A stretch of DNA of 56,872 nt from Deltaproteobacteria bacterium (GTDB taxonomy: Bacteria > Desulfobacterota > Syntrophia > Syntrophales > JAIPED01), in contig JAIPED010000003.1 in the NCBI GenBank assembly GCA_021737325.1, forward strand, positions 1-56,872, read 5' to 3'. Position 1 is the first letter of the stretch. Every line of letters starts with the position of its first letter. A program made the translations under genes and the position numbers. The notes under the pieces were generated by a model. It was not told where the DNA came from. It made no database searches and saw only the letters and a list, made by a program, of their open reading frames with translations. Shown piece after piece: positions 1 to 56,872 of this stretch.

Positions 1-653
1 AAATCCTGGGCAATCTCACTTGCTCGTTTGTTGAGCGCCGCCATTTGTTTTATCGCATTGGCAATAACGGCTTCTGGAGCGGCTTCTCCCTTGATGGCGG
101 TGGAGACTATCCCCATACCCAGAGGCTTGGTCAAAAGCAACGCATCGCCAGCCCTAGCTCCCCGATTAAAAAAGATGCGCGATGGGGCAACAACACCAGT
201 AACGGAAAGGCCATATTTAATCTCGTCATCTTCAACGCTGTGGCCACCAACGAGGAGCGCCCCCGCCTCCCGAATTTTTTCCATCCCACCTTTTAAAATC
301 GCCCGGAAGATATCATTTTCCATCTTGCCGATGGGAAAGCAGACTATGTTCATGGCTGTTAGTGGCTTTCCTCCCATAGCGTAAATATCGCTTAGGGCAT
401 TAGCAACGGCAATCTGTCCAAAAGCGAAGGGGTCATCAACAATAGGCGTAAAAAAATCAAGCGTTTGGATAAGTGCGGTTTCATCGTTAAGCAGATACAC
501 TCCTGCATCCTCGCTATTTTCAAAAGAAGTTAAAAGCCGTTCGTCGGCAAGCAAGGGCAGATCTTTTAGGATATCAGAGAGGTCCCCCGGACCTATCTTA
601 CAGGCTCAACCAGCGGCTTTGACGCACTGTGTTAGGCGGATATTGTTGGCCAT
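1..653 (-). CDS. selD: Selenophosphate synthetase SelD, selenocysteine-containing, C-terminus beyond window
   Basis: Makes selenophosphate from selenide and ATP, the selenium donor for Sec-tRNA and selenouridine. Reading from the ATG at 653 gives 217 residues to the window edge, interrupted only by TGA at 606-608 (codon 16). That codon sits in G15-U16-A17-C18-K19, which aligns with the catalytic Cys/Sec and Lys of the family N-terminus. The frame stays open and SelD-like afterwards: a DFFTPIVDDP motif, then IAVANALSDIYAMGGKP, then LLVGGHSVED. The start has a good ribosome site, GGGAGGTG about 6 bases upstream. A hairpin directly after the TGA fits a bacterial SECIS. A search that treats TGA as stop would miss the first 16 codons. 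The family is about 340 residues, so roughly a third lies outside the window. The gene is divergent from the R-M island. Confidence 0.93.
576..598 (-). promoter_or_regulatory. Candidate bacterial SECIS hairpin in selD mRNA
   Basis: Seven bases after the in-frame UGA the mRNA can form a 10-bp stem with a single internal mismatch and a GGG apical loop (arms 589-598 and 576-585). Position directly behind the UGA and a G in the apical loop fit SelB-dependent recoding elements. The loop is smaller than in classic fdhF SECIS, so functional assignment rests on the Sec codon context. Confidence 0.7.
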
Positions 654-678
654 TTCTTCGCACCTCCCTGTGCTATGT

Positions 679-707
679 CCCATAACCTACAAGCAAAGTT
701 GGGTCAA
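679..707 (-). promoter_or_regulatory. Possible sigma-70 promoter of selD
   Basis: On the minus strand TTGACC (702-707) and TATGGG (679-684) are separated by 17 bases, about 26 bases upstream of the selD start. The -10 match is weak. The rest of 654-848 holds no gene. It contains a short inverted repeat AGAAGG...CCTTCT near 813-830 without a clear T-run. Confidence 0.3.
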
Positions 708-870
708 TGAGAGAAGCATTTCCTGTCAAGATTAAATTCATTGCCCCGTTTTATGATACGCGATTCCTCCTAAAAATTTTAAAAACATTCTTGCCCACTT
801 AAGAAAAATGACAGAAGGTCAAGCCTTCTGGGAGAGAGGGCAAAGAACATGACCTACGGCAAAGCAAATA

Positions 871-895
871 GGGCAACCGCGAGGGTTGCCCCTAC
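871..895 (+). repeat. RAYT-type palindrome GGGCAACC...GGGTTGCCC at the hsdS break
   Basis: An imperfect palindrome (arms 871-878 and 883-891) followed by CTAC lies where recognisable hsdS sequence begins. A close relative lies at 4447-4472 inside the RAYT transposase gene. This suggests the RAYT element family was involved in the local rearrangement. Confidence 0.6.
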
Positions 896-1148
896 ATATG
901 CCGATATTCCCGGTTTTTGTGCGTCGGTTTCCATCAATCGGGTGCGCGGACTGGACTATGTGCTCACACTGGGCAGCTATGTCGGACTTCCGGACGATGA
1001 GGACGAACAAAAAGCTATCGCCTCGGTGCTCTCCAGCCTTGATGACAAAATCGACCTGCTCCACCGCCAAAACAAAACCCTCGAAGCCATGGCCGAAACC
1101 CTCTTCCGCCAGTGGTTTATTGAGAATGCGCCTCAACCCTCACCCCAG

Positions 1149-1169
1149 CCCTCTCCCAGCGGGAGAGGG
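1149..1169 (+). repeat. In-frame palindromic repeat inside hsdS (PHPNPLP-type)
   Basis: CCCTCTCCC-AGC-GGGAGAGGG is a perfect 9-bp inverted repeat. With its upstream flank it encodes a QPSPQPSPSGRG-like linker, the hallmark of a widespread palindromic element (translated as PHPNPLPEGEG variants) that inserts into interdomain linkers without breaking frame. It sits between the central helices and the second recognition domain of HsdS. Confidence 0.7.
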
Positions 1170-1801
1170 TGTAAAAAAGAAGCTCAGGAGGATTGGGAGG
1201 AGGGCAAGGTTAAAGATATTGTCGATGTACTCTCTGGATTTGCATTTAAAAGTTCAGTCTTCGTAGAAGCCGGTACATATCGATTGATAACTATCAAGGC
1301 TGTGCAGGATGGTTATCTTGAAGTCAATGGCGCTGTCCAAATTGAGGATGTGCCTTCTCAGACCCCTGGCTACTGCTTCCTAGAACATGGAGACATTCTA
1401 CTTTCGCTCACAGGGAATGTTGGACGATGTTGCATGGTTGATGCTGAAAAGTTGCTGCTTAATCAGCGTGTTGCAAAACTTCGGGCTAAAAATGAGCGTG
1501 ATTGGGCGTTTGTGTATGTAATGTTTCGACAGCAGTCGATGCGGCAAACCCTTGAGGAAACGGGGAAAGGAACTGCTCAATCGAATTTGAGCCCGGTTGA
1601 GATGAGTAACATGCCGATGCAAGTACCTTGGTCAGAGTTGTTGGCGAAGTTCAGCCTCAAAACAACACCAATGCTGAAAAAAGTACTCACGAATAAGATA
1701 CAGATACAAAATCTAGAAAAACTCCGCGACACCCTTCTCCCCAAACTCATGAGCGGTGAAGTGAGGGTCGATATTAACATCGAGCCGAAGGGTGAATGCG
1801 C

Positions 1802-3556
1802 ATGAGTAAGCTGCACTCTATTTCGATAACCAACATAAAAGGGATAGGCGCACAAAAGACATTCGAATTAGGCTTGTTTCCGAATAAGCCGAGCTTGCTC
1901 GTGGCACCAAATGGTTTCGGAAAAAGTTCATTGGCTTGCGCGTTCAACTCAATGAATGGCAATAGAATCGATTTGGCCGAGAAAGACTACCATGAGAAAA
2001 ATGCTGCGAATCTTCCGATAATTTCGATAAATTTTGACGGCACACAGTATGATGCAACGAATGCGACGAATGCCATCGCCGGTGCCTTTGACGTCTTCGT
2101 AATCAACAGTCAGGTTGTGGCTAAGGCTACAAAGCGGAATATGGGACGGTTCACTACTGTGTCGGCAAGTTTAGATGTCACCTCTGTCGTGTTGATTGAC
2201 AGAATTCCTGCCAAAGTGGATTTTGCATATAGTCACCCGCAGTGTAAAAGGACGTTCGGCACTAATGGCAAAATTTTGCCCGACGCGACACCTTTGCTCA
2301 ACAATTTGGAGTTTCTTGCCCGTTTGGAAGCCGGGACTGACTTTCACAATTTCGGGCTGGTAAGGGCGTACAAGCTTCTTGTCGATCCAGTGATTGATAA
2401 TATTAATCGGCAGCCGGGCTCAGGCGACCAGATTAAGGTGTGGATGAGCACAAATGTGATGACCGATCTCGAAGCGATCGCTCCATTGAAAGCGTTGAAA
2501 ACAGTCATTAAGGAAGTGACGGGAAACGATGATGTCGAATCCTATTTGCTTGCGTGGCAGTTGGCACGGGAATCTCAAGATGCAAACTTTAGGGCCGCGT
2601 TGGAGTACAAGCTGTATCTGCGAGAGAAGAAGTTTTACGACGAACTTTTAAAATCCTTTGACACTACACGGCACAACATTTGCACCTCCGAAGACAAAAT
2701 TGATAAAACGAAAAAAAAGCTTGTGGTCAATTTCCCGCGTGCAGATGAAATATCGAATGGACAAAGAGATGTGCTCACTTTTGTGGCTCAATTGCATCGA
2801 GCTAGAAGAAAGCTGAAGAAACCCAACTGTATTTTGATTATCGACGAAATCTTTGATTATTTGGATGATGCCAATCTTGTTGCCTTTCAATATTACATCA
2901 CCCAATTCATAGAAGAGTTCAAAGCGCAAACCAGGAATCTTTATCCGCTTCTGCTAACGCACTTGGATCCTGCGTACTTTCGGCATTTCTGTTTCAATCG
3001 ACACAAATTGCAGGTCAGATATTTGAACAAGGATGCGGCTGCAACTCAGTCGGCCTGCTTGAGCCTTGTTCGGAAGCGGGATGATCCTTCCATTGAAGCC
3101 GCTGTGAGCGCACACCATTTTCACTTCAACCCAGCGGAGCAGGACTTACAGGCTGAGTTTGGTGCTTTGGCGCTGAATGTAGCGTGGGGCAAGTCGCATG
3201 AGTTTTATGTCTATGTAAAGGGTGAGGCGGAGAAATATCTCCGGATCCAGCAATATGATGCGATTGCGGTATTGCTTGCTGTCAGGATTTGTATCGAAAC
3301 TTTAGCGTACAATAAGTTGCCTGCTGATGCAAAGCAGGGGTTCATTGATACACACAAAACCGCAAGTAAACTCGATTATTGTGAAGAACATGGCGTCGCC
3401 ATACCAGAAACATACTACTTGTTAGGTCTGATTTACAACGACGACTTGCACTGGAGGGAGGGCCGGGATTATGACACCCCTTTAAGGGCGAAGCTTGAAA
3501 ACCTGACGATTAGAAATATGATGAAGGAGGTTTTGAGTGAAAAGAGTACAAGTTAA
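1802..3556 (+). CDS. ABC/Rad50-type ATPase with HEPN-like C-terminal domain, R-M-linked
   Basis: Not assigned to a named family. Counting from the alternative ATG at 1796 (586 residues), it has a Walker A APNGFGKSS (37-45), an ABC signature-like ISNGQRD (319-325), Walker B ILIIDE (346-351) and an H-loop candidate H389: a RecF/Rad50/OLD-style head without a long coiled coil. Residues about 430-586 are helical and resemble HEPN/DUF4145-like domains, with R497xxxE501, an E-H pair at 531-532 and NDDLHW at 548-553. The layout, an ATPase head plus a candidate RNase tail inside a type I R-M locus, recalls the anticodon nucleases PrrC and RloC. The spacing R-x3-E then His about 31 residues later is similar to the PrrC triad, but homology is not shown. 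The start at 1802 overlaps the hsdS stop as ATGA and is preferred. Probable role (inference): abortive-infection effector or R-M accessory. Confidence 0.75.
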   Translation: MSKLHSISITNIKGIGAQKTFELGLFPNKPSLLVAPNGFGKSSLACAFNSMNGNRIDLAEKDYHEKNAANLPIISINFDGTQYDATNATNAIAGAFDVFVINSQVVAKATKRNMGRFTTVSASLDVTSVVLIDRIPAKVDFAYSHPQCKRTFGTNGKILPDATPLLNNLEFLARLEAGTDFHNFGLVRAYKLLVDPVIDNINRQPGSGDQIKVWMSTNVMTDLEAIAPLKALKTVIKEVTGNDDVESYLLAWQLARESQDANFRAALEYKLYLREKKFYDELLKSFDTTRHNICTSEDKIDKTKKKLVVNFPRADEISNGQRDVLTFVAQLHRARRKLKKPNCILIIDEIFDYLDDANLVAFQYYITQFIEEFKAQTRNLYPLLLTHLDPAYFRHFCFNRHKLQVRYLNKDAAATQSACLSLVRKRDDPSIEAAVSAHHFHFNPAEQDLQAEFGALALNVAWGKSHEFYVYVKGEAEKYLRIQQYDAIAVLLAVRICIETLAYNKLPADAKQGFIDTHKTASKLDYCEEHGVAIPETYYLLGLIYNDDLHWREGRDYDTPLRAKLENLTIRNMMKEVLSEKSTS

Positions 3557-3661
3557 GAGAAGTTTACGAGAAGACAGCGGAACGGATGTTTTGTAATTTG
3601 CTGATTATCAGAATCTTACTTCTCTTGATTATACTCGTGATTTCTGCGGTTTTAAGAGAAG
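3553..3661 (+). promoter_or_regulatory. hsdR-type leader, copy 1, with repeated TTAAGAGAAG boxes
   Basis: TTAAGAGAAG occurs at 3553-3562 and 3652-3661 and inverted, as CTTCTCTT, at 3619-3626. The stop codon of the ATPase gene overlaps the first box. The same three-box layout recurs upstream of the intact hsdR (6617-6725). Conservation of boxes and spacing while the intervening bases differ suggests an operator or RNA structure that controls hsdR. Confidence 0.5.
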
Positions 3662-3684
3662 CTAGACAGGGAACGCACAGTCTT

Positions 3685-3840
3685 ATGAGCAAATTAATTA
3701 CCGAGTCCGCCATCGAAACCTTCGCCATCGAGCTGTTTGAAAAGCTCGGGTATCAGTATGTCTATGCTCCAGATATCGCGCCGGACAGCGTTACGCCCCT
3801 ACCCATAACCATATCCGGAGAAGTGCAGGTGGAAATATGA
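3685..3840 (+). pseudogene. hsdR 5' fragment, copy 1
   Basis: The first 36 codons match the start of the intact HsdR (KLITESAIETFAIELFEKLG onward to IAPDS) with several mostly silent base differences. The frame then runs into unrelated sequence and stops after 51 codons. Its TGA overlaps the ATG of the rhuM fragment (ATGA at 3837-3840), so it could act as a leader peptide that couples translation. Because the differences are largely synonymous, it is more likely a piece of a related hsdR allele than a recent tandem copy. Confidence 0.75.
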
Positions 3841-4127
3841 GCAATAACCATCTCCCGGAAAAAGCTCAAAACTTCGTCATTTTCCAAACGGAAACGGGCA
3901 AAATTAACATAGAAGTCTTTTTTCACAACGAGACCCTTTGGCTTACACAAAAAAAGATTGCAGAACTGTTTGAAAAAGACCGCAGTGTAATCACAAAGCA
4001 CCTGAAAAATATTTTTAACGAAGAAGAATTGGATGAAAAAGTGGTATGTGTAAATTTTGCACACACCACTCAACACGGCGCCATCAAAGGCAAAACCCAG
4101 CGGGGACGGCATGAAACACAATCCTGA
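3837..4127 (+). pseudogene. RhuM-family DNA-binding protein, 3'-truncated
   Basis: Residues 1-88 match the N-terminus of RhuM/virulence-protein family members that are often found in type I R-M loci: NFVIFQTETGKINIEVFFH, then a winged-helix-like LWLTQKKIAELFEKDRSVIT segment at 35-54. Homology ends at GAIKGKTQ, where the RAYT element begins (about 4101). The remaining eight codons are non-family and the C-terminal catalytic-like region is gone. RhuM is normally about 330 residues. The fragment overlaps the downstream RAYT start. Confidence 0.8.
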
Positions 4128-4752
4128 CATTCTTCATCGCCGTTCGATTCGTTTGTGTGGTTACGATTATTCACAGGCGGGGTTGTATTTTGTGACGATT
4201 TGCACCCAGGGGCGGCACCATCTGTTCGGCGATATTGTGGATGGCACGGTTCAATTCACCGACGCTGGAGAAATGGTGCGCACCGTATGGGAGGGAATCC
4301 CATCCCATTATCCGGGTGTCGAAATCGATCAATTTGTCGTCATGCCCAACCATTTTCATGGGATCGCGGTCATCGTAGGGGCAGGCCCCCGTGCCTGCCT
4401 TGATGGCGATGGGCAACCGGAACAAACAGGGCAACCACATCCAATCGGGCAACCACGGGGGGTTGCCCCTACGGGGTATTCATTGCCGGACATGGTCCAT
4501 CGGTTCAAAACCATGACCACAAAAAAATATGTGGATGGGGTTAAATTACATGGCTGGCAACGATTCGACGGCAAATTGTGGCAACGCAATTATTGGGAAC
4601 ATATTGTCCGTAACAAACAGGAATTGTTTCGCATCCGGCAGTACATCGAAACCAACCCCGTCCAATGGGAAAACGACAAATTGAACGGCGGTTCGGGCAA
4701 TCAGGTTTTGGAACCGCAAACAGAATACGGCTGGGAATCATGGATGGTATGA
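4111..4752 (+). CDS. REP-associated tyrosine transposase (RAYT, Y1_Tnp)
   Basis: A 213-residue HUH single-strand transposase of the type linked to REP palindromes. It shows RRSIRLCGYDYSQAGLYFVT (11-30), FVVMPNHFHGI (75-85) with the HUH histidines H81 and H83, and LWQRNYWEHIVRN (156-168), in which Y161 is the candidate nucleophile. Residues about 90-122 are Gly/Pro/Gln-rich and encoded by palindromic repeats lying inside the gene, a known feature of these elements. The ATG at 4111 is chosen because family homology begins there. The gene lies in the truncated rhuM frame, and its stop overlaps the second hsdR fragment (ATGA at 4749-4752). Reading frame and HUH motif are intact; activity is unknown. 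Confidence 0.9.
   Translation: MKHNPDILHRRSIRLCGYDYSQAGLYFVTICTQGRHHLFGDIVDGTVQFTDAGEMVRTVWEGIPSHYPGVEIDQFVVMPNHFHGIAVIVGAGPRACLDGDGQPEQTGQPHPIGQPRGVAPTGYSLPDMVHRFKTMTTKKYVDGVKLHGWQRFDGKLWQRNYWEHIVRNKQELFRIRQYIETNPVQWENDKLNGGSGNQVLEPQTEYGWESWMV
4376..4472 (+). repeat. Palindromic repeats inside the RAYT gene
   Basis: GGCAGGC-cccg-TGCCTGCC-type and GGGCAACC...GGGTTGCCC palindromes are clustered here, plus two additional GGGCAACC half-copies. The second palindrome is closely related to that at 871-895. They are in frame and expand a loop of the transposase. Confidence 0.65.
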
Positions 4753-4955
4753 ACATCACCGAATCCGCTATCGAAACCTTTGCCATCGAGTTGTTCGAGA
4801 AGCTCGGGTATCAGTACATCTATGCCCCGGACATCGCACCAGACAGCGAAACGCCAGAGCGCGAACGCTTCGAAGATGTGTTGCTGCTGGAGCGGCTGCA
4901 CTTTGCGGATTCCGGACTAACTGGACAACGAAAATACGATGGAGTTGGACGATGA
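4749..4955 (+). pseudogene. hsdR 5' fragment, copy 2
   Basis: A 68-codon frame whose first 50 residues match HsdR residues 3-51 (ITESAIETFAIELFEKLG... to RFEDVLLLERL), then 18 unrelated residues and a stop. Base differences from the other two copies are mostly synonymous. It overlaps the RAYT stop at its start and the AlbA_2/HATPase gene at its end (ATGA at 4952-4955). It lacks the TTAAGAGAAG leader found before the other two copies. Confidence 0.75.
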
Positions 4956-6601
4956 ACGCATACGACAAACTGAAAGCTTTGCTTGAATTGCCCGCTGAGA
5001 CCGAAACGGTCGAGTTCAAGGAGGCGAAGAACGGCTACGATTTCACGAAGCTGGGACGCTATTTTTCGGCGCTGAGCAACGAGGCAAATCTGAACCGTCA
5101 TTCGAGCGCATGGCTGGTTTTCGGCGTGAACAACGCACGCCAGGTGGTGGGGACGAAGTACCGTAGTAACCGGCCTGATCTGGACCATCTGAAGGAAGAA
5201 ATCGCCAACAAGATCAGTCATCGTATTACATTTATTGAAATCCATGAGGTGCCGCACGAAAACGGGCGCGTTGTTCTGTTTCAGATTCCTGCCGCGCCCA
5301 AGGGGTTGCCGATTGCTTTTGAAGGGCACTATTACGGGCGCGACGGCGAAGCGCTGTCGCCGCTGAATCTGGAAGAGATCGAGCGCATCCGTGCACAGGC
5401 GACGCAGGAGGACTGGAGCGCCGCCGTGGTGTTCGGTGCCGGGCTGGACGATTTGGATGCGGAAGCGCTGGCGGTGGCGCGGAAGAATTTCAAGAACAAA
5501 CTTCCGGATAAAGCTAGTGAGGTGGATGGCTGGGACGATATGACATTTCTGAACAAGGCGAAGCTGACCATCAAGGGGCAGATTACGCGTACGGCGTTAT
5601 TGCTTCTTGGTAAAGAAGAGGCGGAGCATTTCCTGTTACCAGCGGATGCCAAGATCCGCTGGCTGTTGAAGGATCATCAGGGTAACGACCGCGATTATGC
5701 GCTGTTCGGCGTGCCGCTGCTATTGGCGGTGGACAAGGCGTACGCCAAAATCCGTAATCTGAAATATCGTTATATCCGCGAAGGAACATTGTTTCCGGAA
5801 GAGACAGATCAGTATGAACCGTATGCGCTTCGCGAGGCGCTGAATAATTGTATTGCCCATCAGGACTATACGCTGGCCGGACGAATCAATGTGGTTGAGC
5901 GCGAAGACAGTCTGACCTTTACCAATTTGGGGAGTTTTGTGCCGGGGGATGTTCAGCGTGTGGTGATGGAGGATGCACCCGAAGAGCATTACCGCAACCG
6001 GTTTCTGGCGACGGCGATGTTCAACCTGAAAATGGTGGATACGGCAGGCGGCGGTATCCGCAAGCTGTTTATGTTTCAGAAGCAGCGGTTTTTCCCGCTT
6101 CCCGACTATGATCTTTCTAATAATCGGGTTCAGGTTACGCTGACCGGAAAAGTGCTGGATATGGATTATGCGCGATTGCTGGCAGGTAATGGCGATCTGA
6201 CACTTCAGGAGATTATCGCCCTGGACAAAGTGCAGAAACGTAAAGCGTTGGATGCGGGAGAAGAAAAGCTGCTAAAGACCAAGGCTCTCGTCGAAGGGCG
6301 CAAGCCGAATTTCTACATTGCCAAATCCATTGCGCAAAATACGGGACAAAAGGCTTCCTACAGCAAGAACCGGGCGTTTAATAAGCAGTATTATCTCGAT
6401 CTGATCTGTAAGGCGGTTGGCGAGCACGGCACCATGTCCCGCAAGGATATTGACGAGCTTCTCTGGAATAAGTTGCCCGAATGGATGGGTGATAAGCAGA
6501 AGAGGGGGAAAGTCGGGAACCTCATCACTGAGTTGCGCAAGAATGAAATGATAGAAAACATTGGAACGATCAAATACCCGGAATGGGTTCTCTTAAAATG
6601 A
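4952..6601 (+). CDS. Schlafen AlbA_2 / HATPase_c_4 protein (RecG C-terminal-like), R-M accessory
   Basis: A 549-residue protein with an N-terminal AlbA_2 domain (about 10-130, E21-F22-K23 in the VEFKEAK motif) and a GHKL-type ATP-binding domain (N-box REALNNCIAH at 294-303, glycine box TAGGGIR at 364-370). It ends in a winged-helix-like region (about 480-549). Proteins of this architecture are often annotated as ATP-binding protein or transcriptional regulator and are common neighbours of type I R-M genes. Their biochemical role is not established. The start at 4952 has GGAG upstream and overlaps the stop of hsdR fragment 2, implying translational coupling. The full hsdR follows after 146 bases. 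Confidence 0.85.
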   Translation: MNAYDKLKALLELPAETETVEFKEAKNGYDFTKLGRYFSALSNEANLNRHSSAWLVFGVNNARQVVGTKYRSNRPDLDHLKEEIANKISHRITFIEIHEVPHENGRVVLFQIPAAPKGLPIAFEGHYYGRDGEALSPLNLEEIERIRAQATQEDWSAAVVFGAGLDDLDAEALAVARKNFKNKLPDKASEVDGWDDMTFLNKAKLTIKGQITRTALLLLGKEEAEHFLLPADAKIRWLLKDHQGNDRDYALFGVPLLLAVDKAYAKIRNLKYRYIREGTLFPEETDQYEPYALREALNNCIAHQDYTLAGRINVVEREDSLTFTNLGSFVPGDVQRVVMEDAPEEHYRNRFLATAMFNLKMVDTAGGGIRKLFMFQKQRFFPLPDYDLSNNRVQVTLTGKVLDMDYARLLAGNGDLTLQEIIALDKVQKRKALDAGEEKLLKTKALVEGRKPNFYIAKSIAQNTGQKASYSKNRAFNKQYYLDLICKAVGEHGTMSRKDIDELLWNKLPEWMGDKQKRGKVGNLITELRKNEMIENIGTIKYPEWVLLK

Positions 6602-6616
6602 TGCCAAGCGCACAAG

Positions 6617-6725
6617 TTAAGAGAAGTTTATGAGAAGGTAGCGGAACGGCTAATTTATAATATGTTGATTATCATAAACTTACTTCTCTTAATTTCACTC
6701 ATGAGTTTTGCTGTTTTAAGAGAAG
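6617..6725 (+). promoter_or_regulatory. hsdR leader, copy 2, with repeated TTAAGAGAAG boxes
   Basis: TTAAGAGAAG at 6617-6626 and 6716-6725 flanks an inverted copy CTTCTCTTAA at 6683-6692. The first and inverted boxes could also pair as a long-loop hairpin. The block lies 22 bases before the intact hsdR start and matches the block at 3553-3661 in layout. It may bind a regulator or control translation of HsdR; no regulator gene is evident nearby. Confidence 0.5.
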
Positions 6726-6747
6726 AGAGGTAGGGGAAACGCAGTCT

Positions 6748-9700
6748 ATGAATAAATTAATCACCGAATCAGCCATCGAAACCTTCGCCATCGAGCTATT
6801 TGAAAAGCTCGGCTATCAGTATATCTATGCCCCGGATATCGCGCCGGACAGCGAAATGCCGGAGCGCGAACGCTTTGAGGATGTGTTGCTGCTGGAGCGG
6901 TTGCGCTCGGCGGTGGCGCGTATCAACCCGTCCATTCCCGCCGATGTTCGTGAGGAGGCGATCAAACAGGTTCAGCGGCTGAACTCGCCGGAACTCATCG
7001 TCAACAACGAAGCCTTCCACCGCATGTTGACCGAGGGCGTCAAGGTCGTCTATCAGGACAGAGGGAATGAACGCGGCGATTTGGTATGGCTGATGGATTT
7101 TGCCAAGCCCGAGAATAACGAGTTCGTCGTGGCGAATCAGTTTACGGTGATTGGCCACCACACAAATCAGGGACACCAGAGCAATCGCCCGGATGTTGTC
7201 TTGTTCGTCAACGGCCTGCCACTGGTGGTGATTGAACTCAAGAACGCCGCCGATGAAAACGCCACGATCAAATCCGCCTACCAACAATTGCAGACCTACA
7301 AAGAGGTAATCCCCGCCTTATTTACCTACAACGGCATGTTGGTGATCTCCGATGGCCTGGAGGCCAAAGTGGGATCACTGTCAGCGGGCCTCTCCCGATT
7401 CATGGCGTGGAAAACAGCGGACGGCAAGCTGGAGGCATCACGGCTGATCAGCCAGTTGGAAACCTTGATCAAGGGCATGTTGAACAAGGCGACTCTGCTG
7501 GATTTGCTGCGCCATTTCATCGTGTTTGAAAAGTCGAAAAGAGAAGACCCGGCAACGGGGGTTATCAGCATCAGCATGTTGAAGAAGCTTGCGGCGTATC
7601 ACCAGTATTATGCGGTCAACGCGGCGGTGGCTTCCACCTTGCGGGCGGCACGAGAAGCGCCACGGATGGCGGCGGAAACGCCAGAGGGTTACGGCTTGGC
7701 GAGTGTGAAAAACCAGCCACCGGGGGATCGCAAGGCCGGTGTGGTGTGGCACACGCAGGGTAGCGGTAAATCGCTGTCAATGCTCTTTTACACCGGCAAG
7801 ATCGTGCTGGCGCTGGATAATCCTACGATTATCATAATCACCGACCGCAACGACCTGGATGATCAATTGTTCGATACTTTTGCCGCCTGTAACCAGTTGT
7901 TGCGGCAGGAGCCGATGCAAGTGGATGACCGCAAAGAGCTGAAGCGGCTATTAAGAGTAGCGTCCGGCGGGGTGATTTTCACCACCATTCAGAAATTTCA
8001 ACCGGAAGAAGGCAATATCTATGAGGAATTGACCGACCGCCGCAATGTGGTGGTGATCGCCGATGAGGCGCATCGCACCCAGTACGGCTTCAAGGCAAAA
8101 ACCGTGGACAAGAAAGATGCTCAAGGCAATATTACCGGCAAACGGGTAGTTTACGGTTTTGCTAAATATCTGCGCGATGCCCTGCCGAACGCAACCTACC
8201 TTGGTTTTACCGGCACGCCCATCGAAAAAACCGATGTCAACACCCCGGCGGTGTTCGGCAATTATGTGGATGTGTACGACATTGCCCAGGCGGTGGAAGA
8301 CGGCGCCACCAAGAAGATTTATTACGAAAGCCGCCTAGCCCGAGTTTCGCTCAGCGACGAGGGCAAGAAGCTTATTGCCGAATTGGACGAGGAACTGGAA
8401 CAGGGCGAGTTGACCGAGACCCAGAAGGCCAAGGCCAAATGGACAAAGATGGAGGCATTGGTCGGCGCAAAGCAGCGCATTCGAAATGTGGCGCAGGACA
8501 TCGTGGAACATTTTGAGAAACGCCAGGAAGTTTTTGCGGGCAAGGCCATGATTGTGGTCATGTCGCGGAGGATTGCGGCAGAGTTGTATGAACAGATCAT
8601 CAAACTGAAACCAGAATGGCATTCACTCGACCTGACCAAGGGCGTCATCAAGGTGGTAATAACGGCGGCCTCTGCAGATGGCCCGAAACTGGCAGGGCAT
8701 CACACCAGCAAAGAACAACGCAGGACGATTGCCGAGCGCATGAAAAACCCCGATAACGAGTTAAAGTTGGTTATCGTGCGCGACATGTGGCTCACTGGTT
8801 TTGATGCACCCTGTATGCATACGCTATACATTGACAAGCCCATGAAGGGCCACAACCTGATGCAGGCTATCGCAAGGGTGAATCGCGTTTACGGTGATAA
8901 GCCTGCGGGTTTGGTGGTGGACTATCTGGGCATTGCGGCTGACCTCAAGCAGGCCTTGTCGTTCTATGCTGATGCCGGTGGCAAGGGCGACCCCATGCTG
9001 GCCCAGGAGCAGGCCGTAAAAATGATGCAGGAAAAGATTGAGGTGGTGACCAGTATGTATCACGGCTTCCCTTACGAGGATTACTTCGATGCCGACACTT
9101 CCGGAAAACTCGCCATGATCCTGGCGGCTGAGGAACATATCCTCGGCTTGGAGGATGGCAAGAAACGCTATATCGACCAAGTTACCGCCTTGTCGCAGGC
9201 ATTCGCCATTGCCATTCCCCACGAGCAGGCCATGGATGTGAAGGATGAAATCGCCTTCTTCCAGGCGGTGAAGGCGCGGCTGGCGAAGTTCGACAGCACG
9301 GGCACGGGGAGAAGCAATGAGGAAATCGAATCAACCATTCGGCAGGTAATCGACAAAGCGCTGGTCTCAGAGCAGGTCATTGATGTGTTCGACGCTGCCG
9401 GAATCAAGAAGCCCGATATTTCGATTCTTTCCGAAGAGTTTTTGCTGGAGCTGAAGAACAAGGAGCATAAAAACATCTCGCTCGAAGTGCTCAAAAAGTT
9501 GCTCAACGACGAAATCAAAGCGCGGGCCAAGAAGAATCTGGTACAAAGCAGAACTTTAATGGAAATGTTGCAAAGTGCCATCAAACGGTATCACGCCAAG
9601 GTACTCACAGCAGCAGAGGTGATGGATGAGCTGATCAACATCAGTAAGGAAATCGTTAAGTCCGACAAGCAAGCCAAAGAGATGGGCATGAGCGACTATG

Positions 9701-9987
9701 AGTACGCCTTCTATACCGCCGTGGCCAGCAACGATAGCGCCAGAGAACTAATGCAACAAGACAAGTTGCGCGAGCTTGCCGTTGTGCTTTTTGAGAGAGT
9801 AAAAGCCAATGCCTCCATTGATTGGACAATCAAGGAAAGCGTAAAGGCAAAACTCAAAGTCATTGTAAAAAGAACCTTGAGAGAATTTGGCTATCCGCCT
9901 GATATGCAGAAGCTGGCAACCGAGACGGTGCTTAAGCAGGCGGAGATGCTGGCGAATGAGTTAACCAGAAACACAACCACGGGATGA
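6748..9987 (+). CDS. hsdR: Type I restriction enzyme R subunit HsdR
   Basis: The motor and nuclease subunit of a type I restriction enzyme, acting with HsdM and HsdS. The 1079-residue frame is intact. It has a PD-(D/E)xK nuclease (D149 in RPDVVLF, E163 and K165 in VIELKN, QxxxY at 180-184), a helicase with Walker A HTQGSGKS (335-342), DEAH at 439-442, a motif III-like FTGTP, a WLTGFDAP segment and motif VI QAIARVNR, and a helical C-terminal region. Length and motifs match the family. No hsdM is present in the window and hsdS is truncated, so DNA cleavage would need partners encoded elsewhere. The gene is preceded by the TTAAGAGAAG leader and a GAGAGGTAGGGG ribosome-site region. Confidence 0.95.
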   Translation: MNKLITESAIETFAIELFEKLGYQYIYAPDIAPDSEMPERERFEDVLLLERLRSAVARINPSIPADVREEAIKQVQRLNSPELIVNNEAFHRMLTEGVKVVYQDRGNERGDLVWLMDFAKPENNEFVVANQFTVIGHHTNQGHQSNRPDVVLFVNGLPLVVIELKNAADENATIKSAYQQLQTYKEVIPALFTYNGMLVISDGLEAKVGSLSAGLSRFMAWKTADGKLEASRLISQLETLIKGMLNKATLLDLLRHFIVFEKSKREDPATGVISISMLKKLAAYHQYYAVNAAVASTLRAAREAPRMAAETPEGYGLASVKNQPPGDRKAGVVWHTQGSGKSLSMLFYTGKIVLALDNPTIIIITDRNDLDDQLFDTFAACNQLLRQEPMQVDDRKELKRLLRVASGGVIFTTIQKFQPEEGNIYEELTDRRNVVVIADEAHRTQYGFKAKTVDKKDAQGNITGKRVVYGFAKYLRDALPNATYLGFTGTPIEKTDVNTPAVFGNYVDVYDIAQAVEDGATKKIYYESRLARVSLSDEGKKLIAELDEELEQGELTETQKAKAKWTKMEALVGAKQRIRNVAQDIVEHFEKRQEVFAGKAMIVVMSRRIAAELYEQIIKLKPEWHSLDLTKGVIKVVITAASADGPKLAGHHTSKEQRRTIAERMKNPDNELKLVIVRDMWLTGFDAPCMHTLYIDKPMKGHNLMQAIARVNRVYGDKPAGLVVDYLGIAADLKQALSFYADAGGKGDPMLAQEQAVKMMQEKIEVVTSMYHGFPYEDYFDADTSGKLAMILAAEEHILGLEDGKKRYIDQVTALSQAFAIAIPHEQAMDVKDEIAFFQAVKARLAKFDSTGTGRSNEEIESTIRQVIDKALVSEQVIDVFDAAGIKKPDISILSEEFLLELKNKEHKNISLEVLKKLLNDEIKARAKKNLVQSRTLMEMLQSAIKRYHAKVLTAAEVMDELINISKEIVKSDKQAKEMGMSDYEYAFYTAVASNDSARELMQQDKLRELAVVLFERVKANASIDWTIKESVKAKLKVIVKRTLREFGYPPDMQKLATETVLKQAEMLANELTRNTTTG

Positions 9988-10063
9988 TAAATGAGCTGTT
10001 CCCCCCACATATGGCGCGGTTGATGCGTGGCAAACGAGTTAGCAACAAGAAAGGATTGAAGCT

Positions 10064-10372
10064 ATGTATAAACCACTGGCAAACGATTGGATTGAAGAAA
10101 TGGTGGCAGGAGGAAAGCTTGAAGCCATGTCCACCCAAAAAAGGGAGCAGCTGGCGGAAGAGTATGCCATGATTATTGAAGAAACAATCGCCGCCGAGGC
10201 GCAAAAAACCCTCGCGACGATGGGCAAGGCTGACGAGTACGAGCGGATGAAGCTTTTTGACGGGCAGTATCTTAACAAATATCTAAACCAAACGATCCCT
10301 GCCTTTTTCTCTTTCAAGATGGAGGCGATCGCTTTGGCAAAAGAGATTATTCTTGCAAAGGGAAAGTCATGA
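10064..10372 (+). CDS. Small helical protein, DUF5663-like
   Basis: 102 residues, predicted mostly helical. The pattern (IEEMV..., Q-REQL-EEY-IIEE, a YLNKYLNQTIPAFFSFK segment, a final helix) resembles DUF5663 proteins, but this is recognition by pattern only. AAAGGA lies about 9 bases before the ATG. Its stop overlaps the start of the SpoIID-like gene (ATGA at 10369-10372), so the two are translationally coupled. No signal peptide or membrane segment is seen. Confidence 0.6.
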   Translation: MYKPLANDWIEEMVAGGKLEAMSTQKREQLAEEYAMIIEETIAAEAQKTLATMGKADEYERMKLFDGQYLNKYLNQTIPAFFSFKMEAIALAKEIILAKGKS

Positions 10373-11712
10373 AATTTTTGGCACATAGCCACCCCGATGA
10401 ACCCCTCCAACTGGTTGGCGAACCGCAGGTGGCGGTGGGAATTAGCGAAAAAGCAAGGGCCGTTACGGGAAGGCTACAAGGAACCTTTGTCGTCGCTGGA
10501 AAGACCATCAGCGGTGATTTTAGCGCGGAGATTATTGAGGGGGGAAATGTCCTTTTGCGCAATCCGCGGATAACTATTCGTGCGCCGCGGATCGAATTGG
10601 AAAATCATCAAGGAGGGATTTTTGCGCTTGATGATGTCATTATTGGCAAGGATTTTCATTGGGAGCGGCGAGAAAAACAGGAATTTCGTGGTTCATTGGT
10701 GCTTCAGGCAACGACGGAAGGAATCAGCGTTATCAACGAGATCGGTTTGGAGGAATACCTTAGCGTGGTGATTGCTTCTGAGATGAGCGCCGCGGCGCCG
10801 GTGGAGTTTCTGAAGGCCCAAGCGATTGTCGCAAGAAGTTGGTCTCTTGCTCGCCTGCTTAGCGAGGAAAAGGACGAATATCGGCAGGAAATCCCCCCTA
10901 CAGAGGTTGTTTGCTGGTATGGTCGGGGAAGGCATAACGATTTTGATTTCTGTGCCGATGATCACTGCCAACGCTACCATGGCATTACTCGGGAAACGGC
11001 AACACACAACCTTGCCGCAACCAGACAAACCCGTGGATTATTTTTGGTTAGCGGCACTCAGGTATGTGATGCCCGCTATCACAAGGCATGCGGCGGTCTT
11101 ACGGAACATTTCTCTGTGGCTTGGGAGGATAATGGTGCGCCTTATCTGGTGCCCATTGTCGATTCTCTTGCAAAACAACCCTTTATCACCACTGAAGAAT
11201 CCGCCCACGCTTGGTTATGCAACTCCCCCAACGCGTATTGCCGTGTTTATGATGAAAAATTGCTGGCAACGATTCTCCCTTCGTTTGATAGGGAAACCGC
11301 CGATTTTTTCCGCTGGCAGGTAACATATCGGCGCGAAGAGTTAGAAGCAATCATCCAGGAGAAGGCAAAGAGGCATCTGGGAGAGCTGAAAGAAATTATC
11401 GCGCTCCAGCGGGGAGCTTCAGGAAGGATCTATCGCCTTCGTCTGGTTGGCTCACGGGAGGAAATGACTATCGGGAAGGAACTGGAAATCCGTCGAGTGC
11501 TTGCAATAAATCACCTCTACAGTAGCGCGTTCGTCGTGGAAAAACGGGGTGGAGGAGTCTTTCCTGACGAAATTGTCCTTCACGGTGGCGGTTGGGGGCA
11601 CGGTGTTGGGCCCTGTCAAATTGGTGCCGCCAACATGGCTCTCCAAGGATTTAGCTGTGAGCAGATACTCGGGCACTATTTCCCGCAGACGAATTTGGAG
11701 CAACTTTATTGA
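10369..11712 (+). CDS. SpoIID/LytB-domain protein
   Basis: 447 residues. The SpoIID/LytB region spans about 110-445: LEEYLSVVIASEMS, then FLKAQAIVARSW, then a YHKACGG motif and a terminal GWGHGVGPCQIGAANMA. In sporulating bacteria SpoIID is a lytic transglycosylase that cleaves glycan strands; in non-sporulating Gram-negatives homologs are thought to act in cell-wall remodelling. There is no obvious N-terminal signal peptide. The first 110 residues form a beta-rich region as in other family members. Coupled to the DUF5663-like gene upstream. Confidence 0.88.
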   Translation: MKFLAHSHPDEPLQLVGEPQVAVGISEKARAVTGRLQGTFVVAGKTISGDFSAEIIEGGNVLLRNPRITIRAPRIELENHQGGIFALDDVIIGKDFHWERREKQEFRGSLVLQATTEGISVINEIGLEEYLSVVIASEMSAAAPVEFLKAQAIVARSWSLARLLSEEKDEYRQEIPPTEVVCWYGRGRHNDFDFCADDHCQRYHGITRETATHNLAATRQTRGLFLVSGTQVCDARYHKACGGLTEHFSVAWEDNGAPYLVPIVDSLAKQPFITTEESAHAWLCNSPNAYCRVYDEKLLATILPSFDRETADFFRWQVTYRREELEAIIQEKAKRHLGELKEIIALQRGASGRIYRLRLVGSREEMTIGKELEIRRVLAINHLYSSAFVVEKRGGGVFPDEIVLHGGGWGHGVGPCQIGAANMALQGFSCEQILGHYFPQTNLEQLY

Positions 11713-11823
11713 TTGATGAAAGGCACCTTGCCTGTGGCTTCAAGTTGCCACTGAGAGCTACACCAGGGCGAATTGAACAACTTCAGGAATGCCGAAAACC
11801 AAGAACTGATTCTCAAGAAAGAA

Positions 11824-11850
11824 GGAGGAGGAGGAGGAGGAGGAGGAGGA
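11824..11850 (+). repeat. (GGA)9 trinucleotide tract serving as Shine-Dalgarno region
   Basis: Nine perfect GGA units end 6 bases before the ATG at 11857. Every unit offers GGAGG to 16S rRNA. Gain or loss of units would not shift the downstream frame but could change the number of ribosome-binding registers. Alternatively, translation from an upstream TTG at 11773 would encode nine glycines. Confidence 0.75.
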
Positions 11851-11856
11851 ACGGAA

Positions 11857-12177
11857 ATGCCTGCTTTAGACGATGCGATTGATGAAATTTTAGCGACATA
11901 CTTTTACTATGTTGCGGGAATTGCGGAATGGGAAGTTATTCGCCAGCAGGGCTTAGTTGCCGACGACGGGGGCATGATCGCCGCGATAAGCGGCTATGAT
12001 GCTGATTTATTTGCAGAAGTAGCAAAGAGCAAGGGACTTTCCGAATATATCGTTTTGCGATTTAACCCCACCACCTGGGGCGTTTCTCCCACTCCCCACG
12101 AAGGACCCAAGCGCTGTCAGCTTCGGTGCCCAATTATTGGCCCTTGCCTAATTGAGCGGGTCCCATTCTCCCCTTAG
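11857..12177 (+). CDS. Hypothetical protein behind a GGA repeat
   Basis: 106 residues of unrecognised function. The N-terminal 60 residues look helical and acidic (ALDDAIDEILATYFYYVAGI). The last 30 are rich in Pro, Cys and Arg and look less like a folded domain. The ATG at 11857 is preferred over the TTG at 11773 because it directly follows the purine tract. It lies between the SpoIID-like gene and smc. It could be real or a decayed reading frame. Confidence 0.45.
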   Translation: MPALDDAIDEILATYFYYVAGIAEWEVIRQQGLVADDGGMIAAISGYDADLFAEVAKSKGLSEYIVLRFNPTTWGVSPTPHEGPKRCQLRCPIIGPCLIERVPFSP

Positions 12178-12257
12178 GGCATCAAACCTTTACATCACCC
12201 CACCCTTTTGTTAGGTGTCCACCGATTTTCTGATGGGATTTGGTGTCGTTCCGACAA

Positions 12258-15200
12258 ATGCGGCTAAAAAAATTGGAAATTTCTGGCTTTAAATCCTTCC
12301 GTGACAAGGTTGTTTTTGATTTACCCGAGGGAATCAGTGCGTTCGTGGGGCCTAACGGTTCGGGAAAGAGCAATGTTGTTGACGCCATTCGCTGGGCAAT
12401 GGGCGAACAGCGCGTAAAATCGCTTCGCGGCAAAAAGATGGAAGATGTTATCTTTAACGGTTCCGAGGCAGTTGCGGGCGCGGGCATGGCGGAAGTTACC
12501 CTCACTTTAAGCAACGAAAATGGCGTTTTTCCCGCACCCTATGCGGAAATGGCGGAAGTTTCCCTTACCCGTAGGCTCTTTCGGGATTGCGACAGCGATT
12601 ACTACATTAACAATGCTCCTTGCCGTTTGTTAGATATCCGTGAATTTTTCATGGGTACGGGGATGGGGGGTAGAAGCTACGCCATCATTGAACAGAATAG
12701 TGTTACGGGCATAATAGAAGCAAAACCTGAAGAAATTCGCTATTTTATCGAAGAGGCGGCAGGAATTTCCAAGTACCGCTCACGCAAGGAAGCGGCTTTA
12801 AGAAAATTAGAAGCGGCACAGGCAAATGTTACCCGCGTTCACGATGTTTTGCGCGAATTGAAGAACCAGCTTAACACCCTTTCACGGCAAACAAAAAAGG
12901 CGCAGGCTTTTAGGGATGCCCGAGATGAGTTAAAAAACGCTCAACTCCTCTTGGGATTACAGAGATGCTGGGATTTGGCGGCCAAGAAAAAAGAAATTTT
13001 AGAAAAATCTTCCAAACTTGCCAGCGATATTGAGCAGCTATCCGCCACTCAAGAATCTCTGGAAGCGGAGAGCGGCGCACTTAAACTTACGATCTTGGAA
13101 GAAGGCGAACGGCTCGCCAGTGCACAAGAAAATATCTATGCAATTAAAAACGAAATGAGCGCGAAAGAACACCGCATCACATTTAATAAACAGCAGGTAG
13201 CGGAGTTGCTCCTGCGTCGAGAGACGGCGATGCGGGAGATTGCCATCTTAACAGAGAAGGTCGCGACGACGAAAGAGACGATCGGCGCCAATGCCCGCCA
13301 GATGCGGGAATTAAGCGAAGAACTCGCCAAGTTGCTAATAGAAATTGCCGCCGCCGAAAAGTTGGTTGCCCAGCTCAAGGAACGGGAAGCAGAACTTTAC
13401 AGAACGATAGAGCGGATTAAAGCCGATTATGTGGAGGCTGTTACCGCCAAGACAAACCATCGCAATATGCTACTTAACATTGCCAAGGTCTGCGAAGATT
13501 TGGAAAAGCGCCAAAAACGGGGGGCAGGAGATTTAGAACAGATGCGGGTAAATTGGCAAAACGCCGTTTCCGCTCAAAAAAGCTCGCTTCTTGGCGTTGA
13601 GGAACTATCCATCAAAAAAGCTACCAGCGAAGAACAGTTGCGAGAAATCGTGCGCCGTAAAGTGCAATTAAAGGAAGAAATTGCCTTCACGGAGGAGGAT
13701 CTGGAGGAAGCGAAAGCACGGTTGACACAAAAGACCTCACGCTACGAATCTTTGCAGGAATTTCAACGCGGATATTCTTGGTGTTCGGAAGGAGCGCAGG
13801 CCTTGCTATCGGAGAAGGGCAATACCATTCCTGCAGATCTCCGACAGGGTATTGTTGGCACTATTTCCGACCATATTGATGTCGCTCCAGGTTTTGAGAC
13901 GGCAATAGAAGCGCTTCTAGGGGAAAAGATGGGAGCCGTTATCGTTTCCTCATGGGAAAATGGCCTCCGCTCCATAGATTACATCAAATTTTCTGCCTTA
14001 GAGCGCTCCAGCGTTATTGCCCTACAGGCCCAAGGAAGAGTTGCCCTCCCGGATATCCCTGGAATGAAAAAAGCCATGGATGTTGTGCGTACCAATAGCT
14101 CCTCGCAGGAGTTGGTAGAATGGTTATTGCGAGATTCCTACATCGTCCCGAACCTGGCCGAAGGGGTGCTCCTGTGGCAAAAAAATGGCGGCGGGAATTT
14201 TGCAACGCCTGAGGGAGATTTGGTCGTCAGTAGCGGGGTTATCAGTGGCGGAGCACGGCCGCAAGCAAGCCTGTTTAAGAATAAGCGGGAACTTTTTGAG
14301 CTAGCGCAGGAAAAGGAAGAGCTGGTAAAAAATATTGCCCTTGCGGAAGAAAATAAGAAACGCAACGGGGCACTTTTAGAAGCGTTGGAGGAAGAAGAGG
14401 CGCTCACCCGACAATCCGCGCATCGTTTAGCGACAGAGGTGGAAATAGCGATAAGGGAAGCGCAACACCGCGAAAAAGAAGCGAAGATCTTGCAACAACG
14501 AATTGATGTACTGCTCTTTGAAAAGCAAAACATTCAAGAAGAGCTTGTTCAGGCCCAAGCAGGTATTGCCAGCGAACAACAGGGAGAAAAAGAAAGTGCA
14601 CACAAAGAAGATATCCTGAAAAACGAGCTGGCAGCTCTGCAAGAAAAATGGGCGAGGGCAAAGGAAGAGCTTGCCCAGGCTCAAGAAATTCTTACCACCA
14701 AGAAGGTTTCCATCGCTCGATTACAGACGGACATCCGCGCACGAGAGGATGCGGTGCGGATGCAACAAGCGAGCCTTGCCGAAAGCGAAAATACCATAGC
14801 CCAGCGAACCACAACGATTAATGCTGCTGCTATACAAGCAGAAAGCTTGACACAGGAGGAAGAAACGGAACGAGCCTGCATTGGGGAATTAGCGGCACGC
14901 TACACCGCCATGGAAGAAGAGTATCTCTTGCTGAAGCAGGAAAACGCCGCGAAGGAACAACAGCGAATAAAAGCCGAAGAAGCACTACGCGAATTAAACA
15001 GGAAAAAAGAAGCGGAGCAACAGCGAAAGGCGGAGTTGCAGACGGAGTATGCCAACGCTACCTATCAGCAGGAAAGCCTGATAGAATCCTTGGCGGAAAA
15101 GGGCTATGAAAACCTGACGGAGAGCTTGGCAAACTTCCAAGGCTTGTTGCCGCAGGAGATTGACGCGCTTAGCGAAACTGCGGAAAAACGGAAACGCGAA

Positions 15201-15806
15201 ATTGATGGCTTTGGGGAAGTAAACCTTTTGGCGATTAGTGAGTATGAACAGGCAGAGGAAAGGCACAACGCGCTGGCGGCACAGGAAGCGGATATCAACG
15301 ACGCGATTCAGACGCTTCAGCGTACCATCACCCGCATCAATAACATTTCCCGCAGGCGATTCGCCGAAACCTTTGCCGAAATAAATGTCCATTTCCAGAA
15401 AATTTTCCCCCGACTGTTCCTCGGCGGCAGGGGCAAATTGAGCCTTACCAACACCGAGGATTTGCTGGAGACGGGCGTTGATGTGGAAATTCAGGTGCCT
15501 AATAAAAAGATGCAATCGCTATCTTTGCTTTCTGGTGGGGAAAAATCGCTATCCGCCATTGCGCTCATTCTCTCCCTGGTTTTTTATAAGCCGTCATCGT
15601 TCTTAATCATGGACGAGGTTGATGCCGCGTTGGATGATGCGAATGTGATGTTGTTTAACAATATTCTCAAAGATGTTTCCGCTCTTTCCCAGGTACTGCT
15701 CGTTACCCATAACCGTAGCTCTATGGAATTTGCCCACAGCCTCTACGGAATTTCCATGCGTCACGATGGTACTTCAACAAGTCTTTCGGTAAGTCTTAAC
15801 AGTTAA
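12258..15806 (+). CDS. smc: Chromosome condensation ATPase SMC
   Basis: The SMC homodimer with ScpA/ScpB loads at and organises replication origins. From ATG 12258 (MRLKKLEISGFKSF) the protein has 1182 residues: Walker A GPNGSGKSN (31-39), a first coiled coil (about 165-500), a hinge around 510-660 with glycine-rich turns, a second coiled coil, signature LSGGEKS at 1091-1097 and Walker B with D-E at about 1119-1120. Length is typical. scpA and scpB are not in the window. ftsY follows with a short gap and an excellent ribosome site, an arrangement also known in other bacteria. Confidence 0.96.
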   Translation: MRLKKLEISGFKSFRDKVVFDLPEGISAFVGPNGSGKSNVVDAIRWAMGEQRVKSLRGKKMEDVIFNGSEAVAGAGMAEVTLTLSNENGVFPAPYAEMAEVSLTRRLFRDCDSDYYINNAPCRLLDIREFFMGTGMGGRSYAIIEQNSVTGIIEAKPEEIRYFIEEAAGISKYRSRKEAALRKLEAAQANVTRVHDVLRELKNQLNTLSRQTKKAQAFRDARDELKNAQLLLGLQRCWDLAAKKKEILEKSSKLASDIEQLSATQESLEAESGALKLTILEEGERLASAQENIYAIKNEMSAKEHRITFNKQQVAELLLRRETAMREIAILTEKVATTKETIGANARQMRELSEELAKLLIEIAAAEKLVAQLKEREAELYRTIERIKADYVEAVTAKTNHRNMLLNIAKVCEDLEKRQKRGAGDLEQMRVNWQNAVSAQKSSLLGVEELSIKKATSEEQLREIVRRKVQLKEEIAFTEEDLEEAKARLTQKTSRYESLQEFQRGYSWCSEGAQALLSEKGNTIPADLRQGIVGTISDHIDVAPGFETAIEALLGEKMGAVIVSSWENGLRSIDYIKFSALERSSVIALQAQGRVALPDIPGMKKAMDVVRTNSSSQELVEWLLRDSYIVPNLAEGVLLWQKNGGGNFATPEGDLVVSSGVISGGARPQASLFKNKRELFELAQEKEELVKNIALAEENKKRNGALLEALEEEEALTRQSAHRLATEVEIAIREAQHREKEAKILQQRIDVLLFEKQNIQEELVQAQAGIASEQQGEKESAHKEDILKNELAALQEKWARAKEELAQAQEILTTKKVSIARLQTDIRAREDAVRMQQASLAESENTIAQRTTTINAAAIQAESLTQEEETERACIGELAARYTAMEEEYLLLKQENAAKEQQRIKAEEALRELNRKKEAEQQRKAELQTEYANATYQQESLIESLAEKGYENLTESLANFQGLLPQEIDALSETAEKRKREIDGFGEVNLLAISEYEQAEERHNALAAQEADINDAIQTLQRTITRINNISRRRFAETFAEINVHFQKIFPRLFLGGRGKLSLTNTEDLLETGVDVEIQVPNKKMQSLSLLSGGEKSLSAIALILSLVFYKPSSFLIMDEVDAALDDANVMLFNNILKDVSALSQVLLVTHNRSSMEFAHSLYGISMRHDGTSTSLSVSLNS

Positions 15807-15819
15807 GGAGGTAATGCGG

Positions 15820-16695
15820 ATGGGAATGTTGAGCGCCCTAAAAAGAGGGCTTGCCAAAACAAAGACCGTCTTTAGTGCGAGTATTGAAGCTATTCAGGGG
15901 CAAACCGCTGGGGAGGATTGGGAATCCTTGCTCATCGCTACCGATATGGGTGCCGCATTTGCCGCTCGGGTGACCAAGCAAATAAAAGCTCAGGGGGGTA
16001 CGGATAAAAAACGGGGAAAGGAAATATTGCGAGAGATTCTAATCGCGACGCTACTGCCGAGGCAGAGCGATTTTTTCAAGGACGCAAAGATGCCGCTGGT
16101 GGTCATGGTTATCGGGGTAAATGGTACGGGAAAAACAACAACCATCGGAAAGATAGGCGGAATGCTCAAAAATGAAGGTTATAGGGTGATGCTTTGTGCG
16201 GGTGATACCTTTCGTTCCGCCGCCAAGGAACAGCTTGCCATCTGGGGCGAACGCAATGACATTCCTGTTGTATCCAAGGTGGCAGGTGCGGATCCCGCTG
16301 CGGTTGTATTTGAGGCGCTGGCAAAGGCGCGTGCAGAAAAGACCGATATTCTCTTAGTTGATACCGCTGGTCGCTTGCACACCAAGTTCAACCTCATGGA
16401 AGAGTTAAAAAAAATAAAAAGGGTAATCGCCAAGGATACGCAGCAGATGAAGACCCTATTGGTTTTGGATGCAACAACGGGGCAAAACGCGGTAGGGCAA
16501 GCAGAAGCCTTTAATGACGCCGTGGGTGTTGATGGCATTGTGCTCACCAAGCTTGACGGCTCCGCCAAGGGTGGCATTATCGTGCGTATTGCCGCAGAGC
16601 TTAGCATTCCTATTGCTTATATCGGAGTTGGCGAGGGTGTTGACGACCTGCGTAGCTTTGATGCCAGAACCTTTGTTGACGCGCTGTTAGATTAG
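15820..16695 (+). CDS. ftsY: Signal recognition particle receptor FtsY
   Basis: A membrane-associated GTPase that receives SRP-ribosome complexes at the translocon. From ATG 15820 it has 291 residues with the NG domain: P-loop GVNGTGKTT (99-107), DTAGR (181-185), TKLDGSAKGG (243-252) and a closing GVGEGVDDL. The long acidic A domain of enterobacterial FtsY is absent, as in many other phyla. AAGGAGG at 15805-15811 lies 8 bases from this ATG but only 2 bases from the alternative ATG at 15814, so 15820 is preferred. Confidence 0.95.
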   Translation: MGMLSALKRGLAKTKTVFSASIEAIQGQTAGEDWESLLIATDMGAAFAARVTKQIKAQGGTDKKRGKEILREILIATLLPRQSDFFKDAKMPLVVMVIGVNGTGKTTTIGKIGGMLKNEGYRVMLCAGDTFRSAAKEQLAIWGERNDIPVVSKVAGADPAAVVFEALAKARAEKTDILLVDTAGRLHTKFNLMEELKKIKRVIAKDTQQMKTLLVLDATTGQNAVGQAEAFNDAVGVDGIVLTKLDGSAKGGIIVRIAAELSIPIAYIGVGEGVDDLRSFDARTFVDALLD

Positions 16696-16716
16696 CGGGA
16701 AAAGGGGGATAGGGGC

Positions 16717-17937
16717 ATGGAGGAGCAATTGTATCTCGTAAAACCTGCCGAGCCGTATTGGACGGCAATGCGTCTGATTGCTCATAGGGAACACATCATC
16801 GTTCCCTATGATTCCGAAGGCGCCATGTTCATTGGTGAAATTCCTATAGTCGCTTCTTGTGCCAGCAACATTGAGCCATTGCTGGATGGTCGCCGTGTTG
16901 CGATTATCCGTGAAAAGGGGATCATGATTAGGGCACAAAACAAAAAAATGGCGGGACTGCTCCAGAGCGTGGCTTGCTTTTCTTGCGTGGTAAGGTTTCT
17001 GGTTGATGCGGTAAAACAGCCGCAAAAGGGGTACGCCTCCCATGCGGAGTTCCGCAATCTATTTGCTGGCCTCACCGCCAAGCATCAGGAGGTGGGTGCT
17101 CTCAAGAAGGGGACATTCACCAAAACGGAGATAGCGCGGGAGGCGATGGTTGAAGCGGGGAAAGAGGTTGTTCGCCTAGGTTTGGTCAACGCTTCCTTTG
17201 GGAATATCTCCTATGTCATTGGAGAAACCCTGCTTATCAGCGCTACGGGGAGTTTTTTGGATGACCTAGATAATTCGCTCGTTGCGGTTCCGTTGCTTCA
17301 AAGTAGCCCCCAGGATAAAAGTGCTTCTAGCGAGTTACCCGCGCATCGCAAAATTCTGTTGTTACAAGGGTTGCGGGCTGTCTTACACGGACACCCCCTC
17401 TTTACCGTGGTGGCATCGCTTATTGCTGACTCAGAGAGGATAAACGGCGTGCCGGTGGTTCAGGGGGAAACGGGCGGCGGAAAACGGGGATTGGACAAGG
17501 TTTTGCCACAAGCCTTGCAGAAAAGCCCTATCGCCATTGTTCAAGGGCATGGAGTTTTTTGTGTTGATGGGACCGATTATCGTCAGCCAATAAAGAGGAT
17601 GTTGCAGTTGGAAGAGGACTGCATGCGCGAATATAGCGATGCGTTGGAAGGGAAAATTGTGCACGGGATGAAAGTGAATAATGTTGTGCCCAATGGGGAT
17701 AAGAAGCGCCCCCAACATCCGATGCCCGATTTTGTTAGGCGTTCATTGATCGACAGCGGTTTGTTAGCCGCATATCAAGCCCGTCCACCATATCAGCGGA
17801 ACGACTATATCGGTTGGATAAACAGAGCAAAGCTGCAAAAGACCAAAGAAAAACGGCTCCTCCAGATGCTGGAAGAACTAGCAAAGGGCGGCGTTTATAT
17901 GAATATGGCGCATCCCCCATCCAACAGGGGAAAATAG
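16717..17937 (+). CDS. Class II aldolase/adducin-domain protein with extra N-terminal region
   Basis: 406 residues. Residues about 140-330 form a class II aldolase/adducin fold (NASFGNISY at 158-166, acidic E206, HGH at 224-226, H278 in VQGHGVF), the usual metal ligands of fuculose-phosphate aldolase-type enzymes. Family members act on sugar phosphates or in methionine salvage; the substrate cannot be read here. Residues 1-130 form a separate region (YDSEGAMFIGEIPI) that I do not recognise, and the C-terminal 70 residues are basic. Ribosome site GGGGGATAGGGG. It may be co-transcribed with ftsY (21-base gap). Confidence 0.75.
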   Translation: MEEQLYLVKPAEPYWTAMRLIAHREHIIVPYDSEGAMFIGEIPIVASCASNIEPLLDGRRVAIIREKGIMIRAQNKKMAGLLQSVACFSCVVRFLVDAVKQPQKGYASHAEFRNLFAGLTAKHQEVGALKKGTFTKTEIAREAMVEAGKEVVRLGLVNASFGNISYVIGETLLISATGSFLDDLDNSLVAVPLLQSSPQDKSASSELPAHRKILLLQGLRAVLHGHPLFTVVASLIADSERINGVPVVQGETGGGKRGLDKVLPQALQKSPIAIVQGHGVFCVDGTDYRQPIKRMLQLEEDCMREYSDALEGKIVHGMKVNNVVPNGDKKRPQHPMPDFVRRSLIDSGLLAAYQARPPYQRNDYIGWINRAKLQKTKEKRLLQMLEELAKGGVYMNMAHPPSNRGK

Positions 17938-18032
17938 CCAACAGCCAAATCAGGGGTTGATACGGAACGCACCTTTTTGCCCTTGTGCCTACAATCCCCC
18001 AAAAACCTCGTAGCAACAAAGTTCTCCGATTA

Positions 18033-18260
18033 AAGACCCTTTCGCAACTGCAACACTTGGCTTGTTGTGGTCATTCCCGCGAAAGCGGGAATCCAGATGT
18101 ATCTGAAGTAATTCGGTTATTTTGGCAAGCAAACAAGATTCTGCTTCCGTTACCGTTTGGAAGAATAGGTCATGCAACAGTCTCATGATTACATTTTTCA
18201 CAGCATCGGTCATTAGCCACAAGATAGCCGTAAGTGTGATGTTGGTTATGCAAGGGTCTT
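18033..18260 (+). mobile_element. MITE-like element, copy A, with dRS3-like palindrome
   Basis: A 228-bp non-coding element bounded by 16-bp imperfect inverted repeats (AAGACCCTTTCGCAAC at 18033-18048; GTTATGCAAGGGTCTT at 18245-18260, 13 of 16 matching). It is flanked by a perfect 5-bp direct repeat GATTA (18028-18032 and 18261-18265), which fits a target-site duplication. Inside is ATTCCCGCGAAAGCGGGAAT (18073-18092), a dRS3-type palindrome. A related copy is at 38944-39152. The stretch 17938-18299 contains nothing else recognisable; apparent reading frames here are repeat-encoded. Confidence 0.75.
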
Positions 18261-18299
18261 GATTATTGACAGAGCGGCAGAGTCGGTATCGCGCCTGCC

Positions 18300-18524
18300 T
18301 TAAGGAAGAGGATAAACACCCTCAACTGTTACCTTGCCCTGCAAGGCGATGATAACCGCTTCTTCGCTATCCGCAGAAAATTTGAGGCAAACGCCACAAT
18401 CGGAGCTAAGTTGTCGTGGCACGGGGATTATTTTATAATTTAATCCCTTTTCTACGAGGATCTTTTCGGCACATAAAACATGATAGATGGATTCGAAAAT
18501 CGCCACCTTCTGTTTTTCTTCCAT
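18300..18524 (-). CDS. Putative Se/S carrier-like protein (DUF3343)
   Basis: 74 residues from the ATG at 18524, preceded by GGGAGGAGAAGG. The sequence shows a FESIYHVLCAEKIL opening, then IIPVPRQLSSDCGVCLKF, matching the DUF3343 family proposed as Se/S carriers in organisms that use selenium. The conserved cysteine lies in SSDCG. An alternative ATG at 18572 would extend it by 16 residues and overlap the alanine racemase stop. Either way it follows alr closely and is probably co-transcribed. The Sec-containing selD in the same window supports a selenium connection. Confidence 0.75.
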   Translation of the reverse strand: MEEKQKVAIFESIYHVLCAEKILVEKGLNYKIIPVPRQLSSDCGVCLKFSADSEEAVIIALQGKVTVEGVYPLP

Positions 18525-18565
18525 GCCACCTTCTCCTCCCTTATCGTTGGAGAGTTTAATTGGTG

Positions 18566-20503
18566 CTACCATGTAAATGTTATCCCGCTGTTAGGAAAGA
18601 CCCATTCAGAAATTGCCACCTCAATCCGTTTGCCTTCTTGATGGTTAACATTTGGATAGAGGCTTTTACCCGCAAAAAAGCAAACCTCCTTAGGGTTAGT
18701 GATATCCGTTTGTGAATAATCAAAAGTAACTTCCACGCCGCGGGTGGGATATACCAGAAACACCGAAAAGGTGTTCGCATCTTTGCGCTTGCGGGTGATA
18801 ATCTCCAACGCCAGGCGTGTCTGCTTTGGTGGCTGAACTTCAGCCACTTGACACCAAACCTCCAAGCCACGAGAGTTTTTTTTGACACTCGTAACTAGCG
18901 CTTCTTGTCCCCCCACCCTCGCTCGCGTTAAGCGAAAATCTTGCGGGGTAATTTCCCCTTGGGGTTGATCCAGCAACCAGCGATATTCGCAGGATTTTTC
19001 TTGGAAGAGCGCTTTTAGTTGTTCGGAGTTTTGCGCACATCCGACCATGAACCGACTGCCGGAGAAGGATTTTTGGTATTCAATCTTTATGGTAACCTTG
19101 TAGAAATTTTTTAACGAAGCGTTATTCACTAGCTCCGCCTTGCCAAATTCGCTAAGCTTTATGCGATAGCGGAGATTTTCCCGCAGTTCTAGCGGCGTAT
19201 CATCCCTACCGAAAAGCATCTCCAAGACTTCGGAATAGATTGCATCACCAACCTCAACACTTTTTGTTCGCACTTGCAGACTTTGGCGGATAATCTTGCT
19301 GATACGCGAGAGGGATTTTTCTTCGTCGGGAATGAACATGCGTCTTAAGCGGGGTTCCACGCTGGCAGTTTTGCCGTTTTTGACAAAAATTCTTGGGGCG
19401 CGTTTACCCAGCGAACAAAGGATTTCGTAGCCAATAGTTCGGGCGTGGCGGGCGATCTCCTCGGCATCAATGGATGCTCTTCCCTGGGAGCCGAGCAAAA
19501 CCACCTCATCGCCAACAGCACACTGAGGCAGGCGGGAAACATCAATTGTACACATATCCATCGAGATACGACCAACCAAAGGGCACCTCCTGCCCTGCAC
19601 CAAAACCTCCCCACAGTTCGATAGTAGCCTAGGCAAGCCATCCGCATAGCCCACGGGAATAGTGGCGATGGTCGTTTTTTTCTTCGTGATGAAGGTCCTA
19701 CCGTAGCCAATGCTACTTCCCGCAGGGAATGCTTTTAGCAAAATGATGAGCGTTTTAAACGAAAGAACCGGTTGGAGTTTTACTTTTCCCTTAAGCGATT
19801 CATCGGGATAAACTCCATAGCTCATAAGACCAGGACGCACTAAATTGAGAGAAAAATTGGGAAAGTTAAGAATCGCGCCGCTGTTGGCGATGTGTTTTAG
19901 GGGGATAATGATGCCCTCTTTTTCAAGAGCGTAAACCAGCTCGTTAAAAAGGCGGAATTGCTCCTCGTTGCAGGCATCCGGCGTTTCACTAACGGCAAGA
20001 TGGGTGAAAATGCCTTCAATAAAAACATTAGGCAGGGCGGCGATTTTTTTAATCACCTTCAAGCCTTCTTGGCACATAATTCCGCCTCTGCCCATACCCG
20101 TATCAACCTCAATATGGAGTGGCAGAATGCTCTGGCTTTTTTTCCCCCTGCGGGAAAGCTCCTGCGCGAAGGAGAACAGCGAGACCGAAGGGATAAGAGA
20201 GTGGAGCTGAATTTCAGGAATCTCCCCTTCGTCCGAAGGGCTGAGGATAACTATGGGGGCGGAAATCCCCCCTATCCGTAACTGCGCCCCTTCGTCGGCG
20301 TTGGCAACACCAAGCATTGTTGCGCCGCAAGATAACGCATTGCTGGCAATTTCCACCGCTCCATGCCCGTAGGCATCGGCTTTTACCACCTGCAAAATAT
20401 TGGCACGCCCATTGATGAGCTTTTTAATTTGATGAAAATTATGCCGAAAAGCGCCCAGATTAACTTCCGTCCAACTACGGTAGGGCTTCGTGGTGGTTAG
20501 CAA
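18566..20503 (-). CDS. alr: Alanine racemase with unassigned C-terminal extension
   Basis: Residues 10-371 are a complete PLP alanine racemase that makes D-alanine for peptidoglycan: K41 in VVKADAYGHG (PLP lysine), THLA around 167-170, and the catalytic tyrosine Y267 in GYGRT, followed by a C-terminal beta domain with GRISMDMCTIDVS. Family members end near here (about 370 residues). This frame continues to 645 with a probable linker (about 372-435) and two beta-rich blocks (about 440-515 and 520-645) ending in an EWVFPNSGITFTW motif. I do not recognise the extension. The start is TTG at 20503 with AAGGAG about 10 bases upstream. There is no signal peptide, so it is cytoplasmic. Confidence 0.88.
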   Translation of the reverse strand: MLTTTKPYRSWTEVNLGAFRHNFHQIKKLINGRANILQVVKADAYGHGAVEIASNALSCGATMLGVANADEGAQLRIGGISAPIVILSPSDEGEIPEIQLHSLIPSVSLFSFAQELSRRGKKSQSILPLHIEVDTGMGRGGIMCQEGLKVIKKIAALPNVFIEGIFTHLAVSETPDACNEEQFRLFNELVYALEKEGIIIPLKHIANSGAILNFPNFSLNLVRPGLMSYGVYPDESLKGKVKLQPVLSFKTLIILLKAFPAGSSIGYGRTFITKKKTTIATIPVGYADGLPRLLSNCGEVLVQGRRCPLVGRISMDMCTIDVSRLPQCAVGDEVVLLGSQGRASIDAEEIARHARTIGYEILCSLGKRAPRIFVKNGKTASVEPRLRRMFIPDEEKSLSRISKIIRQSLQVRTKSVEVGDAIYSEVLEMLFGRDDTPLELRENLRYRIKLSEFGKAELVNNASLKNFYKVTIKIEYQKSFSGSRFMVGCAQNSEQLKALFQEKSCEYRWLLDQPQGEITPQDFRLTRARVGGQEALVTSVKKNSRGLEVWCQVAEVQPPKQTRLALEIITRKRKDANTFSVFLVYPTRGVEVTFDYSQTDITNPKEVCFFAGKSLYPNVNHQEGKRIEVAISEWVFPNSGITFTW

Positions 20504-20645
20504 CGGGGATTCTCCTTAGAGGCATTGGTGTGGCAGATAGCAGAAATGGCTTTGTTAGCCAAACTAAAAGACCACACTTGCACATCCCCGTGCCTGATGG
20601 AGTATCGGATTGCAAGCACGCAACGATTAGGCTACAAGCGAATTC

Positions 20646-22244
20646 ATGAAAAAGTTTGGCATTTTACTTATAGGTTTTCTTTTTTTGGTGGGATGTTCCG
20701 TTGCCGAACATCCTCAAAACACCTCGGGAGACATTATCGTTACTGGTTCCATCGGTGATGCGAGTAACCTCCTGCCGCTACTCGCAAGCGATAAAACATC
20801 GCATGACATTGCTTCCCTTGTTTACAACGGGCTCGTTAAATATGATAAAGATGTTAAAATCGTTGGCGATTTGGCGCGTTCTTGGGAAGTCTCTCAAGAT
20901 GGTCTTACCATTACCTTTTTCCTGCGCGACGATGTGCGTTGGCATGATGGTGTGCCCTTCACCGCTAACGATGTTCTTTTCACCTATCAGTTAACGATAG
21001 ATCCGCAAACGCCAACCGCTTACTCAGGCGATTTTCTCAAGGTGAAAACGGCACGGGTTATTGATAATCACACCTTCCAAGTAACCTACGGTGCACCCTT
21101 TGCCCCCGCCTTGATGAGCTGGGGGAGCGCAATTCTTCCCCGCCATCTACTTGAAGGGCAAAACATCACCGAAACTCCACTGGCACGGAATCCTGTGGGT
21201 ACGGGCCCTTTTAAGTTTAAGGAATGGATTGGAACGGAGAAGATCGTGCTGGTTGCCAATCCCGATTATTTTGGGGGCAAGTCAAAGCTCAGCGCCTTTG
21301 TTATGCGCGTCATCCCCGATCCTGCTACGATGTTTTTACAGTTGCGCAGTGGTGGGATTGACCTAATGCGTTTAACGCCGATGCAGTTTTCTCGTCAGAC
21401 CGATACGGTTGCCTTTCGGCGCGATTTTAACAAATGCCGCTACCCAGCTTTTAGTTATACCTATCTGGGCTTCAACCTCGCCTCACCCACATTTAGCGAT
21501 AGAAGAGTACGGAGGGCAATTGCCCATGCAATAAATAAACGAGAAATCATTGACGGGGTGATGCTGGGTTTAGCACAGGAGGCAACAGGTCCCTATCCCA
21601 CTAGTTCTTGGGCCTACAACCCAAGGGTAACAAAATATGAGTACAGCCCGCAAAAGGCTAGGAAATTATTGGCCAGCGCGGGGTGGAGCGATACGAACGG
21701 TGATGGCATTCTGGACAAGGAGGGCAAAGCATTCGAGATTGAGATTATCACCAATCAAGGTAACGATGTCCGTGCCAAAACCGCAGAGATAATTCAGCGC
21801 CGCTTGTTGGAAGTCGGTATTGTTGTCAAAATTAGGATTGTAGAGTGGGCAGCATTCGTTAAGGACTTTATCGGCAAACGCCGTTTTGATGTGGTCATCC
21901 TCGGGTGGAGCGTGCCCTTTGATCCTGATAACTACGATATCTGGCACTCGCACAAGACTGGTCCTAACGAGCTTAATTTTGTTTCTTTCAAGAATGCCGA
22001 GGTTGACAAGCTCTTAGAGGCAGGTAGGAACACCTTTAATACAGAGCTCCGTAAGCGCTACTATTGGCGCTTCCAAGAAATCCTCGCCGAAGAGGTTCCC
22101 TACATTTTTCTTTATGTACCCGATGAGTTAATCGCTTTGCAATCCCGTTTTCAGGGGGTGCTTCCTGCAAAATTAGGAATCGAATACAACCTCCACGAGT
22201 GGTTCGTTGCCGCCGAGCAGCGGCGCTATGTTTTTGCCCCCTAG
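20646..22244 (+). CDS. Peptide ABC transporter substrate-binding lipoprotein (SBP_bac_5)
   Basis: 532 residues of the DppA/OppA type. The N-terminus is a lipoprotein signal (MKKFGILLIGFLFLVGC, lipobox LVGC, Cys17). It continues with family landmarks: LVYNGLVKYD, then WHDGVPFTANDVLFTY, GTGPFKFKEW and RRAIAHAINKREIID. It binds peptides or other small solutes in the periplasm for an ABC permease. No permease genes are adjacent. The ribosome site is weak. The 142 bases upstream (20504-20645) are an intergenic spacer between divergent genes. Confidence 0.9.
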   Translation: MKKFGILLIGFLFLVGCSVAEHPQNTSGDIIVTGSIGDASNLLPLLASDKTSHDIASLVYNGLVKYDKDVKIVGDLARSWEVSQDGLTITFFLRDDVRWHDGVPFTANDVLFTYQLTIDPQTPTAYSGDFLKVKTARVIDNHTFQVTYGAPFAPALMSWGSAILPRHLLEGQNITETPLARNPVGTGPFKFKEWIGTEKIVLVANPDYFGGKSKLSAFVMRVIPDPATMFLQLRSGGIDLMRLTPMQFSRQTDTVAFRRDFNKCRYPAFSYTYLGFNLASPTFSDRRVRRAIAHAINKREIIDGVMLGLAQEATGPYPTSSWAYNPRVTKYEYSPQKARKLLASAGWSDTNGDGILDKEGKAFEIEIITNQGNDVRAKTAEIIQRRLLEVGIVVKIRIVEWAAFVKDFIGKRRFDVVILGWSVPFDPDNYDIWHSHKTGPNELNFVSFKNAEVDKLLEAGRNTFNTELRKRYYWRFQEILAEEVPYIFLYVPDELIALQSRFQGVLPAKLGIEYNLHEWFVAAEQRRYVFAP

Positions 22245-22339
22245 CGTCTTTCACTCCTTTTGCCCCTGTCAGGTAACCTTGACACCCCCGATATCGTGGC
22301 TATATTCGCTCGCACGAAACATAAGGAATGGGGTTGGCG

Positions 22340-22924
22340 ATGGAAGATTACATAGTGCGCTCAGCACAGGAAAGCATCAAGGTTGTTGATGCCTTTTTCC
22401 GTGATAACACCAAGGATGTCGCCAAGGCGATTAATGTTATCGTTGCTGCATTAAAGGCAGGTAACAAGGTGATGTTTTGTGGCAACGGAGGAAGCGCGGC
22501 AGATGCCCAACATCTCACAGCAGAATTTGTGAATCGCTTTCAGATTGAGCGGCCACCGCTTCCCGCTATTGCCCTGTCCACGGACAGTTCGGTACTCACT
22601 AGCATCGGTAACGATTATAGCTTTGATGATATTTTTTCCAAGCAAATACGGGCGCTGGGCAAGGATGGTGATATCTTGGTCGCCATTAGCACCAGTGGAG
22701 CTTCCGCCAACATCCTTAAGGCGTTGGAACAAGCGAAACGGCAAAAAATGTTTTCCATCGCGTTTCTGGGCAAGGATGGCGGCGCGGCGCGGCAACTGGC
22801 AGATTTATCCCTGGTCGTACCTGCCAACTCCACGCCGAGGATTCAAGAGGCACACATTCTGCTGGGGCATATAATTTGTGAGATGATTGACATGAGATTG
22901 TTTCAGAATCCTTATGAGAAATAG
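22340..22924 (+). CDS. gmhA: Phosphoheptose isomerase (SIS domain)
   Basis: Converts sedoheptulose 7-phosphate to D-glycero-D-manno-heptose 7-phosphate for lipopolysaccharide core. 194 residues from ATG 22340; an ATG at 22328 is also possible but lies directly on the AAGGA. Landmarks are MFCGNGGSAADAQHLTAEF, ALSTDSSVLTSIGNDYSF and ISTSGASANILKAL, typical of GmhA. Its presence implies heptose-containing LPS and agrees with lptE in the window. It ends directly before grpE. Confidence 0.92.
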   Translation: MEDYIVRSAQESIKVVDAFFRDNTKDVAKAINVIVAALKAGNKVMFCGNGGSAADAQHLTAEFVNRFQIERPPLPAIALSTDSSVLTSIGNDYSFDDIFSKQIRALGKDGDILVAISTSGASANILKALEQAKRQKMFSIAFLGKDGGAARQLADLSLVVPANSTPRIQEAHILLGHIICEMIDMRLFQNPYEK

Positions 22925-22933
22925 GTGGCGACA

Positions 22934-23515
22934 GTGTTGAAGAAAGACTCCAAAAATATTGAGACGCAGGAAGAAGAATTCGTAATTGCTGAAGAATTAC
23001 CAGATGATAATAGATCGTCAACTGTTCTTCAAGAGGGACAGGTTGTCAAAGGACTCATCGCCGCGGAAGCGGAGGCGCTTGCCAATTACGATAAATATTT
23101 ACGCGCCGTTGCCGAGCTAGAAAATTACAAAAAGCGGGCACTGCGAGAAAAGGCGGAGGCGATAAAATTCGGTAATGAGCGACTAATCCGCGACCTATTG
23201 CCCATTTATGATGCGATTGGTTGGGCGATTGCCCAAATGGTTGCCGCAGGTGGCGAGCAGGCGCTGGGCATCAAGGAGGGGTTAACGATGTTGCAGGGAA
23301 AGCTTATTGATGCCCTCGCCAAGCACGGAGTGGAAGCTATTGAATGTCTGCATCGTGCTTTTGACCCCAATTTTCACGAAGCATTATTGCGGAGGGCAAC
23401 TGAAGAGTTTCCCCACAACACCGTTATCACCGAGATAGAGAAAGGGTTCACGCTTAATGGAAGGTTGCTCCGACCAGCGAGAGTGGAAGTTAGTCAGAAG
23501 CAGGAATGTTTATAA
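22934..23515 (+). CDS. grpE: Nucleotide exchange factor GrpE
   Basis: The DnaK cochaperone that releases ADP. 193 residues from GTG 22934 (AGGTGG 5 bases upstream; GTG 22925 is the alternative). An acidic N-terminus leads into the dimerisation helix (YLRAVAELENYKKRA), then RDLLPIYDAI and the beta-wing ending in FTLNGRLLRPARVEV. dnaK follows after 35 bases. No CIRCE element was seen upstream, so heat regulation is not evident from this sequence. Confidence 0.94.
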   Translation: MLKKDSKNIETQEEEFVIAEELPDDNRSSTVLQEGQVVKGLIAAEAEALANYDKYLRAVAELENYKKRALREKAEAIKFGNERLIRDLLPIYDAIGWAIAQMVAAGGEQALGIKEGLTMLQGKLIDALAKHGVEAIECLHRAFDPNFHEALLRRATEEFPHNTVITEIEKGFTLNGRLLRPARVEVSQKQECL

Positions 23516-23550
23516 AACAAAAAACAACAAAGGATTAACAAGGAGGATTT

Positions 23551-25443
23551 ATGGGAAAGATAATCGGAATAGACTTAGGAACGACAAACTCTTGTGTGGC
23601 AATAATGGAGGGCGGCGATCCTGTTGTCATAGCGAATCAGGAGGGCAACCGCACCACTCCATCAATGGTCGCATTCACGGAGAATGGCGAGCGGGTGGTG
23701 GGACAGGTGGCAAAACGACAAGCGGTAACGAACCCCGAGAATACGGTGTATGCGATTAAAAGACTCATCGGTCGTAAGTATTCTTCCAAAGAGACGCAAT
23801 TAGACAAGGCTACCGCGCCTTACAAAATAGTGGAGGCCAGCAACGGTGATGCGCAGGTGGAATGCCGTGGCAAGAGCTACTCGCCCACGGAAATTTCCTC
23901 CTTCGTTCTCACCAAGATGAAGCAAACGGCGGAGGAGTTTCTTGGCGAAAAGGTTAGTGATGCGATTATAACTGTGCCCGCTTATTTTAACGATGCACAA
24001 AGACAAGCGACCAAGGACGCGGGAAAAATAGCAGGGCTTAATGTTTTACGCATCATTAACGAGCCTACAGCCGCCGCGCTTGCTTACGGTTTGGAGAAAA
24101 AGAAAGATGAAAAAATCGCCGTTTTTGATTTGGGTGGTGGCACTTTTGATATTTCCATTTTGGAAATAGGCGATGGTGTCTTTGAAGTTAAATCTACCAA
24201 TGGCGATACCCATCTCGGTGGTGAAGATTTTGACCAGCGCATAATTGATTTCCTTGTTACCGAGTTTAAGAAAGACCAAGGGATAGACTTAAGAAATGAC
24301 TGTATGGCTCTACAAAGGCTAAAAGAAGCGGCGGAAAAAGCAAAAATGGAGCTTTCGGGCGCAATGGAAACCGATATAAATCTGCCCTTCATCACCGCCG
24401 ACGCCAGTGGTCCAAAACACATGAACATCAAAATGACACGAGCGAAGTTGGAATCGTTGGTTGGAGACTTGGTAAATCGTACCGAGCATCCTTGCAAAAC
24501 CGCGCTCAAGGATGCCGGTTTAACGCCCGCCGATATTGATGAAGTTATCCTTGTTGGTGGAATGACGAGAATGCCCTTGGTGCAACAGAAGGTTAAGGCG
24601 ATGTTTGGCAAGGAACCGCATCGTGGGGTTAATCCCGATGAAGTGGTTGCTATCGGGGCGGCGATTCAAGGCGGGGTCTTAGCGGGAGATGTTAAAGATG
24701 TGCTGTTGTTAGATGTTACGCCACTTTCTTTGGGCATTGAAACCCTCGGCGGGGTGATGACAAAAATTATCGAAAAGAACACAACGATACCAACAAAGAA
24801 AAGTCAGATATTTTCCACCGCAGCGGATAATCAACCTGCTGTTTCCATCCATGTTTTACAGGGTGAGCGTTCCATGGCAAATGATAACCGCACCCTCGGA
24901 AGGTTCGATTTGGTGGGTATTCCTGTTGCTCCACGAGGAATGCCGCAGATTGAAGTTACCTTTAACATTGACGCCAACGGAATAGTCAATGTTGCGGCGA
25001 AGGACTTGGGTACGGGCAAAGAGCAGAGCATTCAGATAACCGCATCTTCTGGCTTGGACGATAAAGAGATCGAAAAACTGGTAAAAGAAGCGGAAGCGCA
25101 CTCCGATGAGGACAAAAAGAGGAAGGAATTGGTAGAGACACGCAACCAAGCCGATGGTTTTGCCTACTCCGTAGAGAAAAATTTGAAGGAATTTGGGGAT
25201 AAGATTGATGCCGCCGAAAAAGCAAAGGTAGAAGAGGCACTTGCTAAAATGCGGAAAGCCTTGGAAGGCGATGATGTTGCCGCCATTAAACAGGCGCAGG
25301 AGGAGTTGACAACCGCCTCGCATAAACTCGCAGAGGCAATGTATTCAAAGGCTTCCGAGGAAGGCAAGGAGAAAGAAGCACAGGCAAAGCCGCAACCTGC
25401 TAGCGACGATGTTGTTGACGCTGATTTTGAGGATGTGAAGTAG
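23551..25443 (+). CDS. dnaK: Chaperone DnaK (Hsp70)
   Basis: 630 residues, full length: ATPase phosphate loop [18 protein letters not shown] at the start, [31 protein letters not shown], a substrate-binding domain from about residue 390 ([18 protein letters not shown]), and a helical lid with an acidic end (DADFEDVK). AAGGAGG is 6 bases before the ATG. It is in an operon with grpE; no dnaJ follows. An intrinsic terminator lies 126 bases downstream. Confidence 0.98.
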
Positions 25444-25568
25444 TTAGCATATTGCTTTTCCATCCGTAGTTGATTTATCGGACAGAAAAGTGCTGATAGC
25501 TCGGGAATGTTTTACGGATGAGATAATAATCCTGTAGCGATTCCGGTAAATGCAAAAACATATTCAAG

Positions 25569-25602
25569 CGGCGAGGCGAGAAAATACGCCTCGCCGTTTT
25601 TT
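25569..25602 (+). terminator. Intrinsic terminator after dnaK
   Basis: GGCGAGGCG / CGCCTCGCC perfect 9-bp stem with an 8-base loop followed by GTTTTTT. It ends the grpE-dnaK transcript. The rest of 25444-25731 holds no gene. Confidence 0.9.
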
Positions 25603-25731
25603 ATAACGGCGCCATCATGTAAACTCCATTTTTCTGGCAAAAATGAGGATATTTTTCCCTTGGCTGCAACAAGGAGCAACATTTGCGTTGCCATTGAAAT
25701 GGCTTTTTGTTATCTGCCGCAAGCTTCGGAT

Positions 25732-25809
25732 GGTGGGTGTAGCTCAGTTGGTTAGAGCGCCAGGTTGTGGCCCTGGAGGCCGAGGGTTCGAGCCCCTTCA
25801 CTCACCCCA
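25732..25809 (+). tRNA. tRNA-His (GTG)
   Basis: Cloverleaf with the extra G at -1 opposite C73, acceptor stem GTGGGTG/CACTCAC (one G-U), anticodon GTG at 25767-25769, T-loop TTCGAGC and encoded CCA. The G-1 is the specific identity mark of tRNA-His. Confidence 0.97.
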
Positions 25810-25829
25810 TTCTCTCGTTGGTTGCATTT

Positions 25830-26972
25830 ATGGAACAGAACCATTTACCTTGCCATGATCGCATTAATCTCGGCAGTTATTATACAAAGCCCGCGATAGT
25901 TTCCTTGGTTCTCTCTCTCTTGCATAAAAATGTGGGCGACATTGCGGCTTATGCGTTGGTGGATACCTCCTGCGGGTATGGTTCATTTCTCGCCACCGAC
26001 TTCCCTTGCCGCAAAATTGGTGCGGACATTGATAAAGAGGCGCTGAAGGTGGCTTCTGCACAAGTACCTGCCGCTACCCTTTTTTATCATAACAGTCTTA
26101 GGCATGTTTCCCGTAGGCAATACGGTTTATCCGCCCATGATAAAATCATTATCATCGGTAACCCTCCTTATAACGATGCCACATCGCTGGTAAGGAGGCA
26201 GTTGAAACGGAAGGCCATGGAGGTGGATTGTGAATTGAAAACACGGGACATTGGAATTTCGTTTTTGCGTGCCTTTAGCAAACTCCAAGCCGACTACATT
26301 TGCATTCTGCATCCCTTATCATACCTAATAAAGCGGGCCAATTTTGCCCTGCTAAAGGATTTTGCGCAGGGATATAGGCTCCTTGCCGCACGGGTTATCA
26401 GTAGCGCCGAATTTGCGGAGACTTCCAAGGCAACCACTTTTCCTATCATCGCTGCTTTGTATCAACGCAATGCTGCGGGGATGGATTTTGCCTTCATCGA
26501 AGGCTATCCTTTTATTACTACAGAGGAAAAGACTTTTCGGCTCTCGGATTTCGACTATGTAACTGGTTATCTTCATAAGTATCCCAACCAGCGCCATATC
26601 CGCCAGAGCGAGGCGGTTGCTAAATTTTGGACATTGAGGGATATCAATGCGCTTAGAAGGAGCCGAACATTTGTTCAGAAAACAACTGCCAGCACCGTAT
26701 TAGTAACGACACAGATGCTGGATTATTACTGTTATGTCGATGTTTTTAAACGCCATATCACGCACATTCCCTACTATCTCGGGAATTGCGACATTATTAT
26801 TGACAATTATGCTTTTCTGGAAATCAAGGATGCTTTCCGATTCCTCAGCCTGCAACACAACCCACAACTCGGGTTGGAAATTGGTAGCGGTTGGGATGGC
26901 GATAATTCCCGTAAAGCGGTTAGTAGCTATATGAAAAATTTACTGCATGAGCATTACATTAATGGCGTATAG
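25830..26972 (+). CDS. Orphan DNA adenine methyltransferase (N6, NPPY type)
   Basis: 380 residues from ATG 25830. It shows motif I DTSCGYGSFL (45-54) for S-adenosylmethionine, an acidic D66 loop, and catalytic motif IV IIIGNPPYND (107-116). It opens with LGSYYTKPAIV, a variant of the Y[FY]TP opening of type II and Eco57I-like methylases. No restriction endonuclease or specificity subunit is adjacent, so it looks like a solitary methylase; a role in regulation or a lost R-M system are both possible. It begins 21 bases after tRNA-His. An earlier in-frame start would overlap the tRNA and is rejected. Confidence 0.82.
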   Translation: MEQNHLPCHDRINLGSYYTKPAIVSLVLSLLHKNVGDIAAYALVDTSCGYGSFLATDFPCRKIGADIDKEALKVASAQVPAATLFYHNSLRHVSRRQYGLSAHDKIIIIGNPPYNDATSLVRRQLKRKAMEVDCELKTRDIGISFLRAFSKLQADYICILHPLSYLIKRANFALLKDFAQGYRLLAARVISSAEFAETSKATTFPIIAALYQRNAAGMDFAFIEGYPFITTEEKTFRLSDFDYVTGYLHKYPNQRHIRQSEAVAKFWTLRDINALRRSRTFVQKTTASTVLVTTQMLDYYCYVDVFKRHITHIPYYLGNCDIIIDNYAFLEIKDAFRFLSLQHNPQLGLEIGSGWDGDNSRKAVSSYMKNLLHEHYINGV

Positions 26973-26992
26973 ACACTGAATGGAGGAATACT

Positions 26993-28192
26993 GTGGGAAG
27001 CTTTGCTATCTTTGTTGTTGGTCTTGTTGTTGGTCTCATTATCGGTACGCTCGTTACGATGCTTTTTAAGGGAGTTACTTCACGGGAAAAGGAAGAGCTT
27101 GCCAGCAGGATGATAGAAGAAGCGAAGAGGTACCATAGCGAAGCTACCAGCGCTATCTTGGAACAGGCAAGAATGTCGTTTGGCTCGCTTTCCCGTAATG
27201 CACTCTTAGAAAATTCTGAAGAATTTCTTAGGCTTGCCAATTCGACGCTGGCAAAAGAGCGGAGCATGGGTGCGGGCGAATTGGAAGGTAAGAAAGCACT
27301 GATTGATGGGCAACTGGAATTGATGCGCAAGGAGCTCCAAAATGTAGCAACAATCGCCAGTGATTTGGAAAAAGATCGCGTGGAAAAATTCGCCCAACTC
27401 AGCAAGCAGATACAGATGACCAGCGATGTTACCAGCCAATTGGCGCAAACCACAGGAGCGTTGAAAGAAGCGCTTTCCTCATCACAAAAACGAGGGCAAT
27501 GGGGTGAGCGAATGGCGGAGGATATCTTCCGCACGGTGGGGCTTAAAGAGGGAATTAACTACACCAAACAAACCACCATTGAAGGAACGGGCAAGCGCCC
27601 CGATTTTACCTTTCTGCTGCCCGGCGGGGTTAAGATGCATATGGATGTCAAGTTTCCGTTGGATAACTATCTGCGGTTTTTGGAGACAAGCTCCCCTGCG
27701 GAAAAGGAAAAATATCGGCGCGATTTCCTCGCGGATGTGAAGATGAAAATAAAGGACATAGCCCGCCGTGAATATATCAACCCCGCCGAAGGAACGGTTG
27801 ATTGCGCCTTGTGCTTCATTCCCAACGAGCAGGTTTTTTCGTTTATTTATGAAACTGATGCGGGGATAACCATGGAGGCGATGCAAAGCAAGGTGGTCAT
27901 TTGCTCGCCAATAACCGTTTTTGCGGTACTTGCCCTAATCCGACAGGCGACGGAAAATTTTAATCTGAGTAAAACTACCGATGAGTTGCTGGGGCTATTA
28001 GGCGCATTCCGCAAGCAATGGGAGGAATTTGCCGCCAAGATGGATGGGCTGGGTAACGATATTAATAAATTGCAAAATAATTATGAGGCCTTGGTAACAA
28101 CGCGCCGTCGTGCCTTAGAAAGACCACTAAATAGAATAGAGAGCATCAGGGAGCAAAAAGGAGTGCTCGCGATTCCGAGCATCACAGAGTAG
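26993..28192 (+). CDS. rmuC: DNA recombination protein RmuC
   Basis: 399 residues from GTG 26993 (GGAGG about 7 bases upstream). An N-terminal membrane segment (residues 2-25) is followed by a coiled coil (about 30-165) and the RmuC nuclease-like domain (GQWGERMAEDIFRTVGL, GKRPDFTFLLPGG, MDVKFPLDNY with the Asp/Lys of a PD-(D/E)xK-like core). RmuC limits rearrangements at inverted repeats and has been linked to defence against mobile DNA. 28193-28281 contains only short inverted repeats without a convincing T-run. Confidence 0.93.
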   Translation: MGSFAIFVVGLVVGLIIGTLVTMLFKGVTSREKEELASRMIEEAKRYHSEATSAILEQARMSFGSLSRNALLENSEEFLRLANSTLAKERSMGAGELEGKKALIDGQLELMRKELQNVATIASDLEKDRVEKFAQLSKQIQMTSDVTSQLAQTTGALKEALSSSQKRGQWGERMAEDIFRTVGLKEGINYTKQTTIEGTGKRPDFTFLLPGGVKMHMDVKFPLDNYLRFLETSSPAEKEKYRRDFLADVKMKIKDIARREYINPAEGTVDCALCFIPNEQVFSFIYETDAGITMEAMQSKVVICSPITVFAVLALIRQATENFNLSKTTDELLGLLGAFRKQWEEFAAKMDGLGNDINKLQNNYEALVTTRRRALERPLNRIESIREQKGVLAIPSITE

Positions 28193-28281
28193 ATAGTTGA
28201 CAGGTGCCACTGAAGGTGGCAGTGGCGGCACCGCCCTTCTTTTATTGTTAAGTAAGCTGGAAAAACGAACAAGTAACAAAC

Positions 28282-28358
28282 GCGCCCGTAGCTCAGTTGG
28301 ATAGAGTCGCAGACTTCGAATCTGTTGGTCGCACGTTCGAGTCGTGCCGGGCGCACCA
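28282..28358 (+). tRNA. tRNA-Arg (TCG)
   Basis: 77-base cloverleaf with perfect acceptor stem GCGCCCG/CGGGCGC, anticodon loop CTTCGAA (anticodon TCG), T-loop TTCGAGT, discriminator A and encoded CCA. Confidence 0.95.
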
Positions 28359-28469
28359 TAATTCTATACAAAATTGCACCTGACACAAGCTCCTCCCACC
28401 AAAATGTAGTGGAATAATTTTCCCCTTTCATATATCCCCCCGAGCCACTAATTTTAGGGATGGAACAGG

Positions 28470-29774
28470 ATGAGATTCGAAATTTCCAAAATCGGTAGCG
28501 GGCAAACCTATGAAATTCGCAACATTGTTGCGATAGCGCAAAAGTTAGAAAAACACGGGATAAAGGTTCATTACGAAAACATCGGCGATCCGGTTGCAAA
28601 GGGAGAGCCTCTGCCGGGATGGATGCGAGAAACCATCAAGAGTGTTTTGGCGAACGATTCGGCTTTTGCCTACTGCCATACCAAGGGAGTTACGGCAACT
28701 CGCGAGTATCTGGCGAAGAATAACAACAAGCGAGGAGGATGCCAGATAACGCCTGAAGACATCATTTTTTTTAACGGGTTAGGTGACGCCATTGCGCGTT
28801 GCTACAGCGCGTTACAAATAGATGCACGGGTTATCTTGCCAGAGCCGACATACACTACGCATTTTTTATCGGAGATACATCACGCTTCATTTCCGCCAAT
28901 AACCTACAAAATGCTCCATAATTCCTGTTGGCATCCCGATATTGCAGAAATGGAGAAAAAGGTAAAAAGCCATCCGAATATCGTGGGGATACTGGTAATC
29001 AATCCCGATAATCCCACGGGGTTCGTCTATCAAAAGAGCACCCTGGAACAAATTGTAAAAATCGCCAAGCGCCACAACCTCTTCCTTATCTTTGATGAAA
29101 CTTACATCAATATCGTTTATAACGACAAAAGCACAGCATTGCTATCCGATGTTGTCGGCGATGTGCCTGCCATCAGCATGAAGAGCATCTCGAAGGATTT
29201 TCCCTGGCCTGGAGCCCGTTGTGGTTGGTTGGAGATTTATAACGGCGACAAAGACCCCGCTTTTCAGCGCTACATTGATTTCATCTACCACCAAAAGATG
29301 TCTGAAGTTTGCTCCACAACCTTGCCACAGGTTAGCATCCCGTTGATAATGGAAAACCCCGAGTACAAAAATTATATGCGCGAACGGGTCGAGCATTACC
29401 AAAAGCTTTCTAATATCGCCTTCGACACGCTTAAAAGCAACAAGTATGTTATCGTGAACCGCACCAACGGTGCGTTTTACTTCACGGTAGTATTCAAAGA
29501 TATGTTGCTCAACAATAGACAAAGCCTAAAAATAGAAAACGGGGAAATAGAAAAATTAATCACATCGCTCTGCGGTGACAAGCTGGAGTTGGATAAGCGG
29601 TTTGTGTATAATTTACTTGGTGCCACAGGGATTTGTGTGGTGCCGCTTACTTCGTTTTCCACTTCTTTGCAGGGATTTAGAATGACGCTACTGGAAAAGG
29701 ACATTCCCACCTTTGAACGCATTGTGCGCTTAATCGGGGAGAAAATTACCGAGTATGTGGAATCGGCAGGTTAG
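28470..29774 (+). CDS. PLP-dependent aminotransferase, class I/II
   Basis: 434 residues of fold type I. Landmarks: YENIGDPVAKGEPLPGW, FFNGLGDAIARCY, VINPDNPTGFVY, IFDETYINIVY and the PLP lysine K242 in SISKDFPWPGARCGW. It resembles alanine/aspartate-type aminotransferases; the substrate cannot be set from motifs. An about 40-residue insertion near the C-terminus (about residues 340-380) is longer than in AspC-type enzymes. It is not obviously in an operon with the tRNA-Arg upstream; the ilv leader follows downstream. Confidence 0.87.
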   Translation: MRFEISKIGSGQTYEIRNIVAIAQKLEKHGIKVHYENIGDPVAKGEPLPGWMRETIKSVLANDSAFAYCHTKGVTATREYLAKNNNKRGGCQITPEDIIFFNGLGDAIARCYSALQIDARVILPEPTYTTHFLSEIHHASFPPITYKMLHNSCWHPDIAEMEKKVKSHPNIVGILVINPDNPTGFVYQKSTLEQIVKIAKRHNLFLIFDETYINIVYNDKSTALLSDVVGDVPAISMKSISKDFPWPGARCGWLEIYNGDKDPAFQRYIDFIYHQKMSEVCSTTLPQVSIPLIMENPEYKNYMRERVEHYQKLSNIAFDTLKSNKYVIVNRTNGAFYFTVVFKDMLLNNRQSLKIENGEIEKLITSLCGDKLELDKRFVYNLLGATGICVVPLTSFSTSLQGFRMTLLEKDIPTFERIVRLIGEKITEYVESAG

Positions 29775-29900
29775 GTTTTGTGCAAGAAACCGCGACGGGG
29801 CATCCTTGGTAATTTGTAAGGGACAGCGAGCGCTTAGTTCCTTGACAATGCCCACGCTTTGCTGTTACTCGTCGCCACCATTCAGAAAGGGTATTTCAGT

Positions 29901-29963
29901 ATGTTAGCAAAAAAAATAACCATTATCGGCATAATTATTAGCGGAGGTTTTCCGGCTAGGTAG
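29901..29963 (+). CDS. ilv leader peptide, isoleucine-rich (attenuator)
   Basis: A 20-codon frame (ATG 29901, TAG 29961-29963) containing six Ile codons (ATA, ATT, ATC, ATA, ATT, ATT within codons 6-13) and one Leu, with GAAAGGG upstream. It lies in the ilvB leader just before mutually exclusive RNA hairpins, as expected for control by Ile-tRNA charging. A TTGACA at 29842-29847 could be the -35 of its promoter, but no good -10 follows. No other gene is seen in 29775-30046. Confidence 0.8.
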   Translation: MLAKKITIIGIIISGGFPAR

Positions 29964-30021
29964 TGGTTTTCCTTTTATTTTTAACCGTTGCCAGTCGCAA
30001 AGCTGGCAACGGTTTTTTTTT
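29959..30021 (+). terminator. ilvB attenuator: antiterminator and terminator
   Basis: The terminator is AACCGTTGCCAG / CTGGCAACGGTT (12 bp, 29983-30014) followed by a long T-run. Its 5' arm AACCGTTGCC can instead pair with GGTAGTGGTT at 29959-29968 (10 of 10 pairs counting G-U), which overlaps the leader stop codon. A ribosome stalled on the Ile codons would leave 29959-29968 free and allow read-through into ilvB. A ribosome at the stop codon would block it and let the terminator form. Confidence 0.82.
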
Positions 30022-30046
30022 GTAAAAATCTTCAAGGAGGTGAAAG

Positions 30047-31786
30047 GTGAAAATTTCGGGAGCGCAGATTTTATTCAAGGCGTTAGCGATGGAGGGGGTG
30101 GAAGTGATTTTTGGCTATCCCGGCGGAGCCGTAATCGGCATTTATGACGAGATGACGCGACAGAACATTCGTCATATCTTAGTGCGTCATGAGCAAGGGG
30201 CAATACATGCTGCCGATGGTTATGCGCGAGCTTCGGGCAAGGTTGGAGTTTGCCTCGCCACTTCTGGACCAGGGGCAACCAATACCGTAACGGGTATTGC
30301 TAATGCCTATCTGGATTCCATCCCTGTGGTAATTCTTACCGGACAGGTGCCAACAGCGCTGATAGGCACGGATGCATTTCAGGAGGTTGATATCACGGGG
30401 ATAACCCGCCCCTGTACCAAGCATAACTTTTTGGTGCGTAATGTCTCCGATGTGGGAAGGATTACGCGAGACGCTTTTGCCATCGCTCGTTCGGGGCGCC
30501 CAGGCCCTGTTTTGATAGATCTACCCAAAGATATCATGCAGATGGAGCTGGAAGAAGCGGATGTTAATTTTAACGGTGAGTATAACTGTGAAGAAGAACC
30601 CGTTGATCGTAGCCAAATTAACAGGGCTGTTGAAATGATAAGGGAAGCGCGAAAACCCGTTATCTTTTCTGGCGGCGGTGTTGTCATGGGCGGAGCATCT
30701 GCAGAATTACGCGAGTTGGCACGGATAACGGGTGCACCGGTAACTTCTTCGCTGATGGGATTGGGAGCATTTAACGCTTCCTCACCTCTTTGGATGGGAA
30801 TGCCTGGAATGCACGGAACCTACTGCGCGAACATGGCATTTAGCCATTGCGATTTGATTATCGGTGTGGGGGTGCGTTTTGATGACCGCGTAACCTCAAA
30901 GGTGGATCTCTTTGCGCCTAATGCCCGTATAATCCATATTGATATTGATCCCGTCTCAATTGATAAAATTATCAAGACAAGCCTTGCCATCGTGGCGGGG
31001 GCAAAAAGTGCCCTATCCGCCATCAATGCGGAGCTAGCTGAATATAGCCCCTCTTCCCATGTTTCCATTTGGCAGGAGCAGGTGCTAAAATGGAAGCGGG
31101 AAAAACCGCTCAGCTACAAAAAAAGCGAGGCAATTAAGCCACAGTTTGTGGTGGAAAAGCTCTACGAAGTTTCTCGGGGAGAAGCGATTATCGCTACCGA
31201 GGTCGGGCAGAATCAAATGTGGGGAGCGCAGTTTTACCATTACAAAAAGCCGAACACCTTTATTACCTCGGGTGGCCTAGGAACAATGGGATTTGGCTTA
31301 CCGGCGGCTATTGGAGCCCAGGTAGCGCGCCCTGATGCTATCGTTGTTGATCTTGCTGGTGACGGCAGCATTCAGATGAACATCCAGGAACTGGCAACGG
31401 CGGTACAGAACAACATCCCCGTGAAGATAGCAATCCTCAACAACAACTTCTTGGGAATGGTGCGCCAATGGCAGGAAATTTTTTATCAAAAACGCTATTC
31501 GCATACCGATTTGCTGGGCAACCCTGATTTCGTCAAGATTGCCGAAGCCTACGGTGCGAAGGGACTGAGGGCAAGCAAGGTCGAAGAGGTGGAGATGATT
31601 ATCAAAGAAGCATTTGCGACAGAAGGAGTGGTGGTGATGGAATTTATCGTGGATAGAGAAGAAGGGGTTTATCCGATGGTAAAGCCAGGATCTCCACTTA
31701 CCGATATGGACCTTGGTCCAATGGCTCCCGAGGAGGACAGCAGAGCGGAGATAGGCGACGATCCCTCGACACGCTCGTTTAATTAG
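30047..31786 (+). CDS. ilvB: Acetolactate synthase large subunit
   Basis: Condenses two pyruvates, or pyruvate with 2-ketobutyrate, the first common step of Val, Leu and Ile synthesis. 579 residues from GTG 30047 behind AAGGAGGTGAAAG. TPP-activating E49 lies in VRHEQGAIHAADGYA, an FAD-binding middle domain follows, and the TPP motif is GDGSIQMNIQELAT...NNNFLGMVRQW. The short tail after DLGPMAPEEDS is acidic and slightly longer than usual. First gene of ilvBN-ilvC, controlled by the attenuator upstream. Confidence 0.96.
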   Translation: MKISGAQILFKALAMEGVEVIFGYPGGAVIGIYDEMTRQNIRHILVRHEQGAIHAADGYARASGKVGVCLATSGPGATNTVTGIANAYLDSIPVVILTGQVPTALIGTDAFQEVDITGITRPCTKHNFLVRNVSDVGRITRDAFAIARSGRPGPVLIDLPKDIMQMELEEADVNFNGEYNCEEEPVDRSQINRAVEMIREARKPVIFSGGGVVMGGASAELRELARITGAPVTSSLMGLGAFNASSPLWMGMPGMHGTYCANMAFSHCDLIIGVGVRFDDRVTSKVDLFAPNARIIHIDIDPVSIDKIIKTSLAIVAGAKSALSAINAELAEYSPSSHVSIWQEQVLKWKREKPLSYKKSEAIKPQFVVEKLYEVSRGEAIIATEVGQNQMWGAQFYHYKKPNTFITSGGLGTMGFGLPAAIGAQVARPDAIVVDLAGDGSIQMNIQELATAVQNNIPVKIAILNNNFLGMVRQWQEIFYQKRYSHTDLLGNPDFVKIAEAYGAKGLRASKVEEVEMIIKEAFATEGVVVMEFIVDREEGVYPMVKPGSPLTDMDLGPMAPEEDSRAEIGDDPSTRSFN

Positions 31787-31804
31787 CGGAAAGGAAAGAA
31801 AAAC

Positions 31805-32284
31805 ATGGACGAAAGAGAAAATGTCATTTCCATCTTGGTAAACAACAAACCCGATGTGCTTGCCCGAATCTCGGGAACACTTAGCGGGAGAGGTTTTAAT
31901 ATTGAGAGTATCTCCGCTAATATAACTAAAGACCCGAACAAAACAAAAATTATTCTTACTACGATTGGTAACAAAACAACCCTGGCGAAGATACTAAAAC
32001 AAATCGCCAAGCTTGTGGATATTATCACGGTGGAAGATTTAACGGGGAGAAAAGCGGTGCGTCGTGAAATGTTCTTGGTGCGGTTCAATTGGCAACTTGA
32101 GGGCAGAAAAGAAAAAATAGCCGCGCTGGTGGAAAAGAAAAAATGGAAACTGCTATGCGCCAACGATGATACCTGTATAGTAGAAATTACGGGAGAAAAC
32201 GGCTTGGCTGAGGTGATGGCGCTCACCGATTTGGGAATGGAAGACTTCACCCGAACGGGTGTTGTGGCTATCGAAAAGGCTTGA
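31805..32284 (+). CDS. ilvN: Acetolactate synthase regulatory subunit
   Basis: 159 residues. An N-terminal ACT domain (VISILVNNKPDVLARISGTLSGRGFNIESIS, quoted in part) binds valine and mediates feedback inhibition. A C-terminal ACT-like domain follows. It begins 18 bases after ilvB with GGAAAGGAAAG. The IlvH name would be equally valid. Confidence 0.94.
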   Translation: MDERENVISILVNNKPDVLARISGTLSGRGFNIESISANITKDPNKTKIILTTIGNKTTLAKILKQIAKLVDIITVEDLTGRKAVRREMFLVRFNWQLEGRKEKIAALVEKKKWKLLCANDDTCIVEITGENGLAEVMALTDLGMEDFTRTGVVAIEKA

Positions 32285-32344
32285 AGAGAATGGCCGTAAA
32301 GGCACCATGCTGATGCTGCTCTATCTGAAGAAAGGAAAAGAAAA

Positions 32345-33400
32345 ATGGCGAAGATAAATTTTGGCGGGGTTGTTGAAGAGATTGTTACTGCGGAGGAGTT
32401 TACCCTTGCTAAGGCGCAAGAAACGCTTGCCCATGAGACCGTGGCGATCATTGGCTATGGTGTCCAAGGCCCCGGACAGGCCTTGAACCTCCGCGACAAT
32501 GGCATCAAAGTTATTGTAGGACAAAGGCAGGGGGGATATTCTTGGGATAAAGCCGTTGCCGATGGTTTTGTTCCTGGCGAAACGCTTTTTAGTATTGAGG
32601 ATGCCCTCCAGAGAGCGACAATTATCGCGTATTTGCTTTCCGACGCGGGGCAAAAAGAAATGTGGAACACCGTAAAACCGCTCTTGAAAAAAGGGGCTGC
32701 GCTCTATTTTTCACATGGGTTTTCCATTGTTTACCATGATCTCACGGGCGTTGTGCCGCCCGCGGATGTTGATGTTATTTTAGTTGCCCCTAAGGGCTCA
32801 GGAAGAACGGTACGAACAAATTTTCTCGCCGGTAGTGGGATTAACGCATCATATGCTGTGTATCAGGATGCCACAGGACGGGCACAAGAAAGGGTATTAG
32901 CGCTGGGGATTGCTATTGGTTCTGGGTATCTCTTCCCCACAACTTTCCCTAAGGAAGTTTACAGCGATTTGACGGGCGAGCGAGGTGTGCTGATGGGCTG
33001 CATCGCGGGGGTAATGGAAGCGCAATACGAAACGCTGCGCAAAAACGGACATTCCCCTAGCGAAGCCTTCAACGAAACGGTGGAGGAGCTAACACAGAGT
33101 CTAATTCGGCTCATTGCCGATAACGGAATGGATTGGATGTATGCCAACTGTAGCACGACCGCGCAAAGGGGTGCCCTTGATTGGAAGGGCAGGTTTCGCG
33201 CTGCTGTTGAGCCCGTTTTTGCCGAATTGTATGAAAAGGTTATCTCCGGCCATGAGGTTAAAATCGTTTTGGAGAGTAACTCCGCACCTGATTACCGTAA
33301 AAAATTAGACAAAGAATTAACCGCAATGAAGGACATGGAGATGTGGCAGGCCGGGCAAGCGGTGCGCGCCCTGCGTCCCGAGAATAGGAAAAAAGGGTAG
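32345..33400 (+). CDS. ilvC: Ketol-acid reductoisomerase
   Basis: 351 residues, class I. The NADPH fold is IIGYGVQGPGQALNLRDNG near residues 37-55, with VLVAPKGSG-type residues about 145 and metal-binding acidic residues in the knotted C-terminal domain (DLTGERGVLMG, then ETVEELTQS). It catalyses the isomeroreduction after acetolactate synthase. It begins 60 bases after ilvN with GAAAGGAAAAG. ilvD and leuABCD are not in the window. Confidence 0.96.
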   Translation: MAKINFGGVVEEIVTAEEFTLAKAQETLAHETVAIIGYGVQGPGQALNLRDNGIKVIVGQRQGGYSWDKAVADGFVPGETLFSIEDALQRATIIAYLLSDAGQKEMWNTVKPLLKKGAALYFSHGFSIVYHDLTGVVPPADVDVILVAPKGSGRTVRTNFLAGSGINASYAVYQDATGRAQERVLALGIAIGSGYLFPTTFPKEVYSDLTGERGVLMGCIAGVMEAQYETLRKNGHSPSEAFNETVEELTQSLIRLIADNGMDWMYANCSTTAQRGALDWKGRFRAAVEPVFAELYEKVISGHEVKIVLESNSAPDYRKKLDKELTAMKDMEMWQAGQAVRALRPENRKKG

Positions 33401-33511
33401 CTTTGCCTTTGTCGGGAAGTTTCTTCTCCTCTGCGGGCTTTTGTCCGTTGAAATCACCAATACCGTATGTTAGCGGTACAAACCAGGCTTGATTATTAGC
33501 GAGGTGGAACG

Positions 33512-36091
33512 ATGGAAGAGCGATATAATCCCCAAGCGGTAGAAGAAAAGTGGCAAAAACGATGGGAACAGGAAGGCACTTTTACCTGCAACGAAGATGG
33601 TAAAAAACCCAAGTTTTACCTGCTGGAGATGTTTCCCTATCCTTCAGGAAGAATACACATGGGGCATGTGCGCAACTACTCCATCGGCGATGTCGTTGCA
33701 CGGCATAAAAAAATGCGTGGCTTTAATGTGCTACACCCCATGGGGTGGGATTCCTTCGGGATGCCCGCAGAAAATGCGGCGATTGAGAACAAAATCCATC
33801 CGGCGACATGGACCAGGACAAACATCGCCACGATGAAAAAGCAACTCCAGCGCATGGGCTTCAGCTACGATTGGCAGAGAGAAATTTCCACCTGTGAGCC
33901 GGAATACTACCGCTGGGAGCAACTTTTTTTCTTGTGGATGTTGAAAAAAGGGCTGGCGTATAAGAAAGAAGCACTAGTAAATTTTTGTGAATCCTGTCAA
34001 ACGGTGCTGGCAAATGAGCAGGTTGAGGGCGGCCTTTGCTGGCGGTGTCAGAAAGAAGTGAAGCAAAAACAGTTAGAGCAATGGTTCTTTCGTATTACCC
34101 AGTACGCGGAAGAGCTGTTAACCGACACGGACAAGCTAACTGGCTGGCCTGAAAAAGTCTTAACCCAACAGCGCAACTGGATTGGCAAAAGCGTTGGTTG
34201 CCATGTTTATTTTCCTATGGAGAATGGAACGGAAGCGCTAAGCGTTTTCACTACCAGACAGGATACCTTGTTTGGCGCCTCGTTCATGCTGATTGCTGCG
34301 GAACATCCACGAGTAACCGAAATTGCCAAGGGAAAAGATAACGAAGCTGAGGTTATCGCCTTTGTCAAAAAGGTGAAGAAGCAAGATAGGGTGCTTCGCA
34401 CCGCGGAGAATTATGAAAAAGAGGGAGTATTTTTAGGTTGCCACTGCATCAATCCCCTCACCGGCAAAAAAATGCCCATCTATGCCGCCAATTATGTCTT
34501 AGCCGATTATGGCACGGGTTGTGTCATGGCGGTTCCTACCCACGATCAACGCGATTTTGAATTTGCTAAAAAATATGAGTTGCCACTGATTGTGGTAATT
34601 CAACCCCCAGATAAGGCGCTAAACATCACCACGATGACGGAAGCCTACACCGAAGAGGGTGTTTTGGTTAATTCTGGGCAATTCAACGGCATGAAAAATA
34701 CGCAAGCAATGGAGATTATTGCTGATTATCTAGAGCAGGAGGGAAAAGGCAAGCGCGCCGTGCAATACCGACTCCGCGACTGGGGAATATCGCGCCAACG
34801 CTACTGGGGTGCGCCGATTCCGCTTATTTATTGCGATAAATGTGGAGTTGTTCCCGTTCGCGAGGAGGACTTGCCCGTTCTTCTGCCACAGGGCGTGCAG
34901 ATAACAGGGGAAGGAAAATCACCCCTCGCTACCCTGCCAGAGTTTGTCAATACAACCTGTCCGCAGTGCGGAGGGCCCGCAAAGCGAGAAACCGATACGA
35001 TGGACACCTTTGTAGAATCATCGTGGTATTTCAATCGTTTCTGCTCCCCGAAAGAGGAAAAAGCCCCAGGGCTCAACACGCAAAAGGTTCACTACTGGAT
35101 GCCCATAGACCAATACATCGGCGGGATTGAACATGCGATTATGCACCTGCTATATTCGCGATTTTATACCAAGGTCTTGCGTGATTTGGGGGTGCTGAAC
35201 TTTGCTGAACCCATTAGCAGGTTACTCACCCAAGGCATGGTTTGCAAGGAGAGCTTGACTTGCCCTGAGCATGGTTACCTCTATCCCAATCAGGTGGAAA
35301 ATTCTCGTTGTACCATCTGCGGGCGGGAGGTGGTGGTCGGCAAAACAGAAAAGATGTCCAAAACGAAGAAAAATGTCATTGATCCCGATACCCTGGTGCA
35401 GCTCTATGGCGCGGATACGGTGAGGGTTTTTTGCCTCTTTGCCGCCCCGCCCGAAAAAGATTTGGAATGGAGCGATCAAGGCATTGAAGGATCCTATCGT
35501 TTTCTTAACAGAGTTTGGCGCATTGTTATGGAACATCTTGACCTCATTGCGGACATTGAAAAATACCACGGTAATGAAGATTTACCCGAACCCCTACGCA
35601 ACCTAAGGAAAAAGACGCATCAGACGATTCGCAAAGTTTCCTCCGATTTGGAGGACAGGTTCCGCTTCAACACGGCTATCAGCGCCATAATGGAATTGGT
35701 CAATGCCCTCTATCTTCTGGAAAAGAGCCACGACACACTAACGCGACGGGTTGTTAGAGAGACCGTTGAAGCAATACTTTCCTTGTTGGCACCCATTGCG
35801 CCGCATATTGCCGAGGAACTTTGGGGGCGTATTGGTAACAAGGATATGCTTGTTACCAGTCAGTGGCCTGATTACGATAGAAATGTGGCTTCCGAAGAAG
35901 AGATAACGATAGTCATCCAAATCAATGGCAAGGTGCGCTCGCGCATTGCCGTCCCTGCAGACGAGAACGAAGAGAACATCAAGAAAACCGTGCATGAGGA
36001 TGAAAGGATCATCAGGGCACTAGCCGACAAGATTCTCGTTAAAGAGATTTATGTCCCCGGTAAGCTCCTAAACATCGTTGCGCGGGATTGA
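33512..36091 (+). CDS. leuS: Leucyl-tRNA synthetase
   Basis: 859 residues, class Ia bacterial type. HIGH motif HMGH at 49-52, KMSKT at 614-618 (a KMSKS variant), a CP1 editing domain (about 230-420), and two zinc-finger-like Cys pairs (CESC...CWRC and CDKC...CPQC). The anticodon-binding helices and the C-terminal domain are present. GAGGTGG lies about 6 bases before the ATG. lptE overlaps its stop codon, an order common in Deltaproteobacteria. Confidence 0.97.
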
Positions 36092-36621
36092 TGCAAATGA
36101 AGAGAATTTTTACGCTAATTATCTGCTTGGCAACCATTATCAACTCTTGCGGGTATGGCTTTTACGGCAGGGGGGCTACTATTCGTACTGATATTGTCAC
36201 TGTATTCGTCGAGAGTTGGGAAAACTTTTCCAACGAAGGTAATATTGAAGTCGGCATCCGTAACGGCCTGATAGATGCCATTGTTGCAGGCGGGGGCGCA
36301 CGGTTGGTATCCGATAAAAACTCCGCGGATGCCGTAATCACAGGAAAGGTGGAAAGCGTTACCATCGCTCCCCTATCTTTAACCTCCGCAAACATCGCCA
36401 CCCAAGCAAGAGTCACAATGGTAATCAGCGCCAGCCTATCGCGGCGGGATGATGGGACAACGATCTGGGAAACGCGGCAACTAGCGAAAAGCGGGGATTA
36501 TTCCGTCGCTTCTTCTAATGTTGGCACTGATTTTATGGGAGCGCAAAAACAAGAAGCGCTCACCAATCTTTGCAGAGATGTGAGCGCCCTTTTATATTCA
36601 CTTATGTTTTCAGGATTTTAA
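36091..36621 (+). CDS. lptE: LPS-assembly lipoprotein LptE-like
   Basis: 176 residues from the ATG overlapping the leuS stop (TGATG). A hydrophobic signal with a possible lipobox INSC is followed by GYGFYGRGATIRTDIVTVFV, a central beta-rich domain and a C-terminal helix. LptE plugs LptD in the outer membrane. The assignment rests on gene order (leuS-lptE), the lipoprotein signal and the LptE/DUF-type fold pattern; sequence conservation in this family is low. Its last four bases overlap the rpsT stop on the other strand. Confidence 0.75.
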   Translation: MQMKRIFTLIICLATIINSCGYGFYGRGATIRTDIVTVFVESWENFSNEGNIEVGIRNGLIDAIVAGGGARLVSDKNSADAVITGKVESVTIAPLSLTSANIATQARVTMVISASLSRRDDGTTIWETRQLAKSGDYSVASSNVGTDFMGAQKQEALTNLCRDVSALLYSLMFSGF

Positions 36622-36905
36622 GCAAGTTTGTTGATTTTCTTGGCCATGCGGGAAATCCTACGAGCAGCGTTCTTTTTGTGCAACACTCCCCCCGCCACCG
36701 CTTTTTGCAATGCAGGAGCGGCAATGGCAAATAACATTATGGCGCCTTCCTTATCCGATTGCATAACAGCCTTGACAACCTTCTTCACCGCTGTTTTAGC
36801 ACCGCTATTTATTGAAGAATTTCTCTTGCGACGAGCTTCATTCTGAATGCTTCTTTTTCTCGCCGATTTATGTCTCGCCGATTTTTTTTCCTCTACCTTT
36901 GCCAA
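36618..36905 (-). CDS. rpsT: 30S ribosomal protein S20
   Basis: 95 residues, rich in Lys/Arg/Ala, with the S20 pattern: SARKRSIQNEARRKRNSSIN, KTAVKKVVKAV and the C-terminal GGVLHKKNAARRISRMAKKI. Family proteins are about 88 residues. It is convergent with lptE with a 4-base overlap. Confidence 0.95.
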   Translation of the reverse strand: MAKVEEKKSARHKSARKRSIQNEARRKRNSSINSGAKTAVKKVVKAVMQSDKEGAIMLFAIAAPALQKAVAGGVLHKKNAARRISRMAKKINKLA

Positions 36906-37326
36906 GATACCCCAACCTCCGTTTTATTTTCCGATTGTCGGCGGCTACATAAGAACATAACCCCTGTCAAGGCGAAAATCCCTCAATGAAGTAGCATCGG
37001 CAATCAGACTTTTGGGGATTTTGGATAAGTTGGCACGACTTGCGAACATAAATCTCCATTATAGCACACTTGCAAGACTTCCATTTGAAGCCGCACCAGC
37101 AACTATAAAGACCGCAAGGTCAAATACAAATTTGAGCCCCACCAGCATCGTGTTGATGGCTATCTCGTGGCGAATAGGTGATGCAATGGAACGGGAAATC
37201 ATTACAAAATATTCTGGATGCGTTTTTTGTTGCATTTTGTTTTTTGCGGTTGCTCGCTTTCGTGTAAATCAAGATGTACCTAAAATATCTCGATTATTTC
37301 ATAAAACATGTAAGTTTCTTCGTTCG

Positions 37327-37443
37327 TTACTGCTTGAATGAATAGGTTGTGCGGGGGGCTTCATACTTGAGTTTCCGCCAGAAATGCTCGCTGTAGATAT
37401 TGTCCGTTGCACGATTCAAGCCGTCCATGCAGAACAGCTTTAC
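37327..37443 (-). pseudogene. IS3-family transposase (OrfB) C-terminal remnant
   Basis: The minus strand encodes MDGLNRATDNIYSEHFWRKL followed by KYE, matching the last DDE-region segment of IS3-family integrases (SMDGKGRALDN...ERFWRSLKYE), with the catalytic Glu kept. Nothing else of the IS is recognisable. Just below it (about 37308-37360) is sequence shared with the MITE-like copies at 18033 and 38944. The surrounding 36906-37578 otherwise holds only the rpsT upstream region and AT-rich sequence. Confidence 0.6.
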
Positions 37444-37578
37444 GAAAAATCCAAGCCAACCATCCCGCAAGCAAGATATTTTGACTTGGCTGTGGAAGAT
37501 GGCACATTTTTTCTTGACAATGATAATTGAAGCACATAGAGCCACGCCTCTAAAATTACAGTGGAAGTGAAAGATATC

Positions 37579-38001
37579 ATGAAGACCTTCAATCCCAAGG
37601 AAGTTAAGCAAGATTGGTATTTGGTTGATGCAGAAAAAAAGGTGCTCGGAAGAGTCGCGAGTGAAATTGCTTCAGTTTTACGGGGAAAAAATAAGCCCAT
37701 TTTTACTCCGCATTTGGACGCGGGTGATTTTGTAATAGTGGTGAACGCTGATAAAATCCGTCTCACGGGGAAAAAGCTTACCGATAAGATTTATTATTCC
37801 TATTCGGGGTATCCGGGTGGTTTAACCGAAATGCCCGCGGGAAAGATGTTAGGCAAATATCCTACAAGGTTGCTCCATCTTGCAGTCAGAGGAATGCTTC
37901 CCAAAAACTCGCTGGGACGCAAGATGCTTAAAAAACTGAAAATCTATGCGGGAGCAGAACATCCTCACGAAGCCCAGACTCCCAAAATGATGGAAATATA
38001 A
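37579..38001 (+). CDS. rplM: 50S ribosomal protein L13
   Basis: 140 residues from ATG 37579 ([18 protein letters not shown]). Landmarks: [31 protein letters not shown] and the [14 protein letters not shown] region. An in-frame GTG at 37561 is rejected because family homology begins at 37579 and GGAAGTGA lies suitably upstream. Co-transcribed with rpsI. Confidence 0.96.
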
Positions 38002-38019
38002 CGCTGGAGAAAACGGATA

Positions 38020-38418
38020 ATGACAAAACGGGTAGCCAGATACTACGGTACGGGGAAAAGAAAAACATCCATAGCGCGGGTTTATATGAAGGCCGGTAGC
38101 GGTGTCGTTATTGTTAATAAAAAAAGCTTTGACGATTATTTTTGCCGTGAAACTTTAAAAACGCTGGCGGTACAACCGCTGGAATTGACCTCCAACCGGA
38201 CAAATTTTGATATCTATGCCAATATTACTGGCGGTGGAATGTCGGGACAGGCTGGTGCCATGCGGCATGGAATTGCCAGGGCGTTGTTAGAAATGAACGC
38301 GGATTTGCGGGCGCCGCTCCGCAAGGCGGGGTTTTTGACCAGAGATTCGCGGATTAAAGAAAGAAAGAAGTACGGTCAGCCTGGAGCAAGAAAGCGCTTC
38401 CAGTTCTCCAAGAGATAA
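38020..38418 (+). CDS. rpsI: 30S ribosomal protein S9
   Basis: 132 residues: [19 protein letters not shown] at the start, [19 protein letters not shown] in the middle and the basic tail [10 protein letters not shown] that reaches the P-site tRNA. 18 bases after rplM, as in most bacteria. Confidence 0.97.
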
Positions 38419-38614
38419 TTTTACTCCTAACACCAACTTTCTGTTACAGAAGTTTTGCTGAGTGATTATAAAAGCTGGGTGCACCCGTCATGAAATGGAT
38501 GGTTCATTAATTTCCTCAAGGGTTCATTCCTATTTCTTAGCAAGAATAGATACTGCTCTTTTGGGATTTACTGTAAGAGTTGCGCAAAAAAAGTAACGCA
38601 AGATTTTTGGCTTT

Positions 38615-38690
38615 GTCCCTATCGTCTAGAGGCCTAGGACACCGGCCTTTCACGCCGGCAGCCGGGGTTCGAATCCCCGTAGGGACGCCA
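38615..38690 (+). tRNA. tRNA-Glu (TTC)
   Basis: 76-base cloverleaf: acceptor GTCCCTA/TAGGGAC, anticodon loop CTTTCAC (TTC), T-loop TTCGAAT, encoded CCA. Confidence 0.97.
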
Positions 38691-38943
38691 TCTTTCCCGC
38701 CTCTCCGCTCACAACGGTTAAAAGTTAGCTTTGCCCTCTCGGCTTTAATGTTTCTGGACGCTATCAAAACCTATCTGAAGAATAATGGAAGAGTTGGCTA
38801 TTTCCCCACCTTAAAAACCTTTGTACAACTAGCTCGTTAACCCGCAATAAAAAAACCCCTGCTGAAGAAAATAACTGACACATTTTAAACACCGCTGGGC
38901 CTGCTGAAGACGGATAGGCGAACCTCCCCAGGTGGATATATTG

Positions 38944-39152
38944 AAGACTCTTGCACAACTGTACCTCTTTGCTTCCGACCGTCATTCCCGCACCCGTTTT
39001 CACGAGTGCAGGCTTCAGCGGGAATCCAGAGGTGTTTGAAATATTTTGATTATTTTAACCAGAAGACAAGCTCCTTCTTTCGTTACTGCTTGGAGGAATA
39101 GGTTGTGCGGTGGTCTTTGGGTGGATATATTGTGCGGTTGTGCAAGGGTCTT
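38944..39152 (+). mobile_element. MITE-like element, copy B
   Basis: A 209-bp relative of the 18033 element: left end AAGACTCTTGCACAAC (38944-38959), right end GTTGTGCAAGGGTCTT (39137-39152), internal ATTCCCGC...GCGGGAAT palindrome and about 90 bp of shared body after it. No perfect 5-bp target duplication is left (only TTG on both sides). A 13-bp direct repeat GGTGGATATATTG (38931-38943 and 39120-39132) suggests a secondary rearrangement. 38691-38943 holds nothing else recognisable. Confidence 0.65.
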
Positions 39153-39196
39153 TTGAGTTTCTCTTGGCTGCTGTTTCGTTGCCCCACGGGTTGCGC

Positions 39197-39235
39197 AAAA
39201 AAAGCGGGGATGGGTGTGCAACCCATCCCCGCTTT
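39197..39235 (-). terminator. Intrinsic terminator of the glt-glnA operon
   Basis: On the minus strand a 15-bp stem AAAGCGGGGATGGGT / ACCCATCCCCGCTTT with a short loop is followed by a T-run. It lies 19 bases after the glnA stop. Confidence 0.9.
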
Positions 39236-39253
39236 AAGAATTGTAACAGAAAC

Positions 39254-40585
39254 TTATAGCATTGGCAGGTAGCGATCTAACTCGTACTGGCTGATGTGCG
39301 TACGATATAAATCCCACTCAATGCGTTTATTTTCTACAAACTTATCAAAAATATGCTCGCCCAGCGTTTCTTTTACCAAAGAGCTTTTCGATAGTAGCTC
39401 TGTTGCCTCGAAAAGCGAACCCGGCAAAGAAATGATGCCTGCCGCTTGCCGTGACTTAGCATCCATCTCAAAGATGTCTTCTTCAAAAGGAGCTGGCAGT
39501 GGCAACTTTCCTTCAATGCCTTTTAATCCCGCCGCCAACATTAGGGCAAAAGCAAGATAGGGGTTACAGGCAGGATCGGGGGAACGGAACTCAATGCGGG
39601 TTGCCTTTTCTTTTCCCGGTTTGTACATGGGAACGCGAATCATTGTGGAACGGTTTCGCCTTGCCCAGGCAACATAAACGGGGGCTTCATAGCCGGGCAC
39701 CAAGCGCTTATATGAATTTATCCACTGGTTACAAACAGCGGTAATTTCCGGCGCGTATTTGAGTAGTCCCGCAATATAATGATTTGCAAACTGTGATAGC
39801 CCTGTTTGAGTCCCAGCATCAAAGAAGAGATTCTTGTCTCCCTTAAACAGAGATTGGTGGGTGTGCATCCCCGAGCCGTTCTGACCGAAGATGGGCTTGG
39901 GCATAAAGGTCGCATAAACACCGTTCTGACGGGCAATTTCCTTGACGCAGGTGCGGTATGTCATGACCTTATCAGCCATCGCCAACCCTTCATCATACCG
40001 AAGATCAATTTCATGCTGGGAAGGTGCGACTTCGTGGTGAGAATATTCCACGCGAATGCCGATATCTTGCAAGGCAAAGATGGTTTTGCGCCGTAAATCG
40101 GTGGCGCGGTCCACGGGAACACCATCGAAATAGCCGCCCTGATCAAGACATTCGGTGTCCCTATCGCTGGCAAAGTAGAAGAATTCCAACTCTGGCCCCG
40201 TGTAGAAAGTGTACCCTTCCTTGGCCACCTTCGCGAGCATTTTCTTCAAAACAAAGCGGGGGTCACCCTCGTAGTGCGTGCCATCAGGGTTAAGAATATC
40301 GCAAAACATCCTCGCCACTGGTTTGTCGGAGGGCCTCCACGGTATGAGGGCAAAGGTTGTAGGATCGGGCATGGCAATCATATCCGACTCTTCTATGCGG
40401 CAAAATCCTTGAATGGATGATCCATCGAAACCCATTCCTTCTTCCATGCCCTCCTCCAACTCTGAGGGGGTTACGGAAAAGGTCTTCAGCGCACCTAAAA
40501 CATCGGTGAACCAAAACTGGATAAAGCTTACATTGTGTTCTTTAACCGCGGCTAAAACATCCTTTTTTGTCTTACAGGTAATCAT
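39254..40585 (-). CDS. glnA: Glutamine synthetase, type I (alpha-like)
   Basis: 443 residues. Makes glutamine from glutamate, ammonia and ATP. Landmarks: GMGFDGSSIQGF, the metal ligands in GPELEFFYF, ATFMPKPIFGQNGSGMHTHQS, and RIEFRSPDPACNPYLAFA. Length and the C-terminus (YRTHISQYELDRYLPML) fit GSI-alpha, which lacks the adenylylation tyrosine segment of GSI-beta, so control is probably by feedback and transcription. It lies 29 bases after the glutamate synthase genes and completes a GS-GOGAT operon. Confidence 0.95.
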   Translation of the reverse strand: MITCKTKKDVLAAVKEHNVSFIQFWFTDVLGALKTFSVTPSELEEGMEEGMGFDGSSIQGFCRIEESDMIAMPDPTTFALIPWRPSDKPVARMFCDILNPDGTHYEGDPRFVLKKMLAKVAKEGYTFYTGPELEFFYFASDRDTECLDQGGYFDGVPVDRATDLRRKTIFALQDIGIRVEYSHHEVAPSQHEIDLRYDEGLAMADKVMTYRTCVKEIARQNGVYATFMPKPIFGQNGSGMHTHQSLFKGDKNLFFDAGTQTGLSQFANHYIAGLLKYAPEITAVCNQWINSYKRLVPGYEAPVYVAWARRNRSTMIRVPMYKPGKEKATRIEFRSPDPACNPYLAFALMLAAGLKGIEGKLPLPAPFEEDIFEMDAKSRQAAGIISLPGSLFEATELLSKSSLVKETLGEHIFDKFVENKRIEWDLYRTHISQYELDRYLPML

Positions 40586-40614
40586 CTCTTCTTCCTTTCT
40601 TTTGTGTTTATTCT

Positions 40615-42936
40615 TTATAAAATATTAGCATTTTCTTCCAACTGCCAAATCCCGCAGGGGCAGGCAGAGGCACAAAACCCGCACCCAATACAAGCATTCT
40701 CGTTTACCTTATAGGTAAAATCATCATCTGGTGTTTCCTCTCTGGTAATTGCTCCTTGTGGACAGATGGCCACACAAACACCACAATCACGGCACATCCC
40801 ACAAGAAAAACAAGCGCAAGCGTTGCCATTCATATCTCCCATGCCGCTATCGCCAGGGGGATAGTACTCCATCCTGATCCGCTCCTTGTTCACCGGTTGA
40901 AGCTTTTTCGTTATTGTTCCTCGTACTTCGCTATCAATAGCCTGCACAGCAACCCTGCCCGCGCCAATAGCCTCAGTTAAGAGCCCTAGGCGAACAGCAT
41001 CGCCAATGGCAAAAACTTGGTTGAGAGAGGTGCGAAAATTCTCATCAACAGCGATAAAACCACGGTTTGTCTTTATTTCTGCAGGAAGAAAGCCCAACTC
41101 TGGGGTATCGCCAATGGCAAAGATAACCGTATCTGCAGGGAGAAAGGATCCATCCGTACATTCCACTCCCCGATCGCTAATTTTTTTGCTGATCCTCGGC
41201 CACAGAAAATTCGCACCAATGGCTTCCGCGTACTTTCTTTCAATACCAAAAGAAGAAGGCTCTTGAATGTCAATGAGGGTTATTTCTTTGGCGCCCAAGC
41301 GATGCGCTTCGCTGGCGACATCACAACCGACATTTCCCGCGCCGATAATAACCACCTTATCGCCAACGCCCGTCTCGTTACGCTTACTTTGGCGGAGAAA
41401 ATTGTTCGCGTTAAGCGCCTTTTCCGCCCCTTCCACCGCCAGAATACGAGGTTTCTGCGCTCCGACGGCGATGATGATGAAATCGTTTTTCTCACACAGA
41501 CGGGCAAAGCAATTCTGATCAAGCGTCATGCGAACCACCTTTATTCGCTCTTTAACCCTGGCCAGCTCAGCGTGGATAACTTCTTCAGGGATACGGCTCT
41601 GGGGAATTGTGGCGCTTACCTTACCCCCCAATTCTTCCCTTTCTTCATAGATGGTAGCGTTATAACCCGCCAGATAGAGTTGCCATGCTGCGGACATTCC
41701 TGCAACGCCGCCGCCAAGAACAGCGACATTTCTTCCCGTGGGAGGAGCTGGTTGTGGAGCTATTGCAGATATGGATGCTTTTCCTAGAAGCCGCACATCA
41801 ACCGCAGCAAGGCTTGCCATCGTTCGAGTGCAGGAGCTCATGCACAGATTGGGGCAGAGGTAGCCACAAACAGTTGCAGGTAGTGGCGAATAACACAAAG
41901 CTAAATCAATCGCCTTATCCATCATTCCACGACGCACCAAACTCCAGCGTTTTTGTACGGGTATGCCCGTCGGGCAAGCATTCTGGCAAGGCGCCAGCTT
42001 TTCTTCATTCTTCCAAAGAGGAAGATAACGACGCAAATCCCCCGTCGGCAGCAATGTAATTTGTGAACGGTCAACCTTGATGGTGGATAAGCCACCCAGA
42101 ACTCCCCCTTCGCCTAACTCCTTGTTCCAGACATCACTAGCAAAGGCTTTTACGGAGCGGCGGTTTGCAGCAAGTTTTTCAAAGGGTTTTCTTGCTCGTA
42201 ACACCTGCCAGTCGCTACGAATGGTGAGAGTTGCTAAAAGGTCGGGCTTTCTTATGGCATTTAAAAATTCCACGAGCTCTTGAGAGAGCCATTTCCAATC
42301 GTCATCACCAACTGTAGTAAGTATAGCGTCGTTGGTACTATAGCCACGGTGATTACCACGGAAGAAAACTTTTCCCCCAACCATCCCAACGCAAGGACGG
42401 TAGCCCAACACATTTTCGTAAGCGCTTGCATACCCACAGATAACCGCTCTTCCACCCGCCATAAATTCGGCAAAGAAGTCGCCAACTCCGCCTAGCACCC
42501 AAACCTCTGGCTCTGTAAAGCGAGGGTTATGCTTGGTCATTGTCATTGCCCGCGCACCCACATCGCCCGCGATATAAATTTTTCCCTGCCCCATGGCGTT
42601 AGCAACCCCGTTAGTCGCATGACCATGAATAATTATTTTAGCCCCCACATTGAGCCAGCCCACATCGTCGGAAGCGGGACCTTCCACTTCGATGGTTGTG
42701 TTGGAAAAACCCATGCTACCAACCCTTTGGCCTACCGAACCATTTACTCTAAGATAGACGGGTTCTTCCCCCGCCGCCCATAGCCTGCCACCTATCCCCT
42801 GTTGCCCAGAAGCCACTATTTCCAGCTTCCTCGCACCATCCCGCACGGCTTTTTGTATCTTTTCTTCCAGCCGCCTCGGATCCAGGCGTTTGCCATTTTC
42901 ATTTCCATCTATTCGCATATAATCGTTGTTATTCAT
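40615..42936 (-). CDS. Glutamate synthase: GXGXG domain fused to GltD-like oxidoreductase and ferredoxin
   Basis: 773 residues. Residues about 30-250 are the GXGXG beta-helix of the glutamate synthase large subunit (GWLNVGAKIIIHGHATNG onward). Residues about 315-370 carry an Fe-S cysteine cluster (C317, C321, C357, C361, C365, C369). Residues about 402-690 hold FAD- and NAD(P)H-binding Rossmann motifs (VAVLGGGVAGMSAAW, VVIIGAGNVGCD). The C-terminus has two [4Fe-4S] ferredoxin motifs (CGMCRDCGVCVAICP and CIGCGFCASACP). It probably delivers electrons and organises the complex with the FMN subunit, from which it is separated by 3 bases. Confidence 0.88.
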   Translation of the reverse strand: MNNNDYMRIDGNENGKRLDPRRLEEKIQKAVRDGARKLEIVASGQQGIGGRLWAAGEEPVYLRVNGSVGQRVGSMGFSNTTIEVEGPASDDVGWLNVGAKIIIHGHATNGVANAMGQGKIYIAGDVGARAMTMTKHNPRFTEPEVWVLGGVGDFFAEFMAGGRAVICGYASAYENVLGYRPCVGMVGGKVFFRGNHRGYSTNDAILTTVGDDDWKWLSQELVEFLNAIRKPDLLATLTIRSDWQVLRARKPFEKLAANRRSVKAFASDVWNKELGEGGVLGGLSTIKVDRSQITLLPTGDLRRYLPLWKNEEKLAPCQNACPTGIPVQKRWSLVRRGMMDKAIDLALCYSPLPATVCGYLCPNLCMSSCTRTMASLAAVDVRLLGKASISAIAPQPAPPTGRNVAVLGGGVAGMSAAWQLYLAGYNATIYEEREELGGKVSATIPQSRIPEEVIHAELARVKERIKVVRMTLDQNCFARLCEKNDFIIIAVGAQKPRILAVEGAEKALNANNFLRQSKRNETGVGDKVVIIGAGNVGCDVASEAHRLGAKEITLIDIQEPSSFGIERKYAEAIGANFLWPRISKKISDRGVECTDGSFLPADTVIFAIGDTPELGFLPAEIKTNRGFIAVDENFRTSLNQVFAIGDAVRLGLLTEAIGAGRVAVQAIDSEVRGTITKKLQPVNKERIRMEYYPPGDSGMGDMNGNACACFSCGMCRDCGVCVAICPQGAITREETPDDDFTYKVNENACIGCGFCASACPCGIWQLEENANIL

Positions 42937-42939
42937 TCG

Positions 42940-44574
42940 CTACACCACATAAGATATTGATAGCCGTCGCGCCGCCGCCTCATCGCTAATGCCCAAAGCA
43001 TCCGACATTCCTATCGGTAAAGAGGTTGAACGACCCAATGGGGCAATGATTTTTTTAAGCTCCTGGTCGAAGCTTAAAAAGATATCAACCACCCTCTGGG
43101 CAACATCGTCAGGATTAAGCCTGCGATAAAGGCGGGGGTCCTGTGAGGTTATCCCCTTGGGACAGATGCCGAGATTACAGACATTGCAACGGTCTGTTTC
43201 CGAACCCACACAACCTGCCGCGGCCTGCATGATATATTTACCGATTTGTATGCCACTGGCTCCCAGCATTATTAGTGCCAGAGCGTTTGCGGCAAGATTG
43301 CCATTTTTGCCAACTCCGCCACCCGCGAATAAAGGCAACTCGTTTTGCTTCCCCATCTTTACCAGATTGAGATAGGCATCGCGGATATTGCTGGCAATGG
43401 GATGCCCCATGGAATCCATGGAAACATTATAGGCAGCACCAGTGCCGCCATCCTCACCATCAATGGCAAGCCCCCCCGCGTAGGGATTACGGACGAGGTT
43501 ATTAAGAACCGCCAATGTCGTTGTGGAACCCGATATCTTCGGATACACGGGAACGCGAAAATCCCAAGCCATGGACATTGACTGAATCATCTTTGCCACC
43601 GCCTCTTCAATAGAATACTTGGTTTGGTGGGTGGGTGGACTTGGCAGGCTAATGCCCATCGGAACACCACGAATTGCGGCGATCATCTGGTTCACCTTGT
43701 GCCACATTAACAGACCACCATCGCCAGGTTTTGCTCCTTGCCCATACTTTATTTCAATGGCGCAGGGGTCCTCTTTTATTTCGGGAAGGGCGCGGAGAAT
43801 CTCATCCCAACCAAAATAGCCGCTGGCGATTTGCAGAATGAGATAGCGAAGAAAGCGCGAACGAAGTAACTTCGGGGGGCAACCGCCCTCACCAGAACAA
43901 ATGACAACGGGCATTTTCATTTCTTCATTCAAATACGCCACTCCCATTTGCAGTCCTTCCCACATGTTAGGCGAAAGAGCTCCCAGGGACATTGAACCGA
44001 TCATGAGGGGGTATATCTCACGCACGGGGGGAAGGTAGCCTCCCTCACGGGTGATTTTCATCATGTCCTCCGCTGGTATAAGTCTGCCTAGGAGGGTGCG
44101 GACTTCAAATTCATGCCTCCCCGCGTCTAAAGCGGGATCAGTAAGCATGGATATTCGGGTAAACTTGATGGCATCTAAAAGAGAGGCTGGGTTATTGCGT
44201 CGCCCACCCCTTCGTCGCGGATTCCCTCCCTCATTGATATGGAAACGGGCTTTATCCATCTCTTCGTTGCGGACAACCAATATCGCTCGGTTAGGACAAA
44301 CTAACTCACACATCCCACAGCCCACACAGAGATGTGATAAATCCGTCTTTTGCCGAATACCATGGAAGATGCCATAAACATTGCTGGGCGTTTCTGTAAT
44401 GCCCAACGCGATGTTAACAACCCGCTTCCGTTGCACCCCCAAATCTAACGCTTGCACCGGGCACACGGCGGTGCAACGACCGCATAGCCGACACTTCTCC
44501 TTATCCCACAGGATGCGCCAGAGAAGATCTTTAGGGCTTAGTTTTGAAGGGTTAATGCTTCCCACTGACTCCAT
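42940..44574 (-). CDS. gltB: Glutamate synthase FMN-binding subunit with ferredoxin domain
   Basis: 544 residues from ATG 44574 (GGTGG upstream). The N-terminal ferredoxin domain has C28/C31/C34/C38 and C83/C86/C89/C93. The FMN domain (about 170-500) shows GSMSLGALSPNMWEGLQ, a conserved Lys region IEIKYGQGAKPGDGG and DGEDGGTGAAYN. A cysteine group CGS-type (DRCNVCNLGICPKGI) follows. This is the archaeal/deltaproteobacterial three-protein layout, with the amidotransferase encoded separately upstream. The start overlaps the upstream gene by 37 bases. Confidence 0.9.
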   Translation of the reverse strand: MESVGSINPSKLSPKDLLWRILWDKEKCRLCGRCTAVCPVQALDLGVQRKRVVNIALGITETPSNVYGIFHGIRQKTDLSHLCVGCGMCELVCPNRAILVVRNEEMDKARFHINEGGNPRRRGGRRNNPASLLDAIKFTRISMLTDPALDAGRHEFEVRTLLGRLIPAEDMMKITREGGYLPPVREIYPLMIGSMSLGALSPNMWEGLQMGVAYLNEEMKMPVVICSGEGGCPPKLLRSRFLRYLILQIASGYFGWDEILRALPEIKEDPCAIEIKYGQGAKPGDGGLLMWHKVNQMIAAIRGVPMGISLPSPPTHQTKYSIEEAVAKMIQSMSMAWDFRVPVYPKISGSTTTLAVLNNLVRNPYAGGLAIDGEDGGTGAAYNVSMDSMGHPIASNIRDAYLNLVKMGKQNELPLFAGGGVGKNGNLAANALALIMLGASGIQIGKYIMQAAAGCVGSETDRCNVCNLGICPKGITSQDPRLYRRLNPDDVAQRVVDIFLSFDQELKKIIAPLGRSTSLPIGMSDALGISDEAAARRLSISYVV

Positions 44575-45668
44575 TTTTCCACCTTTTCGCGTTGCGCAGA
44601 AACGCAAACCGTATCGTATTTCATCGGCTGAAAATCCAAATGCTTGTTTCTTTCGGGAACAACAACATCTAAACCACATTCCTCAGATGAAAAGACAAAC
44701 TTTCCTACCCGACCGCCAACAACCCCAGGTCGTAATTTTTTGCTATCCTGCACCATGAACATTGTTTTATCGGGCAGACAACCAATAATACAGTTAGGAC
44801 CATCAATCACCAAAGGACGACAGGAATGCTTGATCAGTTTCAAAATTTCTCTGTTGGGATGACTTTCCAGCTCGTTATCCATGAGTGGTGTAATTATATG
44901 TTTATAAAAAGGCAAGCCCAAGCATAACTGATTTTGCGCATAGTGGAGAATATGGGTAAAAACCTCCGAATCGGATTGATAACCCGTATAGCCTAAAAAA
45001 TTTCGCGACATTAAATACTCACGGATTGGCACAAAAGCGGTATTCTCCCCGTTAGTCATTGTGGAAAACCCTTGAATGAAAAAGGGGTGACAAGCGTAGA
45101 GGTTAATGGCGTAGTTGGTGTTCTGCCTGCCTTGCGCCATGATAATGCGAGAACTGATACCCTGCGAATCTAATGACAGATAATCGTTTATTGCCAGAGG
45201 ATCTCCCGTTTCTTTTAACATCATAACATCGTACCAGAAGCTGAAAACGGTCATTGCCTCATTTGCAAGTCCTTGTTGTCTCAACTTCATTCTGGTTTCT
45301 AACAAACGAAATCCAATATTTTTCTGTGATAAATCCTCCCACTCCGTGGGAATGTTATAGGCGCGGATGAGGTAATTATCTCTTTTTGGCGTACCAACCG
45401 GCGGCTCAAAAGTTGGCCTTATCAAAACTTCATCCTCACAACGAAAACCCTTCGATATCATTAATTCATCCAGTTCTCGTAACCCGTCATCGCTAAAAAT
45501 TCCGGAAAGGGTAGGAAGGTTTTTATAGTCCTCCCATCTTCCCCCCAGGTCGGTTAGGAATAAACCTACCCCAGAACCATCGTGCCCCTCGCGCATGACA
45601 TCAAGGGCCTTAAGAGCGGTACTAGGAACAAGTGGTTCACTGCTGGTTACGGCAAATAGCCTGCACAT
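44538..45668 (-). CDS. Glutamine amidotransferase class II (glutamate synthase GATase subunit)
   Basis: 376 residues from ATG 45668. The N-terminus is Met-Cys-Arg-Leu-Phe, giving the nucleophilic Cys1 of Ntn amidotransferases after Met removal, followed by EGHDGSGVGLFL. The upstream in-frame ATG at 45683 would add five residues before the Cys and sits only about 10 bases from the predicted transcription start, so 45668 is preferred. It supplies ammonia from glutamine to the FMN subunit. First gene of the sigma-54-driven operon. Confidence 0.88.
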   Translation of the reverse strand: MCRLFAVTSSEPLVPSTALKALDVMREGHDGSGVGLFLTDLGGRWEDYKNLPTLSGIFSDDGLRELDELMISKGFRCEDEVLIRPTFEPPVGTPKRDNYLIRAYNIPTEWEDLSQKNIGFRLLETRMKLRQQGLANEAMTVFSFWYDVMMLKETGDPLAINDYLSLDSQGISSRIIMAQGRQNTNYAINLYACHPFFIQGFSTMTNGENTAFVPIREYLMSRNFLGYTGYQSDSEVFTHILHYAQNQLCLGLPFYKHIITPLMDNELESHPNREILKLIKHSCRPLVIDGPNCIIGCLPDKTMFMVQDSKKLRPGVVGGRVGKFVFSSEECGLDVVVPERNKHLDFQPMKYDTVCVSAQREKVEKWSQWEALTLQN

Positions 45669-45703
45669 AGGAGATGACTCCATTCCCTTTTTTCTTATTT
45701 AAT

Positions 45704-45720
45704 AGCAAAAATCGTGCCAA
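45704..45720 (-). promoter_or_regulatory. Sigma-54 (-24/-12) promoter of the glutamate synthase-glnA operon
   Basis: The minus strand reads TTGGCACGATTTTTGCT, matching the sigma-54 consensus TGGCACG-N4-TTGC[AT] at every fixed position. The -12 GC is at 45705-45706, placing the start of transcription near 45693, about 25 bases before the chosen start codon. This implies NtrC-like, nitrogen-responsive activation. No clear activator site was recognised in 45721-45967, and no gene is seen in 45684-46020. Confidence 0.85.
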
Positions 45721-45967
45721 AACCATCAGAAATAAAATGAGTAAAATCAGCGATTTAACATGTTACACCGATGATTAAAGGTACATTTTGGGGCTTTATC
45801 AGTCATCTGGTTGTGAAGAAACATCAATACGGTAGAAATCATTCATTTATTACAGCTACATGCGTGATCGACACAATTTTGTCATTTTGCTTCTCCCCGT
45901 GTTTCCCTTTGGGCGTTCATTGAACTTTTTTGTTTTGTCAGGATACAGGAGAATGCGCTCACTCAAG

Positions 45968-45999
45968 AAAAAAGGTCGCCAGCAAAACTGGCGACCTTT
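45968..45999 (-). terminator. Intrinsic terminator after the Cache-domain gene
   Basis: AAAGGTCGCCAG / CTGGCGACCTTT 12-bp stem with a CAAAA loop; a T-run follows on the minus strand. It lies 21 bases past the stop codon. Confidence 0.9.
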
Positions 46000-46020
46000 T
46001 GGTGATGGCTAAAAAGCTAA

Positions 46021-47328
46021 CTAGTTTTCGTCCTCATCGTCTTCGGACAGTGGATTCTTCGCTTCCTCAGGAACGGAAGCATTAACAGAGCGCATGATAC
46101 CACGGGCAAGAATCGCCGCGATGCCAAAGAGGAGCAACACCGAGATAACGATAATCACTATAATCGTGCTCGCCCACGATCTGGATTCCTCGCGGATCTG
46201 CTTTGCCGCATCCGCGCCTAGAGAGTTGAACTTATCAACATCGACACCCATGCCAATCCAGCCAAATCCCTCGGGTGAGGAATAGCCGACGCAGTAGAAC
46301 TTAATCGGCGCATAGGCAACCAACTTGGTATGTCCTGCGAAACTGTATGTCCTGATGCCCGTTTTTCCGGCAGCCGCTTCAAGAGCAACCTTCTGCAATT
46401 CGGCATCAATAAATCCCATGAGGCGAAGGTTAAGAACTTCCGTTCCCTCCTTGGCTTTGATGGCTGTATTCTCCTTGGTTAGCGGTAAGACTTGCTTGCC
46501 AGCTTTATCAAGCCCCACTACATGATAATCGGCGGGGTGGGAAATAACGAAACCGCGATTATCCACCATATACGCGTAGTTTCCTGTTGAAGGATCGGCT
46601 TCAAAAACATAATCCGATTGAGTGGGAACGATCCTATCCGTCATTTGCATTAGGTGACGGGCGTCAAGTGTCATGACCAAAACACCGGCAAACCCGTTCC
46701 GATCAAAAACGGGAGATGCGATGCGATAAATGCCCGCAAAGCGTTTGCCTTTTTCAAAGGAGGTGCGATCAACATACCAACCGGTCAACGGGGAAATGTA
46801 AATCTCGCCGCGGTTGAGTTTTTTTGACTTGGCAAAATAATCTTCGGAGAGGTATTCCGTATTCCGTATGTCGGCAACATTTCTCAGCTCCTTTGCAGGG
46901 ACAACCTTGCCATTGGCAACCCTGATAACTTCCTGCCCGGCGGGGTTAATGAGCGCCATCTCTTGATAGAGCGGCAATAAAACCCGCGTTAGCTTACCAT
47001 CTCTTTTTTCCCAGATGGACCTGCTTTTCTTCTCCAGAAAGTTTTTGTAAACACTACCATCTGTAGGCAGTATCGTGGCTACCATTAAATCATCCTGCCT
47101 CTCGGTTAGGAAACTTGCCACCTCATCCGCCAGCGCAATGGCACGAACCTTAATACTTCCTTGATACTTTTGGTCCATCACAACGACAGCACTTTGCTCT
47201 GCAACATCTCCCACTTTGAGAATGCTGGTCGCAAGCAAGACAGAAACTAAGGCGAGGGGAATGACGATAAGCAGGAAAAAGATTCTTCCCACAGTGAATA
47301 ACTGTTTCTCTCTTTTGGACGCTGTCAT
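46021..47328 (-). CDS. Membrane sensor with extracytoplasmic Cache domain and no output domain
   Basis: 435 residues. An N-terminal membrane helix (about 15-37) is followed by a periplasmic dCache-like region (about 38-380: LINPAGQEVIRVANGK, ISPLTGWYVDRTSFEKGKR in part, FDRNGFAGVLVMTLDARHL) and a second membrane helix (about 387-407). Only a 28-residue cytoplasmic tail remains, ending in acidic SEDDEDEN. Such sensors normally continue into a methyl-accepting, kinase or cyclase domain. Here the frame stops cleanly, followed by a terminator, so the lack of output seems genuine. It lies 40 bases after atpE with no terminator between, suggesting co-transcription. Confidence 0.82.
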   Translation of the reverse strand: MTASKREKQLFTVGRIFFLLIVIPLALVSVLLATSILKVGDVAEQSAVVVMDQKYQGSIKVRAIALADEVASFLTERQDDLMVATILPTDGSVYKNFLEKKSRSIWEKRDGKLTRVLLPLYQEMALINPAGQEVIRVANGKVVPAKELRNVADIRNTEYLSEDYFAKSKKLNRGEIYISPLTGWYVDRTSFEKGKRFAGIYRIASPVFDRNGFAGVLVMTLDARHLMQMTDRIVPTQSDYVFEADPSTGNYAYMVDNRGFVISHPADYHVVGLDKAGKQVLPLTKENTAIKAKEGTEVLNLRLMGFIDAELQKVALEAAAGKTGIRTYSFAGHTKLVAYAPIKFYCVGYSSPEGFGWIGMGVDVDKFNSLGADAAKQIREESRSWASTIIVIIVISVLLLFGIAAILARGIMRSVNASVPEEAKNPLSEDDEDEN

Positions 47329-47368
47329 TTCTCTATCCCCCTAGAATGTAGTTTTTGTTAAGTTTAGC

Positions 47369-47743
47369 TTATCCCAAAAAATACACCTTGAAGGGGTTTG
47401 CGAATAATAGAACGAGAGAAACGACGAGCGCGTAGATGGCAATTGACTCTGCCATTGCCATACCAATAAGCATTGTCATCATGATCTTTCCCTGTGCACC
47501 AGGATTTCTTCCGACTGCCTGACAGGCACCGCCTGCGGCAATACCAATACCGGCGCCCGCGCCGATTGCCCCACATCCGATCGCGATGCCTGAAGCGACC
47601 ATCGCTCCTAAAGCAAAGAGAACATTGGAAGAAGAATCACCAGAGGGGATAACCTCTGTAGCGAAACCCGCAGAAGAAGTTGCAATTAACACACTGATAG
47701 TCACAAACAAAAACAGGAGCTTCTTTCCATGAATCGTTAGCAT
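47369..47743 (-). CDS. atpE: ATP synthase F0 subunit c with N-terminal signal-like extension
   Basis: 124 residues from ATG 47743 (AAAGGAG about 11 bases upstream). Residues 1-30 form a signal peptide-like hydrophobic segment ending AGFATEV. Helix 1 is [20 protein letters not shown], the polar loop GRNPGAQGK, helix 2 [13 protein letters not shown] with the essential Glu. The Gln of the GxGQG motif and the Thr after AES, both used for Na+ binding in sodium-type rings, are Ile here, which favours H+ coupling. No other ATP synthase genes are adjacent. An in-frame start at 47776 is weaker. Confidence 0.92.
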
Positions 47744-48021
47744 TGTACTTTTTCTCCTTTCATCTTGGTAAAACATTTTATTCCTCTCTGGTTAATAACC
47801 GCTTGAGGTTTTCGGTATATTCCTAAAGCAACAATTGTGCCACAAAGCGATTTCCTGTTGATTGCCGTTGCGAAACAGTTGTAACGATTAACAATATGGC
47901 AAATAATCGCCACCCCAACGCATTGTTTTAGGGGATGCTGTGGCAATCATCTCGTTAAAAAACCGACCATGAAATTTAACGGATATTGCAACGAACACCA
48001 TGAGGCCCTTCCACAAAACAT

Positions 48022-48885
48022 CTAAACACCTCTCGCAAGGCAAGCAAGTTCCGCCGCCATGAGTGTGTTTTTTAAAAGCATCGCTATTGTCATTGGACCT
48101 ACGCCGCCGGGAACGGGGGTTATTTTAGCGGCACAAGGGGATACCGCATGGAAATCAACATCGCCAACCAGAGAACCATCGGCAAGCCTGTTTACTCCTA
48201 CATCAACAACTACCGCGCCATTTTTTACCATCTGGGCTCCGACGAAATTTGCCTTGCCGATAGCGGCGATGAGCAGATCCGCTTGAGAAGCGATGGCTGG
48301 TAGCCCGACAGTACGGGAATGGCAAATGGTTACGGTGGCATGGCGTTCGAGGAGCATCAGCGACAGGGGTTTGCCCACGATGTTGCTTCTTCCGATAATA
48401 ACGGCCCTTTTCCCCGCAATATCAACACCGCTTTGATCTAAGAGTTCCACTATTCCCGCGGGGGTGCAGGCGCGAGGGGCGGGCAAGCCGGCAAAAAGCC
48501 GGCCGATATTATAGGGATGAAAACCATCGACATCCTTATGGGGCACAATGGCCTCAATGATAGATTCAGGCGAAATGTGTTTAGGTAGGGGAAGCTGCAC
48601 GAGGATTCCATGAATCATGTTGTCGCTGTTCAATTCGACTATCCTTTTTAGGAGCTCAGCTTCCGTGGTGCTAGACGGAAGGGTTATCTCTTGGGAATAA
48701 AAACCCGCCATGGCGCAGGCGTTTTTTTTGTTGCGGACATACACCTCTGAGGCAGGGTCGCTACCGACCAATACTACCGCCAAACCTGGCGTTATTCCGT
48801 AGGCGTCTTTCAGCGCTAGCGCCTTTCTTTTGATTCCCTCCCTGATTTGGAGGGCAATTTTTTTGCCATCAATAATTTGCGCCAC
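48022..48885 (-). CDS. folD: Bifunctional methylene-THF dehydrogenase / methenyl-THF cyclohydrolase FolD
   Basis: 287 residues from GTG 48885 behind GGAGG. Landmarks: catalytic Lys region VYVRNKKNACAMAGF, VQLPLPKHI, HKDVDGFHPYNIGRL, GRSNIVGKPLSLML and PGGVGPMTIAMLL. It interconverts 5,10-methylene- and 10-formyl-tetrahydrofolate with NADP+. Its ribosome site begins directly after the terminator of the DUF2147 gene. Downstream (47744-48021) no gene or clear signal is seen. Confidence 0.95.
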   Translation of the reverse strand: MAQIIDGKKIALQIREGIKRKALALKDAYGITPGLAVVLVGSDPASEVYVRNKKNACAMAGFYSQEITLPSSTTEAELLKRIVELNSDNMIHGILVQLPLPKHISPESIIEAIVPHKDVDGFHPYNIGRLFAGLPAPRACTPAGIVELLDQSGVDIAGKRAVIIGRSNIVGKPLSLMLLERHATVTICHSRTVGLPAIASQADLLIAAIGKANFVGAQMVKNGAVVVDVGVNRLADGSLVGDVDFHAVSPCAAKITPVPGGVGPMTIAMLLKNTLMAAELACLARGV

Positions 48886-48900
48886 AACTACTTCCTCCAC

Positions 48901-48930
48901 AAAAAATCCCCCGCCAGCAAGCGGGGGATT
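48901..48930 (-). terminator. Intrinsic terminator between the DUF2147 gene and folD
   Basis: AATCCCCCGC / GCGGGGGATT perfect 10-bp stem with a 6-base loop, followed by a T-run on the minus strand. The folD ribosome site starts about 4 bases beyond it, leaving no room for a separate promoter between. Confidence 0.88.
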
Positions 48931-48951
48931 GAAGCTCTGCAACAATATTTT

Positions 48952-49389
48952 TTAGTTCGTGCGATACCAATACTGGGTGCGACCGGCAAAAGAAAATCCG
49001 ATAAATCCACGCACCTTTAACTTTGCGCCACCATCTTCAAGGGCGATTTTACAACTGTACACCTTACCTTTGTTGGGATCCATTATCGTGCCGTCCACAT
49101 ACTCATTTCCCTTTTGCACGAGGTTTTTAAGAATTACCAAACCGACCAGAGGCTTATTTTTGTCCTCTCCCGTACACTTTTCACAAAGGCTATTTTCTTT
49201 TCCTGGTGTCAGTATCTTGATGATTTTACCATATAACTTTCCATCAACATCGTAGATTTCCACTATCGACTTTTCGGCCTTGGTTTCATCATCAATGGTC
49301 TTCCACTTTCCTACCGGGCTATTTGCCCACAGAGCGCTCACGGAAAAGAGCACGGCAACAACAATGGCAACAAACAAACTTTTTTTCAT
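48952..49389 (-). CDS. Secreted DUF2147 protein
   Basis: 145 residues from ATG 49389 (AAGGAGG about 10 bases upstream). A Sec signal peptide (MKKSLFVAIVVAVLFSVSALWA) is followed by a DUF2147 domain: SPVGKWKTIDDETKAEKSIV, KILTPGKENSLCEKC with a CxxC pair, and VRGFIGFSFAGRTQYWYR. The family is periplasmic and of unknown function; a lipocalin-like fold is usual. The two Cys could form a disulfide or bind metal. Confidence 0.88.
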   Translation of the reverse strand: MKKSLFVAIVVAVLFSVSALWANSPVGKWKTIDDETKAEKSIVEIYDVDGKLYGKIIKILTPGKENSLCEKCTGEDKNKPLVGLVILKNLVQKGNEYVDGTIMDPNKGKVYSCKIALEDGGAKLKVRGFIGFSFAGRTQYWYRTN

Positions 49390-49526
49390 TATCACATAAC
49401 CTCCTTGAAGTTTGGCAGGCGGGCTACAACACCTCCACGGATAAAGTCAATGCTCCGCAAGCGCTCCTTCCGTCGGTGAAAGGAGAAACTATTTTGATTT
49501 TACTATTGTTTTATCGCTCCTCAGGG

Positions 49527-50882
49527 TTAGCCAAGCTCTCGAACTATAGTTTCAGCGATTCTTTGACAGATAGTTTTTGCCTGCTGAAAGTCTGGTGCTT
49601 CAACCATCACCCGGCAAAGGGTTTGTGTCCCCGAATAGCGCACGAGAACCCTGCCCGTTTCTCCCAGCTCTTTTTGTGCCACGTTGATTGCCGTCGCCAC
49701 CGTGGGAACACCCATGAAATCGGTGCGGGCGGCGGTCTCCACACTTATTAAAACCTGCGGCAGCACCTCCATCTGATCGGCCAATTGCGCCAATGGCCTT
49801 TTTTCAGCTACCATCACCGCCAGGACATTTAGCGCGGTGAGAATGCCGTCACCTGTCGGAAGCGTGTTCGCAAAGATGATATGCCCAGAATCCTCACCGC
49901 CAATTGCCGCGCCGCTTTTGTCCATTCCTTCAGCGACAAATTTATCGCCAACATCCGTTATGAGGTAATCAATTCCGTGATCCTTAAGCGCGTTCGTCAT
50001 GCCCTGGTTGCTCATCACCGTCCGCACAACAATGTTGTTAGTTAAGCGGCCTTGCCGTTTTAGCCACAAGGCGCAAAGGGTGATTAGCTGATCCCCCGTT
50101 AGCGTTCTGCCATGGGCATCAACGGCAATTACTCTATCGCCATCGCCATCAAAGGCAAAGCCACAGGATGCCTGCTGAGCAACAACCGTCTGCGATAGAG
50201 ATGCGGTATGCTGCGAACCGCAATTAAGATTGATATTTTTGCCATTGGGCTCGTTGTGGATGGCAATGACATCAACCCCTAACTCGGCGAAAACGGCAGG
50301 GGCAACCTTGTAGGTAGAGCCATTGGCACAATCAAGGATTACCTTCATGCTGTGTGGTTTTTGGCTGAGGGGATAAGCTCTCAGGAGGAAATCAATATAG
50401 CGTCTCTCGGACAGCGCAAAAATACCGCTGGTGCCAATACTTGTTGGAAACGCAAGCGGCATTATCGTGGCAAGGAGGTGGGCTTCAATTGCCTCTTCGG
50501 CAGCGGTAGCGAGCTTGCATCCTTGGTGGGAAAAAAGCTTGATACCGTTATCCCCAAAGGGGTTATGAGAGGCCGAGATGACAATTCCGGCGTCAAATCC
50601 TCCTTCGGGGGTGAGATAGGATATCGCGGGCGTGGGAATAACCCCAGCAAGGGCGATATTAACTCCACCAGCGGTAAGCCCCGCCATGAGAGCGCTTTCC
50701 ACCATGTCTCCCGAAAGCCTAGTGTCTCTGCCAATGATAACACTTGGCGAGTTGTCTTCCTTGATCGCCGTACTTCGTAAAAAAGCGGCTATAGCCAAAC
50801 CCAGTTTGGTGATGGTCATCGGTGTCAGTGGTTCGCGATTAACCAACCCACGAACACCATCGGTGCCAAAAAATTTTCCCAT
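49527..50882 (-). CDS. glmM: Phosphoglucosamine mutase GlmM
   Basis: 451 residues from ATG 50882. Converts GlcN-6-P to GlcN-1-P for UDP-GlcNAc. FGTDGVRG at the start, phospho-serine S105 in ISASHNPFGDNGIK, metal loop DGDGDRVIAVD, sugar loop GGEDSGH and phosphate site RYSGTQTLCRVM. It begins beside the aldolase stop codon, using GGAGAAG as ribosome site. Confidence 0.95.
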   Translation of the reverse strand: MGKFFGTDGVRGLVNREPLTPMTITKLGLAIAAFLRSTAIKEDNSPSVIIGRDTRLSGDMVESALMAGLTAGGVNIALAGVIPTPAISYLTPEGGFDAGIVISASHNPFGDNGIKLFSHQGCKLATAAEEAIEAHLLATIMPLAFPTSIGTSGIFALSERRYIDFLLRAYPLSQKPHSMKVILDCANGSTYKVAPAVFAELGVDVIAIHNEPNGKNINLNCGSQHTASLSQTVVAQQASCGFAFDGDGDRVIAVDAHGRTLTGDQLITLCALWLKRQGRLTNNIVVRTVMSNQGMTNALKDHGIDYLITDVGDKFVAEGMDKSGAAIGGEDSGHIIFANTLPTGDGILTALNVLAVMVAEKRPLAQLADQMEVLPQVLISVETAARTDFMGVPTVATAINVAQKELGETGRVLVRYSGTQTLCRVMVEAPDFQQAKTICQRIAETIVRELG

Positions 50883-50887
50883 TGCCA

Positions 50888-52279
50888 CTACTTCTCCGCA
50901 GATGGTTGCATCGTCGCCACATCAACTAAACGCACATACTTCTCCACCAGTGAATAGCTTCCCACCACTTTTAACTTCTCAAAAAGAAAAGAGAATTGTT
51001 CTTTCAGGTCGCTCCTTATACCTTCCCGTAGCGTTTCATCCATACACCACAACTCCCGCTTGAAGGGGGCAAAACCTTTTTTACGGGTTTTATAGATAAA
51101 TTGTTCTTCGGTGTCGTTTTCCTTGCGCTCGCTTGCCAGCTCCTTTTTCAGGTACTCGTATATTTTCGCCTTTATTTCTCTCGGTAGGTGCCCACCATCG
51201 TAGATCTTGTTTTGGAAGCCCGTGGCAAGATGCACCTCGGCAGTTTGGCAAGCGGGGAATTTATCAAAAGCTTCTTCGGGAAGGGTAGAAGCTCCATGCT
51301 GAACGGCTCCGGCTAAGCCATATTCGCTTATGCTTGCTAAGGAAAGATCGCGCAGAGTGTCAAAATCAAGCTTTACCTTGGCAATGCTACCATCTGGCAT
51401 GGGGACGCCGCCATGCGAAGTGCCAGTTTGTACGCTGATTTTGCTAATACCTTTTATCTCGGTACCATGTTTGTCGAGTTCCTTACGGTAGCCATCCATG
51501 AATGCTTGTAACTCTGCCACGGTGGAATTTTTCCCCCCAACCTCGCCAATCTCACCGCCCACCGAAACGCAAATTCCCTCAGGCTCCAAATCCCGAACCA
51601 GCAGGGTTAACTCCGCGGCTATGGTAAAGTTTTCCCTTTGTTGCTCCAGCAAGTTGTCCTTCCCTATATCAACAAGGGTGGAGCTATCAATATCAATGTT
51701 GTAGAATCCCGCTTCCAGTGCCTCCCAAATAAGGTCCTTTACCTCCTTCAGCTCGGTACTGGCAGATTGGGCATAGCGCTTGGCGGAAACCTGGAAATGG
51801 TCTCCTTGTAAAAAAATGGCTCCCGCAAAGCCCGCCTTAATAGCTCCGGCAAGGATCGCAACGGCGTATTCGTCAGGGCTTTGCTTGGTATATTCTATTT
51901 CAGAACGAGCAATCTCAAAAACAACGGCACCAACATTTTTTTCCCGCGCCGTTTCTAAAATAGCCCGTGAAAAATCGTAGGTCAGGGTGCGAATGTTAAC
52001 CGCAGGAACGGTAAAACCGCCCACCTCTTGCGCACCCATCGCATCATAAAGTCCTTGAATGGAAGCGGGAATCGCCCCTAACTTGGCAGCGCAACGGCGG
52101 ATAAGCCAGCGGGCAAGAGCTATGGTATCGGCATCGACAGAAAATACAGCGCTGAAAACCATGGTATCAATCACGGTGTCGCGGAGAGTTTTTTCATCCA
52201 GGATAACGACATCGCCATCCCTGATGGCTAACACTCCGACAATATTATCCTTCAATTCATTAATGCTCTCACAAATCAT
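50888..52279 (-). CDS. fba: Class II fructose-bisphosphate aldolase, long form
   Basis: 463 residues. Zn-binding and catalytic segments: FLQGDHFQ, EIGEVGGKNS, QTGTSHGGVP and a DGGHLPREI loop. The protein is longer than the common 300-360-residue enzymes because of an extra N-terminal region (about 1-90) and a C-terminal region (about 390-463). This fits a long subgroup of ketose-bisphosphate aldolases; substrate may be fructose 1,6-bisphosphate given the neighbour fbp. Its start overlaps the fbp stop (ATGA at 52276-52279). Confidence 0.82.
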   Translation of the reverse strand: MICESINELKDNIVGVLAIRDGDVVILDEKTLRDTVIDTMVFSAVFSVDADTIALARWLIRRCAAKLGAIPASIQGLYDAMGAQEVGGFTVPAVNIRTLTYDFSRAILETAREKNVGAVVFEIARSEIEYTKQSPDEYAVAILAGAIKAGFAGAIFLQGDHFQVSAKRYAQSASTELKEVKDLIWEALEAGFYNIDIDSSTLVDIGKDNLLEQQRENFTIAAELTLLVRDLEPEGICVSVGGEIGEVGGKNSTVAELQAFMDGYRKELDKHGTEIKGISKISVQTGTSHGGVPMPDGSIAKVKLDFDTLRDLSLASISEYGLAGAVQHGASTLPEEAFDKFPACQTAEVHLATGFQNKIYDGGHLPREIKAKIYEYLKKELASERKENDTEEQFIYKTRKKGFAPFKRELWCMDETLREGIRSDLKEQFSFLFEKLKVVGSYSLVEKYVRLVDVATMQPSAEK

Positions 52280-53226
52280 GCCTTCCCCCTTGCTGTGTGT
52301 TGTTTGGCTAAAGCCACCTCATGTTTGCTTCCGATATAGATTGGCGCACATTGGTCAAGATGGTCAACTTTGATATCTAGGATATCTTTCTCTCCATTTG
52401 TTGCGGCACCGCCCGCACCTTCAAAGAGAAAAGCCATCGGCTGTAACTCAAAGAGCAAACGAAGCTTCCCTCGCGGATTGCTCCTTAATTGTGGATAGGA
52501 AAAAATGCCCCCTTGCTTAATTAATATCTGGTTAAGATCGGGGACTAAACCCCCGCTGTAGCGCAATTTGTAACCTTGCTCCTCTAGTGAATTAGCAAAA
52601 GCGGCATGCCCAGAAAGCCAGTCTTTGCGCAGACCTCCCAAGCTATAAATGGAACCTTTTTCCTTTAACTGGATGTTTGCTTGAGAAAGGACATACTCGC
52701 CCTCGCGGTTCAAGACAAATTCATGGGAACCCTTCCCTGCCGAATACACCATGGTGATTAGCGGTCCGTAGAGGATGTAAAGAGCCCCGCACAGGGTCTT
52801 TCTTCCTGTTGATCCTAGTGGTTCCTTTTTATGAATGCCGATTATTGTGCCGATAGTGAGATTTGTTTCCACAAGTGAAGAACCATCAAGAGGATCAGCG
52901 GTAATAATGTATTTTTCCGTCCCTGTGCCCAGCTTAATCGGTGCTTCCCGTTCTTCAGAGAGATACTCGCGAACCAATCCCGTGTTCGCAAGTTGGGCAA
53001 CGAGGATTTCATCGGAGCTTCTGTCTAAGGCTAGTTGTTCTTCATGGTAGATGTTTTGCAATCCTGCCAATTTGCGGTTAGACTCCTGTATCTTGGCGGA
53101 GATGTATTTACCCGTTGTTGCTACCTGCCAAATGAGCCTTCTTAACTCGGTAGGAACGCCGCTAAGCCACATGTGTCTCCGCAGATCAACTATGTATTGT
53201 GTATAGTCAGAGATACCGCCACTCAT
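52276..53226 (-). CDS. fbp: Fructose-1,6-bisphosphatase, class I
   Basis: 316 residues. Metal and catalytic motif ADPLDGSSLVETN, preceded by LDRSSDEILV; sugar-phosphate residues in GGLVPDLNQIL and a KLRLLFELQPMAFLFEGAGG end region. It removes the 1-phosphate in gluconeogenesis. First gene of fbp-fba-glmM, which together channel triose phosphate to fructose 6-phosphate and amino sugar. Upstream, 53227-53520 is a divergent intergenic region with no other recognisable feature. Confidence 0.94.
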   Translation of the reverse strand: MSGGISDYTQYIVDLRRHMWLSGVPTELRRLIWQVATTGKYISAKIQESNRKLAGLQNIYHEEQLALDRSSDEILVAQLANTGLVREYLSEEREAPIKLGTGTEKYIITADPLDGSSLVETNLTIGTIIGIHKKEPLGSTGRKTLCGALYILYGPLITMVYSAGKGSHEFVLNREGEYVLSQANIQLKEKGSIYSLGGLRKDWLSGHAAFANSLEEQGYKLRYSGGLVPDLNQILIKQGGIFSYPQLRSNPRGKLRLLFELQPMAFLFEGAGGAATNGEKDILDIKVDHLDQCAPIYIGSKHEVALAKQHTARGKA

Positions 53227-53520
53227 ATTTCTTACCTCTCCTTCTTTGGTCTGGCCTCGCTAACAGCAAACCCTCCTTTTGACAAGGGTAGGCGGTTATT
53301 TTGTAATGGCAGGCTATGCCTTGGTAGCAGAAAATGCGGGTGGAAGGGCGAATCAACTCAGGTCTCAAGAAATGGGGAGAAACCGTCCACAACAATTACC
53401 CTGTAAAAATTTGCTTCACAATGGCGGGTTGCTGTTGGCTTGAGGAAAAAAGCTCCTTTGATTATCTTCCCTTTTTTGGTAGCCTCCGCCCTCCTAAATA
53501 AGAGGAAGGGGAGGAAGCGT

Positions 53521-53916
53521 ATGGAAGAGGGAAAAAAGGGATTTGTGGTCAAGGACCGGCGGGGAAGCGAGAGGGATGATAACGCCAAGATTGCGGAAGG
53601 CGGTAAAGCTACCGACACATTATCTAACGGGGAAGGTGAAGGGGTAACAGCCAGTAGTGATTCAGCGCTGGAGGAGGTTAATTTCTCCAGTTTTATTATA
53701 TCGCTAAGCACGACCGCGATGCTCCACTTCGGTTTGTTCCCAGATCCTGAAACAAAACAAGCAACTCAAAATCTGCCCGCCGCCAAGCAGGTGATTGACA
53801 TCATCGCCTTGCTACAAAAAAAGACAGAGGGTAACCTCACCACAGAAGAGGCTTCTCTCATTAAAGATGCCCTGTACAATCTGCGTATGTCCTACATACA
53901 ATTGACCAAGCAGTGA
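53521..53916 (+). CDS. DUF1844 protein
   Basis: 131 residues from ATG 53521 (GGGGAGGAAG upstream). A charged, low-complexity N-terminus (about 1-55) is followed by the DUF1844 domain: NFSSFIISLSTTAMLHFGL, FPDPETKQATQNLPAAKQVID and LKDALYNLRMSYI-like helices. Function unknown; the family often sits next to ispE or translation genes in Deltaproteobacteria. It ends 4 bases before ispE. Confidence 0.85.
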   Translation: MEEGKKGFVVKDRRGSERDDNAKIAEGGKATDTLSNGEGEGVTASSDSALEEVNFSSFIISLSTTAMLHFGLFPDPETKQATQNLPAAKQVIDIIALLQKKTEGNLTTEEASLIKDALYNLRMSYIQLTKQ

Positions 53917-53920
53917 AATA

Positions 53921-54772
53921 ATGAGCAAGCTTTATCACGCACCAGCAAAAGTTAACCTACGCCTAACGGTTAAGAGCCGCCGTCCTGATGGCTACCATGA
54001 AATCGAATCGCTGATGCAAGCGGTAACCCTCCGTGATTCCCTGTTGTTTACCCCGATTGAGGAGGGGATAGAGGTTTATGCGGATAGCAAGGATGTCCCT
54101 AATGGCGAGAGTAACATCGCCTGGCGGGCGGCGCGCTTGATACTGGATGAGGCAAAATACAACCGGGGTGTTAGAATCGACATACAGAAAGAAATACCTG
54201 TAGCGGCGGGATTGGGAGGGGGTAGTTCCAACGCGGCGACAACGCTAACGGCACTCAACGAGATGTTCACACTCGGTTTTGACCAGGCGGATCTGCTCCG
54301 CCTAGGGACACAGCTGGGCGCGGATGTACCCTTTTTCCTGTTCCGAAAAAGCGCGTGGGCACGGGGAATTGGGGAGATTTTAACCCCCGCGGGCATCATT
54401 CCCCAATTTAACTATCTGATAATTAATCCTCTTTTCCCATTATCAACCGCCGCCGTTTATCGCGGAGTCAAAATTGGTTTGACAAACCCTACAAACGATT
54501 ATAGCCCGCCCGGGCATCTTGCGGACTTGCATTATTTAGAAACATTGCTCGTCAACGATTTAGAGTCCGTATCGCTTGCAATGCACCCCAAAATAGGAGA
54601 AATTAAGCAGTTTTTGGTTAACGAGGGGGCTCTTGGCACGCTGATGTCGGGAAGCGGCCCTTCCGTTTTTGGTATTTTTGCCGATAGAGAAATATCCCTG
54701 AAGTTGGCACAAAAAGTCAGGAAAGAAACAAAATGGCTTGCCTTTGCCGTAACAGGGTTGAATAGCTGGTAA
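53921..54772 (+). CDS. ispE: 4-diphosphocytidyl-2-C-methyl-D-erythritol kinase IspE
   Basis: 283 residues of the GHMP kinase family: APAKVNLRLTVKSRRPDGYH at the start, ATP motif PVAAGLGGGSSNAAT, and GTLMSGSGPSVFGIF. It acts in the MEP route to isoprenoids. Probably co-transcribed with the DUF1844 gene. Confidence 0.95.
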   Translation: MSKLYHAPAKVNLRLTVKSRRPDGYHEIESLMQAVTLRDSLLFTPIEEGIEVYADSKDVPNGESNIAWRAARLILDEAKYNRGVRIDIQKEIPVAAGLGGGSSNAATTLTALNEMFTLGFDQADLLRLGTQLGADVPFFLFRKSAWARGIGEILTPAGIIPQFNYLIINPLFPLSTAAVYRGVKIGLTNPTNDYSPPGHLADLHYLETLLVNDLESVSLAMHPKIGEIKQFLVNEGALGTLMSGSGPSVFGIFADREISLKLAQKVRKETKWLAFAVTGLNSW

Positions 54773-54778
54773 ATCTGC

Positions 54779-54853
54779 TGGGGCGTCGTCAAGCGGTAAG
54801 ACACAAGATTTTGGATCTTGCATTCGGAGGTTCGAATCCTTCCGCCCCAGCCA
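54779..54853 (+). tRNA. tRNA-Gln (TTG)
   Basis: 75-base cloverleaf with acceptor TGGGGCG/CGCCCCA, anticodon loop TTTTGGA (TTG), T-loop TTCGAAT and encoded CCA. It sits 6 bases after ispE, an order (ispE-tRNA-Gln-prs) common in proteobacteria. Confidence 0.96.
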
Positions 54854-54873
54854 AGAATAAAGGAATGAGTCAG

Positions 54874-55818
54874 ATGAGGGAAGATCTGAAGATATTTGCC
54901 GGTAACGCCAGTAGAAATTTGGCTAGCGCGGTCGCCGAAAAACTGTCCACCCCCCTTGGTAAAGCAAGTGTTACAACATTCATGGATGGCGAGACCAGGG
55001 TAGAGATTAACGAGAATGTGCGCGGCGCGGATGTCTTCATTATCCAATCCACCTGTTATCCCGCGAATACGACCCTGATGGAGTTGTTGGTAATGATTGA
55101 CGCGATGAAACGCGCTTCCGCTGGAAGGGTTACCGCTGTCATGCCTTATTATGGCTATGCCCGCCAAGATCGCAAGGCCGCACCGCGAGCGCCAATCACC
55201 GCCAAGTTAGTGGCGGATTTAATCACCACCGCGGGGGCAAACAGGGTTCTATCCTTGGACCTACACGCGGCGCAAATCCAGGGTTTCTTTAATATCCCCG
55301 TGGATAACCTTTTTGCCATGCCGGTGCTAATTGATTACATTAAATCTCGTTACGATAACCGTAACCTTGTTATTGTTTCTCCCGATACGGGAGGGGTTGT
55401 ACGAGCGCGAGCCTTTGGTTCACGGCTAGGGGTTAACATCGCCATTGTGGATAAACGGCGCGAAGGTCCCAACGAATCAGAGGTAATGAACATCATCGGG
55501 AATGTGGAGGGAAGGGATGTGCTCCTTCTTGACGACATCATTGATACTGCTGGAACGGTAACTAATGCCGCGGAGGCTTTAATGAAGGCGGGTGTAAGAG
55601 GTGTGTCGGTTTGCTGTACCCACCCTGTTTTGTCAGGGCCCGCAATGGAAAGACTAAACCAATCTTGTATTGAGGAGCTGATTGTTACAGACACCATTCC
55701 CCTGCAAGAGATTGCCGCAAAGTCTAAGCGCATCGTTGTTTTATCCGTTGCAGGGCTCATTAGCGAAGCCTTATCACGGATCCATAGTAACGATTCGGTA
55801 AGTTCTTTATTTGTATAG
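54874..55818 (+). CDS. prs: Ribose-phosphate pyrophosphokinase
   Basis: 314 residues from ATG 54874 (AAAGGA 9 bases upstream; ATG 54865 is too close to it). Makes PRPP from ribose 5-phosphate and ATP. Landmarks: DLKIFAGNASRNLA, MPYYGYARQDRKA, DLHAAQIQGFFNIPVDNL, SPDTGGVVRARAF and the PRPP loop DDIIDTAGTV. Confidence 0.96.
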   Translation: MREDLKIFAGNASRNLASAVAEKLSTPLGKASVTTFMDGETRVEINENVRGADVFIIQSTCYPANTTLMELLVMIDAMKRASAGRVTAVMPYYGYARQDRKAAPRAPITAKLVADLITTAGANRVLSLDLHAAQIQGFFNIPVDNLFAMPVLIDYIKSRYDNRNLVIVSPDTGGVVRARAFGSRLGVNIAIVDKRREGPNESEVMNIIGNVEGRDVLLLDDIIDTAGTVTNAAEALMKAGVRGVSVCCTHPVLSGPAMERLNQSCIEELIVTDTIPLQEIAAKSKRIVVLSVAGLISEALSRIHSNDSVSSLFV

Positions 55819-55833
55819 GAAGGAGTAAAGTTG

Positions 55834-56484
55834 ATGGAAACATTGGATTTGAATGCTTGTTTGCGTGAGGGAACGAAAAAGGGAAACTGTCGGAGAATGA
55901 GAGCGGAAGGATTAGTCCCCGCAGTTTTATACGGGTTACACAAACAGAATCTCCTGCTTGCTGTGAACGCGAAAGAACTAAAAATGGTTGCCGAGAAGAG
56001 CGTTGATGCATTGCCCTTCATCCAGTTGGTATTCGCCTCTGGCAAGGATGAGGAAAAGCGCTTAAGCGTAATAAAAGAAGTGCAGAAGGATCCTGTTTCA
56101 CGGCGCTTTTGGCATATTGACTTTTTTGAGTTAGACGCGCAATCGGCGACGACCTTTGAGGTGCAGATCCACTTCCAAGGAATGCCCATCGGGGTTAAAA
56201 AAAATGGGGGAGAAATGTTGCCGATAAAGACGAAGGTGCTCGTTTCTTGCCTCCCCAACGACTTCGTTCCTGTGATGGATGTGGATATCAGCGACCTTGA
56301 TATCGGCGATACGCTAAAGGTTAGCGATATTTCCTTTGGTGAAAAAATAAAGGTGCTTGAGCCGCAGGATGCTCCGCTCCTCTCCGTTCATGTGATGCGC
56401 GCCGAGGAGAGTGTTGCCCCAGAAGAAGGAGCAGCCAAGGCAGAGCCTGAGGTTATCAAGCAAAAGTCCGAAAAAAAGGAATAG
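55834..56484 (+). CDS. rplY: 50S ribosomal protein L25 / general stress protein Ctc
   Basis: 216 residues from ATG 55834 with AGGAAGGAG upstream. An N-terminal L25 5S-rRNA-binding domain (about 1-93, with VPAVLYG and FWHIDFFEL) is followed by the C-terminal TL5/Ctc beta domain and an acidic-basic tail. It follows prs by 15 bases. Confidence 0.95.
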   Translation: METLDLNACLREGTKKGNCRRMRAEGLVPAVLYGLHKQNLLLAVNAKELKMVAEKSVDALPFIQLVFASGKDEEKRLSVIKEVQKDPVSRRFWHIDFFELDAQSATTFEVQIHFQGMPIGVKKNGGEMLPIKTKVLVSCLPNDFVPVMDVDISDLDIGDTLKVSDISFGEKIKVLEPQDAPLLSVHVMRAEESVAPEEGAAKAEPEVIKQKSEKKE

Positions 56485-56508
56485 CTATCAATAACTATGG
56501 AAGCAAAC

Positions 56509-56540
56509 AAGGGCTGCCATGCTGGGTGAGCCCTTTTTTT
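56509..56540 (+). terminator. Intrinsic terminator after rplY
   Basis: AAGGGCT / AGCCCTT 7-bp stem with a 13-base loop and a seven-T run. It separates prs-rplY from pth, though read-through may still reach pth 35 bases later. Confidence 0.75.
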
Positions 56541-56574
56541 ATGGCGTAGTCCAAGAAATCTCTGGAGCAGAACA

Positions 56575-56872
56575 GTGACAACACTCATCGTTGGATTGGG
56601 CAATCCCGGAGAAAAATACCGCTTTACTCGTCATAATAGCGGATTTTTGGCACTGGAAGAGCTTTCCGCTCGCTGGAATATTCCCCTCAACCAAAAAGGT
56701 TTTCGTAGCGTTTACGGCAAAGGCTTATGGGAAGGCAGGCAGGTGGTCCTGTCGCAGCCCCAAACATACATGAATGCCAGTGGTGGCGCCGTGAGGGATA
56801 TCGCCGCTTTTTTTAAAATTATTCCGCAAAACATCATCGTCATTCATGACGACTTGGATTTTCCCCTTGGGA
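56575..56872 (+). CDS. pth: Peptidyl-tRNA hydrolase, N-terminal part
   Basis: 99 residues before the window ends. From GTG 56575 (GGAG 8 bases upstream): LIVGLGNPGEKYRFTRHNSG with catalytic His20, PQTYMNASGGAV with the conserved Asn, and HDDLDFPLG with catalytic Asp. It recycles peptidyl-tRNA. The family is about 190 residues, so half lies outside. Confidence 0.95.
   Translation, partial: MTTLIVGLGNPGEKYRFTRHNSGFLALEELSARWNIPLNQKGFRSVYGKGLWEGRQVVLSQPQTYMNASGGAVRDIAAFFKIIPQNIIVIHDDLDFPLG

Follow-up and report, generated by a model that had tools for sequence, protein, structure and literature searches.

A conserved extra domain of the alanine racemase of Syntrophales, probably for docking to a partner or for regulation

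The racemase gene and its extension

Alanine racemase is a textbook enzyme of cell-wall synthesis and a drug target, and its usual size is about 360-390 residues. In the window, the whole stretch of 56,872 nucleotides analysed here, a gene at 18566..20503 on the minus strand codes for 645 amino acids, an alanine racemase followed by a C-terminal module, as judged by Pfam, TIGR00492 and order-wide homologues. The gene starts with TTG, and an AAGGAG sequence lies about 9 bases 5' of this start. A sequence-only reading of this DNA had described a frame running to residue 645, and this is borne out, since there is one frame of 645 codons holding a canonical racemase and about 260 further residues. 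The interval 18566-19390 named in that reading is indeed the DNA of the tail, but the gene lies on the minus strand. Upstream of the racemase, a gene for a solute-binding protein is transcribed divergently. The next gene (18300..18572, minus strand) codes for a 90-aa Se_S_carrier protein (PF11823). Its first 7 bases overlap the end of the racemase gene, which suggests coupled translation; it neighbours the racemase in the window genome only, and we do not count it among the parts of the system. Elsewhere in the window, a 406-aa frame at 16717-17937 (plus strand) combines Aldolase_II (143-302) and OmdA (347-391) domains in a single protein.

The racemase proper (residues 1 to about 385; 19350..20503, minus strand) was recognised by Pfam, TIGR00492 and structural matching. 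It comprises Ala_racemase_N (residues 14-233) and Ala_racemase_C (residues 246-372), and the frame scores 358.1 bits against the NCBIfam model TIGR00492, whose cut-off is 168. Residues K41, R139, H168, N207, R223, Y267, M315 and D316 are the same in all 70 aligned proteins; we take K41 to be the PLP lysine and Y267 the catalytic tyrosine. The alignment shows that the active-site residues of alanine racemase are intact, and the protein is predicted to act in L-Ala/D-Ala racemisation, as a racemase that carries an added module. The racemase had been thought complete by residue 371, but structural alignment moves its end to about 385-388. The best racemase structures align with the full-length model up to these residues, the best of them being 4luy_A (Z 42.5, 376 residues aligned, rmsd 2.6), which leaves a true extension of about 260 residues from near residue 385 onwards.

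Racemase modules within longer polypeptides are also seen in MurF-Alr (NF008897), where the partner is an N-terminal MurF ligase, and in VanT (NF033131/NF033132), where it is a membrane domain. In contrast, the part added here is C-terminal and unrelated, and the whole-protein cut-offs of these families are not reached. For example, the window protein scores 319.6 bits against NF008897, with a cut-off of 804, and the racemase part alone is aligned.

The extension opens with a conserved joint (residues 383-406; 19286..19357, minus strand), which leads into the first helix and has the nearly invariant consensus EPRLRRIFIPDEEKSIxRIDNIIR. It is marked by its conservation and by low model confidence, with pLDDT below 50 at residues 380-401 of the full-length model. 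The joint may itself be a binding motif. A helical hairpin follows (residues 392-413 and 416-431; 19211..19330, minus strand), assigned by DSSP on the models and carrying the invariant residues A421, I422, E425, L430, F431 and G432. The rest (residues about 437-645; 18569..19195, minus strand) is predicted by the tail model, Foldseek and VIA to be a two-lobed beta unit with a fold like the N-terminal domain of M1 aminopeptidases. Two beta-rich blocks had been proposed earlier and are present in the tail model, but the two-helix hairpin and the conserved linker that precede them had been missed. No membrane span is expected in the tail, where hydropathy over 19 residues peaks at 0.69.

Distribution and descent of the extended racemase

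With the tail as a 274-aa query, 132 of the 149 genomes searched from the window's order gave a match, and a 17-row profile of the tail detected it in 139 of 155 genomes of Syntrophales, an order of anaerobic syntrophic bacteria to which all 155 genomes of the class belong. Among order genomes with at least 90% completeness and at most 5% contamination, the profile found the tail in 90 of 92. The fusion described in the sequence-only reading is therefore real, but what was presented as a single case is an order-wide architecture. Tail and racemase share one frame across 53 genera from independent assemblies, and the uncut tail-bearing genes have open frames from about 645 to 780 codons. The window assembly is fragmented (72 contigs), as might be expected if a sequencing or assembly error had joined two genes, but an identical in-frame fusion in so many independent assemblies leaves this explanation with practically no probability. 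Sequencing error, frameshift or chance fusion, the first of which had been named at the outset as what would undo the observation, is excluded by the 53 genera in frame together with the many tail positions (44 of 274) that do not vary.

The 16 order genomes without a tail match have no racemase match (9 genomes), a weak or short one only (G140, G133, G078 and G109), or one that ends by model position 320 (G098, G125 and G112, at positions 301 to 320). In G098 and G125, the contig ends where the racemase match stops, and in G131 a full racemase is followed by 41 residues of the tail before the contig ends. None of the 155 order genomes holds a racemase that is complete to the C-terminus of the model and lacks the tail. 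Racemases over the cut-off number one per genome among those listed, with fragments of one gene counted once.

At the level of the phylum, a search of 395 genomes gave 16 tail matches, all of them in Syntrophales, and 20 of the 379 non-matching genomes were listed individually. A racemase model search took in 297 genomes of the phylum, 286 of them outside Syntrophales; among the matches listed, racemase frames there have 329 to 493 codons and the roughly 260-residue tail is absent. One candidate for another fusion outside the order (G389, 729 codons) was rejected: the frame owes its length to read-through of an overlapping gene upstream, and the racemase in it has a normal end. Phyla other than the window's were covered only by a scan of genome contigs with two short peptide patterns, which distant stand-alone homologues could escape. 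The relatives it returned (the best 80 of 102) include Syntrophaceae, Smithella and Syntrophus, which are Syntrophales in the NCBI taxonomy.

Conservation was measured in an alignment of 70 full-length proteins, namely the window protein and those of 69 of 80 loci, with 11 loci left out for truncation, runs of N, a missing start motif or because they were not selected. Mean pairwise identity is 0.676 in the racemase, 0.610 in the tail, and 0.737 in residues 372-437, which hold the joint and the helices. In the tail, 44 of 274 positions are invariant, and the charged or aromatic residues of CEYR, YPTRG and W-F-P-x-S-G are invariant or nearly so. Pairwise distances in the tail follow those in the racemase (r = 0.876, with 0 of 2000 permutations as high), which fits one fusion and vertical descent. 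These comparisons show the tail to be conserved nearly as strongly as the enzyme and to have a history in common with it. The fusion is order-wide and apparently had a single origin in Syntrophales, and the architecture and distribution of the tailed racemase can be considered solid.

A single vertical fusion, always attached and with the tail never seen alone, is also what would be expected of a purely structural module that stabilises the racemase or further oligomerises it, for example into a tetramer, with no partner or ligand. However, racemases outside Syntrophales manage without the tail, and its polar loop residues are conserved beyond what a stabiliser should presumably need. This explanation is unlikely.

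Relatives and predicted fold of the tail

After residue 372, the protein has no credible match in Pfam or NCBIfam, and nothing credible was found for the tail in PHROGs. Scattered weak Pfam matches were judged to be chance (C2_C2CD3_N in 4 of 76 members, with a best E of 0.024, and six more in a single member each). PDB sequences gave no credible match to the tail, with one at E 1.7. No tail match was found in plasmids, phages or viral contigs, and a mobile origin of the tail is therefore rejected. Stand-alone homologues, which the sequence-only reading had proposed to look for, did not appear credibly in 60 order genomes; at E <= 1, the matches were linked to a racemase or were pieces at contig ends, and one stand-alone match at E 0.17 was judged to be chance. 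That reading had also held that no known racemase extension fits, and indeed no racemase subfamily with this tail is found in Pfam or NCBIfam. Among the papers listed for racemases with an extra domain or in Syntrophus, the titles and the first parts of the abstracts do not describe it, and a literature search on M1/ribophorin listed no papers. As far as sequence comparison tells, the tail is an undescribed domain, unmatched here in Pfam and conserved on the racemase of the order.

Structure prediction and a fold search, both proposed earlier, gave a predicted two-lobed beta unit like the M1 N-terminal domain. The tail was modelled from an alignment of 76 rows (the window and 75 of 80 loci) with pLDDT 81.3 and pTM 0.76. 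In this model, residues 1-24 have low confidence, helices follow at 23-42 and 45-60, and the remainder is mostly beta strands. Foldseek found 116 matches in the PDB at E <= 0.001 (best E 1.6e-5), and the best 50 of the 116 are M1-type peptidases, leukotriene A4 hydrolase and one receptor complex with aminopeptidase N. A viral structure library likewise gave an M1-like aminopeptidase first (E 1.1e-5). By VIA-align, the tail model matched 3kd4_A with Z 11.5 (159 aligned, rmsd 3.3), 4g2a with Z 11.4 (174 aligned, rmsd 4.1), oligosaccharyltransferase chains of the ribophorin I type with Z of about 10-11, and M1 enzymes with Z 9.5 to 10. Models without a clear match give Z 7 to 8, so the fold match stands out, for a predicted model. 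The full-length model has pLDDT 80.8 and pTM 0.58, and the latter value means that the placement of the tail relative to the enzyme is not fixed by the model. In these models, a nearly invariant joint carries the tail as a unit of its own.

The predicted two-lobed fold thus recurs in ribophorin I, in DUF3857 proteins and in the N-terminal domain of M1 aminopeptidases (PF17900), with Z from 9.5 to 11.5, rmsd 3.1-4.1 and about 145-174 residues aligned. As a sequence profile, PF17900 does not match the window protein at E <= 1, nor any of 76 members at E <= 0.1. In hhalign, the tail has no similarity to M1_N (8 of 20 loci) and a probability of 0.2% over 5 columns with DUF3857 (PF12969; 10 of 15 loci), by a method that barely links M1_N with DUF3857 itself (4.3%). 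None of the sequence tests used here relates the tail to the M1 peptidases. M1 aminopeptidases carry a zinc peptidase domain beside the beta domain, whereas the tail is joined to a racemase. The zinc peptidase motif that accompanies the M1 N-terminal domain, HExxH, is absent from all 645 residues, and Pfam finds no peptidase or second catalytic family.

M1 N-terminal-type beta units are non-catalytic and pack against neighbouring domains. The sequence-only reading had offered a sensor, a protein-interaction module or a ligand-binding module, and the predicted fold favours a non-catalytic docking or scaffold unit rather than settling among the three. One could consider an allosteric sensor, in which a small molecule (amino acid, nucleotide or muropeptide precursor) would bind the beta unit and throttle D-alanine synthesis by a signal relayed through the joint. 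The near-invariant charged and aromatic residues of the tail speak for this, as does a joint that is conserved yet of low confidence in the model, as expected if it becomes ordered on binding. However, no known ligand-binding family was matched, and we know of no sensor among the fold matches, which makes such a role somewhat doubtful.

Gene neighbours and a proposed docking role

Gene neighbours, another check proposed earlier, were surveyed in 80 loci, with the start of the racemase set 1100 bases ahead of the tail. Of 72 loci with at least 700 bases upstream of the racemase, 43 have a homologue of a CHASE2-cyclase (query L095) that ends there within 600 bases of it; of 72 loci with at least 1200 bases downstream, 49 have a ddl homologue within 1.5 kb on that side. 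Both are present in 28 of the 64 loci with both flanks, and neither in 13. Both are absent beside the window gene, and the window genome has two ddl genes over the cut-off, both on other contigs. The query gene itself (L095:2611-4863) encodes a class III cyclase with a fused CHASE2 sensor. In many Syntrophales loci, for example L048:6845-9830 and L095:6873-9030, the racemase is followed downstream by two ddl-type ligase genes, which are about 45% identical to each other.

The upstream gene, with CHASE2 and a class III cyclase-like part, could mean that the tail senses cyclic nucleotides made by its product, tying the supply of cell-wall precursors to an outside signal. However, the cyclase is missing in 29 of 72 loci, the window has another upstream neighbour, and Pfam matched no cyclic-nucleotide-binding family, so this link is highly improbable. 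The tail is retained whichever genes flank it, suggesting a role in the racemase itself.

The extra domain of the Syntrophales racemase probably serves to dock the enzyme to a partner or to regulate it. Regarding its function, we infer that the tail is a protein-docking module that couples the supply of D-alanine to a partner, with a probability of roughly 40%. In the ancestor of Syntrophales, the single racemase of an essential pathway would have been fused once to a lineage-specific C-terminal module, whose parts are a flexible but conserved joint, a hairpin of two helices and a two-lobed beta unit of the M1 N-terminal type. This non-catalytic docking domain would keep the racemase dimer against a partner that uses D-alanine, most likely D-Ala-D-Ala ligase or another cytoplasmic enzyme of peptidoglycan precursors, and D-alanine would pass to its user instead of escaping into the cell pool.

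Docking is suggested by a strongly conserved tail in 139 of 155 order genomes whose distances track those of the racemase, by a fold that resembles non-catalytic units with no second catalytic family and no HExxH, and by the ddl genes close downstream in 49 of 72 loci. The other 23 loci have no ddl nearby, and the window genome has its ddl genes on other contigs and yet keeps the tail, so any partnership would be independent of gene order. Counting against docking, the fold match comes from a predicted structure only, and hhalign gives no kinship with M1_N or DUF3857.

With this domain, which would have arisen as a new one in the ancestor of Syntrophales, the racemase may, as a tentative proposal, be the hub of a cytoplasmic D-alanine complex with D-Ala-D-Ala ligase or a Mur ligase, or else a regulated D-alanine gate. 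The order's one version of the racemase, with its added 260-residue domain, is a clean marker of Syntrophales. It also offers a direct handle on how D-alanine is channelled or regulated after its synthesis.
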